A DNA stretch of 64,000 bases, taken from NCBI RefSeq assembly GCF_900143005.1, contig NZ_FRCS01000003.1, positions 62,001 to 126,000 of the forward strand, written 5' to 3'. Positions 1 through 64,000 of the stretch are shown here, in pieces. A model generated the notes under the pieces. That model did no database searches. It was not told the origin of the DNA and saw only the letters and a program-made list of their open reading frames with translations. The translations under genes and the position numbers were made by a program. Numbering within the stretch: position 1 is the stretch's first letter; every line of letters begins with the position of its first letter. This stretch comes from Cryptosporangium aurantiacum. GTDB lineage: Bacteria; Actinomycetota; Actinomycetes; Mycobacteriales; Cryptosporangiaceae.

Positions 1-72
1 GTCGAGTGGTGGCACTACACGCTCAGAGACGAACCATATCCGGACACGTATTTCGACTTTCCGATCACGTAG
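1..72 (+). CDS. C-terminal end of a VanX-type D-Ala-D-Ala dipeptidase (partial)
   Basis: Only the last 23 codons lie in the window. They read through EWWHYTLRDEPYPDTYFDFP to a TAG stop. The glutamate-tryptophan-tryptophan-histidine block followed by a PDTYFDFP end is the usual C-terminus of VanX/DdpX zinc dipeptidases, where this Glu and His belong to the active site. Such enzymes cleave D-Ala-D-Ala, removing the vancomycin target precursor or recycling cell-wall peptides. The convergent VanS/VanR-like pair and a VanZ-like gene nearby fit a glycopeptide or cell-wall theme. The rest of the gene lies to the left, so it cannot be decided whether this is resistance VanX or housekeeping DdpX. Confidence 0.8.
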   Translation, partial: VEWWHYTLRDEPYPDTYFDFPIT

Positions 73-109
73 TGCGTTTGGTCAACGACATGTTCGACGC
101 GATGGGCGC

Positions 110-1198
110 CTAGATCGAGAGCTGCACGGTCACGCGGAGTCCGCCCTCGGGGCGAGGGGTAAGCGTGAGGGTTCCACCGTGCGCCTGGGTGATGCTCTTG
201 ACGATGGCCAGGCCGAGTCCGACACCCGCGTGGCCGTCGCGTATCCGTCCGGTCGCGCGCTGAAACGGCTCGACGATCGTGGCCACCAACTGCGGGGAGA
301 GGTGCTCACCGGTGTTCTCGACGGTGAGCACCACGTTCTTCGGCTGCGCGCTGGTCGTGATCCACACCGCGCCCCGTTCCGGGCAGTTGTGGACGATCGC
401 GTTGTGCACGAGGTTCGTCGTCAACTGCAGCAGGAGCGCGTGAGAGCCGACGGTGGGGGCGACCTCGCCGGAGGTCTCGATCGTGAGGCCGCGCTTCTCC
501 GCGAGCGGAAGAAGCGTTTCGACGGCTTCCTCCGCGAGGAGGGACAGATCGACGGGTTCGCGGACGAACGAGCGCTGGTCCGCGCGGCTGAGCAGGAGCA
601 ACGCTTCGGTGAGGTCGATCGCGCGGGCGTTGACAAAATGCAGGCGTTCGACGAGCCCGCCGGTGACGCTGCTCGGATCGGTGCGAGCCACGTCGAGCAG
701 TGCCTGGGTGATCGCCAGCGGGGTGCGCAGCTCGTGGGAGGCGTTGGCGGCGAACCTCTGCTGTTCGACGACCTGTGCTTCCAGCCGCGCGAGCATGGTG
801 TCGAAACCGTCGGCGAGTTCGCGGAACTCGTCTTCGCGGCCTTCCAGCTGGATCCGGTGAGAGAGCGATCCGTCCGCGGCCAGGCGGGTGGCGTTGGTGA
901 TGCGAGTCAGCGGCGCGAGCATGCCGCCGGCGAGAATCCACCCTCCCACCAGGCCGAACATCAGCAGGAACACCATCGCGAGCGTCGCCTTCGGGACGAA
1001 GGCACGCACCAGATCCGAGCGATCCGGGTTGGGCAGGCTCGGCGCGTTTCCGAACCGGGGCTCGTGCCACCCCTCGGGGACGTACCGCAGCAGGAACACC
1101 CACACCACGGCGAGAAGCAACGCGCCTGCGACCATGAGGAAGCCCGCGTAACTGAGCGTGAGTTTGAGGCGAACGCTCAACCCGGGCGCCCTATCCAC
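110..1198 (-). CDS. Sensor histidine kinase, VanS-like
   Basis: A membrane-bound histidine kinase of 362 residues, the sensor for the response regulator encoded just upstream. Two membrane helices (about residues 8-35 and 70-95) flank a short extracellular loop. A HAMP segment follows, then the H box ASHELRTPLA with phospho-acceptor His155, an N box (NLVHNAIVHN) and a G box (GVGLGLAIVKS). I start it at GTG 1198 because AAGGAGGA sits five bases upstream. An ATG at 1234 has no ribosome binding site and would overlap the regulator by 44 bases instead of 8. The very short sensor loop resembles VanS of actinomycetes, and the neighbouring VanX and VanZ-like genes support that reading. The signal is unknown. 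Confidence 0.85.
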   Translation of the reverse strand: MDRAPGLSVRLKLTLSYAGFLMVAGALLLAVVWVFLLRYVPEGWHEPRFGNAPSLPNPDRSDLVRAFVPKATLAMVFLLMFGLVGGWILAGGMLAPLTRITNATRLAADGSLSHRIQLEGREDEFRELADGFDTMLARLEAQVVEQQRFAANASHELRTPLAITQALLDVARTDPSSVTGGLVERLHFVNARAIDLTEALLLLSRADQRSFVREPVDLSLLAEEAVETLLPLAEKRGLTIETSGEVAPTVGSHALLLQLTTNLVHNAIVHNCPERGAVWITTSAQPKNVVLTVENTGEHLSPQLVATIVEPFQRATGRIRDGHAGVGLGLAIVKSITQAHGGTLTLTPRPEGGLRVTVQLSI

Positions 1199-1886
1199 GC
1201 GCTCCTCCTTCGCAGCCGCCGCCGGATGCGGCATGGATGCGGTAGCCGACGCCGGGCACCGTCGCGATCAGCCAGGGTTCGCCCAGCCGCTTGCGCAGCG
1301 CCGAGACCGTGATGCGCACGGCGTTGGTGAACGGGTCGGCGTTCTCGTCCCAGGCCCGCTCCAGTAGCTCCTCGGCGCTGATGACACCGCCTTCGGCGGC
1401 GACGAGCACCTCGAGCACGGCGAACTGCTTCCGGGTGAGCGCGACGTACCGGCCGTCCCGGTAGACCTCGCGGCGGAACGGATCCAGCCGCAAGCCTCCG
1501 ATCTCCCGCACCGGCGGTCGGCTGTGCACGCGCCTGCGGTCGAGCGCTCGGAGCCTGAGCACGAGTTCGCGCAGCTCGAACGGCTTGGTGAGGTAGTCGT
1601 CGGCTCCGAGCCCGAATCCGGAAGCCTTGTCGTCGAGCCGGTCCGCGGCGGTGAGCATCAGGATCGGCATGCCGGTGCCCGAGGTCACGATGCGTCTGGC
1701 GACCTCGTCCCCGGACGGCCCGGGGATGTCGCGGTCGAGGACGGCGATGTCGTAGGCGTTGACGCTCAGCAGTTGCAGAGCGGTGTCGCCGTCGCCGGCG
1801 ATGTCCGCCGCGATCGCTTCCAGGCGCAATCCGTCGCGGATCGCCTCCGCCATGTAGGGCTCGTCCTCGACGATCAACACACGCAT
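1191..1886 (-). CDS. OmpR/PhoB-family response regulator, VanR-like
   Basis: A two-domain response regulator of 231 residues. The receiver domain has the acidic pair in VEDEP, phospho-acceptor Asp51 in VLDRDIPG and the conserved Lys in LTKPFELREL. The C-terminal winged helix ends with TVPGVGYRIHA, typical of OmpR/PhoB DNA-binding domains. It precedes and overlaps its kinase by 8 bases, so the two are co-transcribed. The ATG at 1886 gives the receiver its normal N-terminus; the open frame runs 31 codons further upstream but would cover the intergenic palindromes. Likely targets are this operon and the divergent vanZ-like gene, which is inferred from position only. Confidence 0.85.
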   Translation of the reverse strand: MRVLIVEDEPYMAEAIRDGLRLEAIAADIAGDGDTALQLLSVNAYDIAVLDRDIPGPSGDEVARRIVTSGTGMPILMLTAADRLDDKASGFGLGADDYLTKPFELRELVLRLRALDRRRVHSRPPVREIGGLRLDPFRREVYRDGRYVALTRKQFAVLEVLVAAEGGVISAEELLERAWDENADPFTNAVRITVSALRKRLGEPWLIATVPGVGYRIHAASGGGCEGGARG

Positions 1887-1970
1887 GCCCTCAACGGTAG
1901 AAGCAGGCGCATATCGTCGCCCTATCCAAAACCCGGGTCCGGATGGCGCCCGGTCGCCCCGGGTGGCGAA

Positions 1971-2016
1971 GCGCTGCACATTTTGTGCCGTCAGAGGGGC
2001 ACAAAGTGTGCAGCGC
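1971..2016. promoter_or_regulatory. Nested double dyad operator (two GCACA-N3-TGTGC sites)
   Basis: A 19-bp inverted repeat (1971-1989 against 1998-2016, 18 of 19 pairs, 8-base gap) lies between the divergent response-regulator and vanZ-like genes. Each arm is itself a perfect dyad, GCACA-TTT-TGTGC at 1976-1988 and GCACA-AAG-TGTGC at 1999-2011, with centres 23 bp apart. This arrangement suits two dimers of a helix-turn-helix regulator side by side. Position between divergent promoters argues against a terminator. The cognate regulator is unknown. Confidence 0.65.
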
Positions 2017-2049
2017 CTCCCCGCGGGTCGACCTCACGCAGTTATCGCC

Positions 2050-2073
2050 GGCGTATCGAAAATTTGATACGCC
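2050..2073. promoter_or_regulatory. 8-8-8 palindrome upstream of the vanZ-like gene
   Basis: GGCGTATC and GATACGCC form perfect 8-bp arms around an AT-rich 8-base centre (GAAAATTT), an unusual composition in this G+C-rich DNA. The site ends 31 bases before the GTG start of the vanZ-like gene, where a repressor operator would sit. It is a different sequence from the dyads at 1971-2016, so a second regulator is plausible. Confidence 0.55.
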
Positions 2074-2104
2074 AGCGGTACAGCCGTGCGTCTCCAATAG
2101 GGCG

Positions 2105-2881
2105 GTGAACCACAGCACCGCGCACCGCACCGCCCGGATCGTGCTCGTCAGCCTCGCGATCCTCGGCTTGGCCGCCGTGCTGTTCGCCGGGCGGCGGTTG
2201 CTTCTGATGTCCGCTCCGACCTGCCTGGCCGGTCGATGGCACGGCTGTTACGACACCGAGAACGGCGTCCTGCTCATGACGCTGGTCGGGCTGCCACCGG
2301 CTGCTCTGGTGGTGTGGGCTCTCACGCGCCTGCGCGTCGCCTCGGACTGGCGGACGTCGCTGGCCGAGGTGGGCATGGTCTACGGGACCGTGCCGTTCGT
2401 CTGGTTGACGCTCATGCCCGGCCCGGGAGCCGGCCTCGTCCCCGGCCGGGTGAGCCTGGTTCCGCTGCAGGACCTGGCCACGATGGGGCCGATCGGGATC
2501 GGTGGCAACCTGCTGATCTTCGCCGCACTGGGGTTCTTCGTCCCGATGCGGTTCGCGGCGCTGGCGTCGGTGCCGCGGATACTGGCACTCGGGGCGAGCT
2601 GCTCCACCCTCGTCGAGATCACGCAATACGTCCTGCGGCTGGACCGGGTGTCCTCCGTGGATGACGTGCTGGTCAACGCGGCCGGCGCGGCGCTGGCCGC
2701 GCTGGCGTCCCGCCCCTGGTGGAGGGACCGGCTAGACACCCGGCGGCTCCAGCAGTACGACGGCGGCGACAAAACCTACGGTCGAGCGGCTGGAGTGGCC
2801 CACGCCCGTGGTGTCCTCGGCCAGCAGCACGTCCCCCGGCCCGAACGTGCGGGTCTCCCCCGTCGCGGTGACCTCGGCTGA
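2105..2881 (+). CDS. VanZ-like membrane protein
   Basis: A predicted integral membrane protein with four or five helices and the VanZ-family hallmarks NLLIFAALGFF and EITQYVLRLDRVSSVDD followed by VNAAGAALA. VanZ proteins give low-level teicoplanin or lipoglycopeptide tolerance by an incompletely understood route; many actinobacterial homologues have no proven role. I start it at GTG 2105, after which the first helix follows; the frame stays open upstream but would run through both palindromes. The conserved domain ends near WWRDRL. The last 50 or so residues are low-complexity and lie antisense to the end of the convergent cupin gene (150-base overlap), so the true C-terminus may be non-conserved or affected by a small indel. 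Confidence 0.75.
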   Translation: MNHSTAHRTARIVLVSLAILGLAAVLFAGRRLLLMSAPTCLAGRWHGCYDTENGVLLMTLVGLPPAALVVWALTRLRVASDWRTSLAEVGMVYGTVPFVWLTLMPGPGAGLVPGRVSLVPLQDLATMGPIGIGGNLLIFAALGFFVPMRFAALASVPRILALGASCSTLVEITQYVLRLDRVSSVDDVLVNAAGAALAALASRPWWRDRLDTRRLQQYDGGDKTYGRAAGVAHARGVLGQQHVPRPERAGLPRRGDLG

Positions 2882-3097
2882 GCCGGACAGGCCGATGATC
2901 AGCTGACGCCGGGACTCCGGCTGCTCCGGATGGCTCCCACCCGCAGGCCCGAGCCCGAACAGCACGCTGGAGGCCGCCAACGGTTGCGAGAAGCCCATCA
3001 CGTCCGGCGGCGGGTTCTCCGGGAGAAACGACACGTCGACGTCCTCGAATCGAGCGTGGCCCTGCTCGTCGGTGTACAGGCGGGTGATCGTCGTCAT
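2732..3097 (-). CDS. Small cupin-domain protein
   Basis: A single-domain cupin of 121 residues (MTTITRLYTDEQG start, with motif stretches SHPEQPESRRQLIIGLSG and FGPGDVLLAEDTTGVGHSS). The fold is a small beta barrel that usually binds a metal through His/Glu residues. The second motif keeps a histidine (VGHSS) but the first has few obvious ligands, so a metal-free binding or isomerase role cannot be excluded. It lies 40 bases downstream of the UbiD gene on the same strand and may be the last gene of the biosynthetic operon. I chose ATG 3097 over an in-frame start at 3124 because the latter adds only a non-conserved stretch. Confidence 0.7.
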   Translation of the reverse strand: MTTITRLYTDEQGHARFEDVDVSFLPENPPPDVMGFSQPLAASSVLFGLGPAGGSHPEQPESRRQLIIGLSGSAEVTATGETRTFGPGDVLLAEDTTGVGHSSRSTVGFVAAVVLLEPPGV

Positions 3098-3137
3098 GCC
3101 GACCACTCTGGCGCACCCGACCACCCCGTAGAACCAG

Positions 3138-4544
3138 TCACGGCGCGGTGAAGGGTGGGCGGCGGAAACGGTCGTGCTGTCCGTACGGCACCGTGCAGTC
3201 GAACAGCGTCTTCGCGGTCCGCCCGTTGGCCGAGATCGTCGTCGTGTAGACCAGGTGCTGCGAGGGATCGAGCGGAAACCCCTCGCGGTCAGGCAGCACG
3301 ACGACGTCCCGATCGCCCTGCAGGCGGGTCACCATCGCCCACCACAGATCCTGTTCCGACTCGACGTCGACGTCCTCGTCGACGCCGATCACCAGCTTGA
3401 CCATGCGGAACGTCTCCAGGACACCGATCGACGCGGCGCGGACCGCCTCGTCGTCGCCCGCGTTCCGCTTGGCCTGCCACTGCACCACGATCATCAGCTG
3501 TCCCCCGCCCGCGGTGTGGCAGTGCACGGCGCGCACGGGGGCGTCCCGGCGAACCAACTCGGCCAGCACCGCGGCCTCCATACCGAAGCCGAGCAGATGT
3601 GACTGCTCGTACCCGGGGCCGGACACCGCCTGCAGGATCGGGTCGGGCCGCGCCGTGATCGCGCTGACCCGCACGACCGGCAGTCCCGGGTGGGCGTTCC
3701 CCTGGTAGCCGAGGAACTCGGGCGTGGCCGCCGGGCCGTCCGGGTTCTCCGCGGCCAGCTCCGCGGTGATCTCACCCTCGAGCACGTACTCGGCGTCCGC
3801 GATGAACTCCGCCGGGACGCTGCGACAGGGCAGCAACTCGACCGGCGCACCGGCGAGCGCGCCGGCCACGGCCAGCTCGTCCAGGTCCGTGGGCACCAGC
3901 GAGGTGGGGCAGCACGAGGAGAGCAGAACCGCCGGAGAGAGACCGAGGTGGATGGCGACCGGCAGCGGCTGACCGCGCTGCAGCGAGCGTTCGTACGCCA
4001 GCCCGAGGTCGCGGCCGGGCACCATCCAGATCGTCAGGCGGTCGGCGCCGCGCACGCACATGCGGTGCACCGATAGATTCCGCACGCCGGTCTCCGGGTC
4101 GGTGGCCAGCACCGCGCCGAGCGTGAGGTAAGGCCCGGCGTCCTCGTCGGTGAGCACCGGAATCGGCAGCGTCGACAGATCCGTGGCGACGACGTCCCGC
4201 GGCCATCGGCCCGGATCCGTGGCCGGCACCGGGGCCAGCGGCGTGGCCACGGCTTCCCGCAGCCGGAACGGCACCTGCTCGGGGCGCAGGCCGAGCAGCG
4301 CGGCGGCCCGGCGGCGGGTGCCGTAGAGGCCCATCAGGACCCGTGACGGCGGGCCGGTGACCGGGCGCACCCGTTCGTACAGCACGGCGGGGCCCGGCCC
4401 GGTGGGCGGCGGCGCCGGCGTGCCGGCCCACCGGGCGTAGTGCGCGCTCGCCCCGAAGCGGGCCGGCAGCTCGTCGTCGACCCGCACCAGCTCGCCGGGC
4501 GTCGTCTCCAGCGCCGCGACCGCCGAGCGCAGGTCGGTGATCAC
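3138..4544 (-). CDS. UbiD-family prenylated-FMN-dependent decarboxylase
   Basis: A 468-residue protein with UbiD-family layout: an N-terminal region with RNLSVHRMCVRGADRLTI, a middle part with PVAIHLGLSPAVLLSSCCP, and the downstream block ENPDGPAATPEFLGYQG followed by HPGLPVVRVSAITARPDPIL. UbiD enzymes reversibly decarboxylate aromatic or unsaturated acids using prenylated FMN made by UbiX. No UbiX is seen here, so the cofactor would come from elsewhere in the genome. The start overlaps the chorismate mutase stop by four bases (ATGA), indicating translational coupling. In this cluster a chorismate-derived aromatic acid is the likely substrate; that is inference. Confidence 0.8.
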   Translation of the reverse strand: MITDLRSAVAALETTPGELVRVDDELPARFGASAHYARWAGTPAPPPTGPGPAVLYERVRPVTGPPSRVLMGLYGTRRRAAALLGLRPEQVPFRLREAVATPLAPVPATDPGRWPRDVVATDLSTLPIPVLTDEDAGPYLTLGAVLATDPETGVRNLSVHRMCVRGADRLTIWMVPGRDLGLAYERSLQRGQPLPVAIHLGLSPAVLLSSCCPTSLVPTDLDELAVAGALAGAPVELLPCRSVPAEFIADAEYVLEGEITAELAAENPDGPAATPEFLGYQGNAHPGLPVVRVSAITARPDPILQAVSGPGYEQSHLLGFGMEAAVLAELVRRDAPVRAVHCHTAGGGQLMIVVQWQAKRNAGDDEAVRAASIGVLETFRMVKLVIGVDEDVDVESEQDLWWAMVTRLQGDRDVVVLPDREGFPLDPSQHLVYTTTISANGRTAKTLFDCTVPYGQHDRFRRPPFTAP

Positions 4545-4885
4545 GCCGGTGTTCCCCGCCGCTGCGCCAACCGCTCCAGCTGCATGGTGGTCAGCTGGTC
4601 GATGAGCGACCGGTACGTCTCCCGGGCGATCTGCGGGGGCATGTCGTGCCGCTCGGCGAGCATCTCGACCCGGGCCAGTACCTGCCGGACGCGGTCGGTG
4701 GAGCGGACGGCGTCCTCATCGGTCTTGTGCTCGGTGAGGATCCGCACCGCGGCGGTCCGCTCGGCCAGCAGGCCGACGATCTGCTCGTCGATCTCGTCGA
4801 TGCGGTGACGCATCCGGCCGATCTCGGCCTGCGCCGCCGAGCGCTCCTCGGACGAGACCGACCGCTCTTCGGAACCGGCGGTCAC
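4541..4885 (-). CDS. AroQ-type chorismate mutase-like protein
   Basis: A 114-residue all-helical protein with the AroQ signature RMRHRIDEIDEQIVGLLAER, a following HKTDEDAVRS loop and a C-terminal helix ending YRSLIDQLTTMQLERLA. AroQ proteins act as chorismate mutases, as isochorismate-pyruvate lyases, or in antibiotic clusters as 4-amino-4-deoxychorismate mutases (PapB/CmlD type). The sequence alone does not separate these. No prephenate or arogenate dehydrogenase is in the cluster, so a complete Phe/Tyr-type branch is not present here. Overlaps of four bases on both sides place it firmly in the operon. Confidence 0.8.
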   Translation of the reverse strand: MTAGSEERSVSSEERSAAQAEIGRMRHRIDEIDEQIVGLLAERTAAVRILTEHKTDEDAVRSTDRVRQVLARVEMLAERHDMPPQIARETYRSLIDQLTTMQLERLAQRRGTPA

Positions 4886-5229
4886 GGCGCGCCGACCCGG
4901 TCCACGACGAACACGACCGTGGGCTCGTCGCTGGAGCCCTGCGAGCGGTGCTCCTCGTCGTCAGGGATCACAAATCCCATGCCGGGCCGGCACGGCACCG
5001 ACCGATCCCTGAAGTGGACGGTGAACTCGCCGCGCAGCACGTAACCGGTGTGGCCGCGCACGCACCACTCGTGCTCGTCGAAGCCGGCGGGCAGTTCGAG
5101 TAACCGCAGCCGCTGACCCCCGACGAACGCGAGCTTGACGCGCCCGTCGGCTCCTGGCTTGTGCCACTTCTCCCAGTCGGCGTTCGGGAAGTCGATGCCG
5201 ACGGGCAGCGTGGCGGCGTCATTGGACAT
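4882..5229 (-). CDS. Cupin-domain protein
   Basis: A 115-residue single cupin. The barrel includes DEHEWCVRGHTGYVLRGEF, which supplies His/Glu candidates for a metal, and a second motif CRPGMGFVIPDDEEHRS. The start at 5229 is backed by a GAGGAG ribosome binding site. It overlaps the preceding flavin-reductase gene by 11 bases and the chorismate mutase by four. Cupins of this size in biosynthetic clusters act as cyclases, isomerases, dioxygenases or binding proteins; I see nothing that selects one. It is not closely similar to the cupin at 2732-3097. Confidence 0.75.
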   Translation of the reverse strand: MSNDAATLPVGIDFPNADWEKWHKPGADGRVKLAFVGGQRLRLLELPAGFDEHEWCVRGHTGYVLRGEFTVHFRDRSVPCRPGMGFVIPDDEEHRSQGSSDEPTVVFVVDRVGAP

Positions 5230-5905
5230 TGCCGTCTCCTCGGGTAGATGCGGGCTCGCCGCGACGCGGACGAGGAATGCGCTCGTTGAGGTCGTGCGGC
5301 GGCAGCACGGGGCCGTCGACGATGCGCTGGTGCCGTTGCAGCAGCTGGATCATGTCGAGCATCCGGTGCAGCATGCGATCGAGAGCGTCGAGGCCCTCGA
5401 CGTCGTTCAGACCCGGCGTGCTCTGCGTGTTGCGCAGCAGCACCGGGAATCCGCTGCCGACCAGGATCATGCGGTTGAGCAGCAGGTTGTTGATGATCTG
5501 GTTGTGCGCTGACGAGTCGCTGTACCGGCGGCCGGTGACGATCACGCCGCCGACCTTGTTCGTCAGCGGTCGGGCGAAGCGCAGGTAACCGACCCCGGCG
5601 CGTTCGATGAAGATCTGCATCAGGTGCGCCAGCCCGAAGCCGTGCACCGGAGCGGCGTACAGGATGCCGTCCGCCGCGCGCATCTGCTCGATCAGCGCCG
5701 GCATGTCGTCGTTGATCTCGCACGGCACCGGCCTGCTGTTGCAGTTGCCGCACGGGCTACACGGCGCGATGCGGTGATCCCGTAGCGAAATCGTCCGCAG
5801 CTCGCCGCCGCGTTCGGTGATCAGGCGGCCGGCGTGTGCCACCGCCAGGTCGGTGTTTCCTCCGGCTCGTTCCGAGCCGTTGATGGCCAGGATCGTGCTT
5901 CCCAT
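5219..5905 (-). CDS. NAD(P)H-dependent FMN reductase-like flavoprotein
   Basis: A 228-residue flavodoxin-fold protein. The N-terminus AINGSERAGGNTDLAVAHA is the FMN phosphate-binding loop, followed by a CSPCGNCNSRPVPCEINDD segment and GILYAAPVHGF in the region contacting the isoalloxazine. Such proteins reduce free FMN or quinone-like substrates and often support other flavoenzymes. The cysteine-rich stretch is typical of the iron-sulfur flavoprotein-like subgroup, so bound redox centres are possible. The neighbouring UbiD decarboxylase needs a reduced flavin-derived cofactor, which makes a supporting role attractive but unproven. The gene begins one base before the end of the trpB-like gene, inside the same operon. 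Confidence 0.75.
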   Translation of the reverse strand: MGSTILAINGSERAGGNTDLAVAHAGRLITERGGELRTISLRDHRIAPCSPCGNCNSRPVPCEINDDMPALIEQMRAADGILYAAPVHGFGLAHLMQIFIERAGVGYLRFARPLTNKVGGVIVTGRRYSDSSAHNQIINNLLLNRMILVGSGFPVLLRNTQSTPGLNDVEGLDALDRMLHRMLDMIQLLQRHQRIVDGPVLPPHDLNERIPRPRRGEPASTRGDGNVQ

Positions 5906-5906
5906 G

Positions 5907-7211
5907 TCAATCGGTCAGTTCTCCGGCGAAGTAGTCCAGGTACGCCTGCATGTCGAAGTGACCGTGGCCGGACAGCGAGAACACGATGGTCCGGGAACGG
6001 CCCGCGGCCCGGCATTCCAACGCTTCGTCGATCGCCACCCGCACCGCGTGGGTCGACTCCGGCGCCGGCACGATGCCCTCGGCCCTGGCGAACTGCACAC
6101 CGGCCTCGAAGCAGGCCAGCTGTGGCACGGCCCGCGCCTCCAGCAGGTCGATGTCCTTGAGCGCGCTGACGATCGGCGCCATGCCGTGGTAGCGCAGCCC
6201 ACCGGCGTGGATGGCAGGCGGCCGGAAGTCGTGCCCGAGCGTGTGCATCTTCGTCAGCGGCGTCATTCCGGCGGTGTCACCGAAGTCGTACTCGTAGGTG
6301 CCCTGGGTCAGCGACGGGCAGGACGCCGGTTCGACCGCGATCAGCCGGACCGCCGGCTCGCCGTCGAACTGCCTGCGCAGGAACGGCAGCGCCAGACCCG
6401 CGAAGTTGGAACCGCCCCCGGCCGCGCCGATGACCACGTCGGGGTAGTCGTCGGCCAGCTCCAGCTGACGGAGCGCCTCCTGGCCGACGATCGTCTGATG
6501 CATGAGGACGAGGTTGAGCACCGAACCGAGCGCGTACTTGGCGGTGCCGCCGCTGTTCAGCGCCGCCTCGACCGCCTCGGAGATGGCCAAGCCGAGGCTG
6601 CCGGTGGAGTTCGGGTCGGCGGCCAGGGCCGCGCGGCCGGCCTCGGTCAGCGGGCTGGGGCTGGCCGTGACACCGGCGCCGAACGTCTCCATCAGCGCCC
6701 GCCGGTACGGCTTCTGGTCGTAGCTGACCCGAACCATGTAAACGGCGCACTCCAGACCGAAGTACGAGCAGGCCAGCGCGAGGGAGCTCCCCCACTGCCC
6801 GGCGCCGGTCTCGGTGGTGAGCTTCTGTACGCCTTCCCGCTTGTTGTAGTAGGCCTGCGGCACCGCCGTATTGGGCTTGTGGCTCCCCGCCGGGCTCACG
6901 CCCTCGTACTTGAAGTAGATCCGGGCGGGCGTCTGCAGGGCCTTCTCCAGGCGGTGCGCACGGACGAGCGGGCTCGGCCGCCACTGCCGGTAGACGTCGA
7001 GGACCGCGCCGGGGATGTCGATGTCCCGCTCGGTGGAGAACTCCTGTTCGATCAGCGCTTGCGGGAACAGCGGCTCGAGGTCGGCCGGGGTGATCGGCTC
7101 CCTGGTGCCGGGGTGCAGCATCGGCGGCAGGCCCTTGGGCAGGTCGGGGACGACGTTGTACCAGGTCGTCGGAAGGTCGTTCTCGGACAGCAGAAATCGG
7201 GTGACGGACAT
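5907..7211 (-). CDS. TrpB-like PLP enzyme (TrpB2 type)
   Basis: A fold-type II PLP enzyme of 434 residues, longer than classical TrpB and matching the TrpB2 subfamily that works without TrpA. Lys112 in [10 protein letters not shown] is the predicted PLP lysine, and [11 protein letters not shown] forms the phosphate-binding glycine loop. TrpB-type enzymes join an indole or other nucleophile to the aminoacrylate made from serine. No trpA is nearby. Start ATG 7211 has GGAGAA nine bases upstream; the GTG at 7220 is too close to that site. With anthranilate-synthase subunits in the same operon, it may build tryptophan or a tryptophan-like amino acid, or attach another chorismate-derived nucleophile. 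Confidence 0.85.
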
Positions 7212-7239
7212 CGGTAGCACTTCTCCGAGAGGTAGGTGG

Positions 7240-8454
7240 TCAGACGAATTGCGGATCGGGTTCGGTCACCGGTGCGCGGCGCACCGGCAGCACCGCGTAG
7301 GCGAGAACGCCGACCGCGGGTACGAGGAACAGCGCGAGAAACACCGGTGCATGGCCCTGCTCCTGCCACAACAGGCCGAAGCCCATCGGGACGACGAGCC
7401 GGGCGAAGCTCAGGACGAAGCCGTTGAGCGCCATGAACCGGCTGACCCGCCGACCGTCGATCTGGTCGGCGATGTAGGTCGGGACGACCACCGAGACGAT
7501 GATCTCGCCGACCGTCCACACCACGGTGGACAGCAGGAGCGCGGGCAGTGAGAACGCGAAGGCCATCACCGCGGTGCCCGCGGTCCACAGCGCTCCCGCC
7601 ACGATGAGCAGGACCCGCGTCGGATAGGCCTTGATCTTCCGTTCGATGAACAGCCCCGCGGACACCACGACGACGCTGTTGATCGTGTAAACGAGTCCGA
7701 TCATCGCCGCGGACGTGTTCAGCACGGTCGTGACCGCCAGCGGCAGCGCGTACTCGATGCCGATCAACGGGACCACGAAACACAGCGACGCGACGACCAC
7801 GACCGCCACGTCGAGATCCGCACGCCACCCGGCGGGCCTGCTCCGCCCCTCCGGCCGGCGCGATCGCCGGATCGTGTCGCGGGGCACCCAGACCATGATC
7901 AGCGCGGCGCAGACGAGCCCGAGCGCGATGTTGCCCGCGAACATCAGCCCGTACGAGTACGCCGCAGCCACGCCGCCGAGCAGTGGGCCGATGCCCATGC
8001 CCAGGTTGTTGGCGATGTAGCTGACCGTGTACGCGAACGGCCGCTGCTCCGGCGCGGCCAGGTCGGCGATGAGGGTGTTGGCCGCGGGCGCGAACATCCC
8101 CATGCCGACCAGCGCGAGGAACAGAAACGCCGCGTACTGCCAGGGTGTGTCCCGGACCAGCGCCAGGCCCGCGTACCCCGCCGCGTTGAGCACGAGGCTG
8201 ACGAGCAGCGCCGCGCGTCGGCCGGCCCGGTCACAGGCCGGGCCGCTGAGCAGGCTGCCGACCAGCAGGCCGGTGCTGCCCACCGACATCAACACACCGG
8301 CATGACCCGTGCTCAGGTGCTTGGCCTCGGTGAGATACACCGCGAGGAGCGGAAAGACGAACATGCCCGCCCGGTTGACGAAACAGGCCAGCACCAGGAC
8401 CCGCAACGGCCTGGGCAGCGCTGCGAACTCCCGCAGCCGGGTCTGACCGATCAT
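7240..8454 (-). CDS. MFS exporter
   Basis: A 404-residue major facilitator with about twelve predicted membrane helices. The first is [20 protein letters not shown] and the loop between helices 2 and 3 contains [13 protein letters not shown], a drug:H+ antiporter-type motif A. It starts at ATG 8454, overlapping the ATP-grasp gene by three bases (ATGA context). In an operon of biosynthetic enzymes it most likely exports the product and gives self-protection. Substrate specificity cannot be read from the sequence. Confidence 0.85.
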
Positions 8455-9674
8455 CACTGCTCCGACGCGGTCCGCACCACGAACGCGTCCCGGACGACCT
8501 TGAACCGCGCCAGCACGTCCTCGTAGCTGCGGCCGGAGCAGACGTACCAGCCGAGCACGTCGTTGGAGGCGGTCGGCGGTTCCAGCACGTCGCCGACGTG
8601 TTTCCAGACGTCCGCGTCGAGCACCGATTCCACGGTCTTGAGCTGATCCGCGGTCGTGATCTCGGTGATCCGGCCGACGCGCGACGAGGAGAGGTACTCG
8701 GTGCCGATCTCGGGACCGCTCCGCGCCACCGGCCGGTGCGCCGGGTCCAGCTCCAGCCGGCACCACTCGCCGGCGAGGTTGAGGCCGTGCCCGGCCTGGA
8801 TCGCGGGCACGATCGAACCACCGCCCGCCCTGGCCGCGGCCTCACCGAAGATCACCGCGCCGTCGTCGCGCAGGAAGAACTCGACGTGGGCGACGCCGGT
8901 GCGCATGCCGAAGCCCCGCAGCAGCTGGGCGTTCTGGGACAGGATGCGTCGTTCACCCGCGGACAGGTCGTACTTGCGCGAGATCGTCCCGCCCGGCTCG
9001 TCCCGGAACTGCAGGACGGAGTACGTGTAGCGGGACAGTTGCTCGAACACGATCTCGCCGTCGCTGACCAGCGAGTCCACGTGGTACTCGACGCCCTCGA
9101 CGTACTCTTCGACCCGGTAGTCGTGGCGGTCGTCGGCGATCTCGGGCCACACCCGCGCCAGGTCGTCGTCGGAGTCGACCCGGAACGTGCGGCCACAGGC
9201 CCAGCCCGCGTACGGCTTGAGGACGAGGGGGTACCCCGTCGCCGCCGCGAACTCCCGCACCGCGCCGAGCGTGTCCGGACGGCACGAGCGCGCCACCTGG
9301 ATCCCGAGTTCCTCCGCCCGCCGATGCATGACGTTCTTGTCGCGGAAGGTGAGCGACTGTTCCGGGTCCAGCCCGGGGATGTCCTGGTCGCGACGGCACC
9401 GGCCGGCGGCGAGCACGTCGCCTTCGAAGAGCGGGAAGATCCGGATCACCCGGTGCTCGGCACAGATCGTGCCGAGCACGCGGCGGACGTCGTCCGCGTC
9501 GTCCAGATCGGCGTGGTAGCAGCGGACCTCACCGACGTCCGCGACCGGCCAACCGGTCGGAATCAGCGCGATCGGCTCGACGCCGTACTCCTCCGCGGCC
9601 TCGACGACGCTGGCGAACTGGGCCGCGTAGCGGCCGGCGGCCGGCCGGTAGACGATGACGACCGCGCGCTTCAC
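8454..9674 (-). CDS. ATP-grasp ligase
   Basis: A 406-residue ATP-grasp protein. An N-terminal Rossmann-like part (KRAVVIVYRPAAGRYAAQ) is followed by the nucleotide-binding region with FRDKNVMHRRAEELGI and YPLVLKPYAGWACG, and the metal-binding end VEFFLRDDGAVIFGEAAAR. The layout matches L-amino-acid ligases and carboxylate-amine ligases, which activate a carboxylate as acyl phosphate and form a peptide or amide bond. GTG 9674 overlaps the B3/B4 gene stop by four bases. In context it may couple a chorismate- or Trp-derived acid to an amine or amino acid. It is the best clue that the product contains an amide bond. Confidence 0.8.
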   Translation of the reverse strand: MKRAVVIVYRPAAGRYAAQFASVVEAAEEYGVEPIALIPTGWPVADVGEVRCYHADLDDADDVRRVLGTICAEHRVIRIFPLFEGDVLAAGRCRRDQDIPGLDPEQSLTFRDKNVMHRRAEELGIQVARSCRPDTLGAVREFAAATGYPLVLKPYAGWACGRTFRVDSDDDLARVWPEIADDRHDYRVEEYVEGVEYHVDSLVSDGEIVFEQLSRYTYSVLQFRDEPGGTISRKYDLSAGERRILSQNAQLLRGFGMRTGVAHVEFFLRDDGAVIFGEAAARAGGGSIVPAIQAGHGLNLAGEWCRLELDPAHRPVARSGPEIGTEYLSSSRVGRITEITTADQLKTVESVLDADVWKHVGDVLEPPTASNDVLGWYVCSGRSYEDVLARFKVVRDAFVVRTASEQ

Positions 9675-10438
9675 GACGGTCCCGCCGGGGTCCGCGTGCC
9701 GGTGGCGAACGGAGCGCCGGTGGGTGCGGCCCGGTCGAGCCGCGAGCGGTGCGGCTGCCGGACGCCCAGCGCCACCAGGGCGTCGCTCAGCTGATCCAGC
9801 GCCGCGTCCACCTCCGCAGCGCCGACCGGGTCCGCGGCCTCGACGGTGAGCAGCAGCCGGTGCGGGCCCGTGCCGGTGGCCATCACGTCGCCCTGCCGCC
9901 AGTTCCACCGCCGGGAGTGGGCCCGCCCGTGCGCGTCCGCGTAGATCACCTCGCCGAGTTCCGGGTGCTCGGGGGCGTCCGGCCGGCCGAGCGGAAGAAA
10001 CGTCTCCGAGCCGTCGGCCGGGCGCACGTCCAGGTCCCCCACGATGTCGCCGAGGTCGCAGCTCGCGACCGGCAGGCCGGTGTTCAGCGAGACCGCGTTG
10101 CACAGGTCCACCAGCGCGTTGATCCGGGGTAGCCGGTCGCCCTTGGCCACCCGCCTGGCGATCGACTCGGCGGCGCACGGGAACCGGTTCGGGTTCAACC
10201 CGACGGCCCGGTACGCGTCCCGCCACCCCGCGATCCCGGCCCGCGCCGCGACACCCGCCTTGTCCAGGTCCTCGGCCTGCACGGCGTCTTCGGCGGCGGC
10301 GAGGAGCGCCTCCACCGCCGGATCACCGGGCGGCACGTCGAGCTCGGGCACGGCGATCAGTCCGAGCACGTAGTGCGGCACGAGCGCCAGCACGCGCTCG
10401 TCGATCGTGACTCGGGCGGGGTCGGTTGGCTCTGGCAT
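9671..10438 (-). CDS. B3/B4-domain protein (PheT editing-domain-like)
   Basis: A 255-residue protein resembling stand-alone B3/B4 domains related to the editing region of phenylalanyl-tRNA synthetase beta chain. Recognisable stretches are WRDAYRAVGLNPNRFPCA, PRINALVDLCNAVSLNTGLP and YADAHGRAHSRRWNWRQG. In PheT the domain hydrolyses Tyr-tRNA-Phe; free-standing versions could deacylate misacylated tRNA or act on an aminoacyl substrate. Beside an amino-acid ligase and enzymes for an aromatic amino acid, it may protect tRNA from a non-protein analogue. That is inference. The ATG at 10438 follows a GGAGTC segment. Confidence 0.75.
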   Translation of the reverse strand: MPEPTDPARVTIDERVLALVPHYVLGLIAVPELDVPPGDPAVEALLAAAEDAVQAEDLDKAGVAARAGIAGWRDAYRAVGLNPNRFPCAAESIARRVAKGDRLPRINALVDLCNAVSLNTGLPVASCDLGDIVGDLDVRPADGSETFLPLGRPDAPEHPELGEVIYADAHGRAHSRRWNWRQGDVMATGTGPHRLLLTVEAADPVGAAEVDAALDQLSDALVALGVRQPHRSRLDRAAPTGAPFATGTRTPAGPS

Positions 10439-10456
10439 GGGACTCCTTGAGGTCTC

Positions 10457-10500
10457 GCTCTGTGGTCCGATGGGGCTGGCGCTGTGGTCCGATGGGGCTG
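10457..10500. repeat. Two tandem 22-bp repeats in the gap between two operon genes
   Basis: Two adjacent 22-bp copies (10457-10478 and 10479-10500) differ at one base. The shared core is CTGTGGTCCGATGGGGCTG. They fill most of the 63-base gap between the glutamine amidotransferase gene and the B3/B4 gene, the widest gap in an otherwise overlapping operon. Slippage duplication or a spacing element are both possible. Confidence 0.7.
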
Positions 10501-10501
10501 G

Positions 10502-11098
10502 TCACCGCGCTGGCGCGATCGCTGGGCGGCGGGCGGCGCGGCGCAGGAAGTTCCCGAACAGCCGCGTTCCGTCCTGGGTCATGATGCTTTCGGGATGAAA
10601 CTGCACCCCTTCGACGTCGAGCGTGCGGTGACGCACGCCCATGACGTACCCGTCGTCGCGCGCAACGGCGGTGACCTCCAGGTCCGGCGGCATCGCGTGG
10701 GTGAGGATCAGCGAGTGGTAGCGGGTGACGGTCACCGGCGCGGGCGCGCCCGCGAAGACCCCCTGACCGTCGTGGTCGACGACGCTGGTCTTGCCGTGCA
10801 TCAGGTGCGAGGCGACCGCGGTGACGCCGCCGAACGCCAGGCCGATCGCCTGGTGACCGAGGCAGACGCCGAGGATCGGAACCTCACCGGCGAAGCGGTG
10901 CACCAGCTCCACGTGACCGGAGCCGGCGGGGTGGCCGGGCCCCGGACCGAGCAGGACGGCGTCCGGGGCGAACGCGGCCATCTCGTCCGGGGTCAGCGTC
11001 CGGGAGCGCACGACGACGGTCTCCGCGCCGAGCGTCCGGAGGTACTGGTAGATGATGTGGGTGAAGCTGTCGTAGGCGTCGACCAGCAGGACCCTCAC
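10502..11098 (-). CDS. Anthranilate/aminodeoxychorismate synthase glutaminase subunit
   Basis: A class I glutamine amidotransferase of 198 residues (TrpG/PabA type). It starts DAYDSFTHIIYQYL, has the oxyanion region LLGPGPGHP, the nucleophile Cys79 in ILGVCLGHQA, and the His168/Glu170 pair in VQFHPES. It releases ammonia from glutamine for the partner chorismate enzyme. GTG 11098 overlaps the stop of the synthase subunit by four bases, so the two chains are made together. It belongs to the biosynthetic cluster rather than the primary trp operon because no other trp genes except the TrpB2-like one are nearby. Confidence 0.88.
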   Translation of the reverse strand: MRVLLVDAYDSFTHIIYQYLRTLGAETVVVRSRTLTPDEMAAFAPDAVLLGPGPGHPAGSGHVELVHRFAGEVPILGVCLGHQAIGLAFGGVTAVASHLMHGKTSVVDHDGQGVFAGAPAPVTVTRYHSLILTHAMPPDLEVTAVARDDGYVMGVRHRTLDVEGVQFHPESIMTQDGTRLFGNFLRRAARRPAIAPAR

Positions 11099-12594
11099 GG
11101 CAGCAGTTCGCTTCCGGTCAGCGCCCAGTACGTCGCGCTCATCTTGGCCAGCGTCTCGCGCCACTCGCCGGCGGGTGTCGAGTCGGCGACCACACCGGCG
11201 GACGCCTGGGTGCGGTACACCTGCCCGTCGTGCATCGCGGTGCGGATGCAGAGGGCCAGGATCGCGAACCCGCGGGGGTCGAGCAGGCCGAGCGCCCCGG
11301 CATAGGGACCGCGCGGCGTGTCCTCGATGGACTGGATGATCTCCATGGCGCGCAGCTTCGGAGCACCGGTCATGGTGCCGGCCGGGAACGCCGCGCACAC
11401 CACGTCCCAGACGTCGACGTCGGCCTCCAGCCGACCCGACACCGTCGACACCAGATGGTGCACGTAGGCGAACGGCTCGGCCTTCATCATCGAATCGACG
11501 CTCAACGTGCCCGGTACGCAGACCCGCCCGATGTCGTTGCGGCACAGGTCGACCAGCATGACGTGCTCGGCTCGTTCCTTGGCGCTGCCGACCAGATCGG
11601 CCACGCGCTCCCGGTCGAGCTCCGGGTCGGCCGCGCGTGCCGCGGTGCCGGCGATCGGCCGCATGACCAGGGAACCGTCCTGCACCTTCACGAACAGCTC
11701 GGGGCTCGCACCGATCACGGTCTGACCGCCCCACGGCAGCAGGTACATGTACGGCGAAGGGCTGCGCTCGCGCAGACGCCGGTAGACGTCCAGCGGCACG
11801 AGGTCGGTGGCCACGTCGATGCGGTGGCCGATCTGGATCTGGTAGCTGTCGCCGATCTCGATGTAGCCGAGGCACTCCTTGACGCGGGCCTGGAACGTTT
11901 CCTGGTCGACGCTGTCGCGCACGGAGCGCGGCGCCGGGGCGATCGGCGTTTCCCCGGGCTCGACCACGTCCGGCAGCGGGGACATCGGCATCGGCTCCAG
12001 CAGCGGGCCCGAGCTGACGAGCCGATGGACGGTGCCGGTGTCCAGATCCCACCAGACCGTGTCGCGGAACAACGTGAGCGTGATCCGGGTGCCCTGGTCC
12101 GCGGCCGGGTTGGGCGGCAAGTCGTCCATGTCCCAGGCCGCTTCGTACGCGAACGTCGTCAGGAAGCCGAAGGCGAACGTGCTCGACGGCACGTCGGTGT
12201 CGACGGCGAGCGCCGCGGTCAGCGCGCGCACCGTCGACCACACCTGGTCCGGTGTGTCCACGCGCCAGGTCGTCACCCCGTTCGACCGGCCGAGGATGCC
12301 ACCGAGAACCGCGTCGGCGACGGCGGCCAGCGCGTCGACGAGCGCACCGGAACCGTGCAGCTCCAGGCGGTGGCCGACGAACCGCAGCTCAGCGAGGCGT
12401 CCCCAGCCGACCACCGCGCCGTGGCGATCCTGGTCCGGGCCGTCGAGACTCTCCAGCAGATAGAGGTCGCCGGAGGCCCGCTCCGCGGCGAGCGCACGGT
12501 AGAGCGCGAGTGGATTGACGGGCGAGAGAGGTATCGCGTGCACCGCGATGGGAACTGTCCCTGCCAATGGGGTATTTCGTTTCGGATTTGACAT
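11095..12594 (-). CDS. Anthranilate synthase component I-like chorismate aminase
   Basis: A 499-residue chorismate-utilising enzyme. Family blocks are present: VMRPIAGTA, VDLCRNDIGRV, GTMTGAPKLRAME and QASAGVVADS. The alanine in PIAGT is the anthranilate-synthase type; aminodeoxychorismate synthases carry lysine there (PIKGT). So amination at C2, giving anthranilate or ADIC, is favoured. The arginine that usually follows PIAGT is alanine here. Start ATG 12594 has AGGAG eight bases upstream; the open frame reaching 12669 lacks such a site. It is the first gene of the minus-strand operon and faces the MocR regulator, its likely controller. Confidence 0.85.
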   Translation of the reverse strand: MSNPKRNTPLAGTVPIAVHAIPLSPVNPLALYRALAAERASGDLYLLESLDGPDQDRHGAVVGWGRLAELRFVGHRLELHGSGALVDALAAVADAVLGGILGRSNGVTTWRVDTPDQVWSTVRALTAALAVDTDVPSSTFAFGFLTTFAYEAAWDMDDLPPNPAADQGTRITLTLFRDTVWWDLDTGTVHRLVSSGPLLEPMPMSPLPDVVEPGETPIAPAPRSVRDSVDQETFQARVKECLGYIEIGDSYQIQIGHRIDVATDLVPLDVYRRLRERSPSPYMYLLPWGGQTVIGASPELFVKVQDGSLVMRPIAGTAARAADPELDRERVADLVGSAKERAEHVMLVDLCRNDIGRVCVPGTLSVDSMMKAEPFAYVHHLVSTVSGRLEADVDVWDVVCAAFPAGTMTGAPKLRAMEIIQSIEDTPRGPYAGALGLLDPRGFAILALCIRTAMHDGQVYRTQASAGVVADSTPAGEWRETLAKMSATYWALTGSELLP

Positions 12595-12875
12595 GCAGCG
12601 TGCTCCTGTTGCCGTTTGCAGCAGTTTTCCGGCCTCATTACGCGACGGTCGGTCGTCCGTCATCGACATTTCTGGGGGTCTACGGCCGCAACGGGGTGTC
12701 CCTTTCCCAATCGATTGAAGCGAGCGTCACATTGACGCCTTCGTTACGGACTGGCGTCGGCCAGTTACCGTGTTCGGAGGCTGATGCGAGACCGCTCGTC
12801 GGCTCGCTGAGGACCATCAGATCAACGCGGCGTGCGTCTCGGCCATACCACTTCACCAACGGGGGAAGAGACCAC
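12595..12875. promoter_or_regulatory. Divergent promoter region of the biosynthetic operon and MocR gene
   Basis: This 281-base region separates the divergently transcribed synthase and MocR genes and must hold both promoters. It is less G+C-rich than its surroundings. A TTGACG lies at 12732-12737 and a TACCGT hexamer at 12766-12771, but their spacing (28 bases) does not fit one sigma-70 promoter, so I do not pair them. A nine-codon frame (12784-12810) behind GGAGG at 12776 could be a leader peptide or chance. Confidence 0.5.
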
Positions 12876-14360
12876 TTGAGCAGGCACCTCGAGGTTTCGA
12901 TAGACCGCGAATCACGAATTCCGATCGCCCAGCAGGCCCGCGACGCCATCCGGCGTTTGATCGAAGAGGACGTGTTGCAACCGGCGACCCGGTTGCCGTC
13001 CAGCCGACGCCTCGGCATTGACCTCGGGGTGTCCCGCAGTGTGGTCGTGGAGGCGTACGAGCAATTGATCGCGGAGGGGTATCTGGTCGCCCAGCGCGGT
13101 TCCGGTACCTCGGTCGCGCCCTCGCTGCGCCCGCGGCAGGAGTCGGTGCTCGCCGCACCACAGCGTGCCGCCGCCCGGTGGGACCTGCGCACCGGCGGCT
13201 GCGACGCCTCCGCGTTTCCGAGGCAGGAATGGCTGCGCTGCATGACGGCCGTGATCAGCGCGGCCGGCCCGCACGAGCTCGGTTACACCGCCCCGGCCGG
13301 AGTTCCGTCGGCGCGGGAGGCCGTCGCCGCCTACCTCAGCAGGGTGCGCGGCGTGCGGGCCCGCGCCGACAGGCTCATGATGACGGCCGGGTTCGCCCAG
13401 GGTCTCGCGCTGGTCTGTGCGGTGCTGCGGGAGGCAGGCCACGAGACGGTGGCGGTCGAGGATCCGGGCCACCCCGGCGAGCGCCCGTTCATGTCCCGCG
13501 CCGGGCTGCGCGCGGTGGGCGTACCGGTCGATGCCGAGGGGATCGTCGTCGACGAGCTGTACCGCACCGGCGCGCGGGCGGTCGTGACCACCCCGGCCTG
13601 CCATTTCCCGACCGGTGTGCCGCTGTCCGCCGCGCGCAGGGCCGCACTGGTCGAGTGGGCTCACCGCGTCGACGGCTTCATCATCGAGGACGACTTCGAG
13701 AGCGCCTACGTGAGCGCCACCGGCCGGGGACCTGCCCTGCAGAGCCTGGCCCCCGACCGGGTCGTCTACGCGGGCAGCGCGAGCAAGGTCCTGGCGCCGA
13801 CGCTGCGGCTCGGCTGGCTGGTGGTTCCCGCCCCGCTGATGGAGCGGCTCGAGTACGTCCGGTCCAGCCGCGACTTCGGGTCGTCGGGACTGGACCAGCT
13901 CGCCTTCGCGCGGTTCCTCGAGACCGGCGCGTTCGACCGGCACCTGCGCCGCATGCGTGACGAGATGCGCCAGCGGCGGGAGCAGGTCCACGACGACGCG
14001 CTCCGCGCGCTGCCCGGCGCACGGGCGCTCGGCGCGGACAGCGGGCTGCAGGCCTACCTGCAACTACCCGGCGGGTGCGACGAAACGGCGCTGGTCAGGG
14101 CCGCCGAGGCGCGCTCCGTCCTGGTGCACGGCGGCCAGTACTACCGCCTCGACCGCACCGACCTGCCCGCCAGCGTCGTGGTGTGTTTTGCGACCCTGCA
14201 CCGCACGGGCCTGACCAGGGCGATCGAGGCGCTCGGCAGCGCGTACCGGGACGTCACCGGCCGACGATGCTCGAACCCGAGACTCGGCGTGTCGCCGGCA
14301 ACCGCAGCCAGACAGCGAAACGGCGCCGACTTCCGGCGCCGCCCTCGACATCGGACCTGA
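12876..14360 (+). CDS. MocR-family PLP-dependent transcriptional regulator
   Basis: A GntR/MocR regulator. The N-terminal winged helix (about residues 1-75: IPIAQQARDAIRR, LPSSRRLGIDLGVSRSVV) binds DNA. A short linker leads to a type I aminotransferase-like domain with EDDFESAY and the PLP-lysine region YAGSASKVLAPTLRLGW. MocR proteins sense PLP or an amino-acid-like effector and usually control a divergent operon, here the biosynthetic genes from 12594 down. I start it at TTG 12876 after GGGGGAAGAG; the open frame to 12567 would run through the promoter region. The last 30 or so residues are arginine-rich, non-family sequence overlapping a hairpin. Confidence 0.85.
   Translation: MSRHLEVSIDRESRIPIAQQARDAIRRLIEEDVLQPATRLPSSRRLGIDLGVSRSVVVEAYEQLIAEGYLVAQRGSGTSVAPSLRPRQESVLAAPQRAAARWDLRTGGCDASAFPRQEWLRCMTAVISAAGPHELGYTAPAGVPSAREAVAAYLSRVRGVRARADRLMMTAGFAQGLALVCAVLREAGHETVAVEDPGHPGERPFMSRAGLRAVGVPVDAEGIVVDELYRTGARAVVTTPACHFPTGVPLSAARRAALVEWAHRVDGFIIEDDFESAYVSATGRGPALQSLAPDRVVYAGSASKVLAPTLRLGWLVVPAPLMERLEYVRSSRDFGSSGLDQLAFARFLETGAFDRHLRRMRDEMRQRREQVHDDALRALPGARALGADSGLQAYLQLPGGCDETALVRAAEARSVLVHGGQYYRLDRTDLPASVVVCFATLHRTGLTRAIEALGSAYRDVTGRRCSNPRLGVSPATAARQRNGADFRRRPRHRT
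14321..14341. terminator. GC-rich hairpin at the 3' end of the MocR gene
   Basis: Perfect 8-bp arms CGGCGCCG (14321-14328 and 14334-14341) enclose a five-base loop. There is no U tract, as is common for actinobacterial terminators. It lies just inside the annotated end of the MocR frame, after the conserved domain is finished. Confidence 0.45.
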
Positions 14361-14432
14361 GTGACGACGCGATCACCCTACGCGAAGACGGGGTGGCCGC
14401 CCGGCTGATGCCGGTCGATCCCGGACGGGCGT

Positions 14433-14438
14433 TACCGT
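14433..14438 (+). promoter_or_regulatory. Candidate -10 element (TACCGT) for the Hsp70-membrane gene
   Basis: TACCGT fits the actinobacterial TAnnnT -10 consensus and ends seven bases before GTG 14446, the spacing expected when transcription and translation begin at the same base (leaderless mRNA). No ribosome binding site precedes this GTG, which agrees. Confidence 0.5.
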
Positions 14439-14445
14439 GACCGCC

Positions 14446-16974
14446 GTGGGGGTTGCGAAATACGGGTTGGGGATCGATTTCGGCACGTCGCACACGGTGG
14501 CCGTGGTCGAGTCATCGGACGGCAAGACCGAGCCGCTGCTGTTCGACGCGTCACTTCTGCTGCCGTCGGGGGTGTACGCGGAGGGCGATGCGCTGCTGGT
14601 CGGGCGTGACGCCGAGCGGGGTGCCCGCGTGGATCCGGGCCGGTACGAGCCGCATCCCAAGCGCCGAATCACCGACGGCGCGCTGCTGCTGGGCACCGTG
14701 GAAGTGCCGGTCCCCGCGGCGATCGGGGCGGTTCTGGGGCGTGTCGCCGGTGAGGCGGGCCGGGTGATGGGCGGTCCGCCGGGCCGGGTGGTCGTCAGCC
14801 ATCCGGCGGAGTGGGGCGCCCAGCGTCGTGCCGTGCTCCTCGACGCGGTGCGTCACGCGGGCCTGACGGGTGGGGAACCGCTGCTGGTGGCCGAGCCGGT
14901 CGCCGCCGCGGTGCACTTCACCGAGGTGCTGGGCCAGCAGGTGGTGTCCGGCGCCGCGGTGGTCGTCTACGACTTCGGTGGGGGCACGTTCGACGTCAGC
15001 GTGCTGCGCCGCCGGTCGGAATACGGCTGGGACGTGGTGGCTGCGGCCGGCCTGGAGGACGTCGGCGGCATCGATCTGGACGCTGCCGTGGTCGAGCACG
15101 TCGGGGCGATCGCGGCGGCCCGGGACGCCGAGGCCTGGGCGCGGATCGCTGCGCCGGTGACCACCGCCGACCGCAGGCACCGGCGGCTGCTGTGGGAGGA
15201 CGCGCGCGCGGCCAAGGAGCAACTCAGCCGGACGAGCACGGCGTTCGTGCCGGTACCGGTGCTGGACATCGACGTGCCGATCACCCGGGACGAGTTCGAA
15301 AAAATGGCCCGGTCCTGGCTGGACCGCACAATCACGCTGACGACCGCAACGCTGTTCACCGCCGGGGTCAGCGCCGGAAACCTGGCCGGCGTGTTCCTGG
15401 TCGGCGGATCCTCCCGTGTCCCGCTGGTGGCCACCCTGCTGCACCGCGCCCTCGGCGTTCCTCCGGTCGCACTCGAACAGCCCGAACTCGTCGTCGCGCT
15501 CGGAACGGTCAAAGCGGCGTCCGCGGCTGTTCCGCCGGAGCCCGCGTCAGCTCTGGTCGGTGCTCCCCCCGCGAAGACCAGCGCCCAGGAGGCCGACTCG
15601 CCGCCGGCTGCCCCGCCGGCACCGGCACCGGACCAGCGTCCGGACCGCTCGACCAGCACCCGCGCATCCACGCCGAGCCCGCCGGAGCCCGCCGCAGTGC
15701 CGGAACCCGCCGCCGCGCCCGAACCCGCCGCCGCGCCCGAACCCGCCGCCGCGCCCGAACCCGCCGCCGCGCCCGAGCCCGCCGCCTCGACAGAGGCCGC
15801 CGCCGCGATGGTGCCCGGCGCACCACCGGCGCCGATTCCGCGGCGGTGGCTGATCGGTGCGGCGCTCGGCGCCCTGGTCGGCGTGCTCAGCGCCGTGACG
15901 CTGAGCACGTACGACACGGAAATCCCCCGGGCGCTACTCACCGGCGCGCGCAGCCCGGTCGCCGTTCCCGCCTACCTGACGCTGATCGCGGCGACCCTCG
16001 CGTTGTTCGCGGCCGGCCCACGGACGATCGGTGGTCCGCTGCGGCTGCGGTGGCTCGCGGCGCTGGCCGCAGCCGCGGCGCTGGGCACGACGCTGGTGCT
16101 GGTCGGTGAGGCGCTCGTCGTGGTGGTCGGCGGCTACGACGGCGCTCCGTTCCTCTGGTCAGGTGACGGCTACCCGAACGGCGGCGTGACCGACGACCTG
16201 ACCTGGGACGACGGAAGCCAGGTCACGTACGTCACCACGGCTATCGAGACCGCGCGGACGCTCTTCCTGATCGGCGCCTTGGGCGGGGTGCTGGTCGCGG
16301 CCGGCGGAATCGCGCTACTCAGGCGCGGACTACCCGAGTGGGTCCTGAGCCCGGCTGATGCCCGGGGAAAGATCGCCGCCACGGGGCTGGCCACGGTGGC
16401 CGGCGTCGCGCTGGGAGCGTTCGGTTCGACGCAGGTGTATCGCGGCGCGTGGCAGTCGGAGACTTTCGATCCGAACGAGGAGGCACCGCCGTACCTTCTG
16501 GCCTCGACGTTCGTGAACGAGTCGGCCCTGATCAGCGTCCTCGTCGTCGCCGCGGTACTGGCCGGTGCGTTCGTGACGTTCGGCCTCGCGGTGGCGATCG
16601 TCTGGGTGCTGGCGCCTCGGCTGAGCACGGCCGCCCGCCGGATCGTGAGCCGGTGGGTGGCCGGCCCGCTGCTTCTCGTCGGCGGGGTGCTCGGCGCGTA
16701 CCACGGGTGGCGGGAGCAGTCCTTCTGGCAGGAAAGAAGCCTCGGCGCCTATCGCCCGGGGGCCGTCAACGAGGGGGACGCCGGCTCCTGGTACTACGAC
16801 AGCGCCGACGCGATCGAGGACGACCTCGTCCTCACCGCGTTGACCTGGCTGTGGCGCGTGCCGCTCGGCTGGCTGGGGCCGGTCGGGTACTTCGCCGTGG
16901 CGCTGGGCATCCTCGTCGTGTTCGTGGCCGTTACCACGTCGACCCGGGAGGGCGCGCTCCGAGCGACGGCGTAG
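14446..16974 (+). CDS. Hsp70-like ATPase fused to a polytopic membrane domain
   Basis: An 842-residue fusion. Residues 1 to about 345 are an Hsp70/actin-type ATPase: GIDFGTSHTVAVV (phosphate 1), YDFGGGTFDVSVL (phosphate 2), AAKEQLS helix and FLVGGSSRVPLV (adenosine motif). There is no Hsp70 substrate-binding domain. A Pro/Ala/Glu-rich linker (about 360-460, with PEPAAA repeats) leads to seven or eight membrane helices filling the rest. It may couple ATP-driven conformational change to a membrane process, but the function is unknown. GTG 14446 is preferred over GTG 14437 for leaderless start. A paralogue with the same N-terminal domain but a WD40 end lies at 58461-60632. Confidence 0.8.
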   Translation: MGVAKYGLGIDFGTSHTVAVVESSDGKTEPLLFDASLLLPSGVYAEGDALLVGRDAERGARVDPGRYEPHPKRRITDGALLLGTVEVPVPAAIGAVLGRVAGEAGRVMGGPPGRVVVSHPAEWGAQRRAVLLDAVRHAGLTGGEPLLVAEPVAAAVHFTEVLGQQVVSGAAVVVYDFGGGTFDVSVLRRRSEYGWDVVAAAGLEDVGGIDLDAAVVEHVGAIAAARDAEAWARIAAPVTTADRRHRRLLWEDARAAKEQLSRTSTAFVPVPVLDIDVPITRDEFEKMARSWLDRTITLTTATLFTAGVSAGNLAGVFLVGGSSRVPLVATLLHRALGVPPVALEQPELVVALGTVKAASAAVPPEPASALVGAPPAKTSAQEADSPPAAPPAPAPDQRPDRSTSTRASTPSPPEPAAVPEPAAAPEPAAAPEPAAAPEPAAAPEPAASTEAAAAMVPGAPPAPIPRRWLIGAALGALVGVLSAVTLSTYDTEIPRALLTGARSPVAVPAYLTLIAATLALFAAGPRTIGGPLRLRWLAALAAAAALGTTLVLVGEALVVVVGGYDGAPFLWSGDGYPNGGVTDDLTWDDGSQVTYVTTAIETARTLFLIGALGGVLVAAGGIALLRRGLPEWVLSPADARGKIAATGLATVAGVALGAFGSTQVYRGAWQSETFDPNEEAPPYLLASTFVNESALISVLVVAAVLAGAFVTFGLAVAIVWVLAPRLSTAARRIVSRWVAGPLLLVGGVLGAYHGWREQSFWQERSLGAYRPGAVNEGDAGSWYYDSADAIEDDLVLTALTWLWRVPLGWLGPVGYFAVALGILVVFVAVTTSTREGALRATA
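15703..15789 (+). repeat. 18-bp tandem repeats coding for PEPAAA units
   Basis: Nearly identical 18-bp units (core GAACCCGCCGCCGCGCCC) repeat from 15703, four full copies and a fifth partial one. They encode the proline-alanine-glutamate linker between the Hsp70 ATPase and membrane parts of the surrounding gene, a flexible spacer prone to length change. Confidence 0.85.
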
Positions 16975-17014
16975 CAGACTTCTCTTCACACTTTCGACGA
17001 TGCGAGGAACGGAC

Positions 17015-17926
17015 ATGGATGTCCCCGAGCGCACACGAGAGCTGTTCAGCGAGGAGCGGTCGGCCGAGGTGGTCGCCGCGAGCTTCGCCGATACACCGGA
17101 CCCGCGGTTGCGGCAGGTCCTGACCTCGCTGGTGAGTCACCTGCACGCATTCGTCAAGGACGTCGAACTCACCGAGGACGAGTGGAGCGCCGCGGTCGAC
17201 TTCCTCACCCGCACCGGTCAGACCTGCAGCGACGTCCGGCAGGAGTTCATCCTGCTCTCCGACGTCCTCGGCGTCTCGATGCTGGTCGAGACGATCAACC
17301 ACCGCACCCGCGGCACCTCGACCGAATCCACCGTCCTCGGGCCGTTCCACCTGGTGGAGTCCCCGCCCCGGGCGCTGGGCGACGACATCAACCTCGACGG
17401 CAAGGGCACACCGTGCCTGGTGTCCGGGCAGGTCACCGGGCCGGACGGCGAACCTCTCGCAGGCGCCACGATCGACGTCTGGCAGACCAACGAGGACGGC
17501 TTCTACGACGTCCAGCAGCCGGACGTCCAGCCGCCGGGCAATCTGCGCGGCCTGTTCACCGCCGACGAGCACGGTCGGTTCCGGTTCCGGTCGGTCGTCC
17601 CCCGGTACTACCCCATTCCCGACGACGGCCCGGTCGGCCAGTTGCTGGCCGCCACGAACCGCCACCCCAACCGCCCGGCCCACCTGCACTTCATCGCCTC
17701 CGCGCCCGGCTACCGGCCGGTGACCACCCACGTGTTCGTCGCCGACTCCCCCTACCTGGACTCCGACGCCGTCTTCGGCGTGAAGGAGAGCCTGGTCCGC
17801 GACGTCCACGTGGTCGACGATCCGGCGCGCGCCGCCGAAGCCGGGCTGGCCAACCCGTTCCACGCGCTGACCTTCGACCTCGTCCTGCTCCGCGCTGACC
17901 GACCACCACCGGAAGCCTCGCGTTGA
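17015..17926 (+). CDS. Intradiol ring-cleavage dioxygenase
   Basis: A 303-residue non-haem Fe(III) dioxygenase of the catechol/hydroxyquinol 1,2-dioxygenase type. An N-terminal helical domain (about residues 1-95) is followed by the beta-sandwich catalytic domain. The four iron ligands are visible as the Tyr of GFYDVQQP, a Tyr of PRYYPIPDDG, and the two His of RPAHLHFI and TTHVFV. The N-terminal dimer domain points to catechol, chlorocatechol or hydroxyquinol rather than protocatechuate. ATG 17015 is chosen because GAGGA lies six bases upstream. No muconate cycloisomerase or maleylacetate reductase is next to it, so its pathway partners are elsewhere. Confidence 0.88.
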   Translation: MDVPERTRELFSEERSAEVVAASFADTPDPRLRQVLTSLVSHLHAFVKDVELTEDEWSAAVDFLTRTGQTCSDVRQEFILLSDVLGVSMLVETINHRTRGTSTESTVLGPFHLVESPPRALGDDINLDGKGTPCLVSGQVTGPDGEPLAGATIDVWQTNEDGFYDVQQPDVQPPGNLRGLFTADEHGRFRFRSVVPRYYPIPDDGPVGQLLAATNRHPNRPAHLHFIASAPGYRPVTTHVFVADSPYLDSDAVFGVKESLVRDVHVVDDPARAAEAGLANPFHALTFDLVLLRADRPPPEASR

Positions 17927-17962
17927 AGCATGGCGGCCACTGCCCGCCGACGGCCGCGACGG

Positions 17963-18919
17963 CTAGGCGGGCTTGCGAAGCCGCCAGAGCCGGATGGAGG
18001 TCTTGACGCCGATCCCCTTCTTCTCCTGCTTCTGCCGCCATAAGTCCTTGGTGAAGGTCGTGATGACGTCGTCCAGATTCGACGTCACGTCCAGGTTCAG
18101 ACCGCGGCGGTTCTGGTCCAGCCAGAAGATGCGGCGGCTCGGCCCAGTGAAGTCGACGAGCAGGAGAACACTGTGCGTCGCGTTCACCAGGGAGAGCCCG
18201 AAGGCGTACCAGCAGCCTCGCGTCGGCGAGCGGCGGATCACCGCGGCTCGGACGCTGCCCCGCAGCGCCACCGGAGCTCGCGTCCCAGCACGGCCGCCGC
18301 GGCTGTCGACGAAGTTGAACCTGAGCGGGCCGGTGGCGCGGCCCTGGCGCACCAACTGGTTCAGGGCGCTGTCCACCGTGTGGGTGGACAGCGCGCCCAT
18401 CCGCACCATCCGGGGTCTGCGCGGCATCCGATCGGGTTGGTAGGTGCGCGCGGGGTGGTCGACGGTGGGCAGGGCCAAGAGTCGGCCGAGCCCGACATTG
18501 AGCATCACGATGCACGACGCCCGGTCCACACGTACGTCACTCGGGTCCGCGGCGCCGGCCGTGTCGTTCTCCTCGTACAGACGGACCGTCTTCGCAACCT
18601 CGTCAGGAGTGAAACACGGCGTCCAACGGCTCCGGCGGGACGTCTGGTATTCGTCCTCCTGGGCAGTAGGCCGCGTCCCCAGGGCGGCGGACACACGTTC
18701 CGCGTCCTCGTCGGTCTCGTTCTCGAACTCGTCGATTTCGTCCTCGAGATCCTCCTCGAATTCGTCGTCGAATTCGCCCTCGAATTCGCCGTCGCTCTCG
18801 AATTCGCGGTCGAAGTCCTCGTTGCCGTCGGCCAGGTACTCCCACTCCGCCTCGGTCAAGTCGGCCTCCGGCTCGATCAGCGGGGCCGGGTCGGGAACCA
18901 GTCGGAAAGTCGGGCTCAT
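17963..18919 (-). CDS. Acidic-tailed protein with papain-like triad candidates; possible eCIS cargo
   Basis: A 318-residue protein I cannot assign to a named family with certainty. Residues 18-74 are extremely acidic (runs of E and D). The C-terminal part has a Cys-His-Asp order like papain-type hydrolases: Cys136 in RASCIVMLNVGLG, His249 in NATHSVLLLVD and Asp268 in IFWLDQN. No signal peptide or membrane helix is seen, so it would not be secreted by the Sec route. It is last in a minus-strand group that begins near 25260 beside the eCIS regulator and toxin. I infer a cargo or maturation role. Start ATG 18919 has AGGAG six bases upstream. Confidence 0.6.
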   Translation of the reverse strand: MSPTFRLVPDPAPLIEPEADLTEAEWEYLADGNEDFDREFESDGEFEGEFDDEFEEDLEDEIDEFENETDEDAERVSAALGTRPTAQEDEYQTSRRSRWTPCFTPDEVAKTVRLYEENDTAGAADPSDVRVDRASCIVMLNVGLGRLLALPTVDHPARTYQPDRMPRRPRMVRMGALSTHTVDSALNQLVRQGRATGPLRFNFVDSRGGRAGTRAPVALRGSVRAAVIRRSPTRGCWYAFGLSLVNATHSVLLLVDFTGPSRRIFWLDQNRRGLNLDVTSNLDDVITTFTKDLWRQKQEKKGIGVKTSIRLWRLRKPA

Positions 18920-18938
18920 CGCTGTCTCCTGTTCCGGC

Positions 18939-19757
18939 TCATACCGTTCTCACTCCCGGCATCCACGACCTGACCAGCGCCACCACCTCGGAGCTGAGGT
19001 GTACCGACCGGTTGTTCGCGTAGGCGCCGGCCGTGACATCGAGGGTCCCGGGGCCGGTATGGATGCCGACGAGGTAGCGGGCGCCGTTCCTGAATCGCAC
19101 CCAGACCGGCGATCCGCTCTGTCCCCCGTGCGTGTCGGCGGTGTGCAGCAAAATTCCGGGCTGGTGCGGGTCCACTGTGATCGTTCCGGTGCTGGCGAAC
19201 GGCACCGTCCCCCCGTCCCGGTCACCCGGATAGCCGGCGACGGTCACCGGCTTCCCCGTCAGGAACGCGCCATCGAGTCCCCTCAGGTGGGTCGCCCGGC
19301 CCTCGTGCGGGTGGCCCCAGTACCCGTGTCCGGTGACGTCGCGCTCCAGCGTGACCACCGCGAAGTCGTACCGCGAGTTCGGTCTGGTTTTGCGGACCCC
19401 CTTGCCGACGACCAGGGCCTCGAGATAACAACTGGACACGCTGTACGCCACCCCCTTGAACCGGCCGATCGGGTCGGAACGGCCGCTGCGCGCAGGAGCC
19501 ACATACACCGAGACCGGCCTGGCCGCGTCCCGCTTCCGGTAGATGCAGTGCGCGGCCGTCAGCACGTGCCGCGGGCCGATCAGCATTCCGGAGCCCCGGC
19601 CGAACCGGTCGGCGGCGCTGCCCGGCCAGGTCACGTCTAGCGAGCAGAGCCAGCGCCAAGGCACCGCCGACATGTCGCTGATGCGCTGCCGCGAATCGTC
19701 GGAGCCGATCCGTTCCTGCTCCGTCGCCGCGACGGCGGCCGCGAAAGGCGTGCTCAT
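18939..19757 (-). CDS. Trypsin-like (S1/V8-type) serine protease without signal peptide
   Basis: A 272-residue chymotrypsin-fold protease. The triad is His70 (VLTAAHCI), Asp131 (YDFAVVTL) and Ser214 (GGQSGSPVW). The arrangement resembles V8/glutamyl endopeptidases. Family members are normally exported with a signal and pro-peptide; here the N-terminus MSTPFAAAVAATEQERIGSD is short and has no hydrophobic core. That makes cytoplasmic production and delivery by the contractile system, or intracellular processing of its parts, plausible. It overlaps the 19754-21019 gene by four bases, so they are translationally coupled. No inhibitor gene is evident unless one of the unknown neighbours serves. 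Confidence 0.8.
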   Translation of the reverse strand: MSTPFAAAVAATEQERIGSDDSRQRISDMSAVPWRWLCSLDVTWPGSAADRFGRGSGMLIGPRHVLTAAHCIYRKRDAARPVSVYVAPARSGRSDPIGRFKGVAYSVSSCYLEALVVGKGVRKTRPNSRYDFAVVTLERDVTGHGYWGHPHEGRATHLRGLDGAFLTGKPVTVAGYPGDRDGGTVPFASTGTITVDPHQPGILLHTADTHGGQSGSPVWVRFRNGARYLVGIHTGPGTLDVTAGAYANNRSVHLSSEVVALVRSWMPGVRTV

Positions 19758-21019
19758 GAGCGCTTCCCGTTGGACGAGGCCGCCACCGCGGGTGCGGGCA
19801 AACGGGTCGCGGGCAGTCCCGGCACGCGCGCCGGTTGGGCGGGCCGGTCCTTGACCCGGTCACCGGTGGCGGACTGCCAGAGGTCGATGATGCGGTTCAT
19901 GTCGCGACGCACGCCCTCGTTGCCGGTGAGCTCCAGGAACAGCGTCTCGGCGTCCTCGCCGCGGTCGAACAGGCCCAGTTCGATCGCCCGCAGCAGCGCG
20001 GACATCAGGTCGGCCAGTTCGAACAACTCATAGGAGCGCGGCGCAGCGGACATGCCGACCCGGTCGGCGATCCGTGCCAGCCGGTCCGCCGGGTTGGTCG
20101 CCTCGGCCTTGAGGTCCACCACGATCGGCGTGTCGGTCTCCAGCGTCAGGTGGAACCAGCTCAGCGTCGTGACGTGCACGAACTCCTCGCGGGCCAACTG
20201 GCCGCCACGTCGGCGCATCGTCATCATGTCGCGCAGGGACTGGCAGAGAAACCCGATGTACTCCCGGTCGGTGGCGTTCGCGCCGATCCCGTTGCGGGCG
20301 TTCTCGAACCCCAGCCAGACCTGACGCAGAAGCTCGGTCCACTTCTCCCGGAAGCCCGCGTTGACGCCCTCGCCGGTATCCGCGCGCCAGCCCTGGTCGA
20401 CGTGCCCGATCTTGCGGTACCGCGCGGGCACCGGGTGCGGCGGCTCCATGCCGAACATCCGCCAGTAGTTGTTGCGCCGGGTCACCCGGATGTCCGGGCG
20501 TACCTCGCTGACCACCCCGGAGATCGCGAAGAGCGGAGGTTCCCGGAAGAAGAGCTCCTCGGTGGAGCGTACCCACCGGGCACCGTCGGGGCTGAGCGTA
20601 TTGAGCGTCTCCCCCACGGCGAACCGCCGCACGACCTCGGCCATCACCTCGACGACCCCGGTGCACTCCAGCAGGTAGGCATAACTCAGGTGGTCCCAGA
20701 CCAGCGGCACGGTGCCGCTGAAGATCTGCCCGTTGAACGTGCCGACGTCCGCCGCATTGATGCCGGAGGGGAACGGCGGGGCGATGCCGTCGGCCGACGG
20801 CGCGGGCAGTTCGAGGACGTCGACGATCTGATCGCTGCCGAGGAACGGCAGCGCGTTGACCGTACGTACGCCGAACTCCGGCACCGTGCGCGCGGCCGCC
20901 CACGCCTCGTCCAGCCACCGGCTGAGCTGGAACGGGTGCACGCGGAACACCTGGGTGGCCGGACCGGCCGGGCCCAGCTCGGGTGGGGCGGTGATCAGCC
21001 GTGCCAGGTTGCGGAACAT
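19754..21019 (-). CDS. Unrecognised 421-residue protein of the eCIS accessory set
   Basis: I do not recognise the family. The protein is soluble, without signal peptide or membrane helix. It is rich in Trp/Arg in the middle (RRNNYWRMFGMEPPHP, WTELLRQVWLGFENARNG) and ends with a Pro/Ala-rich tail after DLWQSATGDRVKD. A C-terminal helical segment contains FELADLMSALLRAIELGLFD. ATG 21019 is preceded by a GAGG ribosome binding site. It is coupled to the serine protease gene by a four-base overlap, so it could be a protease partner, a loading chaperone or a second cargo. These are inferences from position only. Confidence 0.6.
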   Translation of the reverse strand: MFRNLARLITAPPELGPAGPATQVFRVHPFQLSRWLDEAWAAARTVPEFGVRTVNALPFLGSDQIVDVLELPAPSADGIAPPFPSGINAADVGTFNGQIFSGTVPLVWDHLSYAYLLECTGVVEVMAEVVRRFAVGETLNTLSPDGARWVRSTEELFFREPPLFAISGVVSEVRPDIRVTRRNNYWRMFGMEPPHPVPARYRKIGHVDQGWRADTGEGVNAGFREKWTELLRQVWLGFENARNGIGANATDREYIGFLCQSLRDMMTMRRRGGQLAREEFVHVTTLSWFHLTLETDTPIVVDLKAEATNPADRLARIADRVGMSAAPRSYELFELADLMSALLRAIELGLFDRGEDAETLFLELTGNEGVRRDMNRIIDLWQSATGDRVKDRPAQPARVPGLPATRLPAPAVAASSNGKRS

Positions 21020-21045
21020 GGATGCCTCGTCTCGTCGGTGGGAGA

Positions 21046-21564
21046 TCAGCTCACGGGTGCCAGGCGCGGCCCGAGCGCCACGGCGAGGTCCCCGGCATCG
21101 CGCAACTCGACCCGCGCCACCGGCTGGTCGTCGGTGACGGAGGCGAGGGCGAACCCGATCACCGGACCACTGCCCCGGCGGCGCGCACCCCGGTGTTTCT
21201 TGACCACGTCGACGACCGAGCCGTCGTCGATCGTGATGTCGGCGACCTCGTCGGGGGCGGCGCTGCGACGGGTGAAGACGGCGACCTTGACGGCGGTCGC
21301 CGGGATGCCCCCCTCGAACACCACGGTCCCGCCGGCGAACCGGGTTGCAGCCACCGTGCGGCGGATCTCGTCGGCCTGACGACCCACGAGCTCACGCAGC
21401 ACCAGGTAGTCCACGATCGCGGTGGACTGCTCCTGGCTGGCCTGCCCCGCATCCGTGCCGCCAGCGACGGCGTCGGTCCCGCGGTTGACCGCCTCGGCGA
21501 TCGACTGCAAGGCCTCCAGAATCTGGGCCAGCGTCGGGTCGGTCGGTGGAGTGGTGGTGGACAT
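21046..21564 (-). CDS. Unrecognised 172-residue protein of the eCIS accessory set
   Basis: No family is recognised. The first 70 residues look helical with heptad-like spacing (ILEALQSIAEAVNRGTDAV) and may form a coiled coil. The second half is predicted beta-rich (GGTVVFEGGIPATAVKVAVF, VARVELRDAGDLAVALG). No signal peptide or membrane span is seen. A strong GGAGGG site lies eight bases before the ATG. It sits 26 bases upstream of the 421-residue gene on the same strand. A coiled-coil plus beta domain would suit an adaptor or structural accessory; this is a guess from shape. Confidence 0.6.
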   Translation of the reverse strand: MSTTTPPTDPTLAQILEALQSIAEAVNRGTDAVAGGTDAGQASQEQSTAIVDYLVLRELVGRQADEIRRTVAATRFAGGTVVFEGGIPATAVKVAVFTRRSAAPDEVADITIDDGSVVDVVKKHRGARRRGSGPVIGFALASVTDDQPVARVELRDAGDLAVALGPRLAPVS

Positions 21565-21585
21565 CGTGGATCCCTCCGCGGGTGG

Positions 21586-22839
21586 TCAGGCTGCGCTCGG
21601 CAGCGGGATCGGGGCCAGCCTCGCCAGCCAGTCGTGCAGGCGCCGGGTGGCCGCTGCGGCGTGGGTCGGGTCGGACGGCTGGTCCCTGGTCAGCAACGCG
21701 ACGAGTTGCATCGGCCGACGCCTCGCCAGGTGGGCGGAGGTGAGCAGCGCCGGCCCGATCCGGTGTTCGAGGGCGTCCAGAGCCACGGGAGAGACCAGCT
21801 CCGGGTCCGCCAGAGCCGTGATCGCCCGGCCGCAGAACGCCGGGTAGCGCCGGACCAGGCAGGTTTCGGCCAGCGCGGGCAGCATCGGAAGACCGGCCGC
21901 AGCCACCCTGGCGCCGGCCGAGTCCATCCGCCGGGGGTCGTGCCGCTCCAGCCAGGTCCGAGACAGGTCGTCCCACGGTCCGGCGCCGTACACCGCCCGG
22001 CACAGCGCCACGTTGAACATCACGCGCAGCCAGGCCGGCGGATGCGGATCACCGACCCGGATTCGGTGCACCACGGACGGGCTGCCGTCGACCACGCGGG
22101 CGAGCGCGGGCACCGGTGACCATCCGGCGAGCACGAACGCGTGCACGTCGGCGGCGATCTCACCGGCCCAGCCGCCCCACAGATCCGCGCCGACCGAGGC
22201 GTGCCGAGCAGCAACGGCATCGAGCGCGTCCGCGAGTTGCGGCACCCACCCCGTCTGGGCCGCCACCTGGTGGCCGGTCTCGTGGAACAGGGCGGTGGGG
22301 TGGCCGAGGTTGTGCCGGGTCAGCTTGATCGCGGCCACCGGCGACGGCCCTCCGGGGCCCCACAGCCGGACGCCGGCCCGCAGGATGGCGGCGCCCATGC
22401 CCTTGTCCACGTAGACCAGCGCGGGCGGGACCTCATGGCCGAGCGGTCGCAGGATCACCTCCATCGAGTCGCAGGCGAGCGTGTCCAGGCCACCGAGCAC
22501 CCGGCCGAGCCTCGCGTTCGTCCGCGAGCCCACCGCGTCGCCGTAGAAGTCGACCACCGTCTCGACCCGGACGTAGTCGCGGCGCAGGCCGAGCAGCCGG
22601 GCACGGACCCGGCCGAGCGGCTCGCCCAGGTCGAGGGCCAGGGCGATCGCACTCCCCTGGGCGGCCAGCTCGGCAATCGACCGTTCCAGGCGGGCACGCA
22701 CCCGCGACCGCAGGTAGTCCTCCAGCATCGCCCAGGCAGCCGGCGCGGCCACCGTGTCGAGATCGGACAGCGCTGCGACCGCGCCCCGCCAGTGGGCCAG
22801 TTCGGCGCGCAGCTCCCGCTCGTCCGGTCGGTCAGTCAT
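21586..22839 (-). CDS. Putative gluzincin-type zinc metalloprotease without signal peptide
   Basis: A 417-residue protein with a zinc-protease motif His186-Glu-Thr-Gly-His190 (LFHETGHQVAAQ) and a likely third ligand Glu227 in WAGEIAADVHA, 37 residues downstream, the gluzincin pattern. The N-terminal 100 residues are helical and charged. The region after the motif is also helical and ends RRLHDWLARLAP. There is no export signal, as for the other genes of this group. It overlaps the 719-residue gene by eight bases. A cargo protease or a processing enzyme for the injection particle are the two readings. I do not recognise a closer family. Confidence 0.65.
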   Translation of the reverse strand: MTDRPDERELRAELAHWRGAVAALSDLDTVAAPAAWAMLEDYLRSRVRARLERSIAELAAQGSAIALALDLGEPLGRVRARLLGLRRDYVRVETVVDFYGDAVGSRTNARLGRVLGGLDTLACDSMEVILRPLGHEVPPALVYVDKGMGAAILRAGVRLWGPGGPSPVAAIKLTRHNLGHPTALFHETGHQVAAQTGWVPQLADALDAVAARHASVGADLWGGWAGEIAADVHAFVLAGWSPVPALARVVDGSPSVVHRIRVGDPHPPAWLRVMFNVALCRAVYGAGPWDDLSRTWLERHDPRRMDSAGARVAAAGLPMLPALAETCLVRRYPAFCGRAITALADPELVSPVALDALEHRIGPALLTSAHLARRRPMQLVALLTRDQPSDPTHAAAATRRLHDWLARLAPIPLPSAA

Positions 22840-24991
22840 GGTGCCGTCCCGCGCGTACGGTCAGGGTGGATTCGCCTGACTCGCCGGTCTGCAACGCCTG
22901 GCGGTCGGTGAACGTCGACGTGAACGTCAGCGTGATGCCCTGCGCCGGATCCCTGATGGCCGCCAGGATGGCGGCCGCCGAGCCCGGTAGCTGCGCCGAC
23001 AGTGTCCGCAGCGCGCTTTCCACCAGGTGGTCGGCCAGCGTCTCGCCGCGTGCCGGCGGCACCGCCGCTCCCAGCGCGCGGCGCAGATGGAGCACGACCT
23101 TGCCGGCCAGCTGACGGCGCGTGACCGGGCCGACCAGCCGGGTGACCGTGGCGAGCGCCTCCGGGTAGGCCTGCTTGGTCAGATGACCGGCGAGAATCCC
23201 GCTGCTGCGCTCGCCGAGACGCAGATGCAGCCGGACGGCCGGCCGGTTGGCGGCGGCGAAACGCACCACCAGCCGAGGACGACGGCGTTTCAGCGCGCGC
23301 CCGGGCACGACCAGCCGGAACAGGCGTCGGCCCGGCGCGAACCGCGGAGCACCGGTCGGCAGACGCCGACCCAGTCCGGGACGGCCGAGCAGCAGCGTGG
23401 CCGTCTCCGGGGTGAGCTCCTCGAGCAGACCGGCCTCGCTCTCGAATGCGGAGAGATGACCCTCGCGGGTGCCGGGAATCGCTTCGTAGAGGCGCACCTC
23501 GCCGTTGACCGGCCACCGCTCGACGCCGGCCTCCTGCAGCCGCTCCTCCAGCGTGTCTTCACCGCGTAACACGATCGCGCGGGCCTGCGGGCGGCTGATC
23601 GTGACGTCGAAGACCCGCCCGTACGCCCGGTAGCGACGGCAGCGCGAGGTGCGCCGGGGCATCAGCACCCAGGTGGCCTCCTGGTCGTCGGACTCGAAGG
23701 TCTCCAGGTCCGACCGCAGCACCGAGGCCGGCAGCAGGCGCCCGGCGGCTTCAGCCAGAGCCAGGTCGGTCGCCGCTCGCAGACGCAACGGGTCGGCCAG
23801 GGACGCGGGCGGAAGCTCGAGGACAGTACGCACGGTCTCCTCGACGGTGTCGGCGAGCGCCTCCGCACCGAGCCGTTCGGGTGCCTCCGCCTCCAGCGAC
23901 AGCAGCCGAAGTCCGGTGTCGGCGATCCGCGGCGCAAGAGCCTTGGCAGCCACCGGACCGATGTGCGGCTCGATCAGCGGGGCCAGCTGCTTGCCGAGGA
24001 ACCCCACCACCCGGTCCCGTGGTACGAACCGGAAACCGGCGCGGAGGAGGGGCATCGCCGCCATCACGGCCGGGATGAACTGCTCCAGCTCCTCGATCGG
24101 CGGCCGCCCCCGCTCGGCCGCGGCGAGCTGCTCGGTCAGCGTGGCGCGGGCCCGGTCCAACTCGGACAGCGGATCCGGCCCGGTCGCGTACTCCTCGTGC
24201 TCGAACTCAGCGAGCAGCTCGTCGGCCCGCCCGTCGGTCGGCGCGAGAAGCAGCTGGGCCAGTTCCTGATCGAACGTCTCCCCGAGTGAGAAGGCTTCGT
24301 CGGTTTCGGCCTCACGCAAACCCAGCTTTGCGGCGAGGAGCCGGGCTGGCTCCTGTTGTGACGCCGGCAGCCGGCCGAGAGCCTTGTCCAGCACACCCTT
24401 GAGCAGGGGCGGGGCGATACGGCGGATCAGTCCGAAGAACTGACCCATCGGGATTACTTTGCCGAGCACTTTGATCCCGGCCTTGGCGACCTTCACCGCC
24501 TTGCGCACCAGGCCACCGAGGAACTGCTCGGTCGCCGCGGACGGTGACTCCCCGGCGGAACCCACCGAGTCGGCGAGCATCCCAGCCTCGTCCTCGGACA
24601 GGCGGCGGTCACCGTACTCTGCCTGGAGCCGCGCCAGCGCCTGGTCGACGGCTTCGGCACGGTCGGTCAACCACGCCTCCACCTCCTGCGTGGCCGGGTC
24701 CGCCGCGCCGTCGGCCAGCGGCACGCGGGCGCGCGCATGCAGGTAGCGCGCCGCGGCCTCGTCGACGAGGTCTTCCAACGCCTCGTCGAAGGACTCGTCG
24801 GCCAGGTCAGCCGCCAGCGACTGCCAGGTGGCCTCGGCGGCTTCCTGGCTGTCCGCGTCGGCCGACGCTTCGGCGAAGGGCGACGCCACGGCGCCGAACC
24901 CCTCGGACGCGATTTCCGCTTCGCGCGCCGAATCGACGGCGCCGCCGGCGAACGGGGAGATCCACAGCTCCTGCGACTCCACGGTGTCCAT
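22832..24991 (-). CDS. Large unrecognised eCIS-associated protein with acidic N-terminus
   Basis: A 719-residue protein. The first 140 residues are acidic and helical (ESFDEALEDLVDEAAARYLH). Then comes a basic, hydrophobic segment at about residues 155-205 (EQFLGGLVRKAVKVAKAGIK and MGQFFGLIRRIAPPLLKGVL) that could be amphipathic or membrane-active. A later beta-rich region (ARAIVLRGEDTLEERLQEAG) is followed by an Arg-rich part. Similar acidic-then-FLGGL arrangements occur in proteins beside other eCIS loci, from memory and not checked here. ATG 24991 has GAGGAG six bases upstream; a GTG seven codons earlier does not. Cargo, or a factor that loads it, is the likeliest role. Confidence 0.65.
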   Translation of the reverse strand: MDTVESQELWISPFAGGAVDSAREAEIASEGFGAVASPFAEASADADSQEAAEATWQSLAADLADESFDEALEDLVDEAAARYLHARARVPLADGAADPATQEVEAWLTDRAEAVDQALARLQAEYGDRRLSEDEAGMLADSVGSAGESPSAATEQFLGGLVRKAVKVAKAGIKVLGKVIPMGQFFGLIRRIAPPLLKGVLDKALGRLPASQQEPARLLAAKLGLREAETDEAFSLGETFDQELAQLLLAPTDGRADELLAEFEHEEYATGPDPLSELDRARATLTEQLAAAERGRPPIEELEQFIPAVMAAMPLLRAGFRFVPRDRVVGFLGKQLAPLIEPHIGPVAAKALAPRIADTGLRLLSLEAEAPERLGAEALADTVEETVRTVLELPPASLADPLRLRAATDLALAEAAGRLLPASVLRSDLETFESDDQEATWVLMPRRTSRCRRYRAYGRVFDVTISRPQARAIVLRGEDTLEERLQEAGVERWPVNGEVRLYEAIPGTREGHLSAFESEAGLLEELTPETATLLLGRPGLGRRLPTGAPRFAPGRRLFRLVVPGRALKRRRPRLVVRFAAANRPAVRLHLRLGERSSGILAGHLTKQAYPEALATVTRLVGPVTRRQLAGKVVLHLRRALGAAVPPARGETLADHLVESALRTLSAQLPGSAAAILAAIRDPAQGITLTFTSTFTDRQALQTGESGESTLTVRAGRHHD

Positions 24992-25056
24992 CAGCTCTCC
25001 TCGGGCCGACACAGGGGTCGGCCCGAGACGTTAGGAGACGTCGCTCCGTCGGTCCG

Positions 25057-25260
25057 TCACCGCGGCGTCTCCGGTTCGTCTCCGGACAGCTCGTCGATCC
25101 AGCCGGCCAGGCGGTGGCCGGCGGCCGAGCCGTCCGGCTCGTAACACACGACGGCAGCCCGGCCGGGAGCAACGAAGGTCATGCGGATGATCCATCGGTC
25201 GTCGTGGGGCCAGGCCCGCACCACGACGGTGGCCCACAGGTCGACGGGGTCGTCCGCCAT
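25057..25260 (-). CDS. Small unrecognised protein
   Basis: A 67-residue frame (start MADDPVDLWATVVVRAWPHD, then RWIIRMTFVAPGRAAVVCYE) with balanced composition, unlike antisense noise. It is the first frame of the minus-strand accessory group and begins 66 bases from the SARP box of the divergent regulator. No ribosome binding site is visible before the ATG. It may be a small regulator, an adaptor or a cargo tag; nothing in the sequence decides this. Confidence 0.5.
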   Translation of the reverse strand: MADDPVDLWATVVVRAWPHDDRWIIRMTFVAPGRAAVVCYEPDGSAAGHRLAGWIDELSGDEPETPR

Positions 25261-25326
25261 GAGGCGATGATGGGATCACAGCACTCGCCGAACGTCACCG
25301 CACCGTCTTTGACGCGTCCGGAAATA

Positions 25327-25358
25327 TAGACGCTGCGTTGACGCGGGACACCTACCGT
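25327..25358 (+). promoter_or_regulatory. SARP box and -10 element of the SARP gene
   Basis: Two direct heptamers, TAGACGC (25327-25333) and TTGACGC (25338-25344), are four bases apart, so they repeat every 11 bp. The second ends exactly eight bases before TACCGT (25353-25358), a good -10 hexamer. Heptamers 11 bp apart with eight bases to the -10 is the documented layout of SARP-activated promoters. A further TTGACGC copy at 25309-25315 is out of phase. The site lies directly before the SARP gene, which suggests autoregulation. Confidence 0.65.
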
Positions 25359-25391
25359 GAGATGGGCACGGCAATTCGAGGGGGCTCTGCC

Positions 25392-26123
25392 ATGGCGGCT
25401 GTCGCGACGCGCACCCCGACGCTGTCGGTGCTGGGCGGCTTCCGGCTGAGCTCCGGCGGCGCAACTGTGAACCTGCCGTCGAACGCCCGGCGCGTCCTCG
25501 GCTTCCTGGCCCTCAACGACACCGGCCACCAGCGGCACGTCCTGGCCGGCCGACTCTGGACCAGCGCCTCCCAAGAACGTGCCCAGGCCAATCTGCGCAC
25601 GGCCATCTGGCGCGTCCGGCAGACGCTGCCGGGTGTCGTCGACTGCTCCCGGGACAGCGTGCGGCTCAACCCCGCCGTGACGGTGGACTACCGCGGGATG
25701 ACCGCACTCGCCGAACGGTTGCTTCACCGGAAACTCGCACAGGACGATTTGCGGCAGGTGCCCTTCGGACTGCTCGCCGCCGATCTGCTCCCGGGATGGG
25801 ACGAGGACTGGCTGCTCATCGAACGCGAGCGGCACCGCCAGCTTCGCATGCATGCCCTCGAGGCACTAAGCACCCAGCTGACCGACATCGGCGAGTACGG
25901 CCTTGCGGTGGACTGTGCCTATGCTGCCATCGCCATCGAGCCGCTCTGCGAATCCGCGACGAAGGCACTGCTACGGGCCTGTCTGGCCGAGGGCAACCGC
26001 GCCGAGGCGCTGCGGCAGTTCCACCGGTTCCGCGACCTGCTCGCCGACGAGACCGGTCTACACCCCACCCGGCAACTGATGGAGCTCATGGGCGGAACCC
26101 TCGCCGGCGCCAAGCCCGGTTGA
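25392..26123 (+). CDS. SARP-family transcriptional activator
   Basis: A 243-residue regulator with the minimal SARP layout. An OmpR-like winged helix (about residues 8-95: SVLGGFRLSSGG, NARRVLGFLAL, AQANLRTAIWRVRQTL) is followed by a bacterial transcriptional activation domain of helical repeats (about 105-235: LLPGWDEDWLLIERERHRQL, ALRQFHRFRDLLADETGLHP). SARPs recruit RNA polymerase at promoters with 11-bp repeats next to the -10. Such a site stands just upstream. I choose ATG 25392 because GAGGGGG lies seven bases before it. It sits between the accessory genes and the DUF4157 toxin gene, 61 bases before the latter, and is the best candidate for controlling the injection system. Confidence 0.82.
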   Translation: MAAVATRTPTLSVLGGFRLSSGGATVNLPSNARRVLGFLALNDTGHQRHVLAGRLWTSASQERAQANLRTAIWRVRQTLPGVVDCSRDSVRLNPAVTVDYRGMTALAERLLHRKLAQDDLRQVPFGLLAADLLPGWDEDWLLIERERHRQLRMHALEALSTQLTDIGEYGLAVDCAYAAIAIEPLCESATKALLRACLAEGNRAEALRQFHRFRDLLADETGLHPTRQLMELMGGTLAGAKPG

Positions 26124-26172
26124 GCGGCAGCGCTCCCCGGTTCACCCGATGGCGCACCGTGGTGGCGCGTCC

Positions 26173-26178
26173 TACCGT
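26173..26178 (+). promoter_or_regulatory. Candidate -10 element (TACCGT) of the DUF4157 toxin gene
   Basis: TACCGT ends six bases before ATG 26185, consistent with a leaderless transcript; no ribosome binding site precedes that ATG. The surrounding CCTACCGTCAG (26171-26181) differs by one base from CCTACCGTGAG at the SARP promoter (25351-25361). Confidence 0.45.
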
Positions 26179-26184
26179 CAGTAC

Positions 26185-29100
26185 ATGAACGGGCCTGGGC
26201 GCGCGCACCGGACGACGTCCGCGCCTGCCGCCCGCCCGTCCACGCCTCGACCGCGGCGTAGCCCCGCTCCACGACGGACCCCGGGAGAGCGGCGCACCAC
26301 CCGGGACCGCCTGGCCACGGCTCTGAACCCGCCTGCCCGACCGGCCAAGGACGAACAGCTCGCGACGAAGGAGCCCGCGAACGGCGATCCGTCCTGGTCG
26401 ACCCGGGCGCGCATCGTCGCCGCGGCGTCCCGGCAGGCGACGACCGCCCGGGCGGCGGGACGCCGACCGCCGGCTCGGGGCACCGGCCGCCGGTCGGCTC
26501 CGGCCCCGAGACCCCCGGAGCGGCGGCCGCCGCGCGAGGCCGCGGCTCCCGCTGAAGCGCCGGTCGTCGGCGAACGACGGCGCCCGGAGCGCGCCACCGC
26601 CCGCGGTCCACCGACTCCGGCCGATGACGCCCGGGTCAGCGGCGTCGTGCAAACCAAGCTCACCGTGAGCCATCCGACCGATCCCTGTGAGCGTCACGCC
26701 GACGCGGTCGCGGCGCGTGTCGTCCGGGGCGCCGCGGCTCCTGCCGCCGTCGGCCGGACGGCTTCGTCCGTCCTTCACCGGGCCGCCGCGCCCTCCCCCT
26801 CGTCACGCCTGCCCGCGGCCGTCTCCGCACTCGTCGGCTCGCCCGGCGGCGGACGACCGCTCGACCCGGCGCTCCGGGCCCGGATCGAACCGCACGTCGG
26901 CATCGACCTCGGCCACGTCCGCGTACGCCAGGACGCCGCCGCCGCAGCCGGCGCGCGGGACCTGCACGCGCGTGCGTTCACCTCCGGCGCCACCATTTAT
27001 CTCGCCGCCGAGTCCTCCGCCTCCGACGTCGGCCTGATGGCTCACGAGGCGACGCACGTCGCCCAGCAGGATGCCTCCGTCGCCGCGCGCAGCACGGTCA
27101 TGCGCGATGTGACGGACCTTCTCCCGGACATCTCGGTCGAGGACCTGATCCCCGACTGGATCCTGGACGCCGTCCGGAGCGCGGTCCGCGTCACCCCGGG
27201 CTACCTGCTGCTCAGCTACGTCACCGGCAGCGATCCGCTGACCGGCGAACCGGTGCAGGTCGGGCCCGAGGACCTCGTAGAGACGCTGCTCACGTTCGGT
27301 CCGTTCGGTGCCGCGGTCGGCGCCGCGCTGCAGGCCGTCGGGGTCCTGACCGACGTCGTCGGCATCATCCAGAGCCGCCTCGCCGCCCACAACCTGACGC
27401 TCGGGCGGGTCCTCGGAGACCTCAGCCGCGCCTGGGATCAGATGTCCGTCGGGCTCGGGGTCGCCGGCAACGTCGCGATTCTCGAACAGGTCGTCGCGGC
27501 GATCCTCCGCGACGTGCGCAGCTTCGTCGAGTCGCTCGTGGACTCCGTGCTCGCGCTGGTGCGGGACGCCGCCGTGGCCCTCGCCGAGTCGCTGCTCGCG
27601 TCGGCGGAGTTCGGACCGATCTGGAACCTGACCCGCAAGGTGCTCCATTACGACCCGCTGCGGGGCGTCGAGGTACCGGCCACCACCGCCGAGATCCTCG
27701 CCGACTTCCTCCGCCTGATCGGCCAGGAGCAGCGGCTGGCGCAGATGGAGGAACGCGGCACGCTGCAGACCACCGCGGACTGGCTGGACACCCAGCTCGC
27801 CACGTTCGCGGGTCTCGTCGTCGACCTGCGCCTGCTGTTCAGCGACGCCTGGGCGGCCATCGGCCCGGCCACGCTGCCCGAACTGCCCACCGTGCTCGGC
27901 GAGCTCGCCGGCCGGGCGGTCGCGCTGGCCGGACGCGTCGGCGAGTTCGCGGCAACCGTGATCGGAATGGTCCTCGAGCTGGTCAAGGACGCGCTGCTCG
28001 GCTGGCTCAGCGACACCGCCAAGGGCATGCCGGGCTTCCCGCTGCTGACCGTGATCCTGGCGCAGGACCCGTTCACCGGCGAACCCGTCGAACGCAGCGC
28101 GCAGAACCTCATCATGGGTTTCTTCACGCTGCTGCCCGGCGGCCAGGCAACCTACGACCAGCTCTCCGAATCCGGCGTGATCCCGGCCGCCGCGGAACGG
28201 ATCGAGAGCGAGATGGTCCGGCTGGGGATCTCGCTCGAGATGGTCACCGGCCTGTTCCGCGGCATCTGGGACACGCTGAGCTTGGACGATCTCCTCGATC
28301 CGCTCGGCGCGTTCGCCCGGATCCTGACGCTGTTCGGCGAGCCGCTGTCCCGGCTGGTGATGTTCGTCGGCGTCGTCGTCGAGGTCGTCGTGACGCTGAT
28401 CCTGAAGCTGATGAACTTCCCGTCGGAGTTGCTGGGCAGCATCCTTAGCCACACCCTGCAAGCGATCGACGACATCACCCGGGACCCGGTCGGCTTCCTG
28501 GTCCGCATGGTCGAGGCGCTCAAGCTCGGCTTCGTCGGCTTCTTCGACCACATCGGCGGCTACCTGATCGACGGGCTGGTCGCGTGGCTCTTCCGTGGCC
28601 TCGGTCAGCTCGGGATCACGCTCCCCACCGACCTGAGCCTGGGCTCGATCCTCGGGCTGATCGCGGCGGTGCTCGGCCTGACCGCGGAGCACCTGTGGGA
28701 CAAGCTCGGCCAGCACCTCGGGCCGGAGCGAGTGCAGCAGATCCGCACGGCACTGGACACGCTGACCGGCGTCTGGGCGTTCATCCAGGAGGTCCAGCGC
28801 GACGGCCTGGCGGCGATCTGGCGATACGCGGCCGATCAGCTCAGCACGCTGTGGAGCACGCTGCTCGGGATGGCCACCGAGTGGATCATGAAGACGATCA
28901 TCGTCAACGCCACGGTGAAGCTGCTGAGCTTCCTCGACCCCTCCGGGATCATGGCGATCATCAACGGCTGCGTGGCGTTCTTCAACCTGGTGGTCTCCGC
29001 GATCGAGTATCTGCGCGATCTGCTCGAGGTGCTCGACCGGTACGTGTCGACGCTGGCCGCGGTGGCGGCGGGCAACGTGGTTCCCGGCGCGCAGATGCTC

Positions 29101-30498
29101 GAGCGGGGGCTGGCGAGCATCGTCCCGATCGCGATCGGCTTCCTCGCCAAGCAGCTCGGGCTGGGCAACGTCCCGGACAAGATCGTCGAGCTGATCGGGC
29201 ACGTGCGGGCGGTCGTCGACAAGGCCATCGATTGGCTGATCACCCAGGCGATCCGGCTCGGTCAGGCGGCCCTGAACGCCCTCGGCCTCGGCACCGAGAA
29301 GAAGGCCGCCGGGGCAGCACCGGGCGATGTGGACCGCCCGGTGACGGTGGCGCACGAGGCCCACGTGATCCGCGCCCACCGCGAGGGCAACGACCTCCAG
29401 ATCCTGATGTCCAGCGACCGGTTCGCCATCATCGACCAGCAGCTGGACGTCATCCGCAAGCACTTCGTCGACGACTTCTTGAAGAACCAACCGGACGAGG
29501 CGAAGACCCTCGACAGCCATCTGAACGGCATGAAAAAAGAGAAGGGCGATCTGCGTTCGCAGTACAACGCGGAGCAAGACCTCGACAAACGGGAGAAGAT
29601 CGTCACGGACGGCCTCGCCCGCTTCCATGATCAATTCACGTTCCTGGACGAGTACCTCGAGACGTTCATCGGCCCCTGGGCCACGGTCCGGCTCGGCGAC
29701 ATCGTGGAATACCCCGATCCGGATCCGGAGCGCGGCAGGACCTTGGCGACGGTCACGAAGATCATGGACCATGGGCCACTCGGTCTGGGCATACAGGCGC
29801 GGCCCGCGTACGAGAATCCGAGGGGCCACCGCGTGCCCGCGGACCAAGTGCCGTGGTGGGCGACGGGAAGGAGGCACGACCCCGGCGCCTTCGTGCTGCC
29901 CTACTCCCGATACGGCGCCGATCCCAAGGAGTGGATACGCGTCACCGGCGATCTGCCGCTCATGCCGGGAGGAAAAGACAACCCGTTCCTCGTCGCCTGG
30001 CCCAAACCGGCGTGGAACAACTATCCCCCACTCTTCGTGGGTCCTCCCAGCTCGACGTACGTGTCGCAAAGTTCGCTGGCTGCCCGCCACGCCGCGAAAG
30101 ATCCCACGGTCACGAAGTTCGGCCCGGGGGGCGGAACGCTCGGCGCCGCGGACATCGGCATCAAGGACCCGTACCGGCTGAAGCTTCATGACCGCGTGGG
30201 ACCGCTGAGCGTCCGGACCACTCCCGGCGGGGGGAAGCTTCTCCGTGTCCTCGACCCGTACGGCTTCAATTCGACGCGGGACGGGCTCCAGGGCGACCAC
30301 GTCCAGGACATTCAAATGGGGGGCGAGGACGAGTTGGCGAACCTGTGGATTTTGGACACAGCAACGAATACGCGGGCGGGTACCGCGCTCGCGAATGCTC
30401 CCGCTCGCTTCCGTGACGGCAAGAGCCCCGGAATCGTTCAGGACTTCAAGAGGTTCACCGGCCTCAAGTTCTACTTCGAGATCGACTCGATGAAGTGA
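26185..30498 (+). CDS. DUF4157 (eCIS core domain) protein with C-terminal HNH-like toxin domain
   Basis: A 1437-residue multidomain protein. Residues 1-170 are Pro/Arg/Ala-rich. The DUF4157 domain (about 200-310) has the marker HVGIDLGHVRVRQD and the metalloprotease-like motif LMAHEATHVAQQ. DUF4157 is found in proteins encoded beside eCIS particles. A long amphipathic helical region (about 320-1080) contains three related modules, at DPLTGEPVQVG, DPLRGVEVPAT and DPFTGEPVERS. The last 400 residues are different in style, lower in G+C, and end with GDHVQDIQMGGEDELANLW then D-TATN, an HNH/endonuclease-like arrangement. I read it as a polymorphic toxin delivered by the particle. ATG 26185 is preferred to 26149 for its leaderless promoter spacing. 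No obvious immunity gene follows. Confidence 0.78.
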   Translation: MNGPGRAHRTTSAPAARPSTPRPRRSPAPRRTPGERRTTRDRLATALNPPARPAKDEQLATKEPANGDPSWSTRARIVAAASRQATTARAAGRRPPARGTGRRSAPAPRPPERRPPREAAAPAEAPVVGERRRPERATARGPPTPADDARVSGVVQTKLTVSHPTDPCERHADAVAARVVRGAAAPAAVGRTASSVLHRAAAPSPSSRLPAAVSALVGSPGGGRPLDPALRARIEPHVGIDLGHVRVRQDAAAAAGARDLHARAFTSGATIYLAAESSASDVGLMAHEATHVAQQDASVAARSTVMRDVTDLLPDISVEDLIPDWILDAVRSAVRVTPGYLLLSYVTGSDPLTGEPVQVGPEDLVETLLTFGPFGAAVGAALQAVGVLTDVVGIIQSRLAAHNLTLGRVLGDLSRAWDQMSVGLGVAGNVAILEQVVAAILRDVRSFVESLVDSVLALVRDAAVALAESLLASAEFGPIWNLTRKVLHYDPLRGVEVPATTAEILADFLRLIGQEQRLAQMEERGTLQTTADWLDTQLATFAGLVVDLRLLFSDAWAAIGPATLPELPTVLGELAGRAVALAGRVGEFAATVIGMVLELVKDALLGWLSDTAKGMPGFPLLTVILAQDPFTGEPVERSAQNLIMGFFTLLPGGQATYDQLSESGVIPAAAERIESEMVRLGISLEMVTGLFRGIWDTLSLDDLLDPLGAFARILTLFGEPLSRLVMFVGVVVEVVVTLILKLMNFPSELLGSILSHTLQAIDDITRDPVGFLVRMVEALKLGFVGFFDHIGGYLIDGLVAWLFRGLGQLGITLPTDLSLGSILGLIAAVLGLTAEHLWDKLGQHLGPERVQQIRTALDTLTGVWAFIQEVQRDGLAAIWRYAADQLSTLWSTLLGMATEWIMKTIIVNATVKLLSFLDPSGIMAIINGCVAFFNLVVSAIEYLRDLLEVLDRYVSTLAAVAAGNVVPGAQMLERGLASIVPIAIGFLAKQLGLGNVPDKIVELIGHVRAVVDKAIDWLITQAIRLGQAALNALGLGTEKKAAGAAPGDVDRPVTVAHEAHVIRAHREGNDLQILMSSDRFAIIDQQLDVIRKHFVDDFLKNQPDEAKTLDSHLNGMKKEKGDLRSQYNAEQDLDKREKIVTDGLARFHDQFTFLDEYLETFIGPWATVRLGDIVEYPDPDPERGRTLATVTKIMDHGPLGLGIQARPAYENPRGHRVPADQVPWWATGRRHDPGAFVLPYSRYGADPKEWIRVTGDLPLMPGGKDNPFLVAWPKPAWNNYPPLFVGPPSSTYVSQSSLAARHAAKDPTVTKFGPGGGTLGAADIGIKDPYRLKLHDRVGPLSVRTTPGGGKLLRVLDPYGFNSTRDGLQGDHVQDIQMGGEDELANLWILDTATNTRAGTALANAPARFRDGKSPGIVQDFKRFTGLKFYFEIDSMK

Positions 30499-30504
30499 CG
30501 AACG

Positions 30505-30540
30505 AGTACAGGCGCCGCACCGTGGCGCGACGCCTGTACT
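30505..30540. terminator. Bidirectional terminator hairpin between convergent genes
   Basis: Perfect 10-bp arms (AGTACAGGCG at 30505-30514, complement at 30531-30540) enclose a 16-base loop. The hairpin begins seven bases after the DUF4157 gene and lies 69 bases from the end of the convergent structural operon, so it can serve both. Confidence 0.7.
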
Positions 30541-30608
30541 TGGGGACACGAACTCCGTACGACGTGCCCCTTTTTCAGAGACACGACCGAACACCGAGGC
30601 TTACGACG

Positions 30609-33600
30609 CTACCAGTTGACGGTCTCCGGAGTCGGCGCTCCGACCACCGAGACGTGTGCGTTCTCCGCGACCGTCCACCGCCAGCCGGCGTTCTTCGCCT
30701 CGCCGAAGTTCGTCGCGTGCGCCACGACTCCTCGCCGAGTGCCGATGCACGCGTTGTCCCGGAGCCGAACCAGCGGGCCGAACGTCCCGTGCACGCGGAT
30801 GCCGTCCAGCGGACCGGTCAGTTCACCCCACTCCGGCGCCTCCGGCCAGACCAGCTCGACCAGGTTGTCGCTGAGGTTGGCGTGGAAGACGCTGCCGACG
30901 AAGATCCCGTGCCGCTGCGGCGACAGGCTCGGCACCCGCAGCCGCACGACGTTGCCGGAGATCACGACGTGATGGGCGATCCCACGGCGGCCGCCTGATC
31001 CGCTGGCACCCACATGGATGCCCTGGACGAACCCGGTCACCCGATTCCCCACGATCCTCAGCTCCGGCCGGGCGTCCCCGAGCAGCACCCGCGGCTGCGG
31101 AAACCGTGGATCGATCCGGGTGGCCAGACCACCGATCACGATGCCCTGCGCACCGGCGGTTCTGCTGTTCCGCCGGACGACTTGGTCGGCCAGCACCGCG
31201 AGTTGGTTCCTCAGCTCCCCCGGCAGCGTCTGGTTGCTCGTGTCGAACAGCGCGGGCACGAGCTTCCGGCGGAGCCGGTGCAGGTTCGCCCGCAGGAAGC
31301 CGTCCGGCGCCTCGGACTGCGACCAATCCCCCGGCATGGGGTTCGTGTCGAGGACGCGACGCCAGTGCTCGGAATCCAGCGGCAGCGCGGTGGAGAACGT
31401 GATCCATTTGTTGCCCCAGCTGGTGCGGTGCGCGATGAACCGGCGGCGCCCACCGGCCGGCTCCACCTCACCGATGGCTTCGTTGCCGCCGACCAGCAGG
31501 TTGTCGTTGGCCTCGTCGGTCTCGCCGAGCACGATGTCGTCGAGGAGCAGCCGGGCGATCCGGCCGCGCGGCCGGTCGGCCAGCGACTCCAGCAGCTTGA
31601 ACGGCTCCGACGGGCAGACGACGTCGTTGCCGGTGAGGTCGGCGGTCGCCGCGCCGACGAGGAGCAGCCCGGTGTCCGCGTGGCCGACCTCGATCCGGCA
31701 GTCACGGACCCGTACGGCCGGCGCCGCGGGGGCGACAGCCGTGGTCTGGAACGAGACCGCGGTGGTCACCCGCGCCGGCGCCTGGGCGGTGGAGACCGTG
31801 ACGCGCTCCAGGTCCAGGCCCGCGCAGCTGGTGACGGTCAGCGCTCCGGGTCGCCCGGAGCCGTCCAGGTTGCCCGGGCCTCCGGCGATCGCCAGATCCT
31901 GCAGCCGGACCGTGCCGCACCCGGTGAACTGCAACGCGATGGCAAAATCGCCGGCGACCAGCCGGGTCGCCGAGCCCGCCCCGGTGAGGATCAGGTCGCC
32001 CTTGCCGCTGACCTGGACGGTGCGGTCGAGCTGCCAGGTCCCGGGGTGGATGCACAGCCGGGCGCTACCACCGGCCGGAATCGTGTCGAACCGCTCCTGC
32101 AGGTCGTGTTCCGGCCGGATGATGATCTCGCCGCAGCTGGAGTCGACGACCAGCGGCGGCCGCTCGAACAGCTCGTCGAGCGCCTCCTGCACGGTATCGC
32201 TCGCGCTGCCGACCCGCCCACCGTCGAAGTCGACGTCGTCGGCGTCCACGTCGTCGGGGCGTGGGAATCGTTCGTCCAGCCAGGACAGCAGGCGCAGCGG
32301 TTGAGTGGGGCCGGTGAACTCGAGCAGGGCCAGCGGCGCGAAGCGCCGCTCCGGCCCGTGCGGGTCCGGCCGCCACGGGCCGTTGGCGTTCTCGCCGCGC
32401 ACCCGCGCCTCGTACTGCCACCATTGGCCCGAGCGATACGTCCCGCCGTGGGACAGCGTCACCGTCAAACCGTCTTCGAGGACGTGAGGCCCGGCGCCAT
32501 CCGGTTCGAGCGTGCCGTGCCAGCGGCGCACTTTCAGCACCGCGACATCCGGATCGCCGTAGCGGCGGTCGAGCGCGACGGTCCGGGCCGGATCGTCCAG
32601 GTCGGCGAGCCGGAACGCGACGTCACCACCGTCGGCACCGCTGCGGATCGCGGCGAGTTGCCCGAGCTGGCCCACGGCCCGCTCCGCGGGCACGAAGCCG
32701 TCGACGCTCACCGACCCGAGCGCGCTGTCACCGAGGTCGACGACCGAGCTGAGTACCTCGACCACATCACCGGCCGACAGCGGCGCCCCGGCGTCGAAGA
32801 GGAAACTCCCGTCGTCGTCCAGCCGTGCGGCGAAGAGTTCCGAGCCGTTGTCGCGTGACCATTTGAACAGCGCCGACGCGAGCGGCCCGCCGCGGTGTAC
32901 CTCGATCCGGTAGAGCCGGTTGTCGGCCCCGGAGTACCCGGCCAGGTCAGGCAGCGCGCACGGGTCGGTGACCTGCGTCGCCGGCGGCACGTCGATCGTC
33001 ACCGTGCCGTTGGACGCGACGGGCTCGCCGAACGCGGCGCCGACGTCAGCCGGGGTCAACCCCGGCGCGACCGGTGCGATCTTGACCTGGCCGACGAGCT
33101 GGGTGCGGCTCGCCGTGTCCGAGCCCAGCGCCTCCTCGCGCAGGCCCGGATCCTCCACCGCGGTGACGTGTCGCTCCCACACCTCCAGGTAGGCGGCGAT
33201 CCGGTCGCCGACCGCGAGACCGGACGGTGCGACCAGACCGTCCAGCACCGGGGCGCCGTCCCACCGGAACCCGGCGCCGACCGGAAAGCTCGCGAACGGG
33301 AACTGTCCCCCGCCGGACGCGCTGACGAACAGGCCGTCGACCTGATAGCTGCCGGGCGCCACCCAGAACGTCGGCCGCGTCTCCGCGTCTTCGTCTTGTT
33401 CGAGCAGGTAGAGCCAGACGGTCTTCCGCGCGGGCAACCCGATGTCGAGATCCTGGAACCCGCCGGAGCCGGGGGCGAACTCGACCCGGACGGGAGCGTC
33501 CGGACTCGCCGGTGCCAGCGACACGGCGACGCCGTTGACCCGGATCGTGACCGGCTCCTCGACCCGCGCCCACAGCGCGAGGCGGAACCCCGGGCGGTTG

Positions 33601-33980
33601 TCGGCCGGTTGCAGCAGCGGAATCTGGACCACCGCGTCCTGGCCGGACGAAGTGACCTGCAACGCCGGGTACCGGTCAGCGAACCGATGCCGGTAGTCGA
33701 GACAGACCTTGGGGTTGCCCTGAGCGACCCGCAGGCCGTCCAGAGCCTCCGCGAATACGATCAGCAGGCGGCCGGGAGTGACCAGGAATCCCAGGTCCGG
33801 GCTGCCTGCGGCGGTGCCCAGCCCGCGGGCGACCGTGCGGGTCTCGCCCAGGACGGCGTCCACCAGCGACGCGACGTCGCTGTCCAGGACCGGGGAGCCC
33901 ATCTCGAGCAGCACCCGGCGGTACTCGCGGCCCCGTTTGCGGTCCGGCTCGTGCCCGCGAGACAAGTCGCCGTTGACCAT
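30609..33980 (-). CDS. DUF6519/right-handed beta-helix protein, likely fibre or baseplate-distal component
   Basis: An 1123-residue protein. The N-terminus (GDLSRGHEPDRKRGREYRRV, LLEMGSPVLDSDVASLVD) matches the DUF6519 style seen in eCIS and tail loci. The middle is beta-rich. From about residue 620 a parallel beta-helix is likely, with repeated short turns such as LILTGAGSATRLVAGDFAIA, LTVTSCAGLDLERVTVST and LTGNDVVCPSEPF. Beta-helices of this kind form tail fibres and tailspikes that bind or cleave surface sugars. It is the last gene of the structural operon, where fibre genes usually lie, and no other fibre-like gene is present. I propose target binding; enzymatic activity is unknown. Confidence 0.65.
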   Translation of the reverse strand: MVNGDLSRGHEPDRKRGREYRRVLLEMGSPVLDSDVASLVDAVLGETRTVARGLGTAAGSPDLGFLVTPGRLLIVFAEALDGLRVAQGNPKVCLDYRHRFADRYPALQVTSSGQDAVVQIPLLQPADNRPGFRLALWARVEEPVTIRVNGVAVSLAPASPDAPVRVEFAPGSGGFQDLDIGLPARKTVWLYLLEQDEDAETRPTFWVAPGSYQVDGLFVSASGGGQFPFASFPVGAGFRWDGAPVLDGLVAPSGLAVGDRIAAYLEVWERHVTAVEDPGLREEALGSDTASRTQLVGQVKIAPVAPGLTPADVGAAFGEPVASNGTVTIDVPPATQVTDPCALPDLAGYSGADNRLYRIEVHRGGPLASALFKWSRDNGSELFAARLDDDGSFLFDAGAPLSAGDVVEVLSSVVDLGDSALGSVSVDGFVPAERAVGQLGQLAAIRSGADGGDVAFRLADLDDPARTVALDRRYGDPDVAVLKVRRWHGTLEPDGAGPHVLEDGLTVTLSHGGTYRSGQWWQYEARVRGENANGPWRPDPHGPERRFAPLALLEFTGPTQPLRLLSWLDERFPRPDDVDADDVDFDGGRVGSASDTVQEALDELFERPPLVVDSSCGEIIIRPEHDLQERFDTIPAGGSARLCIHPGTWQLDRTVQVSGKGDLILTGAGSATRLVAGDFAIALQFTGCGTVRLQDLAIAGGPGNLDGSGRPGALTVTSCAGLDLERVTVSTAQAPARVTTAVSFQTTAVAPAAPAVRVRDCRIEVGHADTGLLLVGAATADLTGNDVVCPSEPFKLLESLADRPRGRIARLLLDDIVLGETDEANDNLLVGGNEAIGEVEPAGGRRRFIAHRTSWGNKWITFSTALPLDSEHWRRVLDTNPMPGDWSQSEAPDGFLRANLHRLRRKLVPALFDTSNQTLPGELRNQLAVLADQVVRRNSRTAGAQGIVIGGLATRIDPRFPQPRVLLGDARPELRIVGNRVTGFVQGIHVGASGSGGRRGIAHHVVISGNVVRLRVPSLSPQRHGIFVGSVFHANLSDNLVELVWPEAPEWGELTGPLDGIRVHGTFGPLVRLRDNACIGTRRGVVAHATNFGEAKNAGWRWTVAENAHVSVVGAPTPETVNW

Positions 33981-33996
33981 GTGCGCGCGGCCCCCT

Positions 33997-36900
33997 TCAG
34001 TCGATCCGGATGATGCCGGTGACCAGCCCGGCGGGCGTGAACTCGTCCAGCCGACCGGCGAGGCCGGCCAGCCGGGCGCTGAGCTGGTTGGTCCCGAACG
34101 CGCCGATCTCGGTCCCGCTCTCCGCTCCGCGGGTCAGCGCCGGATCGGAGTCCGCGCGCAGCCGCCACCACGCGGGATCTCGCCGGTTCCGGGACACCAC
34201 GCGCACCGGCGTGTCGACCGTGACCCGGTGGACCTGCGGCAGCGTCGACGTCGACGTCGACGTGGCACGGCTGTAGCGGACGCAGCCGGAGAAGCGATCC
34301 GTGACCGTGACCTTGCTGTCGAAGATCACTTCGGACGCCTCGAGCACGCGCGCCGTGACCTCGCCTCCCACCGAGACGCGCTCGAGCTCCGCCCGGCCGA
34401 CCGGAACCTCCAGCGCCGGGCCGGAATCGGCGTCGACGATGCTGTCGACGATCCGCAGGACGCCCGGGCCGGCGAGGCGGAGCCCCGCGGTCGCGCACCG
34501 ATTCACGGTGACCGCCGAGCCGTCGGGCAGGCCCGCGAACTCGAGCCGGTTCTCGGCATGCAGCACCGTGCACAGGTCCAGCGTGACCTCGCGGGCCGGC
34601 GGCAGCGTCGTCCCGCCCCACCCCGCCCCGCCGAGCGCCAGACCGCAGAGCGCGAGGCGCGTATAGACGGCGGGCGTCCCGCCCCAGCCGGTCAGAGGGT
34701 CGATCAGGACCGTCGGCCGCTCGCGTTCAGCGGCTTGGATCGTCAGCGACAGCGTCGCATCGGCCGGGCCGGGCGGCCAGACCGGTGCCTCACCGGGGTA
34801 GGTCGCGCTGTCCTCGAACTGGACGACCTCGTGCAGCGCCGTACCCGGCGGGGCTCCTGCCCACTTCGCCGCGATCGCCGCGAGCGCGGCCGAGAGGGAC
34901 GCATGACGGGGAATCGTGTGCCAGGTGGCCGGTGCGTCCGGGTGCAGTACCCCGGACCGGGAGACCAGCTGCGTCGGACGTGCCAGCCGCCGGTCGAGGA
35001 CGGGCTCGCGGGCGGCCGGTAGCGCGCCGATGTGCATGGTGGCGCCCTGCTCGAGGTCGACGGTGACCGACGGCGGCACCGGTGGCACCCCGTCGGGCCA
35101 GGTCTGCGGCGGCTCGTCGGCACAGAACGCGAACAGCCCGTGCTCGACGTCGACGTCCAGGTGACCGGGCGGGGTGAGCGCCAGCAGCCGCGGCGGGGTC
35201 GCCGACGGGTCCTCCCGGTCCCAGGCGCACAGCCGCCGCCCGTGCACCCGCCTGCGGCGCAGCGCGGCGGCGCCGGCGATCGGTGCGACATCGCCGAGCG
35301 AGGCGCGCCGGTCGGCCGTGGACCGGGATGCCCAGGTGGAGCCGTCGACGCCGACCCGGACGGCGTCGCTGGCGGCCGCGAACACCGCTTCGGTGGCCCA
35401 GCCGTCGTCCGGTGGCCGGGGTGCGGCGTCCAGCTGGGGTAGGTGGATCAGGACCGTCTGCCCGTCGTCGCCGGTCCAGGCGACCTCACCGGGACAGAGC
35501 GTCGCGGCCGGGTCGGACGACTCGAATCGGACGGCGAGCGCGACCCGCCCGGGGTTGGCGTCCCGTTCGGCGGCGACCAGCGGGAACTCGTCCGCGGCGG
35601 CCACCGGCCGACCCGCCCGATCGAGGGCCGTCCAGGTGCCCGACCGTGGATCGCCGCCGGACCAGGCCAGACGCTGGAACGGCCGGAAGTCCGGCGTCCC
35701 CGGCGCGTCGATCTGCATCGCGAACGCGAGCGCGCAGCGGGCGGACCCGGCGACGTCGGCGAAGTCGTCGCCCACCCGGCGGATCGGCGCGGCACCGTGC
35801 AGGACCGCCGGTCCGCGGCCGGAGGCGGACGGGACGCGGCTGAGCAACCGCGGCTCGGCGCGCACGGGCGACGGCGGCCAGGCGGCACCCGGCCCGACGC
35901 TGAGCAGCGCGTCGGGCGCCAGCCGCAACGCACCCGCGACACGGGGCATCGGCGTCGCGCCCTCGTACAGGCTGCCGTCGAGCGCGACGAGCAGGAGCCG
36001 CTCCCCTCCCACCTCCAGCGGCGGAATCCGGACGTGCAGCGCCCCCCGGAGGAAGCCCTCCGCGATCAGCGCCGAGTCGTCGACGGCGGCAGCGCCACCG
36101 GGCGCGTCCGCGGACAGCTCCAGCACCGCGCCGGGAAAGTGCCGTCCGGAGGCGCCGTCGGGCAGCGAGAGGCGGACGGCCGGGGTCCGCTGGCCACCCG
36201 GATCGTTGCCGGTCGTCGTGGATGTCGCCCCGGCGGCGTCCAGCTCGACGCCGGCGACCGCGGCGAACGACCCGGCCTGCCAGGACCCGGCGGTCGCTCC
36301 CGCGACGGTGGCCAGCCCCAGCTCGACCCGCACCGGCCCGCGCCACCCACGCGAGGGCTGCTCCAGGACCGTGACTCGCGCCGTTCCCCGGCACAGCTGC
36401 CGGCCGGCGACGCGGACGGACGGCTCCCGGCCGACCACACCGGTGGACGCGAGGGCGGCGGGCACACCGCAGATCCGGATCGTGAAACCGCCGGGCCGGC
36501 GCCCGAACCAGCGTCCGGGGTCGGCGGCGAAGTGCTGCGGCGGGATCCGGTCGACGTAGGCGTCGGTCGACTCGGCGGTCCACCCGGCCCGGATCGCCTG
36601 GCGGGCACCGAGCGGGTCGACCGAGAACCGCACGTCGGTCCCGGCGCCCGTCCGCTCGTGCGCGGTGCCCTCCCGCAGCGGGAACGTGACGGTCGGGAAC
36701 AGCCAGTGTGCGAGGTGGCGGGGGTGGCGCCGTCCGGTGGTGGCCGATATCGCGCGCACGTCGACGGTGTGCGCCAGCGCGTCGAGTGGCCCGGTGGCCT
36801 GCTCGGCCACGATCGGGGGCCGCAGGTCGGGCATCACCCGGTCCGGCCGGAGCAGGTCGAGGTCCTGGGTGACCAGGACCCGTTTCCAGCCCTCCTGCAG

Positions 36901-37278
36901 CACGACCGGCGCTCCGGTCAGCTCCACGCCCATCTCGGCCAGCGCCGCCGGTGTGCCCTTCCGCCGCCGCCAGCCCACCGTGCCCCGGACGTCGCGCCGG
37001 TTGGACGGAGCGTCCGGAAAGATCAGGCTGGTACCGACCATCGCGGCCAGCTGCGGGATCATCCGATCGTCGGCGGTGTCGATGAACAGGTCGGCGTGCA
37101 GCTCCGCGATGCTCTGGCGGATCACCGCCGGCGGCACCGCGAGGACCGTCAGCAGCGCGCGTAGCTCGCCACGTCCGGTGGGCGGCTCGTCCGCGATCCG
37201 GTACATGGCCGGCAGCGCGTCGTAGAGGCGGCCGGCGAGCTCGGCCAGGAGCTCCGGGTCGAACGGGTAGTCGTTCAC
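33997..37278 (-). CDS. Giant phage tail protein I-like baseplate protein
   Basis: A 1093-residue protein. Residues 1 to about 190 match the tail protein I style: LPAMYRIAD, FIDTADDRMIPQLAAMVGT, GTVGWRRRKGTPAALAEMG, the segment that joins wedge to fibre in phage baseplates. Phage P2 gpI is about 180 residues, so some 900 residues are extra. They are beta-rich with several VRVELGLA/VRLSLPDG-type strands and, near the C-terminus, short repeats suggesting a second beta-solenoid. GTG 37278 overlaps the preceding baseplate gene by four bases. The extension may merge the fibre-anchoring and fibre roles. Its end lies 16 bases before the beta-helix gene. Confidence 0.68.
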   Translation of the reverse strand: MNDYPFDPELLAELAGRLYDALPAMYRIADEPPTGRGELRALLTVLAVPPAVIRQSIAELHADLFIDTADDRMIPQLAAMVGTSLIFPDAPSNRRDVRGTVGWRRRKGTPAALAEMGVELTGAPVVLQEGWKRVLVTQDLDLLRPDRVMPDLRPPIVAEQATGPLDALAHTVDVRAISATTGRRHPRHLAHWLFPTVTFPLREGTAHERTGAGTDVRFSVDPLGARQAIRAGWTAESTDAYVDRIPPQHFAADPGRWFGRRPGGFTIRICGVPAALASTGVVGREPSVRVAGRQLCRGTARVTVLEQPSRGWRGPVRVELGLATVAGATAGSWQAGSFAAVAGVELDAAGATSTTTGNDPGGQRTPAVRLSLPDGASGRHFPGAVLELSADAPGGAAAVDDSALIAEGFLRGALHVRIPPLEVGGERLLLVALDGSLYEGATPMPRVAGALRLAPDALLSVGPGAAWPPSPVRAEPRLLSRVPSASGRGPAVLHGAAPIRRVGDDFADVAGSARCALAFAMQIDAPGTPDFRPFQRLAWSGGDPRSGTWTALDRAGRPVAAADEFPLVAAERDANPGRVALAVRFESSDPAATLCPGEVAWTGDDGQTVLIHLPQLDAAPRPPDDGWATEAVFAAASDAVRVGVDGSTWASRSTADRRASLGDVAPIAGAAALRRRRVHGRRLCAWDREDPSATPPRLLALTPPGHLDVDVEHGLFAFCADEPPQTWPDGVPPVPPSVTVDLEQGATMHIGALPAAREPVLDRRLARPTQLVSRSGVLHPDAPATWHTIPRHASLSAALAAIAAKWAGAPPGTALHEVVQFEDSATYPGEAPVWPPGPADATLSLTIQAAERERPTVLIDPLTGWGGTPAVYTRLALCGLALGGAGWGGTTLPPAREVTLDLCTVLHAENRLEFAGLPDGSAVTVNRCATAGLRLAGPGVLRIVDSIVDADSGPALEVPVGRAELERVSVGGEVTARVLEASEVIFDSKVTVTDRFSGCVRYSRATSTSTSTLPQVHRVTVDTPVRVVSRNRRDPAWWRLRADSDPALTRGAESGTEIGAFGTNQLSARLAGLAGRLDEFTPAGLVTGIIRID

Positions 37279-39758
37279 GACGCCCTCCGCGCGGTTCCGA
37301 GCGTCACGGTCAGGTTGCGCGGTTCCAGCCGGAGCCACTCGTCCACGTCGGCCGGCACCACGTCGGCGAGCTGTCCGGGGTTCCTCGAGTCGAACCGGCG
37401 GATCCGCACGCCGACCACCCCGTCCACGGCCTCCAGCCGCCCGTAGACCTCGCTGAGGTAAGCCGGCTGGCCGAGCTCTCTCGCCGGGAACGTGAACAGC
37501 CCGGCCTCGCCGCACAACGCGTCCCGGACCGACTGCTGGACGGCCTCGGGCAGCCGGGACGGGTCTGGTTCGACGTCGACGGTGAGGACCAGATCACGGG
37601 CCGCCGGACCACGCAGGACCAGCGGAATCCCGGTGTCGCGGCGGGCGTCGAGGAACGCCCGGACGCTGTCCAGGGTGGGCGGTGTGTCGCCGCTGGAGGT
37701 GGCCACGACCAGCACGGCACCACGCACCTGGTCCCAGCGGGCCGCGGCGCGGGCGATACCGGGAATCGTGAGCGCGAGATCCGCCAGATCCGCGATCGAC
37801 ACCGCGCGATCGAACGTCCGGATCCAGCGGGTCGACTGGGACCGGATCGCGGACGCACCGGCCGGCTCCGCGCCGCCGGACACCGCGGTGAGGTTGACGA
37901 CCCGGTCGAGCAGCGGGTGCGCGCGGGTGACCCGGCTGATCGCACCGGGCGCAGCGTCGCCCGCGCGTCCCAGCCCGACCCGGTACACGGCCTCGATCGA
38001 GCGCCGTCCCGCAGGTGGCACGGCGCCGCTCCGGCCGTCGCCGAACACCACGGTCGACGCCTGGGTCTCGTCGGTCACCAGCCGGTAGTGACGGTCGTCC
38101 GGACCGCTGAGCGCGAAGTCGGCCACCCGGTCCCAGAGCACGCCGTTCACCCGGATCTCGACCTGCGGACGGCCACCGCTGACGTCGGACAGCACGGTGA
38201 TCGGCGACTCGCGCAGCGTCAACCGCTGGAACGGGGTGACGCCGTCCGAGGCGAGCGTCTCGCGCACGGTCCGGCCGTGCGACACCCGCACCACGTTCCC
38301 GAAGATCGTGAGCCGGTCGAGACGCCAGCCGCCGGGCGGCGTCGGGGTCACCGGATCCCAGGTGAAACGCGTGACGCCGCGATCGGTGTCGAGTGTGGCC
38401 GTACGAACCGCGACGACCTGCGTGACGGCACCCGCCGGATCGCTGAACACCAGCGGGCGGCCGGGAGTGAGCGCGGGCAGCAGCCCGGTGAGCTCGACCG
38501 ACTCGGTGACCGGACCGTCGTTCGGCTCGGTCGCGGCCAGCGGTACCCGGGTCTCCCAGCCGGCCAGCCACCGGACCGGCAGCGTTTGCGCGGTGCGCTT
38601 GATCAGGTCGCCGGCCGCGGTGCGCAGCGTCAGCACGGTGACCGTGCCGGCCACGTGGCCGCCGACCGTCACCTTCTCCTTGTCGGCCGACGTCGTGACC
38701 GTCGTCTCGAAGCCGTTGCCCTTCGGGGTGACCGTGACGATCTGCTTCGGGAACTCCTCGGTGACCTCGCGGCGGAACGTCACGGTGGCGACGCGCTCGC
38801 TGTCGACGGCCAGCACCGTCGGACCGGCGGCGGTCATCCGCACCACGTGCCCCGGCCCGAGCGGGCGGCGGAGCTCCTCGGACAGGTAGATATCGGTGTC
38901 CCGGTACTCGCCCGGCGAGATCGTGTACCAGAACTTCGGACTGTCCTTGGGCGGTACGCCGCCCGCCGCTTGCAGCGCCGACGGCGGGAACAGGACCGGG
39001 TCGGCCGTCGCGCCGAACGACGCGAGTGCGTGTGCCGGGTGGGCGAGCACGACCGGGGGCGTAGCGGTGGACAGATCGATGGCGAACCCGATCGGCCGGT
39101 CGAAGCGCACCCTGGTGGCGTCCAGTTCCTCGGTCACCTCGGTGACGACGAGCCCCGCCCACGAGGTGCCGGTCAACGCCACGACGTCTCCCGGAGCCAG
39201 GCCGTGCCCGACGCCTTGGAGCCGCACCTGGCGGGCGCCCGCGCCGACCACGACCGGCCGCTGCGCGCGCCGGGGAGTCAGCGTGTTCAGCGCCGCGTCG
39301 ACGAGGACGTCGTCCTGCGTCTCGTAGTCCTGCGCCGTGGCCTCACCCTGCGGCACGCTGGCGAGCGATAGCCCGGCGGTGACCGTACCGTCCACCGACG
39401 GCTTGGTGATCAGCACGACGTGCCCGGAGGCGGCCAGGCCGGGGTCCGGTTCGGCGGCCAGCCGGTGCGCGTGCCGCACCAGGCTTCCGGGTGTCTGCGC
39501 CGTCCCGATGAACGACTCGGCGGCGTAGTGCCGTTGGTAGACCGACAGCACGTGCCCGACCAGCGAGGACAGCTCCATCAGCGTCCGGGCCACGTCGGGC
39601 CGACCGTCCGCCGGACGCCCCAGGTGGGTGGCGGCGGCTTGTTCGGAGAGGCCGAGCAACTCGGCGTAGGCCAGCGGCAGGTAGTCGGCCCGGCCGGGAT
39701 CGCCGCTCCGGGCTTCGCCGGTCGACCGGGACGAATGCGGGCGCGGCGGGCGGCTCAT
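37275..39758 (-). CDS. Baseplate assembly protein (Afp12/gpJ-like wedge)
   Basis: An 827-residue baseplate wedge protein. The N-terminus carries YLPLAYAELLGLSEQ and the C-terminal third shows the gpJ/gp6-type end: DLADLALTIPGIARAAARWD, then VRDALCGEAGLFTFPARELG and LEAVDGVVGVRIRRF. In contractile particles this wedge links the hub to the fibres and triggers sheath contraction. It overlaps the next baseplate gene by four bases on each side. Large beta-rich insertions in the middle are usual for eCIS versions. Residue-level function cannot be read. Confidence 0.72.
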   Translation of the reverse strand: MSRPPRPHSSRSTGEARSGDPGRADYLPLAYAELLGLSEQAAATHLGRPADGRPDVARTLMELSSLVGHVLSVYQRHYAAESFIGTAQTPGSLVRHAHRLAAEPDPGLAASGHVVLITKPSVDGTVTAGLSLASVPQGEATAQDYETQDDVLVDAALNTLTPRRAQRPVVVGAGARQVRLQGVGHGLAPGDVVALTGTSWAGLVVTEVTEELDATRVRFDRPIGFAIDLSTATPPVVLAHPAHALASFGATADPVLFPPSALQAAGGVPPKDSPKFWYTISPGEYRDTDIYLSEELRRPLGPGHVVRMTAAGPTVLAVDSERVATVTFRREVTEEFPKQIVTVTPKGNGFETTVTTSADKEKVTVGGHVAGTVTVLTLRTAAGDLIKRTAQTLPVRWLAGWETRVPLAATEPNDGPVTESVELTGLLPALTPGRPLVFSDPAGAVTQVVAVRTATLDTDRGVTRFTWDPVTPTPPGGWRLDRLTIFGNVVRVSHGRTVRETLASDGVTPFQRLTLRESPITVLSDVSGGRPQVEIRVNGVLWDRVADFALSGPDDRHYRLVTDETQASTVVFGDGRSGAVPPAGRRSIEAVYRVGLGRAGDAAPGAISRVTRAHPLLDRVVNLTAVSGGAEPAGASAIRSQSTRWIRTFDRAVSIADLADLALTIPGIARAAARWDQVRGAVLVVATSSGDTPPTLDSVRAFLDARRDTGIPLVLRGPAARDLVLTVDVEPDPSRLPEAVQQSVRDALCGEAGLFTFPARELGQPAYLSEVYGRLEAVDGVVGVRIRRFDSRNPGQLADVVPADVDEWLRLEPRNLTVTLGTARRAS

Positions 39759-42121
39759 GAACCCACCCCGGCGTTCTCGTCGATCACGAACGCGGTGCCG
39801 TCGGCGTCCAGGCCCACCACCCGCACCTCCAGCGTGCCGTTCTCGGGCAGGTCGGGGTCGGCGTCCAGCCGGGCGACCTTGGTCAGCCCCAGGCCGATGA
39901 CGTTCAAGACCGCGGGCCCGGTGCGGTCGGCCAGCCGCCGGAACGTCGTCGCCTTCACCGACCGGACGCCCGGCACGCTCTGGACGAACGCCAGCAGGTC
40001 ACCGAGCCGGACGGCGTCCCCGAAGCTGAGCCGGTCAGGATGGAACCAACCCGGGTGCCCGGCGGACCCCGGCCGGAGTTCGGCCAGCACCCGGTCGCGG
40101 ACGCGCTGCTGGTCGGTGCCGGGCTGCGCGCAGACCAGGAGCTCCACCTCCAGCGGCACGTACTCGGCACTGAGCACGACGTGCTCGCGACCGGCCATCC
40201 GCAGAGCGTCGAGGTGCGCGCTGACCCGTAGCCGGAGTTCCTCGTCCAGGACGGCGCCGCCGGCCGGATCGACGAGCACCAGCACCGTGTTGAACGGCCC
40301 GCCCGCCTCTCGGGCGGCCGCGCGGCCGACGCCGGGGACCTGCGCGGCGACCGCCGCGTAGTCCGCGAGCGCGACCGCGCGCTGCAGCGGCCCGTGGCGC
40401 AGCGAGGCGGGCAGATCCTGCCGGATCCGGTCCTGCGTGGCCGGTGCCCGGCCCGCCGTCGCGGGCAGCACGTTGGTCACGGTGACGCCGCCGAGCGCGT
40501 CGAGCGCCGAGCGGTCGGCGCCGGATCCTGGGGCGACGATGTCCACCAGCGTGCCGATCCCGACGTTGCCGACCAGCGGATCACCCAGGCGATAACGCAG
40601 TTCGATGCGGACGGTGGGCTGTCCGGCGTCGTCCAGAGTGATCTCGTGGCCGTCGACGCCGTCGCCGAAGCGGAGCCAGACCGCTCCCTCCTCGTCCGCC
40701 GCCGCGGTGTAGTGCAGGTCGTACGACCGGGACCGGTGCAGGTGCTCGACCCGGGTCCACACCTCGTCGTTCACCAGGACGTCCACCGCGGGGCTTCCGT
40801 CCTCGCCGTCGTGGACCACCGGCCACTCCGGCACGCGCAGCGCCCGCAGGAGCCGGCTCCCCGCGGGGCCGCGCGCCGCGATGCTCGTGTGTCCGCTGAT
40901 CGGGATCCCGATCTCCCCCGGTGGCAGCCGCCCCACCCCTGGCGAGAACGTCGCGCGCCGCGGCGTCCCGAAGCGGGCGTCGGCGCAGTTCGCGTGCAGC
41001 GCGAGCCGCTCGGGGCCCCACGGGCGCAGGGCCTGGACGAGAGGCTCGGCCCACCGCAGCCGGGTGACCGCCGCCGGAGCATCCGTGTCCGGATCGAACG
41101 AGTCCTCCGGCCGCGCCACCCAGCCCGGTTCGAGGATCCGCTGCGGCGCCTCGGAGACCGTGACGACCTGGGCGAACGTCCCCTGCACGAACGCGAGCCG
41201 GTCCCCGTCCCGAAGCTGGGCGTCGTGACCCCAGAGCAGCACTTCGCGCGCGCCGCGCGGCACCAGCGCGTCCTGGGCGCCGGGGAACGCGGCGACGCGC
41301 AGCCGGTCGGTGGCGTTCTCGGCGACGACCCGGGTGCGTGCCGTCACCGTGAACGTCACCGGGACCTCGTCGGGCGCCGTCCGCATCCGCACCGGCAGGC
41401 CGGCGGGCACAAACCCGGTCTGCGCCGGGCTGAACGACAGCACCGTGACCGGCGCCCGGCCGTCGTCGAGGCGGGTCCCGAGCAGTGCCGCGTGCTGCCG
41501 GAGCGAGAACCGCTGCCGGGCGGTGTCGACGAACGCCTCACCGGCGACGCGGTCCTGGTAGTAGCTGGTCATGTCGCCGGCCCAGGCGAGGAGTTCGAGC
41601 AGGACGCGTTCGAACGCGGCCGACGAGAGGTCGGTCATCGACGGGTTGGTGACCGTGACCCAGTCCGACAGCAGGGCGACGAACTGGTGGTAGTCCTTGG
41701 AGAGCAGGTCGACCGCGGGCGGCCGCATCGGAGCGGACGTCGCGGTGATCGGGGACTCCCGGCAGTCACCGCAGGGGCAGTCGATCGTGAACCGGAACTG
41801 CGCGGCGGCGAAGAACGGGTGGAGCCGGGCTCCACCACCGTCGGTGAGCGCGATCGTGTACGGCGAGTGGTCACCCAGACCGTCGAACTCGACGTCCACG
41901 GTGCGGCTGCCGACGGTCACCGTGTGGGGCGGCGGAGGCAGGCGCCTACCGCCCTCGACCACGACGTCGTCCGCGCTCAGCCCGGCGGCCGGCTGGTTGA
42001 GGTGCGCGGTCACGGTCGCACCGGCCCCGTCGGGCAGGAACGCGATCGACAGGAACCGGATGCCCTGCCAGGCCGTACCGTCGAGGCGGCCACCGTCCCA
42101 GACCAGCGGCGCCCCGGTCAC
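39755..42121 (-). CDS. Baseplate assembly protein (Afp11/gpJ-like wedge)
   Basis: A 788-residue wedge protein with strong eCIS/phage baseplate features: a Cys-rich FTIDCPCGDCRESPIT turn, then LLSKDYHQFVALLSDWV, FERVLLELLAWAGDMTSYYQ and RFSLRQHAALLGTRL. The C-terminal part has the gpJ pattern (AVALADYAAVAAQVPGVGRA, LLAFVQSVPGVRSVKATTF). With gp25 and the neighbouring wedge protein it builds the baseplate around the spike. The GTG start overlaps the gp25 stop by four bases. Order gp25, Afp11-like, Afp12-like is the standard eCIS order. Confidence 0.85.
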   Translation of the reverse strand: MTGAPLVWDGGRLDGTAWQGIRFLSIAFLPDGAGATVTAHLNQPAAGLSADDVVVEGGRRLPPPPHTVTVGSRTVDVEFDGLGDHSPYTIALTDGGGARLHPFFAAAQFRFTIDCPCGDCRESPITATSAPMRPPAVDLLSKDYHQFVALLSDWVTVTNPSMTDLSSAAFERVLLELLAWAGDMTSYYQDRVAGEAFVDTARQRFSLRQHAALLGTRLDDGRAPVTVLSFSPAQTGFVPAGLPVRMRTAPDEVPVTFTVTARTRVVAENATDRLRVAAFPGAQDALVPRGAREVLLWGHDAQLRDGDRLAFVQGTFAQVVTVSEAPQRILEPGWVARPEDSFDPDTDAPAAVTRLRWAEPLVQALRPWGPERLALHANCADARFGTPRRATFSPGVGRLPPGEIGIPISGHTSIAARGPAGSRLLRALRVPEWPVVHDGEDGSPAVDVLVNDEVWTRVEHLHRSRSYDLHYTAAADEEGAVWLRFGDGVDGHEITLDDAGQPTVRIELRYRLGDPLVGNVGIGTLVDIVAPGSGADRSALDALGGVTVTNVLPATAGRAPATQDRIRQDLPASLRHGPLQRAVALADYAAVAAQVPGVGRAAAREAGGPFNTVLVLVDPAGGAVLDEELRLRVSAHLDALRMAGREHVVLSAEYVPLEVELLVCAQPGTDQQRVRDRVLAELRPGSAGHPGWFHPDRLSFGDAVRLGDLLAFVQSVPGVRSVKATTFRRLADRTGPAVLNVIGLGLTKVARLDADPDLPENGTLEVRVVGLDADGTAFVIDENAGVGS

Positions 42122-42489
42122 AGCTCGATCTCCAGGATGCGAGCCGACCGATCGACGCGGCGGCGGTAGCTGATCGTCACCAGGAGCTGGCCGCCCGCCG
42201 GGTCGGCGTCCACCGTGACCGCGTCGATCACGGCCTCGCCGCCGAGTTCGCGGCGCATGCCCTCGGCGATCCGGAACTCGACCGCCGCCACGGTCAGGTC
42301 GTCGAGCTGCTCGAACACACTGCGGGTGAGCCCGACCCCGAAGCGCGGCTGGTTGACGCGTTCCCCCGGCGCGGTGAACAGCACCGCGAGGATCTTGTCC
42401 CGCAGGTGGCGATCGGCGTCGTCGGTGACCGCGATCGCCCCACGCTCGTCGCGGAGCGCGAACGGCTGGTAGAGGAACAGGCCGGCCAT
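42118..42489 (-). CDS. gp25/GPW-family baseplate wedge protein
   Basis: A 123-residue protein with the gp25 pattern DRHLRDKILAVLFTAPGERV followed by NQPRFGVGL, and a C-terminal beta-hairpin VTISYRRRVDRSARILEIEL. gp25 joins the inner baseplate to the sheath and is conserved in all contractile systems. The length fits the family. ATG 42489 forms an ATGA overlap with the upstream gene; the open frame continuing to 42810 is read-through from that gene and not coding here. Confidence 0.85.
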   Translation of the reverse strand: MAGLFLYQPFALRDERGAIAVTDDADRHLRDKILAVLFTAPGERVNQPRFGVGLTRSVFEQLDDLTVAAVEFRIAEGMRRELGGEAVIDAVTVDADPAGGQLLVTISYRRRVDRSARILEIEL

Positions 42490-42965
42490 CACGTCACCGG
42501 TACCGGGGGTCCGACGACGGGTGGGAACACGACGATCGTCGAGAGCGCGAGCAGGTGGATCCCGCTCGCGATCCGGTCCGCGCGCTGGACGACGCCGGAG
42601 TCGACGTCGGCGAACACCGCGCCGAACGCCGTCTGCGCCGCGCTGGTGGCGGCCGGGGGTGAGGCGGTGCCGGGGCCGAAGACCTGGCCGGTGAGGTATC
42701 CGGTCAGCGCCAGGGCGAGCTGGGTGCCGGCCACGGACGGGTTTCCTGCCGCGAGCGCCCCGCCGGCCGCCGCCGCCAGCTGCGGACGCCGTGCCGCCGC
42801 GGTCGTGCACGGGAACGCCCCGGCGGTGGCGGCCGCGAACCAGTCCGCGACCGTGCCCGCGAACGTGTCGCCGGACTCCGCCGCGCTGGCCGGGAACGAA
42901 CCGCCGTCGGACGGCAGCCAGCCGGTCTGCAGCGACGCGGCGAGGGCGCTGGGGACGAGAACCAC
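42489..42965 (-). CDS. Unrecognised small structural protein between spike and gp25 genes
   Basis: A 158-residue Ala/Val/Thr-rich protein of unknown family (LAASLQTGWLPSDGGSFP, AAQTAFGAVFADVDSGVVQR, ending FPPVVGPPVPVT). Many eCIS loci have a PAAR-type spike tip gene at this place. I see no PAAR motif (paired Pro-Ala-Ala-Arg and zinc His/Cys), so it is either a diverged tip, a small wedge component or something new. GTG 42965 begins two bases before the spike gene stop. The short composition is compatible with a structural protein; membrane insertion is unlikely. Confidence 0.6.
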   Translation of the reverse strand: MVLVPSALAASLQTGWLPSDGGSFPASAAESGDTFAGTVADWFAAATAGAFPCTTAAARRPQLAAAAGGALAAGNPSVAGTQLALALTGYLTGQVFGPGTASPPAATSAAQTAFGAVFADVDSGVVQRADRIASGIHLLALSTIVVFPPVVGPPVPVT

Positions 42966-42967
42966 GG

Positions 42968-43645
42968 CTACTCCGTCGTCACTTTCGCCGAGAGCTGGCT
43001 CGTGCTCATCGGCTGGGTGGGCGGGCCGGAGGGGCCGACTCCGGTGGGGTGCGTGTGCGCGTTGAAGAACTGCTGGAACGTGTTGCCGAGGACGACGCTC
43101 TCGGACGCCTCCGCGCCGAGCTTCACCTTCTCGGCGGTGACGACGACCGACCCGTCCTTCTCGAACCGGACCGAGCACGTGCCGTTGCCGTTGGCCAGCA
43201 GCACCACCTGGCCGTCGTCGTCGAACGTCAGCTCGTGGCCGCTGCTGGTCCGCAGCACGGCGAGCGTCGCGGTGGCGTCCTTGCCGTCGTCGGCGGTCGG
43301 CGCTTCCGGCCCGGCCTCGGTACCGAGGTCGTCGGCTCCCCCGGTGCTCTCCGGCGCGCTCCAGAACGTCCCCGACCAGATCGGACGGCTCACGTCGCCG
43401 CCCGCGAACTCGATCCAGACGGTCGCGCCGATCGCCGGGAGGAACAGCATGCCGACCTTCGCGGTGCCACCGACGGGCACGCAGGGCAGCGCCCAGCCGG
43501 TGTCGACGTCCTCGCCCAGCAGCGCGGGCACCCGGGCGCGGATGCGCCCGATCTTCTCCGGATCGGTGACGTCGGTGACGACGCCCTCGTACTTGCCGTA
43601 GAAGCGGTCGACGTGCCAGCCGGGTTCGTCGTCAGCGCGGATCAT
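42968..43645 (-). CDS. Spike protein (gpV/VgrG gp5-like OB-fold)
   Basis: A 225-residue spike protein. YEGVVTDVTDPEKIGRIRAR and VGGTAKVGMLFLPAIGATVW are the gp5/gpV OB-fold hallmarks, and RPIWSGTFW closes the domain. The C-terminal half (VRFEKDGSVVVTAEKVKLG, FNAHTHPTG) has the repeats of the trimeric beta-prism needle. It punctures the target envelope. ATG 43645 overlaps the hub gene stop by four bases. Length is typical of eCIS spikes (Afp8 is longer because hub and spike are fused there; here they are separate genes). Confidence 0.85.
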   Translation of the reverse strand: MIRADDEPGWHVDRFYGKYEGVVTDVTDPEKIGRIRARVPALLGEDVDTGWALPCVPVGGTAKVGMLFLPAIGATVWIEFAGGDVSRPIWSGTFWSAPESTGGADDLGTEAGPEAPTADDGKDATATLAVLRTSSGHELTFDDDGQVVLLANGNGTCSVRFEKDGSVVVTAEKVKLGAEASESVVLGNTFQQFFNAHTHPTGVGPSGPPTQPMSTSQLSAKVTTE

Positions 43646-44787
43646 GTCGCCGGCACCTCCTCGGCGGACTGGCCGTAGGCCTCGCTGCCGGACTGGCCGG
43701 TGGCGTTGCGGAGGGCGGTGAACGTCTGCAGCAACGCCCCGTCCTGCAGCGTCGTGCGCACGGACTGGACGTAGTAGATCCCGGAGAACCGCCGGCCCGT
43801 CCCCCGGACGAGCACCGGCCTGCGGGCCCGGAGAATGCCCCGGTAGAGCGCGGGGTCCAGTTCCGCGCGCAGCTCGACGACGAACCGCGCCGCGTCGGTC
43901 GCGGCGGACGTCTCGGCCCCGATCGCCTCGTCGAGCGGGAACGGATCGCGGACCAGTGCCCGTGCGGCCGTCGCGCCCGCGCCGGTCAGGCCCGCCTCGA
44001 CGGCGGCCGCGGCGTCGTCCCCGCCGATCGCCTCCAGCGTCGGGGTGCCGGCGCCCCGCACGATGCGTTTGGCGATCGGGTCGAGTGCCGACGCGGTCGC
44101 GGTGATCGGGCCGGTCGCCAGCAACTGCAGGTCGGCCCAGTTGAGGCACTCGCCCTCCTGCAGGATGACGAGGTCGGGCTGCGGTGGGCCGGTGACGTCC
44201 GGTGGGCCGAAGTGCCCGACCACCTGGCCGCGGGCGTCGTCGTACTCGAAGTAGAAGCGCGCGCCGTTCCGGCGTGCGAGGTGCTGCAGGAAGCGCCAGT
44301 CGGTGGCGCGCTGCGTCAGCCGCTGCCGGTCCTCGTCGTAGAAGACCGCGGTGTCCGCGACCTCGGCGCCGAGCTGGTAGCCCGCGAGTACCTGCGTGAC
44401 GACGTCGCTGTCCTTGACGTTGCGCCAGGCGGCGACGCGTTCCTCGGCGTCCAGGAGCACCGCGGCGTCCATCGCCAGCACCTCGAGGTACGCGTTGGCG
44501 GCGACCGACTCGAAGTGCGGACGCACGTGCGTGAGCACCCCTTCGAACAGCCGCTGGGTCAGCCCGCCGGGCGGTGCGACCTCGAAGCTCAACGCGGTGC
44601 CCGGCACGAAGAGGTCGTCGTCGAGCGGGCCGAACTCACCGTCGGCGCGCTGCACCAGGCTGAAGCGCAACGCCAGCACCGACGGGTCGCAGTCGCTCTC
44701 GCGCACCTCGGCACGGGTCAGCTGCGCGAGCACGACCGCGTCCAGCGGCTGTCCCGCGACGAGAACCCCGATCCGGGCGGACGGCAT
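43642..44787 (-). CDS. Tail hub protein (phage late control gpD-like)
   Basis: A 381-residue hub protein of the gpD/gp27 type. Typical stretches are LRFSLVQRADGEFGPLDDDL, FEVAPPGGLTQRLFEGVLTH, ATDWRFLQHLARRNGARFYF and SGIYYVQSVRTTL. A trimer of it forms the ring that adapts the sixfold tube to the threefold spike. It precedes and overlaps the spike gene. ATG 44787 lies six bases after the LysM gene stop. Confidence 0.85.
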   Translation of the reverse strand: MPSARIGVLVAGQPLDAVVLAQLTRAEVRESDCDPSVLALRFSLVQRADGEFGPLDDDLFVPGTALSFEVAPPGGLTQRLFEGVLTHVRPHFESVAANAYLEVLAMDAAVLLDAEERVAAWRNVKDSDVVTQVLAGYQLGAEVADTAVFYDEDRQRLTQRATDWRFLQHLARRNGARFYFEYDDARGQVVGHFGPPDVTGPPQPDLVILQEGECLNWADLQLLATGPITATASALDPIAKRIVRGAGTPTLEAIGGDDAAAAVEAGLTGAGATAARALVRDPFPLDEAIGAETSAATDAARFVVELRAELDPALYRGILRARRPVLVRGTGRRFSGIYYVQSVRTTLQDGALLQTFTALRNATGQSGSEAYGQSAEEVPAT

Positions 44788-44793
44788 CGGCGG

Positions 44794-45069
44794 CTACCGG
44801 TCCGGAGGAATGCTGATCGGCTCGGACGGCACGACGACGTCGAACGGATCCGGCTCGGTGGCGGCGTCACAGATCCGCCAGAAGCGGGTCGGGTCGCGGT
44901 AGAACCGCCAGGCCAGCAGGTCCAGCCGGTCGGTGTCGGTCGGCTGGATCGACAGGACGGCGTTCGATGCCGGGGTGGCACGCAACGCGAGCAGCGGCTG
45001 GCTGCCCGCCCACTCGTCGTCGACGGGAACGACCGGAGTCGTGGCGTACCGGCTTCGCCGGTCGATCAT
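44794..45069 (-). CDS. LysM-like tail protein (gpX/Afp7-like)
   Basis: A 91-residue protein. The C-terminal half IQPTDTDRLDLLAWRFYRDP then RFWRICDAATEPDPFDVVVP has the LysM layout, as in phage gpX and eCIS tube-base proteins. In contractile particles such proteins clamp the hub to the tube base and may contact peptidoglycan. Gap to its neighbours is short on both sides. N-terminal residues 1-30 are less conserved. Confidence 0.75.
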   Translation of the reverse strand: MIDRRSRYATTPVVPVDDEWAGSQPLLALRATPASNAVLSIQPTDTDRLDLLAWRFYRDPTRFWRICDAATEPDPFDVVVPSEPISIPPDR

Positions 45070-45092
45070 GGACGAACCTCCTCTGCGCGGTG

Positions 45093-45767
45093 CTAGAGCG
45101 GCAGGATCGTGGATCCCTGGGCGGCCGTGGTGTCGTAGTAGAGGCGGGCCAGTTCGCGCCGCCCGGCCCCGGTGTGGTCCAGCGCCGACCGGACTGCCGG
45201 GTCGTCGCGGGCCGCGGCCTCACCGAGCACCTCGAGCGACGCCTCGATCTCGGCCCGCACCGGGTTGAGGTGGCTGTTGTAGACCGACTCGTCGATCTTC
45301 AAGCTGCTGATCCGCACCGGAAGGACTCGCTTGCGCCCCCAGACCAGCAGCACGGTCGGGCGCGGGCTCGCCGCCCGCACCGGCTCGGTCCCGTCCGAGG
45401 TGGCCGCCGCGTCCGACTCGGCGGGATACATCAGGTCCTCGATCGCGGCGATCTCCGGTGCGATGCCGAACTCCGGATCGAACCGGCTGACCTCGGCGTC
45501 ACGGTCGTCGAAATCGAGGCGGATCTGCACGCTGAAGCTCTCCTTCACCGCACCCGCCGTATCGGCGGCGGCCTCCGACGCGGGCGGCGCCGAGGCCCCG
45601 GGCGCGGCACCCTCCACCCCGGTCGCCTGCTGGCCGGCTTCCACGGCCACCGTCCGGCTCAACGACTCCGGGTTGAAGCGGAACGGGATCACCCGCCGGC
45701 GATCGGGATATCCGCCGGGCTCGTAGGCGATGAACGCGCCGCGCAGGTAGCGGGCCTCTCGGGTCAT
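45093..45767 (-). CDS. CIS tube-initiator protein
   Basis: A 224-residue protein with RYLRGAFIAYEP, IPFRFNPESLSRTVAVEAGQ and VSRFDPEFGIAPEIAAIEDL, matching the N-terminal CIS tube domain found in Afp7/Pvc7-like tube-base proteins. It probably starts polymerisation of the inner tube on the hub. The C-terminal LysM-like module seen in many relatives is encoded by the separate downstream gene. ATG 45767 overlaps the preceding stop by four bases. Confidence 0.78.
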   Translation of the reverse strand: MTREARYLRGAFIAYEPGGYPDRRRVIPFRFNPESLSRTVAVEAGQQATGVEGAAPGASAPPASEAAADTAGAVKESFSVQIRLDFDDRDAEVSRFDPEFGIAPEIAAIEDLMYPAESDAAATSDGTEPVRAASPRPTVLLVWGRKRVLPVRISSLKIDESVYNSHLNPVRAEIEASLEVLGEAAARDDPAVRSALDHTGAGRRELARLYYDTTAAQGSTILPL

Positions 45768-46036
45768 GGTGCCTCCCCCGTGATCCGGCGGTACAGCTCG
45801 TCGGCGAGGCGCGCCGCTGCTCCGGGCCCGGCGAACCAGTCCGGAGCCACCGGCTCCACCTCGACCAGCTCCAGCGCGCGGAGCGGCGCCTCCCGGTCGG
45901 CCGCCATCGGCGCAGTGGCCAGACGGGCGGCCAGCAGTGCGAGCGCCCGCCGGAGCGTCTGCTCGGCCTCGCCGACCGCGGCCTCCCGGCCGATCTCGAC
46001 CGCGATCCGGTCGATCCGCACCCGGACATCGGTCAT
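45764..46036 (-). CDS. Unrecognised 90-residue eCIS protein
   Basis: A small helical protein (VRIDRIAVEIGREAAVGEAE, RRALALLAARLATAP, ARLADELYRRITG). No family is recognised. It is fixed in the operon by four-base overlaps with the AAA+ and tube-initiator genes. Small genes next to the ATPase in other eCIS loci are often assembly factors; that is inference. Confidence 0.6.
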   Translation of the reverse strand: MTDVRVRIDRIAVEIGREAAVGEAEQTLRRALALLAARLATAPMAADREAPLRALELVEVEPVAPDWFAGPGAAARLADELYRRITGEAP

Positions 46037-48072
46037 CGTGGCCTCCGGTGTCCGTTGACCAGCCCGGCCAGCGGGCCGAACGCCGCCGCGTCGGCCGGTC
46101 GGCCGGCCTTCTGCAGCTCACGCGCGGTGGCACGGACGACGTGCGCGGCGGTGACGCGGCCGGATTCGGTCGCGGCCGCGAGGTGGACGGCGGCCAGCCC
46201 GATGTTGTGGATCGCGCCGCCGCTGAGCTGGAACCGGTCGGCGAGCACCTCGATCGCGAGGTCGTCGTCCCGCCACTGCGGGCCGGGCAGCGAGCGTTCC
46301 CAGAGCGCGCGGCGCAGGTCGCGGTCGGGAGCCGGGAACTGCAGGACGAACCGCAGCCGGCGGACGAACGCCCCGTCGATGTTGCCTTGCAGGTTCGTGG
46401 TGAGGATCGCGACGCCGTCGTAGGACTCGAGGCGCTGGAGGAGGTACCCGGCTTCGATGTTGGCGTATCGGTCGTGCGCGTCCTTCACCTCCGAACGGCG
46501 CCCGAACAACGCGTCCGCCTCGTCGAACAGCAACAGCCCGTGACCGGCCTCGACCTCGTCGAAGACCTGGCCCAGGGCCTTCTCGGTCTCGCCGATGTAC
46601 TTCGACACGACCTGGCTCAGGTCGATCCGGTACAGGTTCAACCCGAGTTCGGACGCCAGACAGCGCGCCGCGAACGTCTTGCCGGTACCGGATTTTCCGG
46701 CGAACAGGCACGTCAGGCCCGTCCCGAGCGGGTCGGTCCGCTCGTGGTCCATCGCCCAGGCGACACGATGACTGCTGCGGTGCCAGGAGACGATCTCGTC
46801 GAGCTGACGGCGGAGCTCGTCGGGAACCACCAGGTCGGACAGGCGGGCGCTGGTCGGGAGCGTGCTGACGTACCGGCTCATCCGGCGGGCGCCGAGTGCG
46901 CGAATCCGGTCGGCCAACACGTCGTCCGCGGCGGCGGGGTTGCCGGCACCGGTCGGGTTGCCGGGACCGGTCGGGTTGCCGGGACCGGCCGAGCCTTCCG
47001 CGGCTGGGTCTGCCGGGTCGGGGTCGGTGGCACGGCGCATGTCGTCCGCGTCGCGGACGGCTATCCGCGCTTCCTCGGTGTTGACGCGGAACCGCGCGGC
47101 GAGCGCCCGGGCGGTGTCCACTCCGAAGTGTTCTGCCCAGACGCGACTCGCCTCCGGGTACCCGATCGACCCGACGTCGTAGGTCGCCAGGTCGCCGGTG
47201 TCGGTGGCCTCGTCGACGAGGACGACCAGGCGGCCGCGGACGGCGCCCAGCCGCGCCAGCGCCGACTGGGTAACCGTGGGCAGCCGATGCAGGTCCAGCA
47301 CGAGCAGGCCACCGCGGAGCCTGGCGAGTCCGGCGATCGGGGGAAGCTGCTCGTCGGCCGTCACGAGGTTCGCCGGCAGACCGAGGTGGGTGGCGAGGTC
47401 ACAGCCGAACTGGCGGCCACCCCGCCGGGAGGCTCCGCGCAGCACCAGCAGGCCGCGGTGCTCGAGCAGGTAGGCGCCGTGGCGCACACGGACGACGTCG
47501 AACGCGGTCGCCGCGGCCGGACGCACGGTGCTGACCAGCAGGTCGGGGTGCCCGCCCAGCGCCGACGGGTCGTCCTGCGCGACGACGAGTTCGGTGTGCA
47601 CCAGCCGGAGCGCGTGCTGGCTGTGAGGCGTCCCCGGCGCGCTCTCGATGACCTCGACGAGCCCGAGCCAGTGCGCCTGGCCACCGTTCAGCGCACCTGC
47701 CAGCGCCTCCCCGAACGGGACTTCGAGCAGGCCACGCAGCAGACGAGCGACGACGACCGGCGTCGGGAGCTGCTGGCGCGAGTCCTCGGCGAGCAGGCTC
47801 ACGGCAGCCGCGGCCTCCGGGTACCGCTCGACGGCCGCGCAGAGCATCACCAGCCAGTAGTTCTGCGGCGGCAACCCGAGCTCGTCGCAGAGGCGCACCC
47901 GGGCCGGGTCGTCCGAGCGCTCGTGGTCGCGCATCCGGTCACGCAGTTCGGCTCGGTCGCCCGGACGCGCGGTCCACCCGGCATCGGCGGCCGGTACCTG
48001 GTCGGCCGGGCCGGCGAGATGGCAGGCCGCGCCCAGCAGGACGGCCTCGCGCATCAGCGCAGCCCCGTTCAT
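46033..48072 (-). CDS. eCIS AAA+ ATPase (Afp15-like)
   Basis: A 679-residue protein with one clear AAA+ module near residues 430-590: Walker A FAGKSGTGKTFAARCL, Walker B GLLLFDEADALFG, sensor-1 region VAILTTNLQGNID and arginine finger region VRRLRFVLQFP. The N-terminal 400 residues carry a degenerate ATPase-like region with LLVLDLHRLPTVTQSALARL. An 18-bp tandem repeat encodes a Gly-Asn-Pro-Thr linker between them. Such ATPases are conserved in eCIS loci and are thought to assist particle assembly rather than recycle the sheath as ClpV does. ATG 48072 overlaps the DUF4255 gene stop by four bases. Confidence 0.85.
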   Translation of the reverse strand: MNGAALMREAVLLGAACHLAGPADQVPAADAGWTARPGDRAELRDRMRDHERSDDPARVRLCDELGLPPQNYWLVMLCAAVERYPEAAAAVSLLAEDSRQQLPTPVVVARLLRGLLEVPFGEALAGALNGGQAHWLGLVEVIESAPGTPHSQHALRLVHTELVVAQDDPSALGGHPDLLVSTVRPAAATAFDVVRVRHGAYLLEHRGLLVLRGASRRGGRQFGCDLATHLGLPANLVTADEQLPPIAGLARLRGGLLVLDLHRLPTVTQSALARLGAVRGRLVVLVDEATDTGDLATYDVGSIGYPEASRVWAEHFGVDTARALAARFRVNTEEARIAVRDADDMRRATDPDPADPAAEGSAGPGNPTGPGNPTGAGNPAAADDVLADRIRALGARRMSRYVSTLPTSARLSDLVVPDELRRQLDEIVSWHRSSHRVAWAMDHERTDPLGTGLTCLFAGKSGTGKTFAARCLASELGLNLYRIDLSQVVSKYIGETEKALGQVFDEVEAGHGLLLFDEADALFGRRSEVKDAHDRYANIEAGYLLQRLESYDGVAILTTNLQGNIDGAFVRRLRFVLQFPAPDRDLRRALWERSLPGPQWRDDDLAIEVLADRFQLSGGAIHNIGLAAVHLAAATESGRVTAAHVVRATARELQKAGRPADAAAFGPLAGLVNGHRRPR
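46937..46990. repeat. Three tandem 18-bp repeats inside the AAA+ ATPase gene
   Basis: Three copies of an 18-bp unit (GGGTTGCCGGGACCGGTC on the plus strand, one or two differences between copies) encode a Gly-Asn-Pro-Thr-Gly linker between the N-terminal and AAA+ parts of the ATPase. Confidence 0.8.
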
Positions 48073-49244
48073 GCGACCAGGTCCAGCACGACGTAGGGCG
48101 TGTAGGTCTGGATGCCCACGCGCAGCGCCAGCCGCCATGGCCCGGAGCGCTCCGGCAGGCCGGCCGCCCGGACGGTGACCGTGCCCGCAGCGACCGCGGT
48201 CACCGGGACGGTGCGCACCTCCGACGGCGCCGCGACGCCGCCGTCCGGCCAGAACACCGCTTCCTCCGCGCCGTCGAGGTTCGCGCCGGTCAGAACGACG
48301 TCGGTGGAGGAATCGTGCGGACCGGCGGGAGCGTCGACGCTGGGCGCCTCCGGAGAGGCGATCCGCAGGCTGCCCGGACGCGAGGCCATGCCGCGCCCGG
48401 TGAGCGTGAGCGGGTAGGTGCCCGGGCCCAGCGTCTCGAGCCCGCCGGCGTCCAGATCGAGCAGGAACGGCAAGTTCTCGCTGGGTTCCGCCGTCACACC
48501 GCCCTCCGGGCGGGCCGCCGTCACACCGCTCTCCGGGAGTTCGGCGGCGACGCCGCCGATCGTGAGCCGGTCGGGGCGGACGGCGGGATCCGCTTCGATG
48601 CGCACGCGTCCGCCCTGCCGGACGATGTCCGGCACGAGGCGCACCAGCACCGGGCGCGTACCCGCGCGGATCTCCAGCGCCAGGCCGCCCGGGCGGACGA
48701 CCAGCGCCGGTTCCTCGTCACCGAGCTGCGAGACGAGCTGGACCGGAGCGACGTCGAAGAGCGCCCAGGGCTGCAGCGCGAGCTCCTGCGACGACCACAC
48801 CTTCTCCACCTGCTCGAGCGTCACCGCGCGCTGGACGACCGCGAGCGGACCGTCGCCCAGCTGGGTGAACGCTCCGGATCCGGTCGTGAGTGGCAGCTTC
48901 AGCATCGGCACGTCGTGGTAGAGCGTCATCACCCGGCCGAGGACGTGGTGCGCCGCGACCGGATCCCCGTCGTCGGCGCCGGACGCCGTGACGAGGTAGG
49001 CGCAGGAGAGCGAGAGCGGCGGCGGGCGACGGGTGCCGTCCGGGCGGATCTCGGGCAGGTCGTTGACGTGCTGGGGCTGCCGGGTGGCGTAGAGCAGCGT
49101 GATCCGGACGCCCGGCTCGGTGTTCGCCTCGGCTTTCCGCGGTGGGCCGGGCTGGACGTCGACGACGCCGGTCTCGTCCTTGATGTGCTCGGCGAGGACC
49201 TGGGCGACGTCGTAGAGGCTTGCGAACGCGGCGCACACGGTCAC
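48069..49244 (-). CDS. DUF4255-domain protein (Afp16/Pvc16-like terminator cap)
   Basis: A 391-residue protein. The N-terminal 185 residues match DUF4255/Pvc16: FASLYDVAQVLAEHIKDETG, RITLLYATRQPQHVND, LSLSCAYLVTASGADDG and HHVLGRVMTLYHDVPML. This domain caps the tube and sheath and sets particle length. The C-terminal half holds one or two IPT/TIG-like beta domains (DVVLTGANLDGAEEAVFWPD). GTG 49244 overlaps the next gene stop by four bases. IPT additions are common in actinobacterial versions. Confidence 0.82.
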   Translation of the reverse strand: MTVCAAFASLYDVAQVLAEHIKDETGVVDVQPGPPRKAEANTEPGVRITLLYATRQPQHVNDLPEIRPDGTRRPPPLSLSCAYLVTASGADDGDPVAAHHVLGRVMTLYHDVPMLKLPLTTGSGAFTQLGDGPLAVVQRAVTLEQVEKVWSSQELALQPWALFDVAPVQLVSQLGDEEPALVVRPGGLALEIRAGTRPVLVRLVPDIVRQGGRVRIEADPAVRPDRLTIGGVAAELPESGVTAARPEGGVTAEPSENLPFLLDLDAGGLETLGPGTYPLTLTGRGMASRPGSLRIASPEAPSVDAPAGPHDSSTDVVLTGANLDGAEEAVFWPDGGVAAPSEVRTVPVTAVAAGTVTVRAAGLPERSGPWRLALRVGIQTYTPYVVLDLVA

Positions 49245-50944
49245 CACCCCCCGCGGCGTCCGCCGAACCGGAGTCCGGGATCGATGCCGTGGCTGCGTGG
49301 CGGGGTCGGTTGCCGCGTGATGGGGCTCTGCGAGCGGGCCGACGGCTTCAGCGGCGGGGCGGCGCTGCGGATCTCGATGCGGCCGATCTCGATCGTGACT
49401 CCGCCGGGTGCCCCCCGGTGCGGCTGACCGGGCCGTCGGTCTTCCGGCGGTACCGGCAGCAGCGACGATGCCCGGTGGGTGTCGCCCCACGGGCGGGCGA
49501 GAAAGCTCCGACCGGACGATGCCCCGCCGCCGAACCCTTGCATTGCCGCGCCGGAAACGGCCGCAGCGGTGTCGGAGGCCGACACGGCGGCGCCATGGGC
49601 CGCCGCGGCCGCGCTACGAGCCGAGGCGGCGAGGTCGGAGGCCGCCGCTGCGGCACCGCGGGCCGACCCGGCCGCGCCACCGGCCGCCACGGCAGCGCCA
49701 TGGGCCGACACAGCCGCACCACGAGCCATCACCGCCGCGCCACGAGCCGACGCGGTTGCGCCACCGGCCGCCGCGGCCGCACCACCGGCCGACACAACCG
49801 CGCCACGAGCCGACGCAGTTGCACCACCGGCCGACACAGCCGCACCACCGGCCGACACGGCCGCGCCACGAGCCGACGCCGCTGCGCCACCGGCCACCGC
49901 GGCCGCGCCGTGGGCCGATGTGGCGGCGCCGTGGGCCGACGTGGCGATACTGGAGGCCGACCCGGCCGCGCCACCGGCCAGCGCGGCGGCGCCACGGGCC
50001 CCGGCGGCGGAGTCGGAGGCCGACACTGCGGCGCCGCGGGCCGACGTGGCCGCGCCACCAGCCGCTGCGGCGGCGCCGGAGGCCCACGCGGCCGCGCCAC
50101 CGGCCGACATGGCGGCGCCGGGGGCCCATGCGACCGCGCCACTGGCCGATTCGGCGGCGCCGGAGGCCCACGTAGCCGCGCCACCAGCCGCTGCGGCGGG
50201 GTCGGAGGCCCACGTGCCCGCGCCACCGGTCGACGTGCCGGTGGCGGGCGGCAGCGGGGTGGCGTGTGGCGAGAGTGGGACCGGTGCCCTCGTTGCCGGG
50301 GTGCCCCGTCCCGCGGACATCGGAAGCGGCTCGTAAGCCGTCCCCATCGGAGGGACCGGGTCCGCCCAGCCCGCAAGTCTCCCCGAGGAGGCACCGCCGG
50401 TCGCCCACGGCTCCCCGGCGCCTGCCTGCCCGCGGAACCGTATGGAATCCGACCGGCCCGGGGCGGCCGGATCCCCCACACTTCCCCAGGTCCCTGGGGC
50501 GTTCCGCTCCGCCGCGTACGAGCCGCCCCCCGCGGACAGGCCCACTCCCGCACCGCGGCTCGTTCCCTCGCCCCGGCTCCCCGCCGCGCCCCGGCTCGCG
50601 GCCGCACCCAGGCCCGCCGCGTCTGGGCTCCCCGCCGCGTCCCAGTTCCCCGCCGCGCCCCGGCCCGCCGCCGCGTCCCAGTTCCCCGCCGTATCCCGGC
50701 CCGCCGCCGTGCCCCGGCTCGCCGCCCCTCCGACCGTCGAAGGCCCGCCCGGGCCTCCCCGGACGCCGCGCGTCGGCTGCAGGGGCAGGTGCTGCCCGGT
50801 CACCGGTCCGGCGCGGGCCGCCGACAGGGCACGCAACGGCCCCGGCAGCCCACCCGCCGGAGGTCCCAACACCGCACTCCGGCCAGGCGCACCCGGCGGC
50901 CCGGCCCGCAGCGGACCGGCCAGCAGGCGTCCGAGGCTCGGCAT
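49241..50944 (-). CDS. Ala/Gly-rich heptad-repeat protein of the eCIS operon
   Basis: A 567-residue low-complexity protein. The first 260 residues are Pro/Gly/Arg-rich. Residues of about 235-470 repeat a seven-residue unit of the AAVSAGG/AASARGA type more than thirty times, encoded by a 21-bp period. The C-terminus carries VTIEIGRIEIRSAAPP, a segment I recall at the ends of proteins encoded beside DUF4255 in other eCIS loci. The antisense strand is also open over this stretch because of the repeat, but position in the operon and the four-base overlap with the DUF4255 gene support the minus strand. A tape-measure or linker role is possible. Function is unknown. Confidence 0.6.
   Translation of the reverse strand: MPSLGRLLAGPLRAGPPGAPGRSAVLGPPAGGLPGPLRALSAARAGPVTGQHLPLQPTRGVRGGPGGPSTVGGAASRGTAAGRDTAGNWDAAAGRGAAGNWDAAGSPDAAGLGAAASRGAAGSRGEGTSRGAGVGLSAGGGSYAAERNAPGTWGSVGDPAAPGRSDSIRFRGQAGAGEPWATGGASSGRLAGWADPVPPMGTAYEPLPMSAGRGTPATRAPVPLSPHATPLPPATGTSTGGAGTWASDPAAAAGGAATWASGAAESASGAVAWAPGAAMSAGGAAAWASGAAAAAGGAATSARGAAVSASDSAAGARGAAALAGGAAGSASSIATSAHGAATSAHGAAAVAGGAAASARGAAVSAGGAAVSAGGATASARGAVVSAGGAAAAAGGATASARGAAVMARGAAVSAHGAAVAAGGAAGSARGAAAAASDLAASARSAAAAAHGAAVSASDTAAAVSGAAMQGFGGGASSGRSFLARPWGDTHRASSLLPVPPEDRRPGQPHRGAPGGVTIEIGRIEIRSAAPPLKPSARSQSPITRQPTPPRSHGIDPGLRFGGRRGGW
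49545..50235. repeat. Degenerate 21-bp tandem repeat array
   Basis: The seven-residue coding unit of the surrounding gene is repeated throughout as 21-bp copies (plus-strand core CACCGGCCGACACGGCCGCG and variants). Copies differ mainly at third positions, showing an old array under coding constraint rather than a fresh duplication. Limits are approximate. Confidence 0.75.
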
Positions 50945-50945
50945 C

Positions 50946-51887
50946 TCAGCAGCGCCCCTCAGCCGGGCCCGTCACGACGGCCCCGCGTCGGACAGACCGG
51001 CCAGCAGGGCGGCGTCGGCGTCGCGCTCGAGCAGCAGCAGATAGGCGAGCCGCCGGGACAGCGACAGACCGAAGATGTCGCGTTCGGACCAGTGATACGC
51101 CTGCGCGATCTGGTGCACGTCGCGCAGGAGTCGCTGCGCTCGCCCGATCATTTCGAAAAAAAAAGCTCGTCACGTCGAACGGCGCCTGGATGGGCTCCCG
51201 GCAGTGCGAGCACTCCAGCGTCATCTCGAGGTCGAGCGCGGGCAGCCGGGATTCGATCGCGGTCTCCAACACTGCGCGGTGCCGCATCGGTAGGCCCCGG
51301 ACGAAGTCCTCATCCAGCCCGTCCACGCGCTCGCCGTAGCGGCGTAAGCATCGGGCCAGCAGCCAGGTGCGCCGCTCGGCGGCGCCGATCGGCCCGGCGT
51401 CGAACAGATCCTCCTGCGCTCCCGCAGTGGGCAGCGACAACTCCGCCGGGCCGACGTCCGGCAGGTCCAGCGTGACCAGCCGATCCGGCACCTCGAAGTC
51501 GAGCGGCAACGCGTCGAGCGAGAACGTCGCACCACTTGTGCGGTCGCACGAGGGGCAGAGCACCTCGGCGCTCACGTCCGGACCGAGCGACATACGGCGC
51601 AGCCGTACGAGTTCCCGATCACGTTCGGCGACGAGCAACGCCCGCACCTGCTCGCGGGCCTCACCCGGCTCGGCGCCGGGCGCGACGAGACACCGCGCCA
51701 GGATCTCGTTGCACAACCGAGCGGTGTTGGCCTCAGTCTGGTGCCGCTCCAGGTACTCCTCCTCCCAACCCGACAACTCGCGGAGCGGCAGCGCCGCCGG
51801 AGCCTCGGTCGTCGGTGGCGAAGGCGAAGACGGCGTCTGCGGAGCGGCCGTGCTGAGCGGGCTTCGGACGCGTTCGGTGGCCGGCAC
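50946..51887 (-). CDS. Baseplate hub assembly chaperone-like zinc-ribbon protein (zero-frame product)
   Basis: The frame encodes 313 residues, but only the first 244 look real. Residues 40-130 are helical (LSGWEEEYLERHQTEANTAR). Two zinc-ribbon half sites follow, Cys-Pro-Ser-Cys in EVLCPSCDRTSG and Cys-Ser-His-Cys in TLECSHCREPIQAPFDVTSF. The arrangement resembles the T4-type baseplate hub assembly chaperones of eCIS loci. After FFF at residues 242-244, encoded by a run of nine T, the frame turns into about 70 Arg/Ala-rich residues without family character. The expected continuation lies one frame away (50972-51151). The start is GTG 51887, four bases after the tube gene. Confidence 0.65.
   Translation of the reverse strand: MPATERVRSPLSTAAPQTPSSPSPPTTEAPAALPLRELSGWEEEYLERHQTEANTARLCNEILARCLVAPGAEPGEAREQVRALLVAERDRELVRLRRMSLGPDVSAEVLCPSCDRTSGATFSLDALPLDFEVPDRLVTLDLPDVGPAELSLPTAGAQEDLFDAGPIGAAERRTWLLARCLRRYGERVDGLDEDFVRGLPMRHRAVLETAIESRLPALDLEMTLECSHCREPIQAPFDVTSFFFRNDRASAATPARRAPDRAGVSLVRTRHLRSVAVPAARLSAAARARRRRRPAGRSVRRGAVVTGPAEGRC
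50972..51151 (-). CDS. DUF6760-like C-terminal segment in the +1 frame
   Basis: A 59-residue frame from ATG 51151: MIGRAQRLLRDVHQIAQAYH then WSERDIFGLSLSRRLAYLLL. The Tyr-His-Trp-Ser-Glu block and following RR-YLLLLE match DUF6760-type segments that accompany or end hub chaperone proteins in eCIS loci. No ribosome binding site precedes the ATG. In this frame the nearest upstream stop is at 51172, just before the T run. Joining it to the upstream protein needs one base less in the T run or a +1 frame change. It may be translated on its own, fused by slippage, or both. Confidence 0.6.
   Translation of the reverse strand: MIGRAQRLLRDVHQIAQAYHWSERDIFGLSLSRRLAYLLLLERDADAALLAGLSDAGPS
51156..51164 (-). 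other. Nine-T homopolymer at the frame junction of the hub chaperone gene
   Basis: On the coding strand nine consecutive T follow GACGAGC. Such a run is exceptional in DNA of about 70% G+C. It lies exactly between the zinc-ribbon part and the DUF6760-like part. With eight T the two parts would read as one protein (…TSFFFEMIGRAQ…). Transcriptional slippage, phase variation or a sequencing error are the candidate explanations. Confidence 0.7.
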
Positions 51888-51891
51888 GGAC

Positions 51892-52389
51892 TTACGTCTC
51901 GGCCGGCTCGGGCAGGGGTTCGACCGAGAACCCCTCGTACTCGAACTTGAGCGTCTGGATCGCGACCGCGTTGGCGTTGGCGTCCATCTCCGGGAGCACC
52001 TGGAATTCGGAGACCCAAGCCCGGTGCAGGACGAACGCCATCACGGCGGTGGCCTGGAGGTTGAGCACCTCGACCGTGACTTCCTTGCGATAGAGCTTGA
52101 GCGACGCCGCCCCGTCGCCGCGCGGCGAGTTGACCTGGTTCGCCCACTCGATCAGCTGCTGGTCGTGGCTGAGGCCTGCTTCCAGCGTGATCGGCTCGAA
52201 TTTGGTGCGGCCCGGCAGTTTCCGGACGATCGAATCGCCACCCGCCTCGCGCCACTCGACGGTCTCCGTCGATCGTTTGATCGCGGACATCTTCGACAGC
52301 CCGGCGACGTAGAGGTTGTCCCACTTGACGCGGAATTTGAAGTTCGCGTACGGATCGATGCGATGCGTGTTCACCGAAAATTGCGCCAC
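51892..52389 (-). CDS. Inner tube protein
   Basis: A 165-residue tube protein: DPYANFKFRVKWDNLYVAGL, then TVEWREAGGDSIVRKLPGRT and FEPITLEAGLSHDQQLIEWA. These are the signatures of T4 gp19-like tube subunits in eCIS and tailed phages. Hexameric rings stack into the tube that is pushed through the target envelope and can hold cargo. It follows the sheath gene by ten bases. Only one tube gene is seen, whereas Afp-type loci often have two or three. Confidence 0.88.
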   Translation of the reverse strand: MAQFSVNTHRIDPYANFKFRVKWDNLYVAGLSKMSAIKRSTETVEWREAGGDSIVRKLPGRTKFEPITLEAGLSHDQQLIEWANQVNSPRGDGAASLKLYRKEVTVEVLNLQATAVMAFVLHRAWVSEFQVLPEMDANANAVAIQTLKFEYEGFSVEPLPEPAET

Positions 52390-52399
52390 AGCATCCTCC

Positions 52400-54004
52400 T
52401 TACGCGCTCTGCGTCTTCTGGCTCAGATGGACGACGACAAATTCCGCCGGGCGTAGCGGCGCGAAACTCACCAGAATGTTGACGACACCCGCGGCCTGAT
52501 CGAGTTCGGTCGTGGTATCGGCATCAACTTTGACGCCATATGCCTCATCGCTGGTGCGGCCGGCGAAGGCGCCATTACGGAACTGGGATTCCAGGAAGGC
52601 ATTGATCGAGGCGCGGAGGCTACTCCAGAGCGGCTCGTCGTTGGGCTCGAAGACCGCCCATTGGATCCCGTTGTAGATACTGGTTCGCAGGAAAATCGCC
52701 ATCCGCCGGACCGGCACGTACCGCCATTCACTCGCGGGAACCATCGTGCGCGTGCCCCAGACCACCCGGCCCGCGCCGGGAATGAGCCGTAGCGCGTTGA
52801 TGCCCACCGGGTTGAGGTCGTCGCTGTGCAGGTCGTTGAGGCGATGTTCGAGCGCGATCGTCCCGTTGAGGGTGGCCTCGGTGCCCGCCGGGGCTTTCCA
52901 GACCCCCCGCCGTCCGTCGGTCCGGGCGTACAGACCGGCGACGAACGCGGACGGAGGCAGCGTGATCGTCGGATTCCGTCCGGCGCCGACGATGTCGCCG
53001 GCGACGACGTGCGGCCAGTACAGCGCGGTGAAGTTGCTCGCGTTCAGCTCGGTGAGGCCGGCCAGGGCCCCCTGCGTCGCGCTGGTCGGATCGACGGCGT
53101 CGCTCTGGCGCGGAAGATCACCGATGAAGAACAGGTCGCGACGCGGGCGGTTCTCCGCGAAGCCGATGAACTGGTCGACGTACTGCCCGTAGTCGGCGTC
53201 GTCGGCCAGCAGCGCGTCGCACGTCGCGACGAGGAGTGCGGCGTCGTCGACGTCGGCCAGGCGGTCGGCCAGCAGCTGGCCGTAGTCCACCGGCCCGAGC
53301 TCGCCGCCGCCGCCGAAACCCCCCGTCAATTCCGTCGCGCCGTCGACGATGTCCCGCTGCGTCGGGTTGGACGGTGTCGAGCCGAGCGCGTCGAGCTGCG
53401 GAGCCTCGAGCGGCAGCGTCTCGTCCCAGCGGATGAACAGGCTGCGACGCAGGACGTCGACCACGTAGTTCTCGTCACCGGGGTCGAGCGACAAGCGATC
53501 CCAGGTCTCGACCAGCCGGCGCTCTCCGCCCGGCTCGGGAGACTCGTACACGACCGCGATCCGGAAACGCTGCGGCGTCGATCCGCTCGCGGCATCGGGC
53601 GCTGCTCCACTCGCGGCGAGGAACGCCACCGAGACCGATCCGCCCCAGCGGCCGGGCGAACTCGCCAGCACGCTGCCTTGGCTCGCGACCGCGATTCCTT
53701 CGTCCTCGTCGGGATCGGCGGCCCGCAAAACGTACGCCGACGATCCACCGTTCTGGTAAAAAGCGTCGATGGCGTACGCGGTCAATACCCGGCTCGGGGC
53801 GCCCGGCGGATCTCCGTCACGAGTGCGGAAATATCCACCGAACAGTCGTTGGTAATCAGCGCGACTCTTGATTCTGGTGGGAACCAAGGGACCACGTTCG
53901 GTTTCGCCGACAAAAATAGTGGTGCTCGTCGCCGCACCCTCGATCGAACGCGCGCCGGACGGCACCTCCTGCACATAAACGCCCGGATGCAGCAAGGTCG
54001 CCAT
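52400..54004 (-). CDS. Contractile sheath protein
   Basis: A 534-residue sheath protein. The N-terminal arm LLHPGVYVQEVPSGARSIEG and TTIFVGETERGPLVPTRIKS, and the C-terminal domain (QWAVFEPNDEPLWSSLRASI, YGVKVDADTTTELDQAAGVV, NILVSFAPLRPAEFVVVHLS) are diagnostic of tail sheaths that contract by handshake of extended arms. It is the first gene of the structural operon, as expected for its high copy number. Only one sheath gene is present, as in phages and Streptomyces CIS. The start ATG 54004 follows a TACCAT hexamer by eight bases. Confidence 0.92.
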   Translation of the reverse strand: MATLLHPGVYVQEVPSGARSIEGAATSTTIFVGETERGPLVPTRIKSRADYQRLFGGYFRTRDGDPPGAPSRVLTAYAIDAFYQNGGSSAYVLRAADPDEDEGIAVASQGSVLASSPGRWGGSVSVAFLAASGAAPDAASGSTPQRFRIAVVYESPEPGGERRLVETWDRLSLDPGDENYVVDVLRRSLFIRWDETLPLEAPQLDALGSTPSNPTQRDIVDGATELTGGFGGGGELGPVDYGQLLADRLADVDDAALLVATCDALLADDADYGQYVDQFIGFAENRPRRDLFFIGDLPRQSDAVDPTSATQGALAGLTELNASNFTALYWPHVVAGDIVGAGRNPTITLPPSAFVAGLYARTDGRRGVWKAPAGTEATLNGTIALEHRLNDLHSDDLNPVGINALRLIPGAGRVVWGTRTMVPASEWRYVPVRRMAIFLRTSIYNGIQWAVFEPNDEPLWSSLRASINAFLESQFRNGAFAGRTSDEAYGVKVDADTTTELDQAAGVVNILVSFAPLRPAEFVVVHLSQKTQSA

Positions 54005-54010
54005 GAATCG

Positions 54011-54020
54011 TCATGGTAGG
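54011..54020 (-). promoter_or_regulatory. Candidate -10 region (CCTACCATGA) of the structural operon
   Basis: On the minus strand CCTACCATGA places a TACCAT hexamer (54018-54013) eight bases before the sheath ATG. It resembles CCTACCGTGAG and CCTACCGTCAG at the SARP and toxin genes. The 125 bases between the sheath and the divergent glycosyltransferase gene are the only sizeable upstream gap for the whole operon. Confidence 0.4.
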
Positions 54021-54129
54021 CCTCGCAACTGCCCGCTGGCTAGGGCTAGTAAAAAGAGACGAACCAGTTTCGCGGTGGCGCAGGGCGTAGCGCGAAAGGG
54101 GCACCCGGAATGATGGAAGGCCATTGATC

Positions 54130-57123
54130 ATGACTCGGGCACATAACGTTTTCGCGTGCCTCGTGCACGAAGCGCCGGAATGTGTGGACGATTTGGTCGA
54201 CAACCTTCGATTCCTCGACCCCGCTTCGGACGTTCTGCTCTACGACGGAAGCCGCAGCGGAGCGCTGCTGCACGGCACGGGGCTGGCCGCGCGTGACGGC
54301 GTGATCGTCCATCCGGCGCCGCGGCCGATGGCGTGGGGGGCGCTGCACGACTTCGCGATCGATTGCCTGCGGTTCGCCCGCGACGAGCTGAACGCCGACG
54401 CGCTGACGATCGTCGACTCGGATCAGCTCGCGGTCCGCCCCGGGTACTCGCAGTACCTCGCATCGTTCCTGGACGCCCATCCGGCGGCGGGTTGCCTGGT
54501 CAGCGCGCCGGGCCCACAACCGCGGCGCAGCATGATCGCGCCGGCGCGTGCGGCCTGGAAGGAAGCCGAAGCCTGGCGGCACTTCGTCCGGCGCTTCCCG
54601 GCCGGCGAGGAGAAGTTCCCGCACTGGACGTTCTGGCCGTCGACGGTGTTCACCCGGCGCGCGACTGATGACCTCCTGCGGCTCTGGGCGGACGACGAGC
54701 TGCGCTCGCTGCTGGCCCGGACGTCGATCGTGGCGACCGAGGAGGTGCTCCTGCCGACGCTGGTCGCGCTGTCGGGTCACGATGTCGTCCGCAATCCGTG
54801 CTCGTACGACCTGGTCCGGTTTCGCGTCGCGTACCACCCGCGGCAGATCGATGCGGCTGCGAACCGGTCCGATGTGTACTGGGTCCACCCGGTCGCCCGC
54901 CGGCTCGCCGATCCGGTGCGGACGCACATCCGCCGGCGGTTCGGGCAGTACGCGGCAGCCACCCGGCGCCGCCACGTCGGACCGTTCGACACCACACCGT
55001 CGCGGCCGCTCCCGTTGCTGCTCCCCCTGCTGCGGCGGCTGGACGCCGTGCCCGGGCGGCTGACCCACGACGAGGCCGACCTCCTCCTGGCCGCAGCCAC
55101 CGAGGCGGCCCAGCCCGACCGCGCCGCCCAGCCCGACCGCGCCGCCCAGCCCGACCGCGCCGCCCAGCCCAACCGCGCCGCCCAGCCCAACCACACCACC
55201 CAGCCCAACCACACCACCCAGCCCAACCACACCACCCAGCCCAACCACACCACCCAGCCCAACCACACCACCCAGCCCAACCACACCACCCAGCCCAACC
55301 ACACCACCCAGCCCAACCACACCACCCAGCCCAACCACACCACCCAGCCCGACCGCGCCGCCCAGCCCGACCGCGCCACTCAGCCGGGCCCGGACGGCCC
55401 GGACGGCCCGGACGGCCCGGACGGTCCGGACGGTCCGCGCCGGATCGTGGCGGTCGGCGTCGAAGCTCGGATCGCCGTGCTGCTCCGTGCGGCGGCCCGG
55501 CGTGCGACGCCGCAGGCCGAGTTCTCCGACGGTGACCCCGGCGGAGACAGCCCGATCGACCTGCTGGTCGCCGGGAGCGAGGCAGGTTACGCGGCGACCG
55601 TCGGCAACGTCAGTGCGGTCGAGGCCAGAGTGGCGCCCGGTGGCCTGGTCGCGGTCCACGGGTACGCCGAGCGCACCGGAGGCCGCGACCTCGTCGACCA
55701 TCTCGTGGCCGCCGGCGGCTATCGGCCGGTGCAGCGGGTCGGCACGCTGGCCCTCCTCCGCAAGACGACCACCGCCGGGCTCGTCCCGATCGGTCCGCAC
55801 CTGGAAAACATGGCGCCGGTCCGCGGTTGGCTCGCACCCGACGAGGCGGCGCTCCTGGCCCTGTGCACGGCCTGGGCGCTCCGGCTTCCCGATCCGGGGG
55901 CGATCGTCGAGGTCGGCAGCTACTGCGGCCGCGGCACCGTCGTGCTCGGCGGCGTCGCCGCGGCGATCGGCGGACCGGCCCGGGTGCACGCCGTCGACCC
56001 GTTCGACGGCGTGGTCGGCGCGGTCGGAGCAGACCTGGCCGAGACCGGCCCGACCCTGGCGGAGTTCACGTCGGCGATCGAGGCCGCCGGTCTGGCCGAC
56101 GTCGTCCTTCCCCGTCCGGGCCGGTCGGGAGACATTCCGTGGGACGAACCGATCGCGCTGCTCGTCGTCGACGGGCTGCACGACCAGGCGTCGGTGGCGA
56201 GCGACGTCCGGCGGTTCGCGCCCTATCTGCTCCGGGGCGGCTTCCTCGCGTTCCACGACCACGCCGCCTACTACCCGGGGGTTCAGGCGGTCGTCGCTGA
56301 ACTCCTGCGGGGCGACACGTTCGAGCAGGTGGCGCAGGTCGGGAGCCTCGTCGTCCTGCGCGCGCTGACCGATGCGCCCGCCGTGGCGCTCTCGGACGGC
56401 CGGCCGCTGATCTCGTGCCTGATGACGACGCGCGACCGGCGGGCCTCGGTGCCGCGGGCGATCGGGTACTTCCTGCGCCAGGACTACCCCCACCGCGAGT
56501 TGATCGTCGTGGACGACGGAACGGATTCGGTCGCCGATCTGATCCCCGATGACCCGCGCATCCGGTATCTGCGGCTGACCGGTCGCCACACGGTCGGCGC
56601 CAAACGCAACATCGGGTGCGAGCAGGCACGCGGCGAGCTCGTCGTCCACTGGGACGACGAGGACTGGATGGCCGGCCGGCGGCTCCGGTATCAAGCCGCC
56701 GAGATGCTGGCTCACGACGTCGATATCTGCGGTTTGAGCACGCTCTACTTCTGCGATCCGTCGAGCGCCCGGGGATGGCAGTACACCTATCCGTCCTCGC
56801 GACGCCCCTGGGTGGCGGACGCGACGTTCTGCTATCGCCGCGAGCTGTGGGCGTCCGAACCGTTTCCGGACCGGAGCGGCGACCTCGACACCCACTACCT
56901 GCGGCGGGACGGCGCGAAGCGCGTCCGCGTGCTGGCCGATCCGTCGTTCTACGTCGGGATCGTCCGTCCCGGCCGGGCGGGCGCCACCGATGCCCGGTGG
57001 CGCCCGCAACCCCTCAGCGCGATCACCGCACTGATGGGCGCCGACTGGTCGCTCTACGCACCCGCTGCGGAAAACACGGCCGTGCTCACCGAAGGGACGG
57101 CCGGAAATCCGCACCCGGTGTGA
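54130..57123 (+). CDS. Three-domain glycosyltransferase/methyltransferase fusion
   Basis: A 997-residue fusion. Residues 1-310 resemble a nucleotide-sugar glycosyltransferase (NVFACLVHEAPECVDDLVDN, LTIVDSDQLAVRPGYSQY). A 90-residue repeat linker and a Gly-Pro-Asp tract follow (328-436). Residues about 550-750 form a class I SAM methyltransferase: IVEVGSYCGRGTVVLGG, VHAVDPFDG, IALLVVDGLHDQA. Residues about 755-980 are a GT2 glycosyltransferase with VVDDGTDS and the DxD-like WDDEDW. It probably builds or modifies a surface polysaccharide or glycoprotein. ATG 54130 follows GGAAGG. It is divergent from the sheath gene, so a role in modifying the particle or its target receptor is possible but unproven. 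Confidence 0.78.
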   Translation: MTRAHNVFACLVHEAPECVDDLVDNLRFLDPASDVLLYDGSRSGALLHGTGLAARDGVIVHPAPRPMAWGALHDFAIDCLRFARDELNADALTIVDSDQLAVRPGYSQYLASFLDAHPAAGCLVSAPGPQPRRSMIAPARAAWKEAEAWRHFVRRFPAGEEKFPHWTFWPSTVFTRRATDDLLRLWADDELRSLLARTSIVATEEVLLPTLVALSGHDVVRNPCSYDLVRFRVAYHPRQIDAAANRSDVYWVHPVARRLADPVRTHIRRRFGQYAAATRRRHVGPFDTTPSRPLPLLLPLLRRLDAVPGRLTHDEADLLLAAATEAAQPDRAAQPDRAAQPDRAAQPNRAAQPNHTTQPNHTTQPNHTTQPNHTTQPNHTTQPNHTTQPNHTTQPNHTTQPNHTTQPDRAAQPDRATQPGPDGPDGPDGPDGPDGPRRIVAVGVEARIAVLLRAAARRATPQAEFSDGDPGGDSPIDLLVAGSEAGYAATVGNVSAVEARVAPGGLVAVHGYAERTGGRDLVDHLVAAGGYRPVQRVGTLALLRKTTTAGLVPIGPHLENMAPVRGWLAPDEAALLALCTAWALRLPDPGAIVEVGSYCGRGTVVLGGVAAAIGGPARVHAVDPFDGVVGAVGADLAETGPTLAEFTSAIEAAGLADVVLPRPGRSGDIPWDEPIALLVVDGLHDQASVASDVRRFAPYLLRGGFLAFHDHAAYYPGVQAVVAELLRGDTFEQVAQVGSLVVLRALTDAPAVALSDGRPLISCLMTTRDRRASVPRAIGYFLRQDYPHRELIVVDDGTDSVADLIPDDPRIRYLRLTGRHTVGAKRNIGCEQARGELVVHWDDEDWMAGRRLRYQAAEMLAHDVDICGLSTLYFCDPSSARGWQYTYPSSRRPWVADATFCYRRELWASEPFPDRSGDLDTHYLRRDGAKRVRVLADPSFYVGIVRPGRAGATDARWRPQPLSAITALMGADWSLYAPAAENTAVLTEGTAGNPHPV
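55111..55380 (+). repeat. Fifteen-copy 18-bp minisatellite
   Basis: Fifteen 18-bp units encode QPDRAA-type and QPNHTT-type hexapeptides: three QPDRAA, one QPNRAA, nine QPNHTT (core CAGCCCAACCACACCACC), one QPDRAA and one QPDRAT. The nine central copies are identical, a sign of recent expansion. A shorter 9-bp Gly-Pro-Asp array follows to about 55437. It forms a flexible linker inside the glycosyltransferase fusion and should vary in length between strains. Confidence 0.95.
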
Positions 57124-57349
57124 TGCCGAAGGCGAACGTCATCGGCTCGGTGTCGCTCATGGACTTCGGCACGAGCACCACCGCGAACTGCCCGTTGGCG
57201 TACCGCACCACCGCGCTGTCCGAGAACGTCTGATGACACTCCTGCCGGACGATCGTCCGGTCGCCTACCCGCACGGTCTGCGGCACCGGATCCCGGAACG
57301 AATAACCGGCGAAAGCCGATGGACCCGCATCAGGCCTTCCTGAAGCATG
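57086..57349 (-). pseudogene. C-terminal remnant of an unknown protein
   Basis: The frame reads YSFRDPVPQTVRVGDRTIVR, then FSDSAVVRYANGQFAVVLVP and ends PGADFRPSLR. The composition is that of a real protein end, but there is no ATG, only GTG 57286 without a ribosome binding site, and a stop at 57350. The last 38 bases overlap the end of the convergent glycosyltransferase gene. I read it as the tail of a decayed gene. A short functional protein from GTG 57286 (66 residues) is the alternative. Confidence 0.4.
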
Positions 57350-57450
57350 TCAGCGGCGAGGTGATAGTTGCCGGTCAGCAGGAAACGTGCGGCCCGCCGG
57401 ATGACGGGTTCTCGGCTGGCGCCGATGCCAGCCGCGGCCCGACATGCCAC
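57265..57450 (-). pseudogene. N-terminal remnant of an ECF/SigE-type sigma factor
   Basis: The 61-residue frame contains VIRRAARFLLTGNYHLAADM then LQEGLMRVHRLSPVI. This is the region-2 pattern of actinobacterial SigE-family sigma factors (typically LLTGDxHxAEDLxQxALxRxH). The frame stops soon after, so regions 2.4 to 4 are missing. With the adjoining remnant in another frame it suggests a deletion that removed most of a sigma-factor locus. Confidence 0.4.
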
Positions 57451-57455
57451 GACAG

Positions 57456-57487
57456 CCCGGGCAGGACGCCACAGCGTCCTGCCCGGG
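57456..57487. terminator. Perfect 14-bp hairpin terminator
   Basis: CCCGGGCAGGACGC (57456-57469) pairs perfectly with 57474-57487 across a four-base loop. It lies 26 bases after the stop of the SDR gene on the minus strand and, without a U tract, fits the GC-rich terminators of Actinobacteria. Confidence 0.82.
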
Positions 57488-57513
57488 TCGGCTCCGGACG
57501 CGGCCTGCCCGCG

Positions 57514-58365
57514 TCAGGACTTCTCCGACGAAGCGAGAAGCTCCTCGGTGGCTTCCCAGAGCCGCTGAGCGAGGTCGGCATCCCGCGCCTGCGCCGACGT
57601 CGAGGCGTCCGGCTTGAGCTTGTTGTAGTACTGGCCGTTGACCGCCTGGGGAACCACGTCGGCGGCCAGGTGGACCAGCGGGCGCGCGCCTTCGTCGTTG
57701 TCGATCGTGAACAAGCGTCGCCCGAGCGCGGTGTTGTAGACCAGGCCGGCGGCACCGGTCGTACCCCGGCCGAAGTCGGACGCCACCGCACCGGGATGGA
57801 ACGCGACCGACGTGATGCCGGTCTGCTCCGCCCGGCGTGCGAGCTCGCGGCTGAACAGCAGATCGGCGAGCTTCGCGGTGCCGTAGGCGACGCCGGCGGA
57901 GTACCGGCGCTTCCGGTACTCCAGATCGTCCAGCCGGATTTGCCCGGCCCGGTGCGCGACGCTGCTGGTGACGATCACGAGAGCACGAGACTCGGCCAAG
58001 CGCTCGTGCACCAGCGACTGCAGCAGGAACGGCGCGAGGTAGTTCGTCTGGAGGGTCGTCTCGTGCCCGTCCTCGGTGTCCGAGCGCTCCGGCACCATGC
58101 CGCCGGCGTTGTGCACGAGGACGTCGATCCGCGGACAGCGATCCAGCACCTGCGCGGCTAACGCCCGGACGTCGGAGAACCGGGCGAAGTCGGCGATCGG
58201 CACCTCGGTGCCGAGTTCGGCCGACAGGGCGGCGGCGCGCTCCGGTGAGCGTCCGGTGGGGACCACGGTCGCGCCCCGACCGGCCAGGGTGCGCGCGGCG
58301 GACGCCCCGATACCCGACGTAGCACCGGTGATCACGATCGTCTTACCGGCGAGGTCACCGGGCAT
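57514..58365 (-). CDS. Short-chain dehydrogenase/reductase
   Basis: A 283-residue SDR. The NAD(P)-binding TGATSGIGASAARTL motif is at the N-terminus, VLVHNAGGM is the NAG motif, and YSAGVAYGTAKLADLL contains a Tyr-X3-Lys (YGTAK) catalytic pair. The sequence resembles retinol dehydrogenase/WW-domain-oxidoreductase-like SDRs common in actinomycetes. Start ATG 58365 is supported by an AGAGG site; the frame open to 58404 lacks one. It stands alone, followed by a strong terminator. The substrate cannot be told. Confidence 0.85.
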   Translation of the reverse strand: MPGDLAGKTIVITGATSGIGASAARTLAGRGATVVPTGRSPERAAALSAELGTEVPIADFARFSDVRALAAQVLDRCPRIDVLVHNAGGMVPERSDTEDGHETTLQTNYLAPFLLQSLVHERLAESRALVIVTSSVAHRAGQIRLDDLEYRKRRYSAGVAYGTAKLADLLFSRELARRAEQTGITSVAFHPGAVASDFGRGTTGAAGLVYNTALGRRLFTIDNDEGARPLVHLAADVVPQAVNGQYYNKLKPDASTSAQARDADLAQRLWEATEELLASSEKS

Positions 58366-58448
58366 CGTCAAGGCCTCTCTTCCGATCAGGAACCCCAACG
58401 GCACCTTCGTAACACCTTCCCGAGGGCGGCGTCACCTGGACCGCTCAC

Positions 58449-58454
58449 TAGTCT
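58449..58454 (+). promoter_or_regulatory. Candidate -10 element (TAGTCT) for the Hsp70-WD40 gene
   Basis: TAGTCT matches TAnnnT and ends six bases before GTG 58461, the distance expected for a leaderless transcript. No ribosome binding site is present. Confidence 0.5.
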
Positions 58455-58460
58455 GTGCGG

Positions 58461-60632
58461 GTGGCAGCGGGTTACCGGCTGGGCGTGGACTTCGGAACCT
58501 CGAACACGGTGGCGGTGCTCGCCGGACCGGACCGCCGATTCCGGCCGCTGCTGTTCGACGGCCAGCAACAGCTACCGTCCGCCGTGTGCGCGGTCGACGG
58601 CGGGCTGCTGGTCGGCAAGGCGGCCCAGCACACTGCCCAGCGTCATCCGGCGGCGTTCGAGCCGCACCCCAAGCGACATCTGATCGACGGCGGCGTGCTG
58701 CTCGGCGAACGGGAGTGGCTGCCTGTCGAGGTGGTCACGTCGGTGTTCCGGCGGATCGCGGACGAGGTGGACCGGGTCACCGGCATCCCGACGACGGACA
58801 GTGGGCTCGACGAGGTCGTGCTCACCCATCCCGCGGTGTGGGGCGGGCCCCGTCGTCAGGTACTGCTCGACGCCGCCGCCCGGGTCGGATGGCACCGTGT
58901 CCGGCTGGTGGCCGAGCCGCTGGCCGCGGCCGCCGCGTTCGTTCACGACCACCCGGACCGGTTACCGCCGGGCGCGATCGCGTTGGTGTACGACCTGGGC
59001 GCCGGCACGTTCGACGCCACCGTGGTGCGAGCCGAGCCCGATCGTGGGTACACGGTGCTGGCGACCGGCGGCATCCCGGACGTGGGTGGCGCGGATGTTG
59101 ATCACGCGATCGTGGCCTCGTTCGCGGCGGCGTATCCGGCGCACGAATCGACGTGGGCCCGCCTGCTCAACCCGGCGACGACCGCCGACCGGCGCGCTCG
59201 CTGGACGTTCCTCGAGCAGGTCCGCACCGCCAAGGAGATCCTGGCGACCAGCGCCACCACGTTCGTCCACGTGCCCCATCTCGACGACGAGATCGTGCTG
59301 GGACGCGAGCAACTCGACGAGCTGACCCGGCCGTTGATCGAGCGGACGCTCGCCGCCTGTCACGAAGTGCTCCGGCAGACTGGCCTGCGACCGGAGACCC
59401 TGCACGCCGTGTTCCTGGTCGGCGGCTCGACGCGCCTGCCCGGCCTGACCCGAGGCCTTCATCGCTCGCTGGGGCACCCGCCCACGGTGCTGGATCAGCC
59501 GGAGCTGGTGGTGGCCACGGGTAGCCTCCACGTCCACCGGGCCAGTGCCCCGCCCCCGCCGCCGTTTCCCACCCCGGCCCCGGCTCCGCCGCCGCCGCCG
59601 CCGGCTCCGAACGCCCGGTCAGCCCGCCGGAAGTGGCTGGTCGTCACGGCGATCGCCACGGTCGTCGTCCTCGCAGGCGGTTTTGGCCTGTACCGCATCC
59701 TGAGCGAGGCGGACTCGCCGTCCCTGCTCCGCACGCTGACCGGTGCCGAAGACGCGAACCCCCAGGTGTACGACTCGGTCGTGTTCAGCCCGGACGGGAA
59801 GCAGGTCCTCACCGCCGGATATCAGCAGATCTGGGTCTGGGAGACCTCCACCGGCAGGCTGCTGAAGCAGTTGACCACCGCGTACGGGACCCGCCAGGCC
59901 GGCCTGTACGGCGCAGTGATCAGTCCGGACGGTAAGCGGGTCGTGGCCGGTGACAGCGAGGGCAACATCTGGCTGTGGGATCTGACCGGGCCGGGCGAGG
60001 CTCAAATCCTGCTGAGACTCCACCAGGACTACGTCAGCGAGCTGGCGTTCAGCCCCGACTCTCGGAAGCTCGTCTCCGGCGGCGGTGGGGGCACGGTGTA
60101 CGTCTGGGACGTTGCCAAGCGAGCCGGCGACGGCGGCGGGCCGATCGAGACCAAGGTCGACAGTGTCCGGGGGCTCGCCTTCAGCCGGGACGGTAAGACC
60201 GTGGCGGCGGTCGGTCCGGACGGCAAGGTGCGGCTCTACGACGCCGAGAGCCGAACGATTCTCGGCGACGAAATCCGGGGCACCTGCGTCGCGTTCAGCC
60301 CGGCAGCCGAACAGCTGTTGACCGGCGGCACCGACAAGAACGTGCTCCGGTGGAATCCGGAGACCGGAGAACGGATCGGGAACCCGCTCTCCGGTCACCA
60401 GGACGAGGTCGTCGCGGTCACGTTCAGCCGCGACGGGAACCGGGCGGCTTCGGCAGAGGACGTCGGGGCTGTTCGGCTGTGGGACACCGGCACCGGGAAG
60501 CAGATCGGCGAGCCCCTGGACTCCAGTACGAAGGACGGCGAGGCGACCCCGGCCGTCGCGTTCAGCCCGGACGGTGCGCTCCTGGCGTCAACCAGTGGGC
60601 GCGGAGTCAACCTCTGGTCCGTCCCCGACTGA
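58461..60632 (+). CDS. Hsp70-like ATPase fused to a seven-bladed WD40 propeller
   Basis: A 723-residue fusion. The N-terminal 350 residues are an Hsp70-type ATPase (GVDFGTSNTVAVL, YDLGAGTFDATVV, FLVGGSTRLPGL), paralogous to the gene at 14446; both share FEPHPKR/YEPHPKR and LVAEPLAAA/LVAEPVAAA. A Pro-rich linker and one membrane helix (about 388-412, VVTAIATVVVLAGGFGLY) follow. The last 290 residues hold seven WD40 repeats, each with an FSPDG-type turn and WVWE/WLWD-like end. The propeller would be outside the membrane and the ATPase inside if the helix spans it. Role unknown; sensing or scaffolding is likely. Confidence 0.82.
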   Translation: MAAGYRLGVDFGTSNTVAVLAGPDRRFRPLLFDGQQQLPSAVCAVDGGLLVGKAAQHTAQRHPAAFEPHPKRHLIDGGVLLGEREWLPVEVVTSVFRRIADEVDRVTGIPTTDSGLDEVVLTHPAVWGGPRRQVLLDAAARVGWHRVRLVAEPLAAAAAFVHDHPDRLPPGAIALVYDLGAGTFDATVVRAEPDRGYTVLATGGIPDVGGADVDHAIVASFAAAYPAHESTWARLLNPATTADRRARWTFLEQVRTAKEILATSATTFVHVPHLDDEIVLGREQLDELTRPLIERTLAACHEVLRQTGLRPETLHAVFLVGGSTRLPGLTRGLHRSLGHPPTVLDQPELVVATGSLHVHRASAPPPPPFPTPAPAPPPPPPAPNARSARRKWLVVTAIATVVVLAGGFGLYRILSEADSPSLLRTLTGAEDANPQVYDSVVFSPDGKQVLTAGYQQIWVWETSTGRLLKQLTTAYGTRQAGLYGAVISPDGKRVVAGDSEGNIWLWDLTGPGEAQILLRLHQDYVSELAFSPDSRKLVSGGGGGTVYVWDVAKRAGDGGGPIETKVDSVRGLAFSRDGKTVAAVGPDGKVRLYDAESRTILGDEIRGTCVAFSPAAEQLLTGGTDKNVLRWNPETGERIGNPLSGHQDEVVAVTFSRDGNRAASAEDVGAVRLWDTGTGKQIGEPLDSSTKDGEATPAVAFSPDGALLASTSGRGVNLWSVPD

Positions 60633-60658
60633 GAGGCTCCGCGCCAGGGTGGTGGGGA

Positions 60659-61114
60659 TCACAGCGCTGCGGCATCGAGCTGCGCGGCGATGCCCTCCAG
60701 GCACCACTGCCAACCCGTGCGCAGGTGCTCGGCCGCCTGCGGACCCGACAGGCCCTCGACCGTGAGCTCCAGCCGGGTCCCACCCTCGACCGGCAGGAGC
60801 AGCACCGTGCAGCGGGAGCGCTCCGAGGTGCCCTCCCCCTCGGTGAGCACGTCGAACACGAGCCGCTCCACGGGTTCGAAAACCGCGAAGGTCGCCACCT
60901 CGCTGTACGCGTCGCCGTCCGGGCGGGGGCCGAACCGCAGCCGGTAGCCCCCACCCTCGCGGGCGTCGACCTCGCACTTCGCCAGGCGCCACTCCGGGTC
61001 GGGAAGGACCCAGCGCTCCAGCAGGTCAGCGCGGGTGAAGGCGGCCCACACCCGCTCGGGTGGCGCGGGGTAGGTGCGGTCGAGGTCGAACGACAGGAGC
61101 GGGGCGTTGGTCAT
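60659..61114 (-). CDS. AHSA1/SRPBCC-domain protein
   Basis: A 151-residue START-like helix-grip protein: LDRTYPAPPERVWAAFTRAD, then ERWVLPDPEWRL and a C-terminal helix HLRTGWQWCLEGIAAQLDAA. AHSA1 domains of this type bind hydrophobic ligands and are commonly encoded with an ArsR regulator, as here (four-base overlap). ATG 61114 is preceded by GGAGG. The pair is likely a small stress or xenobiotic-response unit. Ligand unknown. Confidence 0.85.
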   Translation of the reverse strand: MTNAPLLSFDLDRTYPAPPERVWAAFTRADLLERWVLPDPEWRLAKCEVDAREGGGYRLRFGPRPDGDAYSEVATFAVFEPVERLVFDVLTEGEGTSERSRCTVLLLPVEGGTRLELTVEGLSGPQAAEHLRTGWQWCLEGIAAQLDAAAL

Positions 61115-61416
61115 GTGTCCTCCAGGAGGGTGCCGAGAGCGTCCAGCCGGGTCGACCAGAGCGCCTGCTGCTGTGCGGTCCACGTCGCCACGGCGACGAG
61201 CGCGTCGTCACGCAACCGGCACTCGCGTACGCGGCCGCGTTTGACCGTCGTCACCAGGCCGGCCTCCTCGAGCACGCGGACGTGCTTGAGGACGGCGGGC
61301 AGCGACATCGACGTCGGCGCTGCGAGGTCACCGGCGGACGTCGGCCCGCGCACGAGCCGTTCGACGATCGCCAGGCGGGTCGGGTCGCCCAGGGCTGCAA
61401 ACTGACGGTGAACCAT
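61111..61416 (-). CDS. ArsR-family transcriptional repressor
   Basis: A 101-residue winged helix-turn-helix: FAALGDPTRLAIVERLVRGP, SMSLPAVLKHVRVLEEAGLV and TTVKRGRVRECRL. No Cys-based metal site typical of SmtB/ArsR is present, so it is probably a non-metal sensor of the type paired with AHSA1 proteins. ATG 61416 is the first codon before the conserved region. The AT-rich stretch just upstream (61417-61432) is the likely promoter and operator. Confidence 0.85.
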   Translation of the reverse strand: MVHRQFAALGDPTRLAIVERLVRGPTSAGDLAAPTSMSLPAVLKHVRVLEEAGLVTTVKRGRVRECRLRDDALVAVATWTAQQQALWSTRLDALGTLLEDT

Positions 61417-61470
61417 TTGGTTTACTGTTACGCTTCGGCGCGGCCGTGTCAACCCGCGCGTCGGGCTAGT

Positions 61471-62886
61471 TCACGGGGAGCGCGGCAGCTCGATCCGGAT
61501 TCGGGCACCACCGGCCGACGCGGTCTCGGCACTCACCCGCCCGCCGTGCGCCTCGACGACGGCGACGACGATCGAGAGCCCCAGCCCCGACCCTCCATCG
61601 GAAGCCGAACGAACCGCGTCGGCACCCCGGAAGAACCGTTCGAACACCCGCTCACGCAGGTCGGCGGGGATACCGGGGCCGGCGTCGGACACCTCGACCA
61701 CCGCTGCGGCGCGCTCCGTGACCACTCGGACGATGGCCGGCGTGCCGGGCGGTGTGTGCAGCCGGACGTTCGCCAACAGGTTGTCGAGCACCTGACGCAG
61801 CCGCTCCGGGTCTCCGTTCACCAGCACCGCGCCGTCCGTCTCGACGGTGATCTGCCGGTCGGCGTCCACCGCGCCGGCGTCGGCGACCGCACGATCGACC
61901 AGCGCTACCAGGTCCACGGGCTCACTGCTGAGCGGCCGGCCCTGGTCGAGCCGGGCCAGGAGCAGGAGTTCGTCGACCAGATGCCCCATCCTGGTCGCTT
62001 CCGACTCGATCCGGAGCAGCACGTCGGCCAGGTCGTCCGGGCGGCTCGACGCGCCCCGGCGGAACAGCTCCGCGTAACCGCGCACGGTCGCGATCGGCGT
62101 CCGGAGCTCGTGCGAAGCGTCCGCGACGAACCGCCGGAGCCGATCCTCCGAACGCCTCCGCGCCGCGAACGCCGCCTCGATCTGTCCGAGCATCGCGTTC
62201 AGCGCACGCCCCAGCCTCCCGACCTCCGTCCGGGCGTCGGCGGTGGCCACCCGGGACGACAAGTCACCCGCGCCGATCGCCGCGGCGGTCGTCGCGATCT
62301 CGTCGAGCGGACGCAGTGCCACGCGTACCGTCCGCAGCGAGAGCAAACCGAGCCCGAGCAGCACCGCGGCGCCGGTGATCAGCGCGGTGTTACGGACCCG
62401 CGCGCTGAACTCGTCAGCGACGTCGGTGCGCATGCCGAGCACCAGGACGGTGTCCCGTCCGTCGACTCGGGTGGCCATCAGCCGCCAGTGCGAGCCTCGT
62501 TCAGCCAGCCGGACGCCGTCTGGCCCGTCGGCCGGGCGCAGTTCGCCGGGCAACTCGTCACCCAGGTCCGGCCGAGGTCCGAACGCGACGGTGTCGAGGA
62601 CCCGCCCCTCGGCGTCGCGCAACTGGTAGAACGACGGGAGGTCACCGGCCTCGGCCAGCCGCCGCCAAACCGGCCCGGCGCCCTCCCCCGGCACGAGGTG
62701 CTCCAGCAGCCGGGCGTCGGTCTCCCCGGTGGCGCGGTCCGCCTCGCGGGCGACCGCGGCCAGAACGTCGTCGGTCCGATCACCGCGGAGGTCCTGCAGC
62801 GCACCGAAGATCGCACCGACCATCACGAAGAGGCCCAGCGTCACCATCGTCATCACGGTGAGGACCAGGCGTGCCCGCAGCGACAT
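61471..62886 (-). CDS. HAMP-domain sensor histidine kinase
   Basis: A 471-residue kinase. Two membrane helices (VLTVMTMVTLGLFVMVGAIF near residues 8-28 and ALITGAAVLLGLGLLSL near 165) flank a 130-residue extracellular domain. HAMP, the H box FVADASHELRTPIATVRGYA, an N box VLDNLLANVRLHT and a G box GSGLGLSIVVAVVEAHGG follow. This is the TcrY/PrrB-like family common in Actinobacteria. It overlaps the regulator gene by one base. The signal is unknown. Confidence 0.88.
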   Translation of the reverse strand: MSLRARLVLTVMTMVTLGLFVMVGAIFGALQDLRGDRTDDVLAAVAREADRATGETDARLLEHLVPGEGAGPVWRRLAEAGDLPSFYQLRDAEGRVLDTVAFGPRPDLGDELPGELRPADGPDGVRLAERGSHWRLMATRVDGRDTVLVLGMRTDVADEFSARVRNTALITGAAVLLGLGLLSLRTVRVALRPLDEIATTAAAIGAGDLSSRVATADARTEVGRLGRALNAMLGQIEAAFAARRRSEDRLRRFVADASHELRTPIATVRGYAELFRRGASSRPDDLADVLLRIESEATRMGHLVDELLLLARLDQGRPLSSEPVDLVALVDRAVADAGAVDADRQITVETDGAVLVNGDPERLRQVLDNLLANVRLHTPPGTPAIVRVVTERAAAVVEVSDAGPGIPADLRERVFERFFRGADAVRSASDGGSGLGLSIVVAVVEAHGGRVSAETASAGGARIRIELPRSP

Positions 62887-63575
62887 CAGGCGCCCGGAAT
62901 CCGCACCACGTAGCCGACCCTCGGCACCGTATGGATCAGCGGCGGGTCGAAGGCGTCGACCTTGCGACGAAGGTAGGAGATGTACGTCTGCACGTTGGCG
63001 TCGTTGCCGCCGAAGTCGTACTCCCAGACGTGCTCCCGGATCTGGCCCTTGGACAGCACCCGACCGGCGTTCGCGACCAGCAGGTGCAGCAGCCGGAACT
63101 CGGTCGGGGTCAGGTCGATCACCCGGCCCTGGCGACGCACGACGTGGGCGCCGTCGTCGATCTCCAGGTCGGCGAAGGTCAGGACGGCGTCGCTCCGGAC
63201 CTGCTGCGCGCGGCGGAGCACCGCCCGGATCCGCGCCACGAGTTCTTCGATGCTGAACGGCTTCGTGACGTAGTCGTCGCCGCCGACGGTCAGCCCGTTG
63301 ACCTTGTCCTCGGTCGCGTCCCGTGCGGTCAGGAAGACCACCGGCGCGCTACACCCGCGCCGCCTCAGCTGACGACACACCTCGATGCCGGAGAAGTCCG
63401 GCAGGACGACGTCGAGCACGATGAGGTGCGGATCGAAGCCGCCGACCGCGGCGACCGCGTCACGCCCGCTGTAGGCGACCTCGGTGCGGAAGCTCTCGTA
63501 GCGCAACGCCGTCGCCACCAGATCGGCGAGATAACGTTCGTCGTCCACGACCAGGATGCGAGGGCCTGTCTTCAC
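62886..63575 (-). CDS. OmpR-family response regulator
   Basis: A 229-residue response regulator. The receiver has VVDDERYLADL, phospho-acceptor Asp55 (LIVLDVVLPDFSG) and DYVTKPFSIEELVARI. The winged helix ends with YISYLRRKVDAF and HTVPRVGYVVRIPG. It is the partner of the overlapping kinase. I start it at GTG 63575, just before the receiver; the open frame to 63719 would cover the operator. It probably binds the three 11-bp direct repeats at 63626-63658 and controls itself and the divergent MMPL transporter. Confidence 0.88.
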   Translation of the reverse strand: MKTGPRILVVDDERYLADLVATALRYESFRTEVAYSGRDAVAAVGGFDPHLIVLDVVLPDFSGIEVCRQLRRRGCSAPVVFLTARDATEDKVNGLTVGGDDYVTKPFSIEELVARIRAVLRRAQQVRSDAVLTFADLEIDDGAHVVRRQGRVIDLTPTEFRLLHLLVANAGRVLSKGQIREHVWEYDFGGNDANVQTYISYLRRKVDAFDPPLIHTVPRVGYVVRIPGA

Positions 63576-63625
63576 GTCCTCAGTCTGGCCGCCACCGACC
63601 AGTTTGACCGTCGAGCCCCCAGGTC

Positions 63626-63658
63626 CACAGAGTTTCCCCAGAGCGGTCCCAGAGCGGT
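63626..63658. promoter_or_regulatory. OmpR-type operator of three 11-bp direct repeats
   Basis: CCCAGAGCGGT occurs twice in perfect tandem (63637-63647 and 63648-63658), preceded by a weaker copy CACAGAGTTTC (63626-63636) in exact 11-bp phase. Tandem 10-11-bp repeats are how OmpR/PhoB regulators bind as head-to-tail dimers. The array lies between the divergent regulator and MMPL genes. Confidence 0.65.
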
Positions 63659-63686
63659 TGAAGAGCCGGCTGGTCCGCTGGTGGAC

Positions 63687-64000
63687 ATGGAAGCTTTCTC
63701 GAGATTCGTGCTGGGACACCGGCGCCTGATGACCGCGACGATCGTGCTGCTCCTCGCGGTCGGTGGAGCGTCGATCGCGCTCGTCCTTCCGTCCGTTTCG
63801 GAGCGGAACGAGTACCCGGGGCTGGACAGTTACCGGGCCAACCAGAAGATCGAGCAGGTGGCCGCCGCCGGCGGGTACGAACGACCGCTGGTCCCGGTGG
63901 TGACGCTGGCCGGCGACACGACCGTCGACTCCCCCGGCGTCCGCGCCGCACTCGGCGCGGCGTTCGACCGTGCCGCGGCCCTCGCCGACGGTCGCTCCGT
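63687..64000 (+). CDS. MMPL-family transporter, N-terminal part (partial)
   Basis: The first 104 codons of a gene cut by the window end. A first membrane helix (LMTATIVLLLAVGGASIALV) is followed by SVSERNEYPGLDSYRANQKI and a soluble stretch EQVAAAGGYERPLVPVVTLA. This is the usual start of actinobacterial MMPL/RND-type transporters, which export lipids or drugs. ATG 63687 is chosen, although no strong ribosome binding site is visible. Position beside the OmpR-type operator suggests it is the target of the two-component system at 61471-63575. Confidence 0.75.
   Translation, partial: MEAFSRFVLGHRRLMTATIVLLLAVGGASIALVLPSVSERNEYPGLDSYRANQKIEQVAAAGGYERPLVPVVTLAGDTTVDSPGVRAALGAAFDRAAALADGRS

Follow-up and report, generated by a model that had tools for sequence, protein, structure and literature searches.

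The window, by which we mean the whole 64 kb stretch of DNA analysed, carries a gene cluster that is an extracellular contractile injection system (eCIS), since genes for a sheath, a tube, a Pvc16_N protein and an AAA ATPase occur together. The hub-chaperone gene lies directly behind the tube gene and is interrupted, with respect to its reading frame, by a run of nine T. The features on which the following analysis draws are, in the order of transcription:

52400..54004, minus strand: sheath protein (PF17482, PF04984)
51892..52389, minus strand: inner tube protein, gp19-like, the gene before the hub chaperone (PF06841 E=1.5e-38, TIGR02241)
51156..51887, minus strand: hub-chaperone N-half (zinc-ribbon, T4 gp26-like; PF12322), listed from its GTG start and ending in SFF(F) at the T9 run
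51156..51164, minus strand: T9 run (A9 on the plus strand), in the zero frame the three Phe codons UUU UUU UUU
51153..51167, minus strand: AGC_UUU_UUU_UUU_CGA as putative shift site, either for +1 at UUU_CGA or for -2 on U9; homologues have their -1 and +1 sites at the same protein position
51148..51150, minus strand: TGA in the -1 frame, two codons past the run, which matches the position of the zero-frame stop in the sister gene L096 (from the sequence and the comparison with L096)
50972..51154, minus strand: C-half (DUF6760/gp51-like) in the +1/-2 frame, GAA ATG ATC GGG ... stop (C-half profile and GC by codon position)
50946..51155, minus strand: zero-frame tail past the run, 69 codons (ORF list; scanned with Pfam and NCBIfam)
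49241-50944, minus strand: long Ala/Gly/Ser-rich protein after the hub chaperone, no Pfam match (ORF list, Pfam)
48069..49490, minus strand: Pvc16_N eCIS protein (PF14065 E=5.4e-20)
46033..48138, minus strand: AAA ATPase of the eCIS operon (PF00004 E=1.4e-21)
43642..45767, minus strand: overall span of the downstream eCIS genes (Pfam scan), namely the next three
45096-45767, minus strand: CIS_tube-type protein (PF19266, 28.0 bits, cut-off 27)
44797-45069, minus strand: small protein, no match in the Pfam scan
43645-44787, minus strand: GPD baseplate hub (PF05954)

The eCIS genes adjoin a 999-codon ORF on the plus strand (54124-57123) that contains a long TQPNHT tandem repeat.

At the junction the coding minus strand of the window reads ACG AGC TTT TTT TTT CGA AAT GAT. 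The T9 word, TTTTTTTTT, occurs a single time in the genome of 9,579,923 bases, and the T8 word, TTTTTTTT, has one other copy there. Within the 64 kb window the run is the only one of at least seven identical bases, and T8 was reached in none of 100 shuffles of the window, which bears out the original prediction that such a run is exceptional in this G+C-rich DNA. The zero frame stays open through the run and ends 69 codons further on, at 50946; the tail encoded in between has no match in Pfam or NCBIfam. The C-half, read from its ATG, occupies 50972-51151 in a frame that is +1 (equal to -2) relative to the N-half, and it is recovered at E=4e-16 by a profile of homologous C-halves built without the window. 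Over this stretch the three codon positions have a GC of 0.78/0.46/0.88 in the frame of the C-half and of 0.86/0.78/0.46 in the zero frame, so that the second frame, and only that one, has the pattern of coding DNA. Frames and profile thus uphold the prediction that T9 splits the hub-chaperone gene, with the C-half in the +1 frame behind the run.

Both halves can be placed in known families, with differing success. The N-half of the window passes the cut-off of PF12322, T4_baseplate (30.0 bits, cut-off 24.5), matches phrog_150, 'baseplate hub', weakly (E=1.5e-4), and shares 49% identity with L096, the gene of the sister eCIS. The C-half of the window matches neither PF20546 (DUF6760) nor any other Pfam family, nor any PHROG. 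The predicted 'DUF6760-like' continuation is therefore real as a homologous C-half according to the profile, while the Pfam family itself misses the window. Among the four other C-halves tried against DUF6760, that of L072 passes the cut-off of 27 (29.3 bits), that of L067 falls just under it (26.5), that of L062 is weak and that of L096 has no match. The C-half of L067 also matches phrog_634, 'baseplate hub assembly catalyst', over positions 69-115 of 121 only, and the N-half of L068 additionally matches PF10109, 'Phage tail assembly chaperone proteins, E, or 41 or 14' (27.6 bits, cut-off 25). No relatives of known structure were found for the queries A4 and A2 at E 0.1, and no plasmid relatives of the N-half of the window or of L096 at E 1e-5. 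Partial N-half matches in plasmid records are annotated as hypothetical protein, in Nostoc as 'phage tail assembly protein'. Many actinobacterial genomes (L098-L126, L138-L155) match just the first ~110 residues of the N-half and represent a shorter relative.

Homologues of the gene occur in three architectures. In the first eight (seven genomes of genus g55 and one of the window's genus) both halves share one frame and the junction has no T run, which prompted the reading that the window simply holds a broken gene. This was overturned by loci whose first frame ends at the junction, beginning with two of the same order that end at a T7 run and have the C-half in the -1 frame. A single-sequence search of genome contigs with the N-half of the window found nothing; homologues on genome contigs were reached through an alignment of split-type N-halves. 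That search returned 30 loci, several of them from MAGs, in eight phyla by record title (Actinomycetota, Chloroflexota, Pseudomonadota, Acidobacteriota, Myxococcota, Rhodothermota, Cyanobacteriota and Planctomycetota). All 30 have the C-half in the -1 frame, and 29 of the 30, L086 being the exception, carry NNT TTT TTN in phase at the junction, closely followed by a stop. A scan of viral contigs with broad N-halves yielded further -1 loci. Two viral contigs (L302, L303), distant relatives outside the counts, have AGT/AAT TTT TTC at the junction and, by eye, a C-half-like stretch in the -1 frame.

The third architecture was seen in five loci from genomes of G310's order (L133-L137), in which CTG TTT C is followed by a stop and the C-half lies in the +1 frame. 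Scanning viral contigs with these five gave 472 relatives, of which 80 were kept, so that 85 loci were examined. The site NTN TTT C is present in 83 of the 85, and in 80 of those 83 the profile places the C-half in the +1 frame; the sequence ends after the site in L214, L246 and L262 and before it in L258 and L266. This +1 set consists mostly of viral contigs. Among named phages, which stand outside the cluster counts given below, LuckySocke, BRock and pSt2308 have the +1-type site, and Bacillus phage SP-15 has TTT TTT CAC with, by eye, a C-half-like stretch in the +1 frame. The records of LuckySocke, BRock and pSt2308 annotate no frameshift at the site; those of LuckySocke and BRock annotate a small CDS in the +1 frame instead.

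For counting, the 239 of about 294 sequences whose N-half reaches its end were used (those dropped are mostly partial matches) and grouped at 90% identity into 134 clusters: 46 with a -1 C-half, 45 with a +1/-2 C-half including the window, 40 with a single frame and 3 with no C-half, proportions that are no census, as the profiles used to collect the loci were themselves of these types. The in-phase heptamer U_UUU_UUN stands at the junction in 43 of the 46 -1 clusters and in none of the 40 single-frame clusters, and T6 in any frame is absent from the 9,996 remaining codons of the 46 -1 N-halves. Similarly, TTT-C is found at the junction in 44 of the 45 +1 clusters, the window included, and in 2 of the 40 single-frame clusters; elsewhere in the +1 genes Phe is encoded by TTT 57 times and by TTC 188 times, and TTT-C occurs at 13 of these 245 Phe codons. 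Every shifted-frame cluster with heptamer or TTT-C has a zero-frame stop 2-6 codons past the site except the window, where the stop comes after 69 codons. Like its family, the window has a conserved junction at which the C-half (+1/-2) leaves the frame of the N-half, and there an in-phase, shift-prone site, UUU_UUU_UUU_CGA, that goes with a +1 C-half. The flanks retrieved contain a tube homologue in 44 of 46 -1, 42 of 45 +1 and all 40 single-frame clusters. Judged by its homologues, the hub-chaperone junction is a putative recoding hot spot. L086, L129/L130 and L155 have a -1 C-half without the heptamer, the junctions of L129/L130 and L086 reading AAT TTC TTG or CAT TTC CTG, and L100 has its C-half in +1/-2 without UUU_C, behind GAC TTT TTT TGG. 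Downstream RNA structure found no support as a general stimulator (median z -0.96 for the -1 clusters, 28% of them below -2, and 0.3 for the +1 clusters).

These data also bear on the view that the window holds two separate genes, with the C-half starting at its own ATG, 51151. An in-frame ATG does lie four bases past the T9 run, a small separate CDS is annotated downstream of the N-half, +1 by coordinates, in LuckySocke, BRock and SP-15, and gp26 and gp51 of T4 are separate proteins (PMC3004832, from an excerpt). However, no Shine-Dalgarno-like sequence precedes the ATG, so that the earlier suggestion of this internal ATG as a further start is a weak one, and across the family the C-half has a start codon preceded by an SD-like sequence in 4 of 43 -1 clusters and 0 of 44 +1 clusters. 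A start codon in the C-half frame near the site, without SD, is present in 18 of 43 and 29 of 44. An independent start of the C-half was therefore mostly rejected as a general route, with start and SD together in only 4 of the 87 frameshift-site clusters, while weak separate initiation of C-halves is conceivable on these sequences. The 40 clusters that encode one continuous protein also speak against separate genes, and they show that the long form is workable as a single chain. The homologues thus do not consistently keep two genes with ribosome binding sites of their own, and for the window copy we regard this reading as highly improbable.

The relation of the three architectures was followed in a quick tree that took in 128 clusters and omitted six whose N-halves are short; in it the three states change 5 times compared with a mean of 58.8 when shuffled, and several long branches in this tree were flagged. 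The window stands beside L096 with top support (100*), and the pair has the single-frame L131 and L157 as neighbours, at lower support (81). L096 stems from a Myxococcaceae MAG, and the 48,003-base contig assigned to it encodes sheath, tube, CIS_tube, GPD, gp25, AAA ATPase and Pvc16_N proteins, so that it comes from the same type of eCIS as the window. The sister eCIS has an ORF (L312:3242-4966, plus strand) in the same place as, and of similar size to, the Ala/Gly/Ser-rich gene of the window, and the two start alike (RLLAGPLR in the window, RWLAGPLR in the sister).

The junction of L096 also carries T9, there in phase for -1 and followed by an early zero-frame stop, which makes a clean -1 architecture. 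The T9 run is thus real as a feature common to two assemblies. Compared with L096, the register of the window is displaced by one nucleotide and the early stop is absent. Single-frame relatives (L131, L132, L157, L298-L301) share the junction F(D/E)-x-x-x-FF-(F/L)-x-(E/D)-(M/L/V/I). The distance from Cys to Trp is 112 nt in the window, 113 in L096 and 114 in L157, a spacing taken for these named rows only, as 114 nt was obtained in 11 of the 40 single-frame rows and most of the others are mismeasured. The junction spacing of the relatives is kept in the window only by a -2 step, whereas with a +1 step at UUU_CGA the window would lack one residue at the junction compared with the single-frame relatives and L096. 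The register of the window admits several readings: a +1 step, a -2 step, slippage of RNA polymerase, and an error in the run length or a recent indel.

The last of these readings holds that the run length was misassembled or changed very recently, that the true or ancestral state is the -1 architecture of the sister or a single frame, and that the +1/-2 register is not biological. Homopolymers are a classic place of sequencing errors, the genome is a 44-contig draft, and the whole pattern of the window appears off by one nucleotide, in that the early stop of L096 is in the zero frame with the C-half in -1, while the homologous TGA of the window is in the -1 frame. Against an error stands the same combination of TTT-C with a +1 C-half in 43 other clusters and, by eye, in SP-15. 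As the run is the sole one of at least seven bases in the window and the sole T9 in the genome, the rate of assembly errors cannot be judged from other runs. We consider an error or recent indel somewhat unlikely.

Transcriptional slippage on T9 would produce mRNAs with U-runs of varied length, some of which would join the halves. It has a precedent in type III secretion genes of Shigella, which yield extended products (PMC5009743, from an excerpt), and the uniqueness of T9 in the genome would suit it. The sites of the family are mostly in-phase T6-T8 or a single UUU_C, which fits ribosomal better than polymerase slippage, and we hold the latter to be quite unlikely for the window. The least probable of the rival readings is that of a pseudogene, a broken hub chaperone in a decaying eCIS. 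The gene is out of frame and has a long unmatched tail, but the other scanned eCIS genes are open and match families, except for the small protein at 44797-45069 and the Ala/Gly-rich gene; moreover, the codon pattern of the C-half is intact and the shift falls at the recoding point of the family. These estimates concern the window copy and overlap in part with that for the main reading. It is quite probable, on comparative grounds, that the window gene belongs to a hub-chaperone recoding family and undergoes some form of shifting; the copy likely shifts frame by +1, by -2 or by transcriptional slippage. We place frameshifting in some form first, an error or indel second and a pseudogene last. 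The frameshift of the tail-chaperone kind proposed in the original prediction is well supported for the gene family, by in-phase -1 and +1 sites, early stops and a shifted C-half. For the window copy the support is partial, as its direction and register are unusual and slippage becomes one of several options.

By analogy with lambda G/GT, a programmed frameshift would most likely produce a short and a long hub chaperone. Most ribosomes would finish the gp26-like N-half and release the short chaperone, while a fraction would slip into the other frame on the Phe codons and go on to translate the gp51-like C-half. One mRNA would thereby give both products, the short form probably in excess and the long form in the minority, as for G and GT, and both might help hub formation, as gp26 and gp51 do in T4. 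The shift would be -1 on U_UUU_UUN in the main bacterial and some viral lineages and +1 on UUU_C in another, mostly viral lineage, further lineages having one continuous frame. For the window, three routes can be envisaged: a +1 step from UUU to UUC before the CGA codon, a -2 step in which both tRNA-Phe would re-pair on U8 or more, and slippage of RNA polymerase invited by the U9 run. On balance we lean towards a wider view in which contractile machines with T4-type tails, which are said to lack the G-T frameshift, would have a conserved decoding switch of their own, located in the gp26/gp51 hub chaperone and common to eCIS, phages and headless tail clusters. While its position in the protein stayed fixed, the direction of the shift would have varied (-1, +1 and possibly, in the window, -2 on U9), so that selection would act on the ratio of long to short form and not on the frame.

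The +1 motif of influenza A PA-X is UUU_CGU. PA-X resembles the present case in shifting by +1 (PMC5009743, from an excerpt) and differs in using a eukaryotic ribosome, and we claim no relation between the two. Closer parallels are the tail chaperones of tailed phages, which frameshift by -1, -2 or +1 according to excerpts of a 2016 recoding review (PMC5009743); the same excerpts describe G-T frameshifting as widely conserved in long-tailed phages, T4 excepted. Lambda gpG/gpGT and the P2/Mu-type chaperones are alike in that ribosomes shift frame close to where the first ORF ends and so append a C-terminal part (PMC5009743, from an excerpt), whereas the present protein is a chaperone of the baseplate hub, gp26/gp51-like, in machines whose tube is of the gp19 type. 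For T4, gp26 and gp51 are counted among the chaperones of hub assembly; gp51 is absent from the finished particle and is called essential, of unknown function, while genetic support is cited for gp26 in the hub (PMC3004832, from an excerpt). The likeness to T4 consists in the N-half matches to PF12322 and phrog_150 and the match of the L067 C-half to phrog_634; the difference is that gp26 and gp51 are separate, whereas in this family their counterparts would be joined by a frameshift or stand in one frame. Among the literature matches listed, none concerned frameshifting in an eCIS or in a T4-type hub chaperone, although an earlier report may exist, and the excerpts seen of PMC5009743, PMC3711429, PMC10885494, PMC3004832, PMC9024508 and PMC11948020 contain no hub-chaperone frameshift. 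Known, then, are frameshifting tail chaperones in all three directions; seemingly new is the predicted frameshifting of gp26/gp51-like hub chaperones.

If true, the frameshift in gp26/gp51-like hub chaperones would be the missing counterpart to the T4 exception, and it would explain why the C-half is annotated as a separate small gene or omitted in the phage records inspected. It would also show how protein-delivery injection machines ration a factor of hub assembly, provide a natural set in which the direction of the shift changed while the protein junction stayed, and allow the role of T4 gp51 to be tested by means of the long and short forms.

Some -1 loci lie in other surroundings. Those of S. 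xylophagus (L305/L306) and Sphingomonas (L309/L310) belong to clusters for contractile tails, which include spike genes and gp25- or baseplate J-like ones; of the 17 ORFs scanned, a subset of the ORFs of these clusters, none matched a capsid family, and Pvc16_N has no match in either of the genomes. In three Streptomyces loci (L077, L079 and L080) the -1 site is AAT TTT TTA, which places UUA in the A-site. UUA is a rare codon in Streptomyces that is linked to bldA and development, and the frameshift in these three loci might depend on the bldA tRNA.
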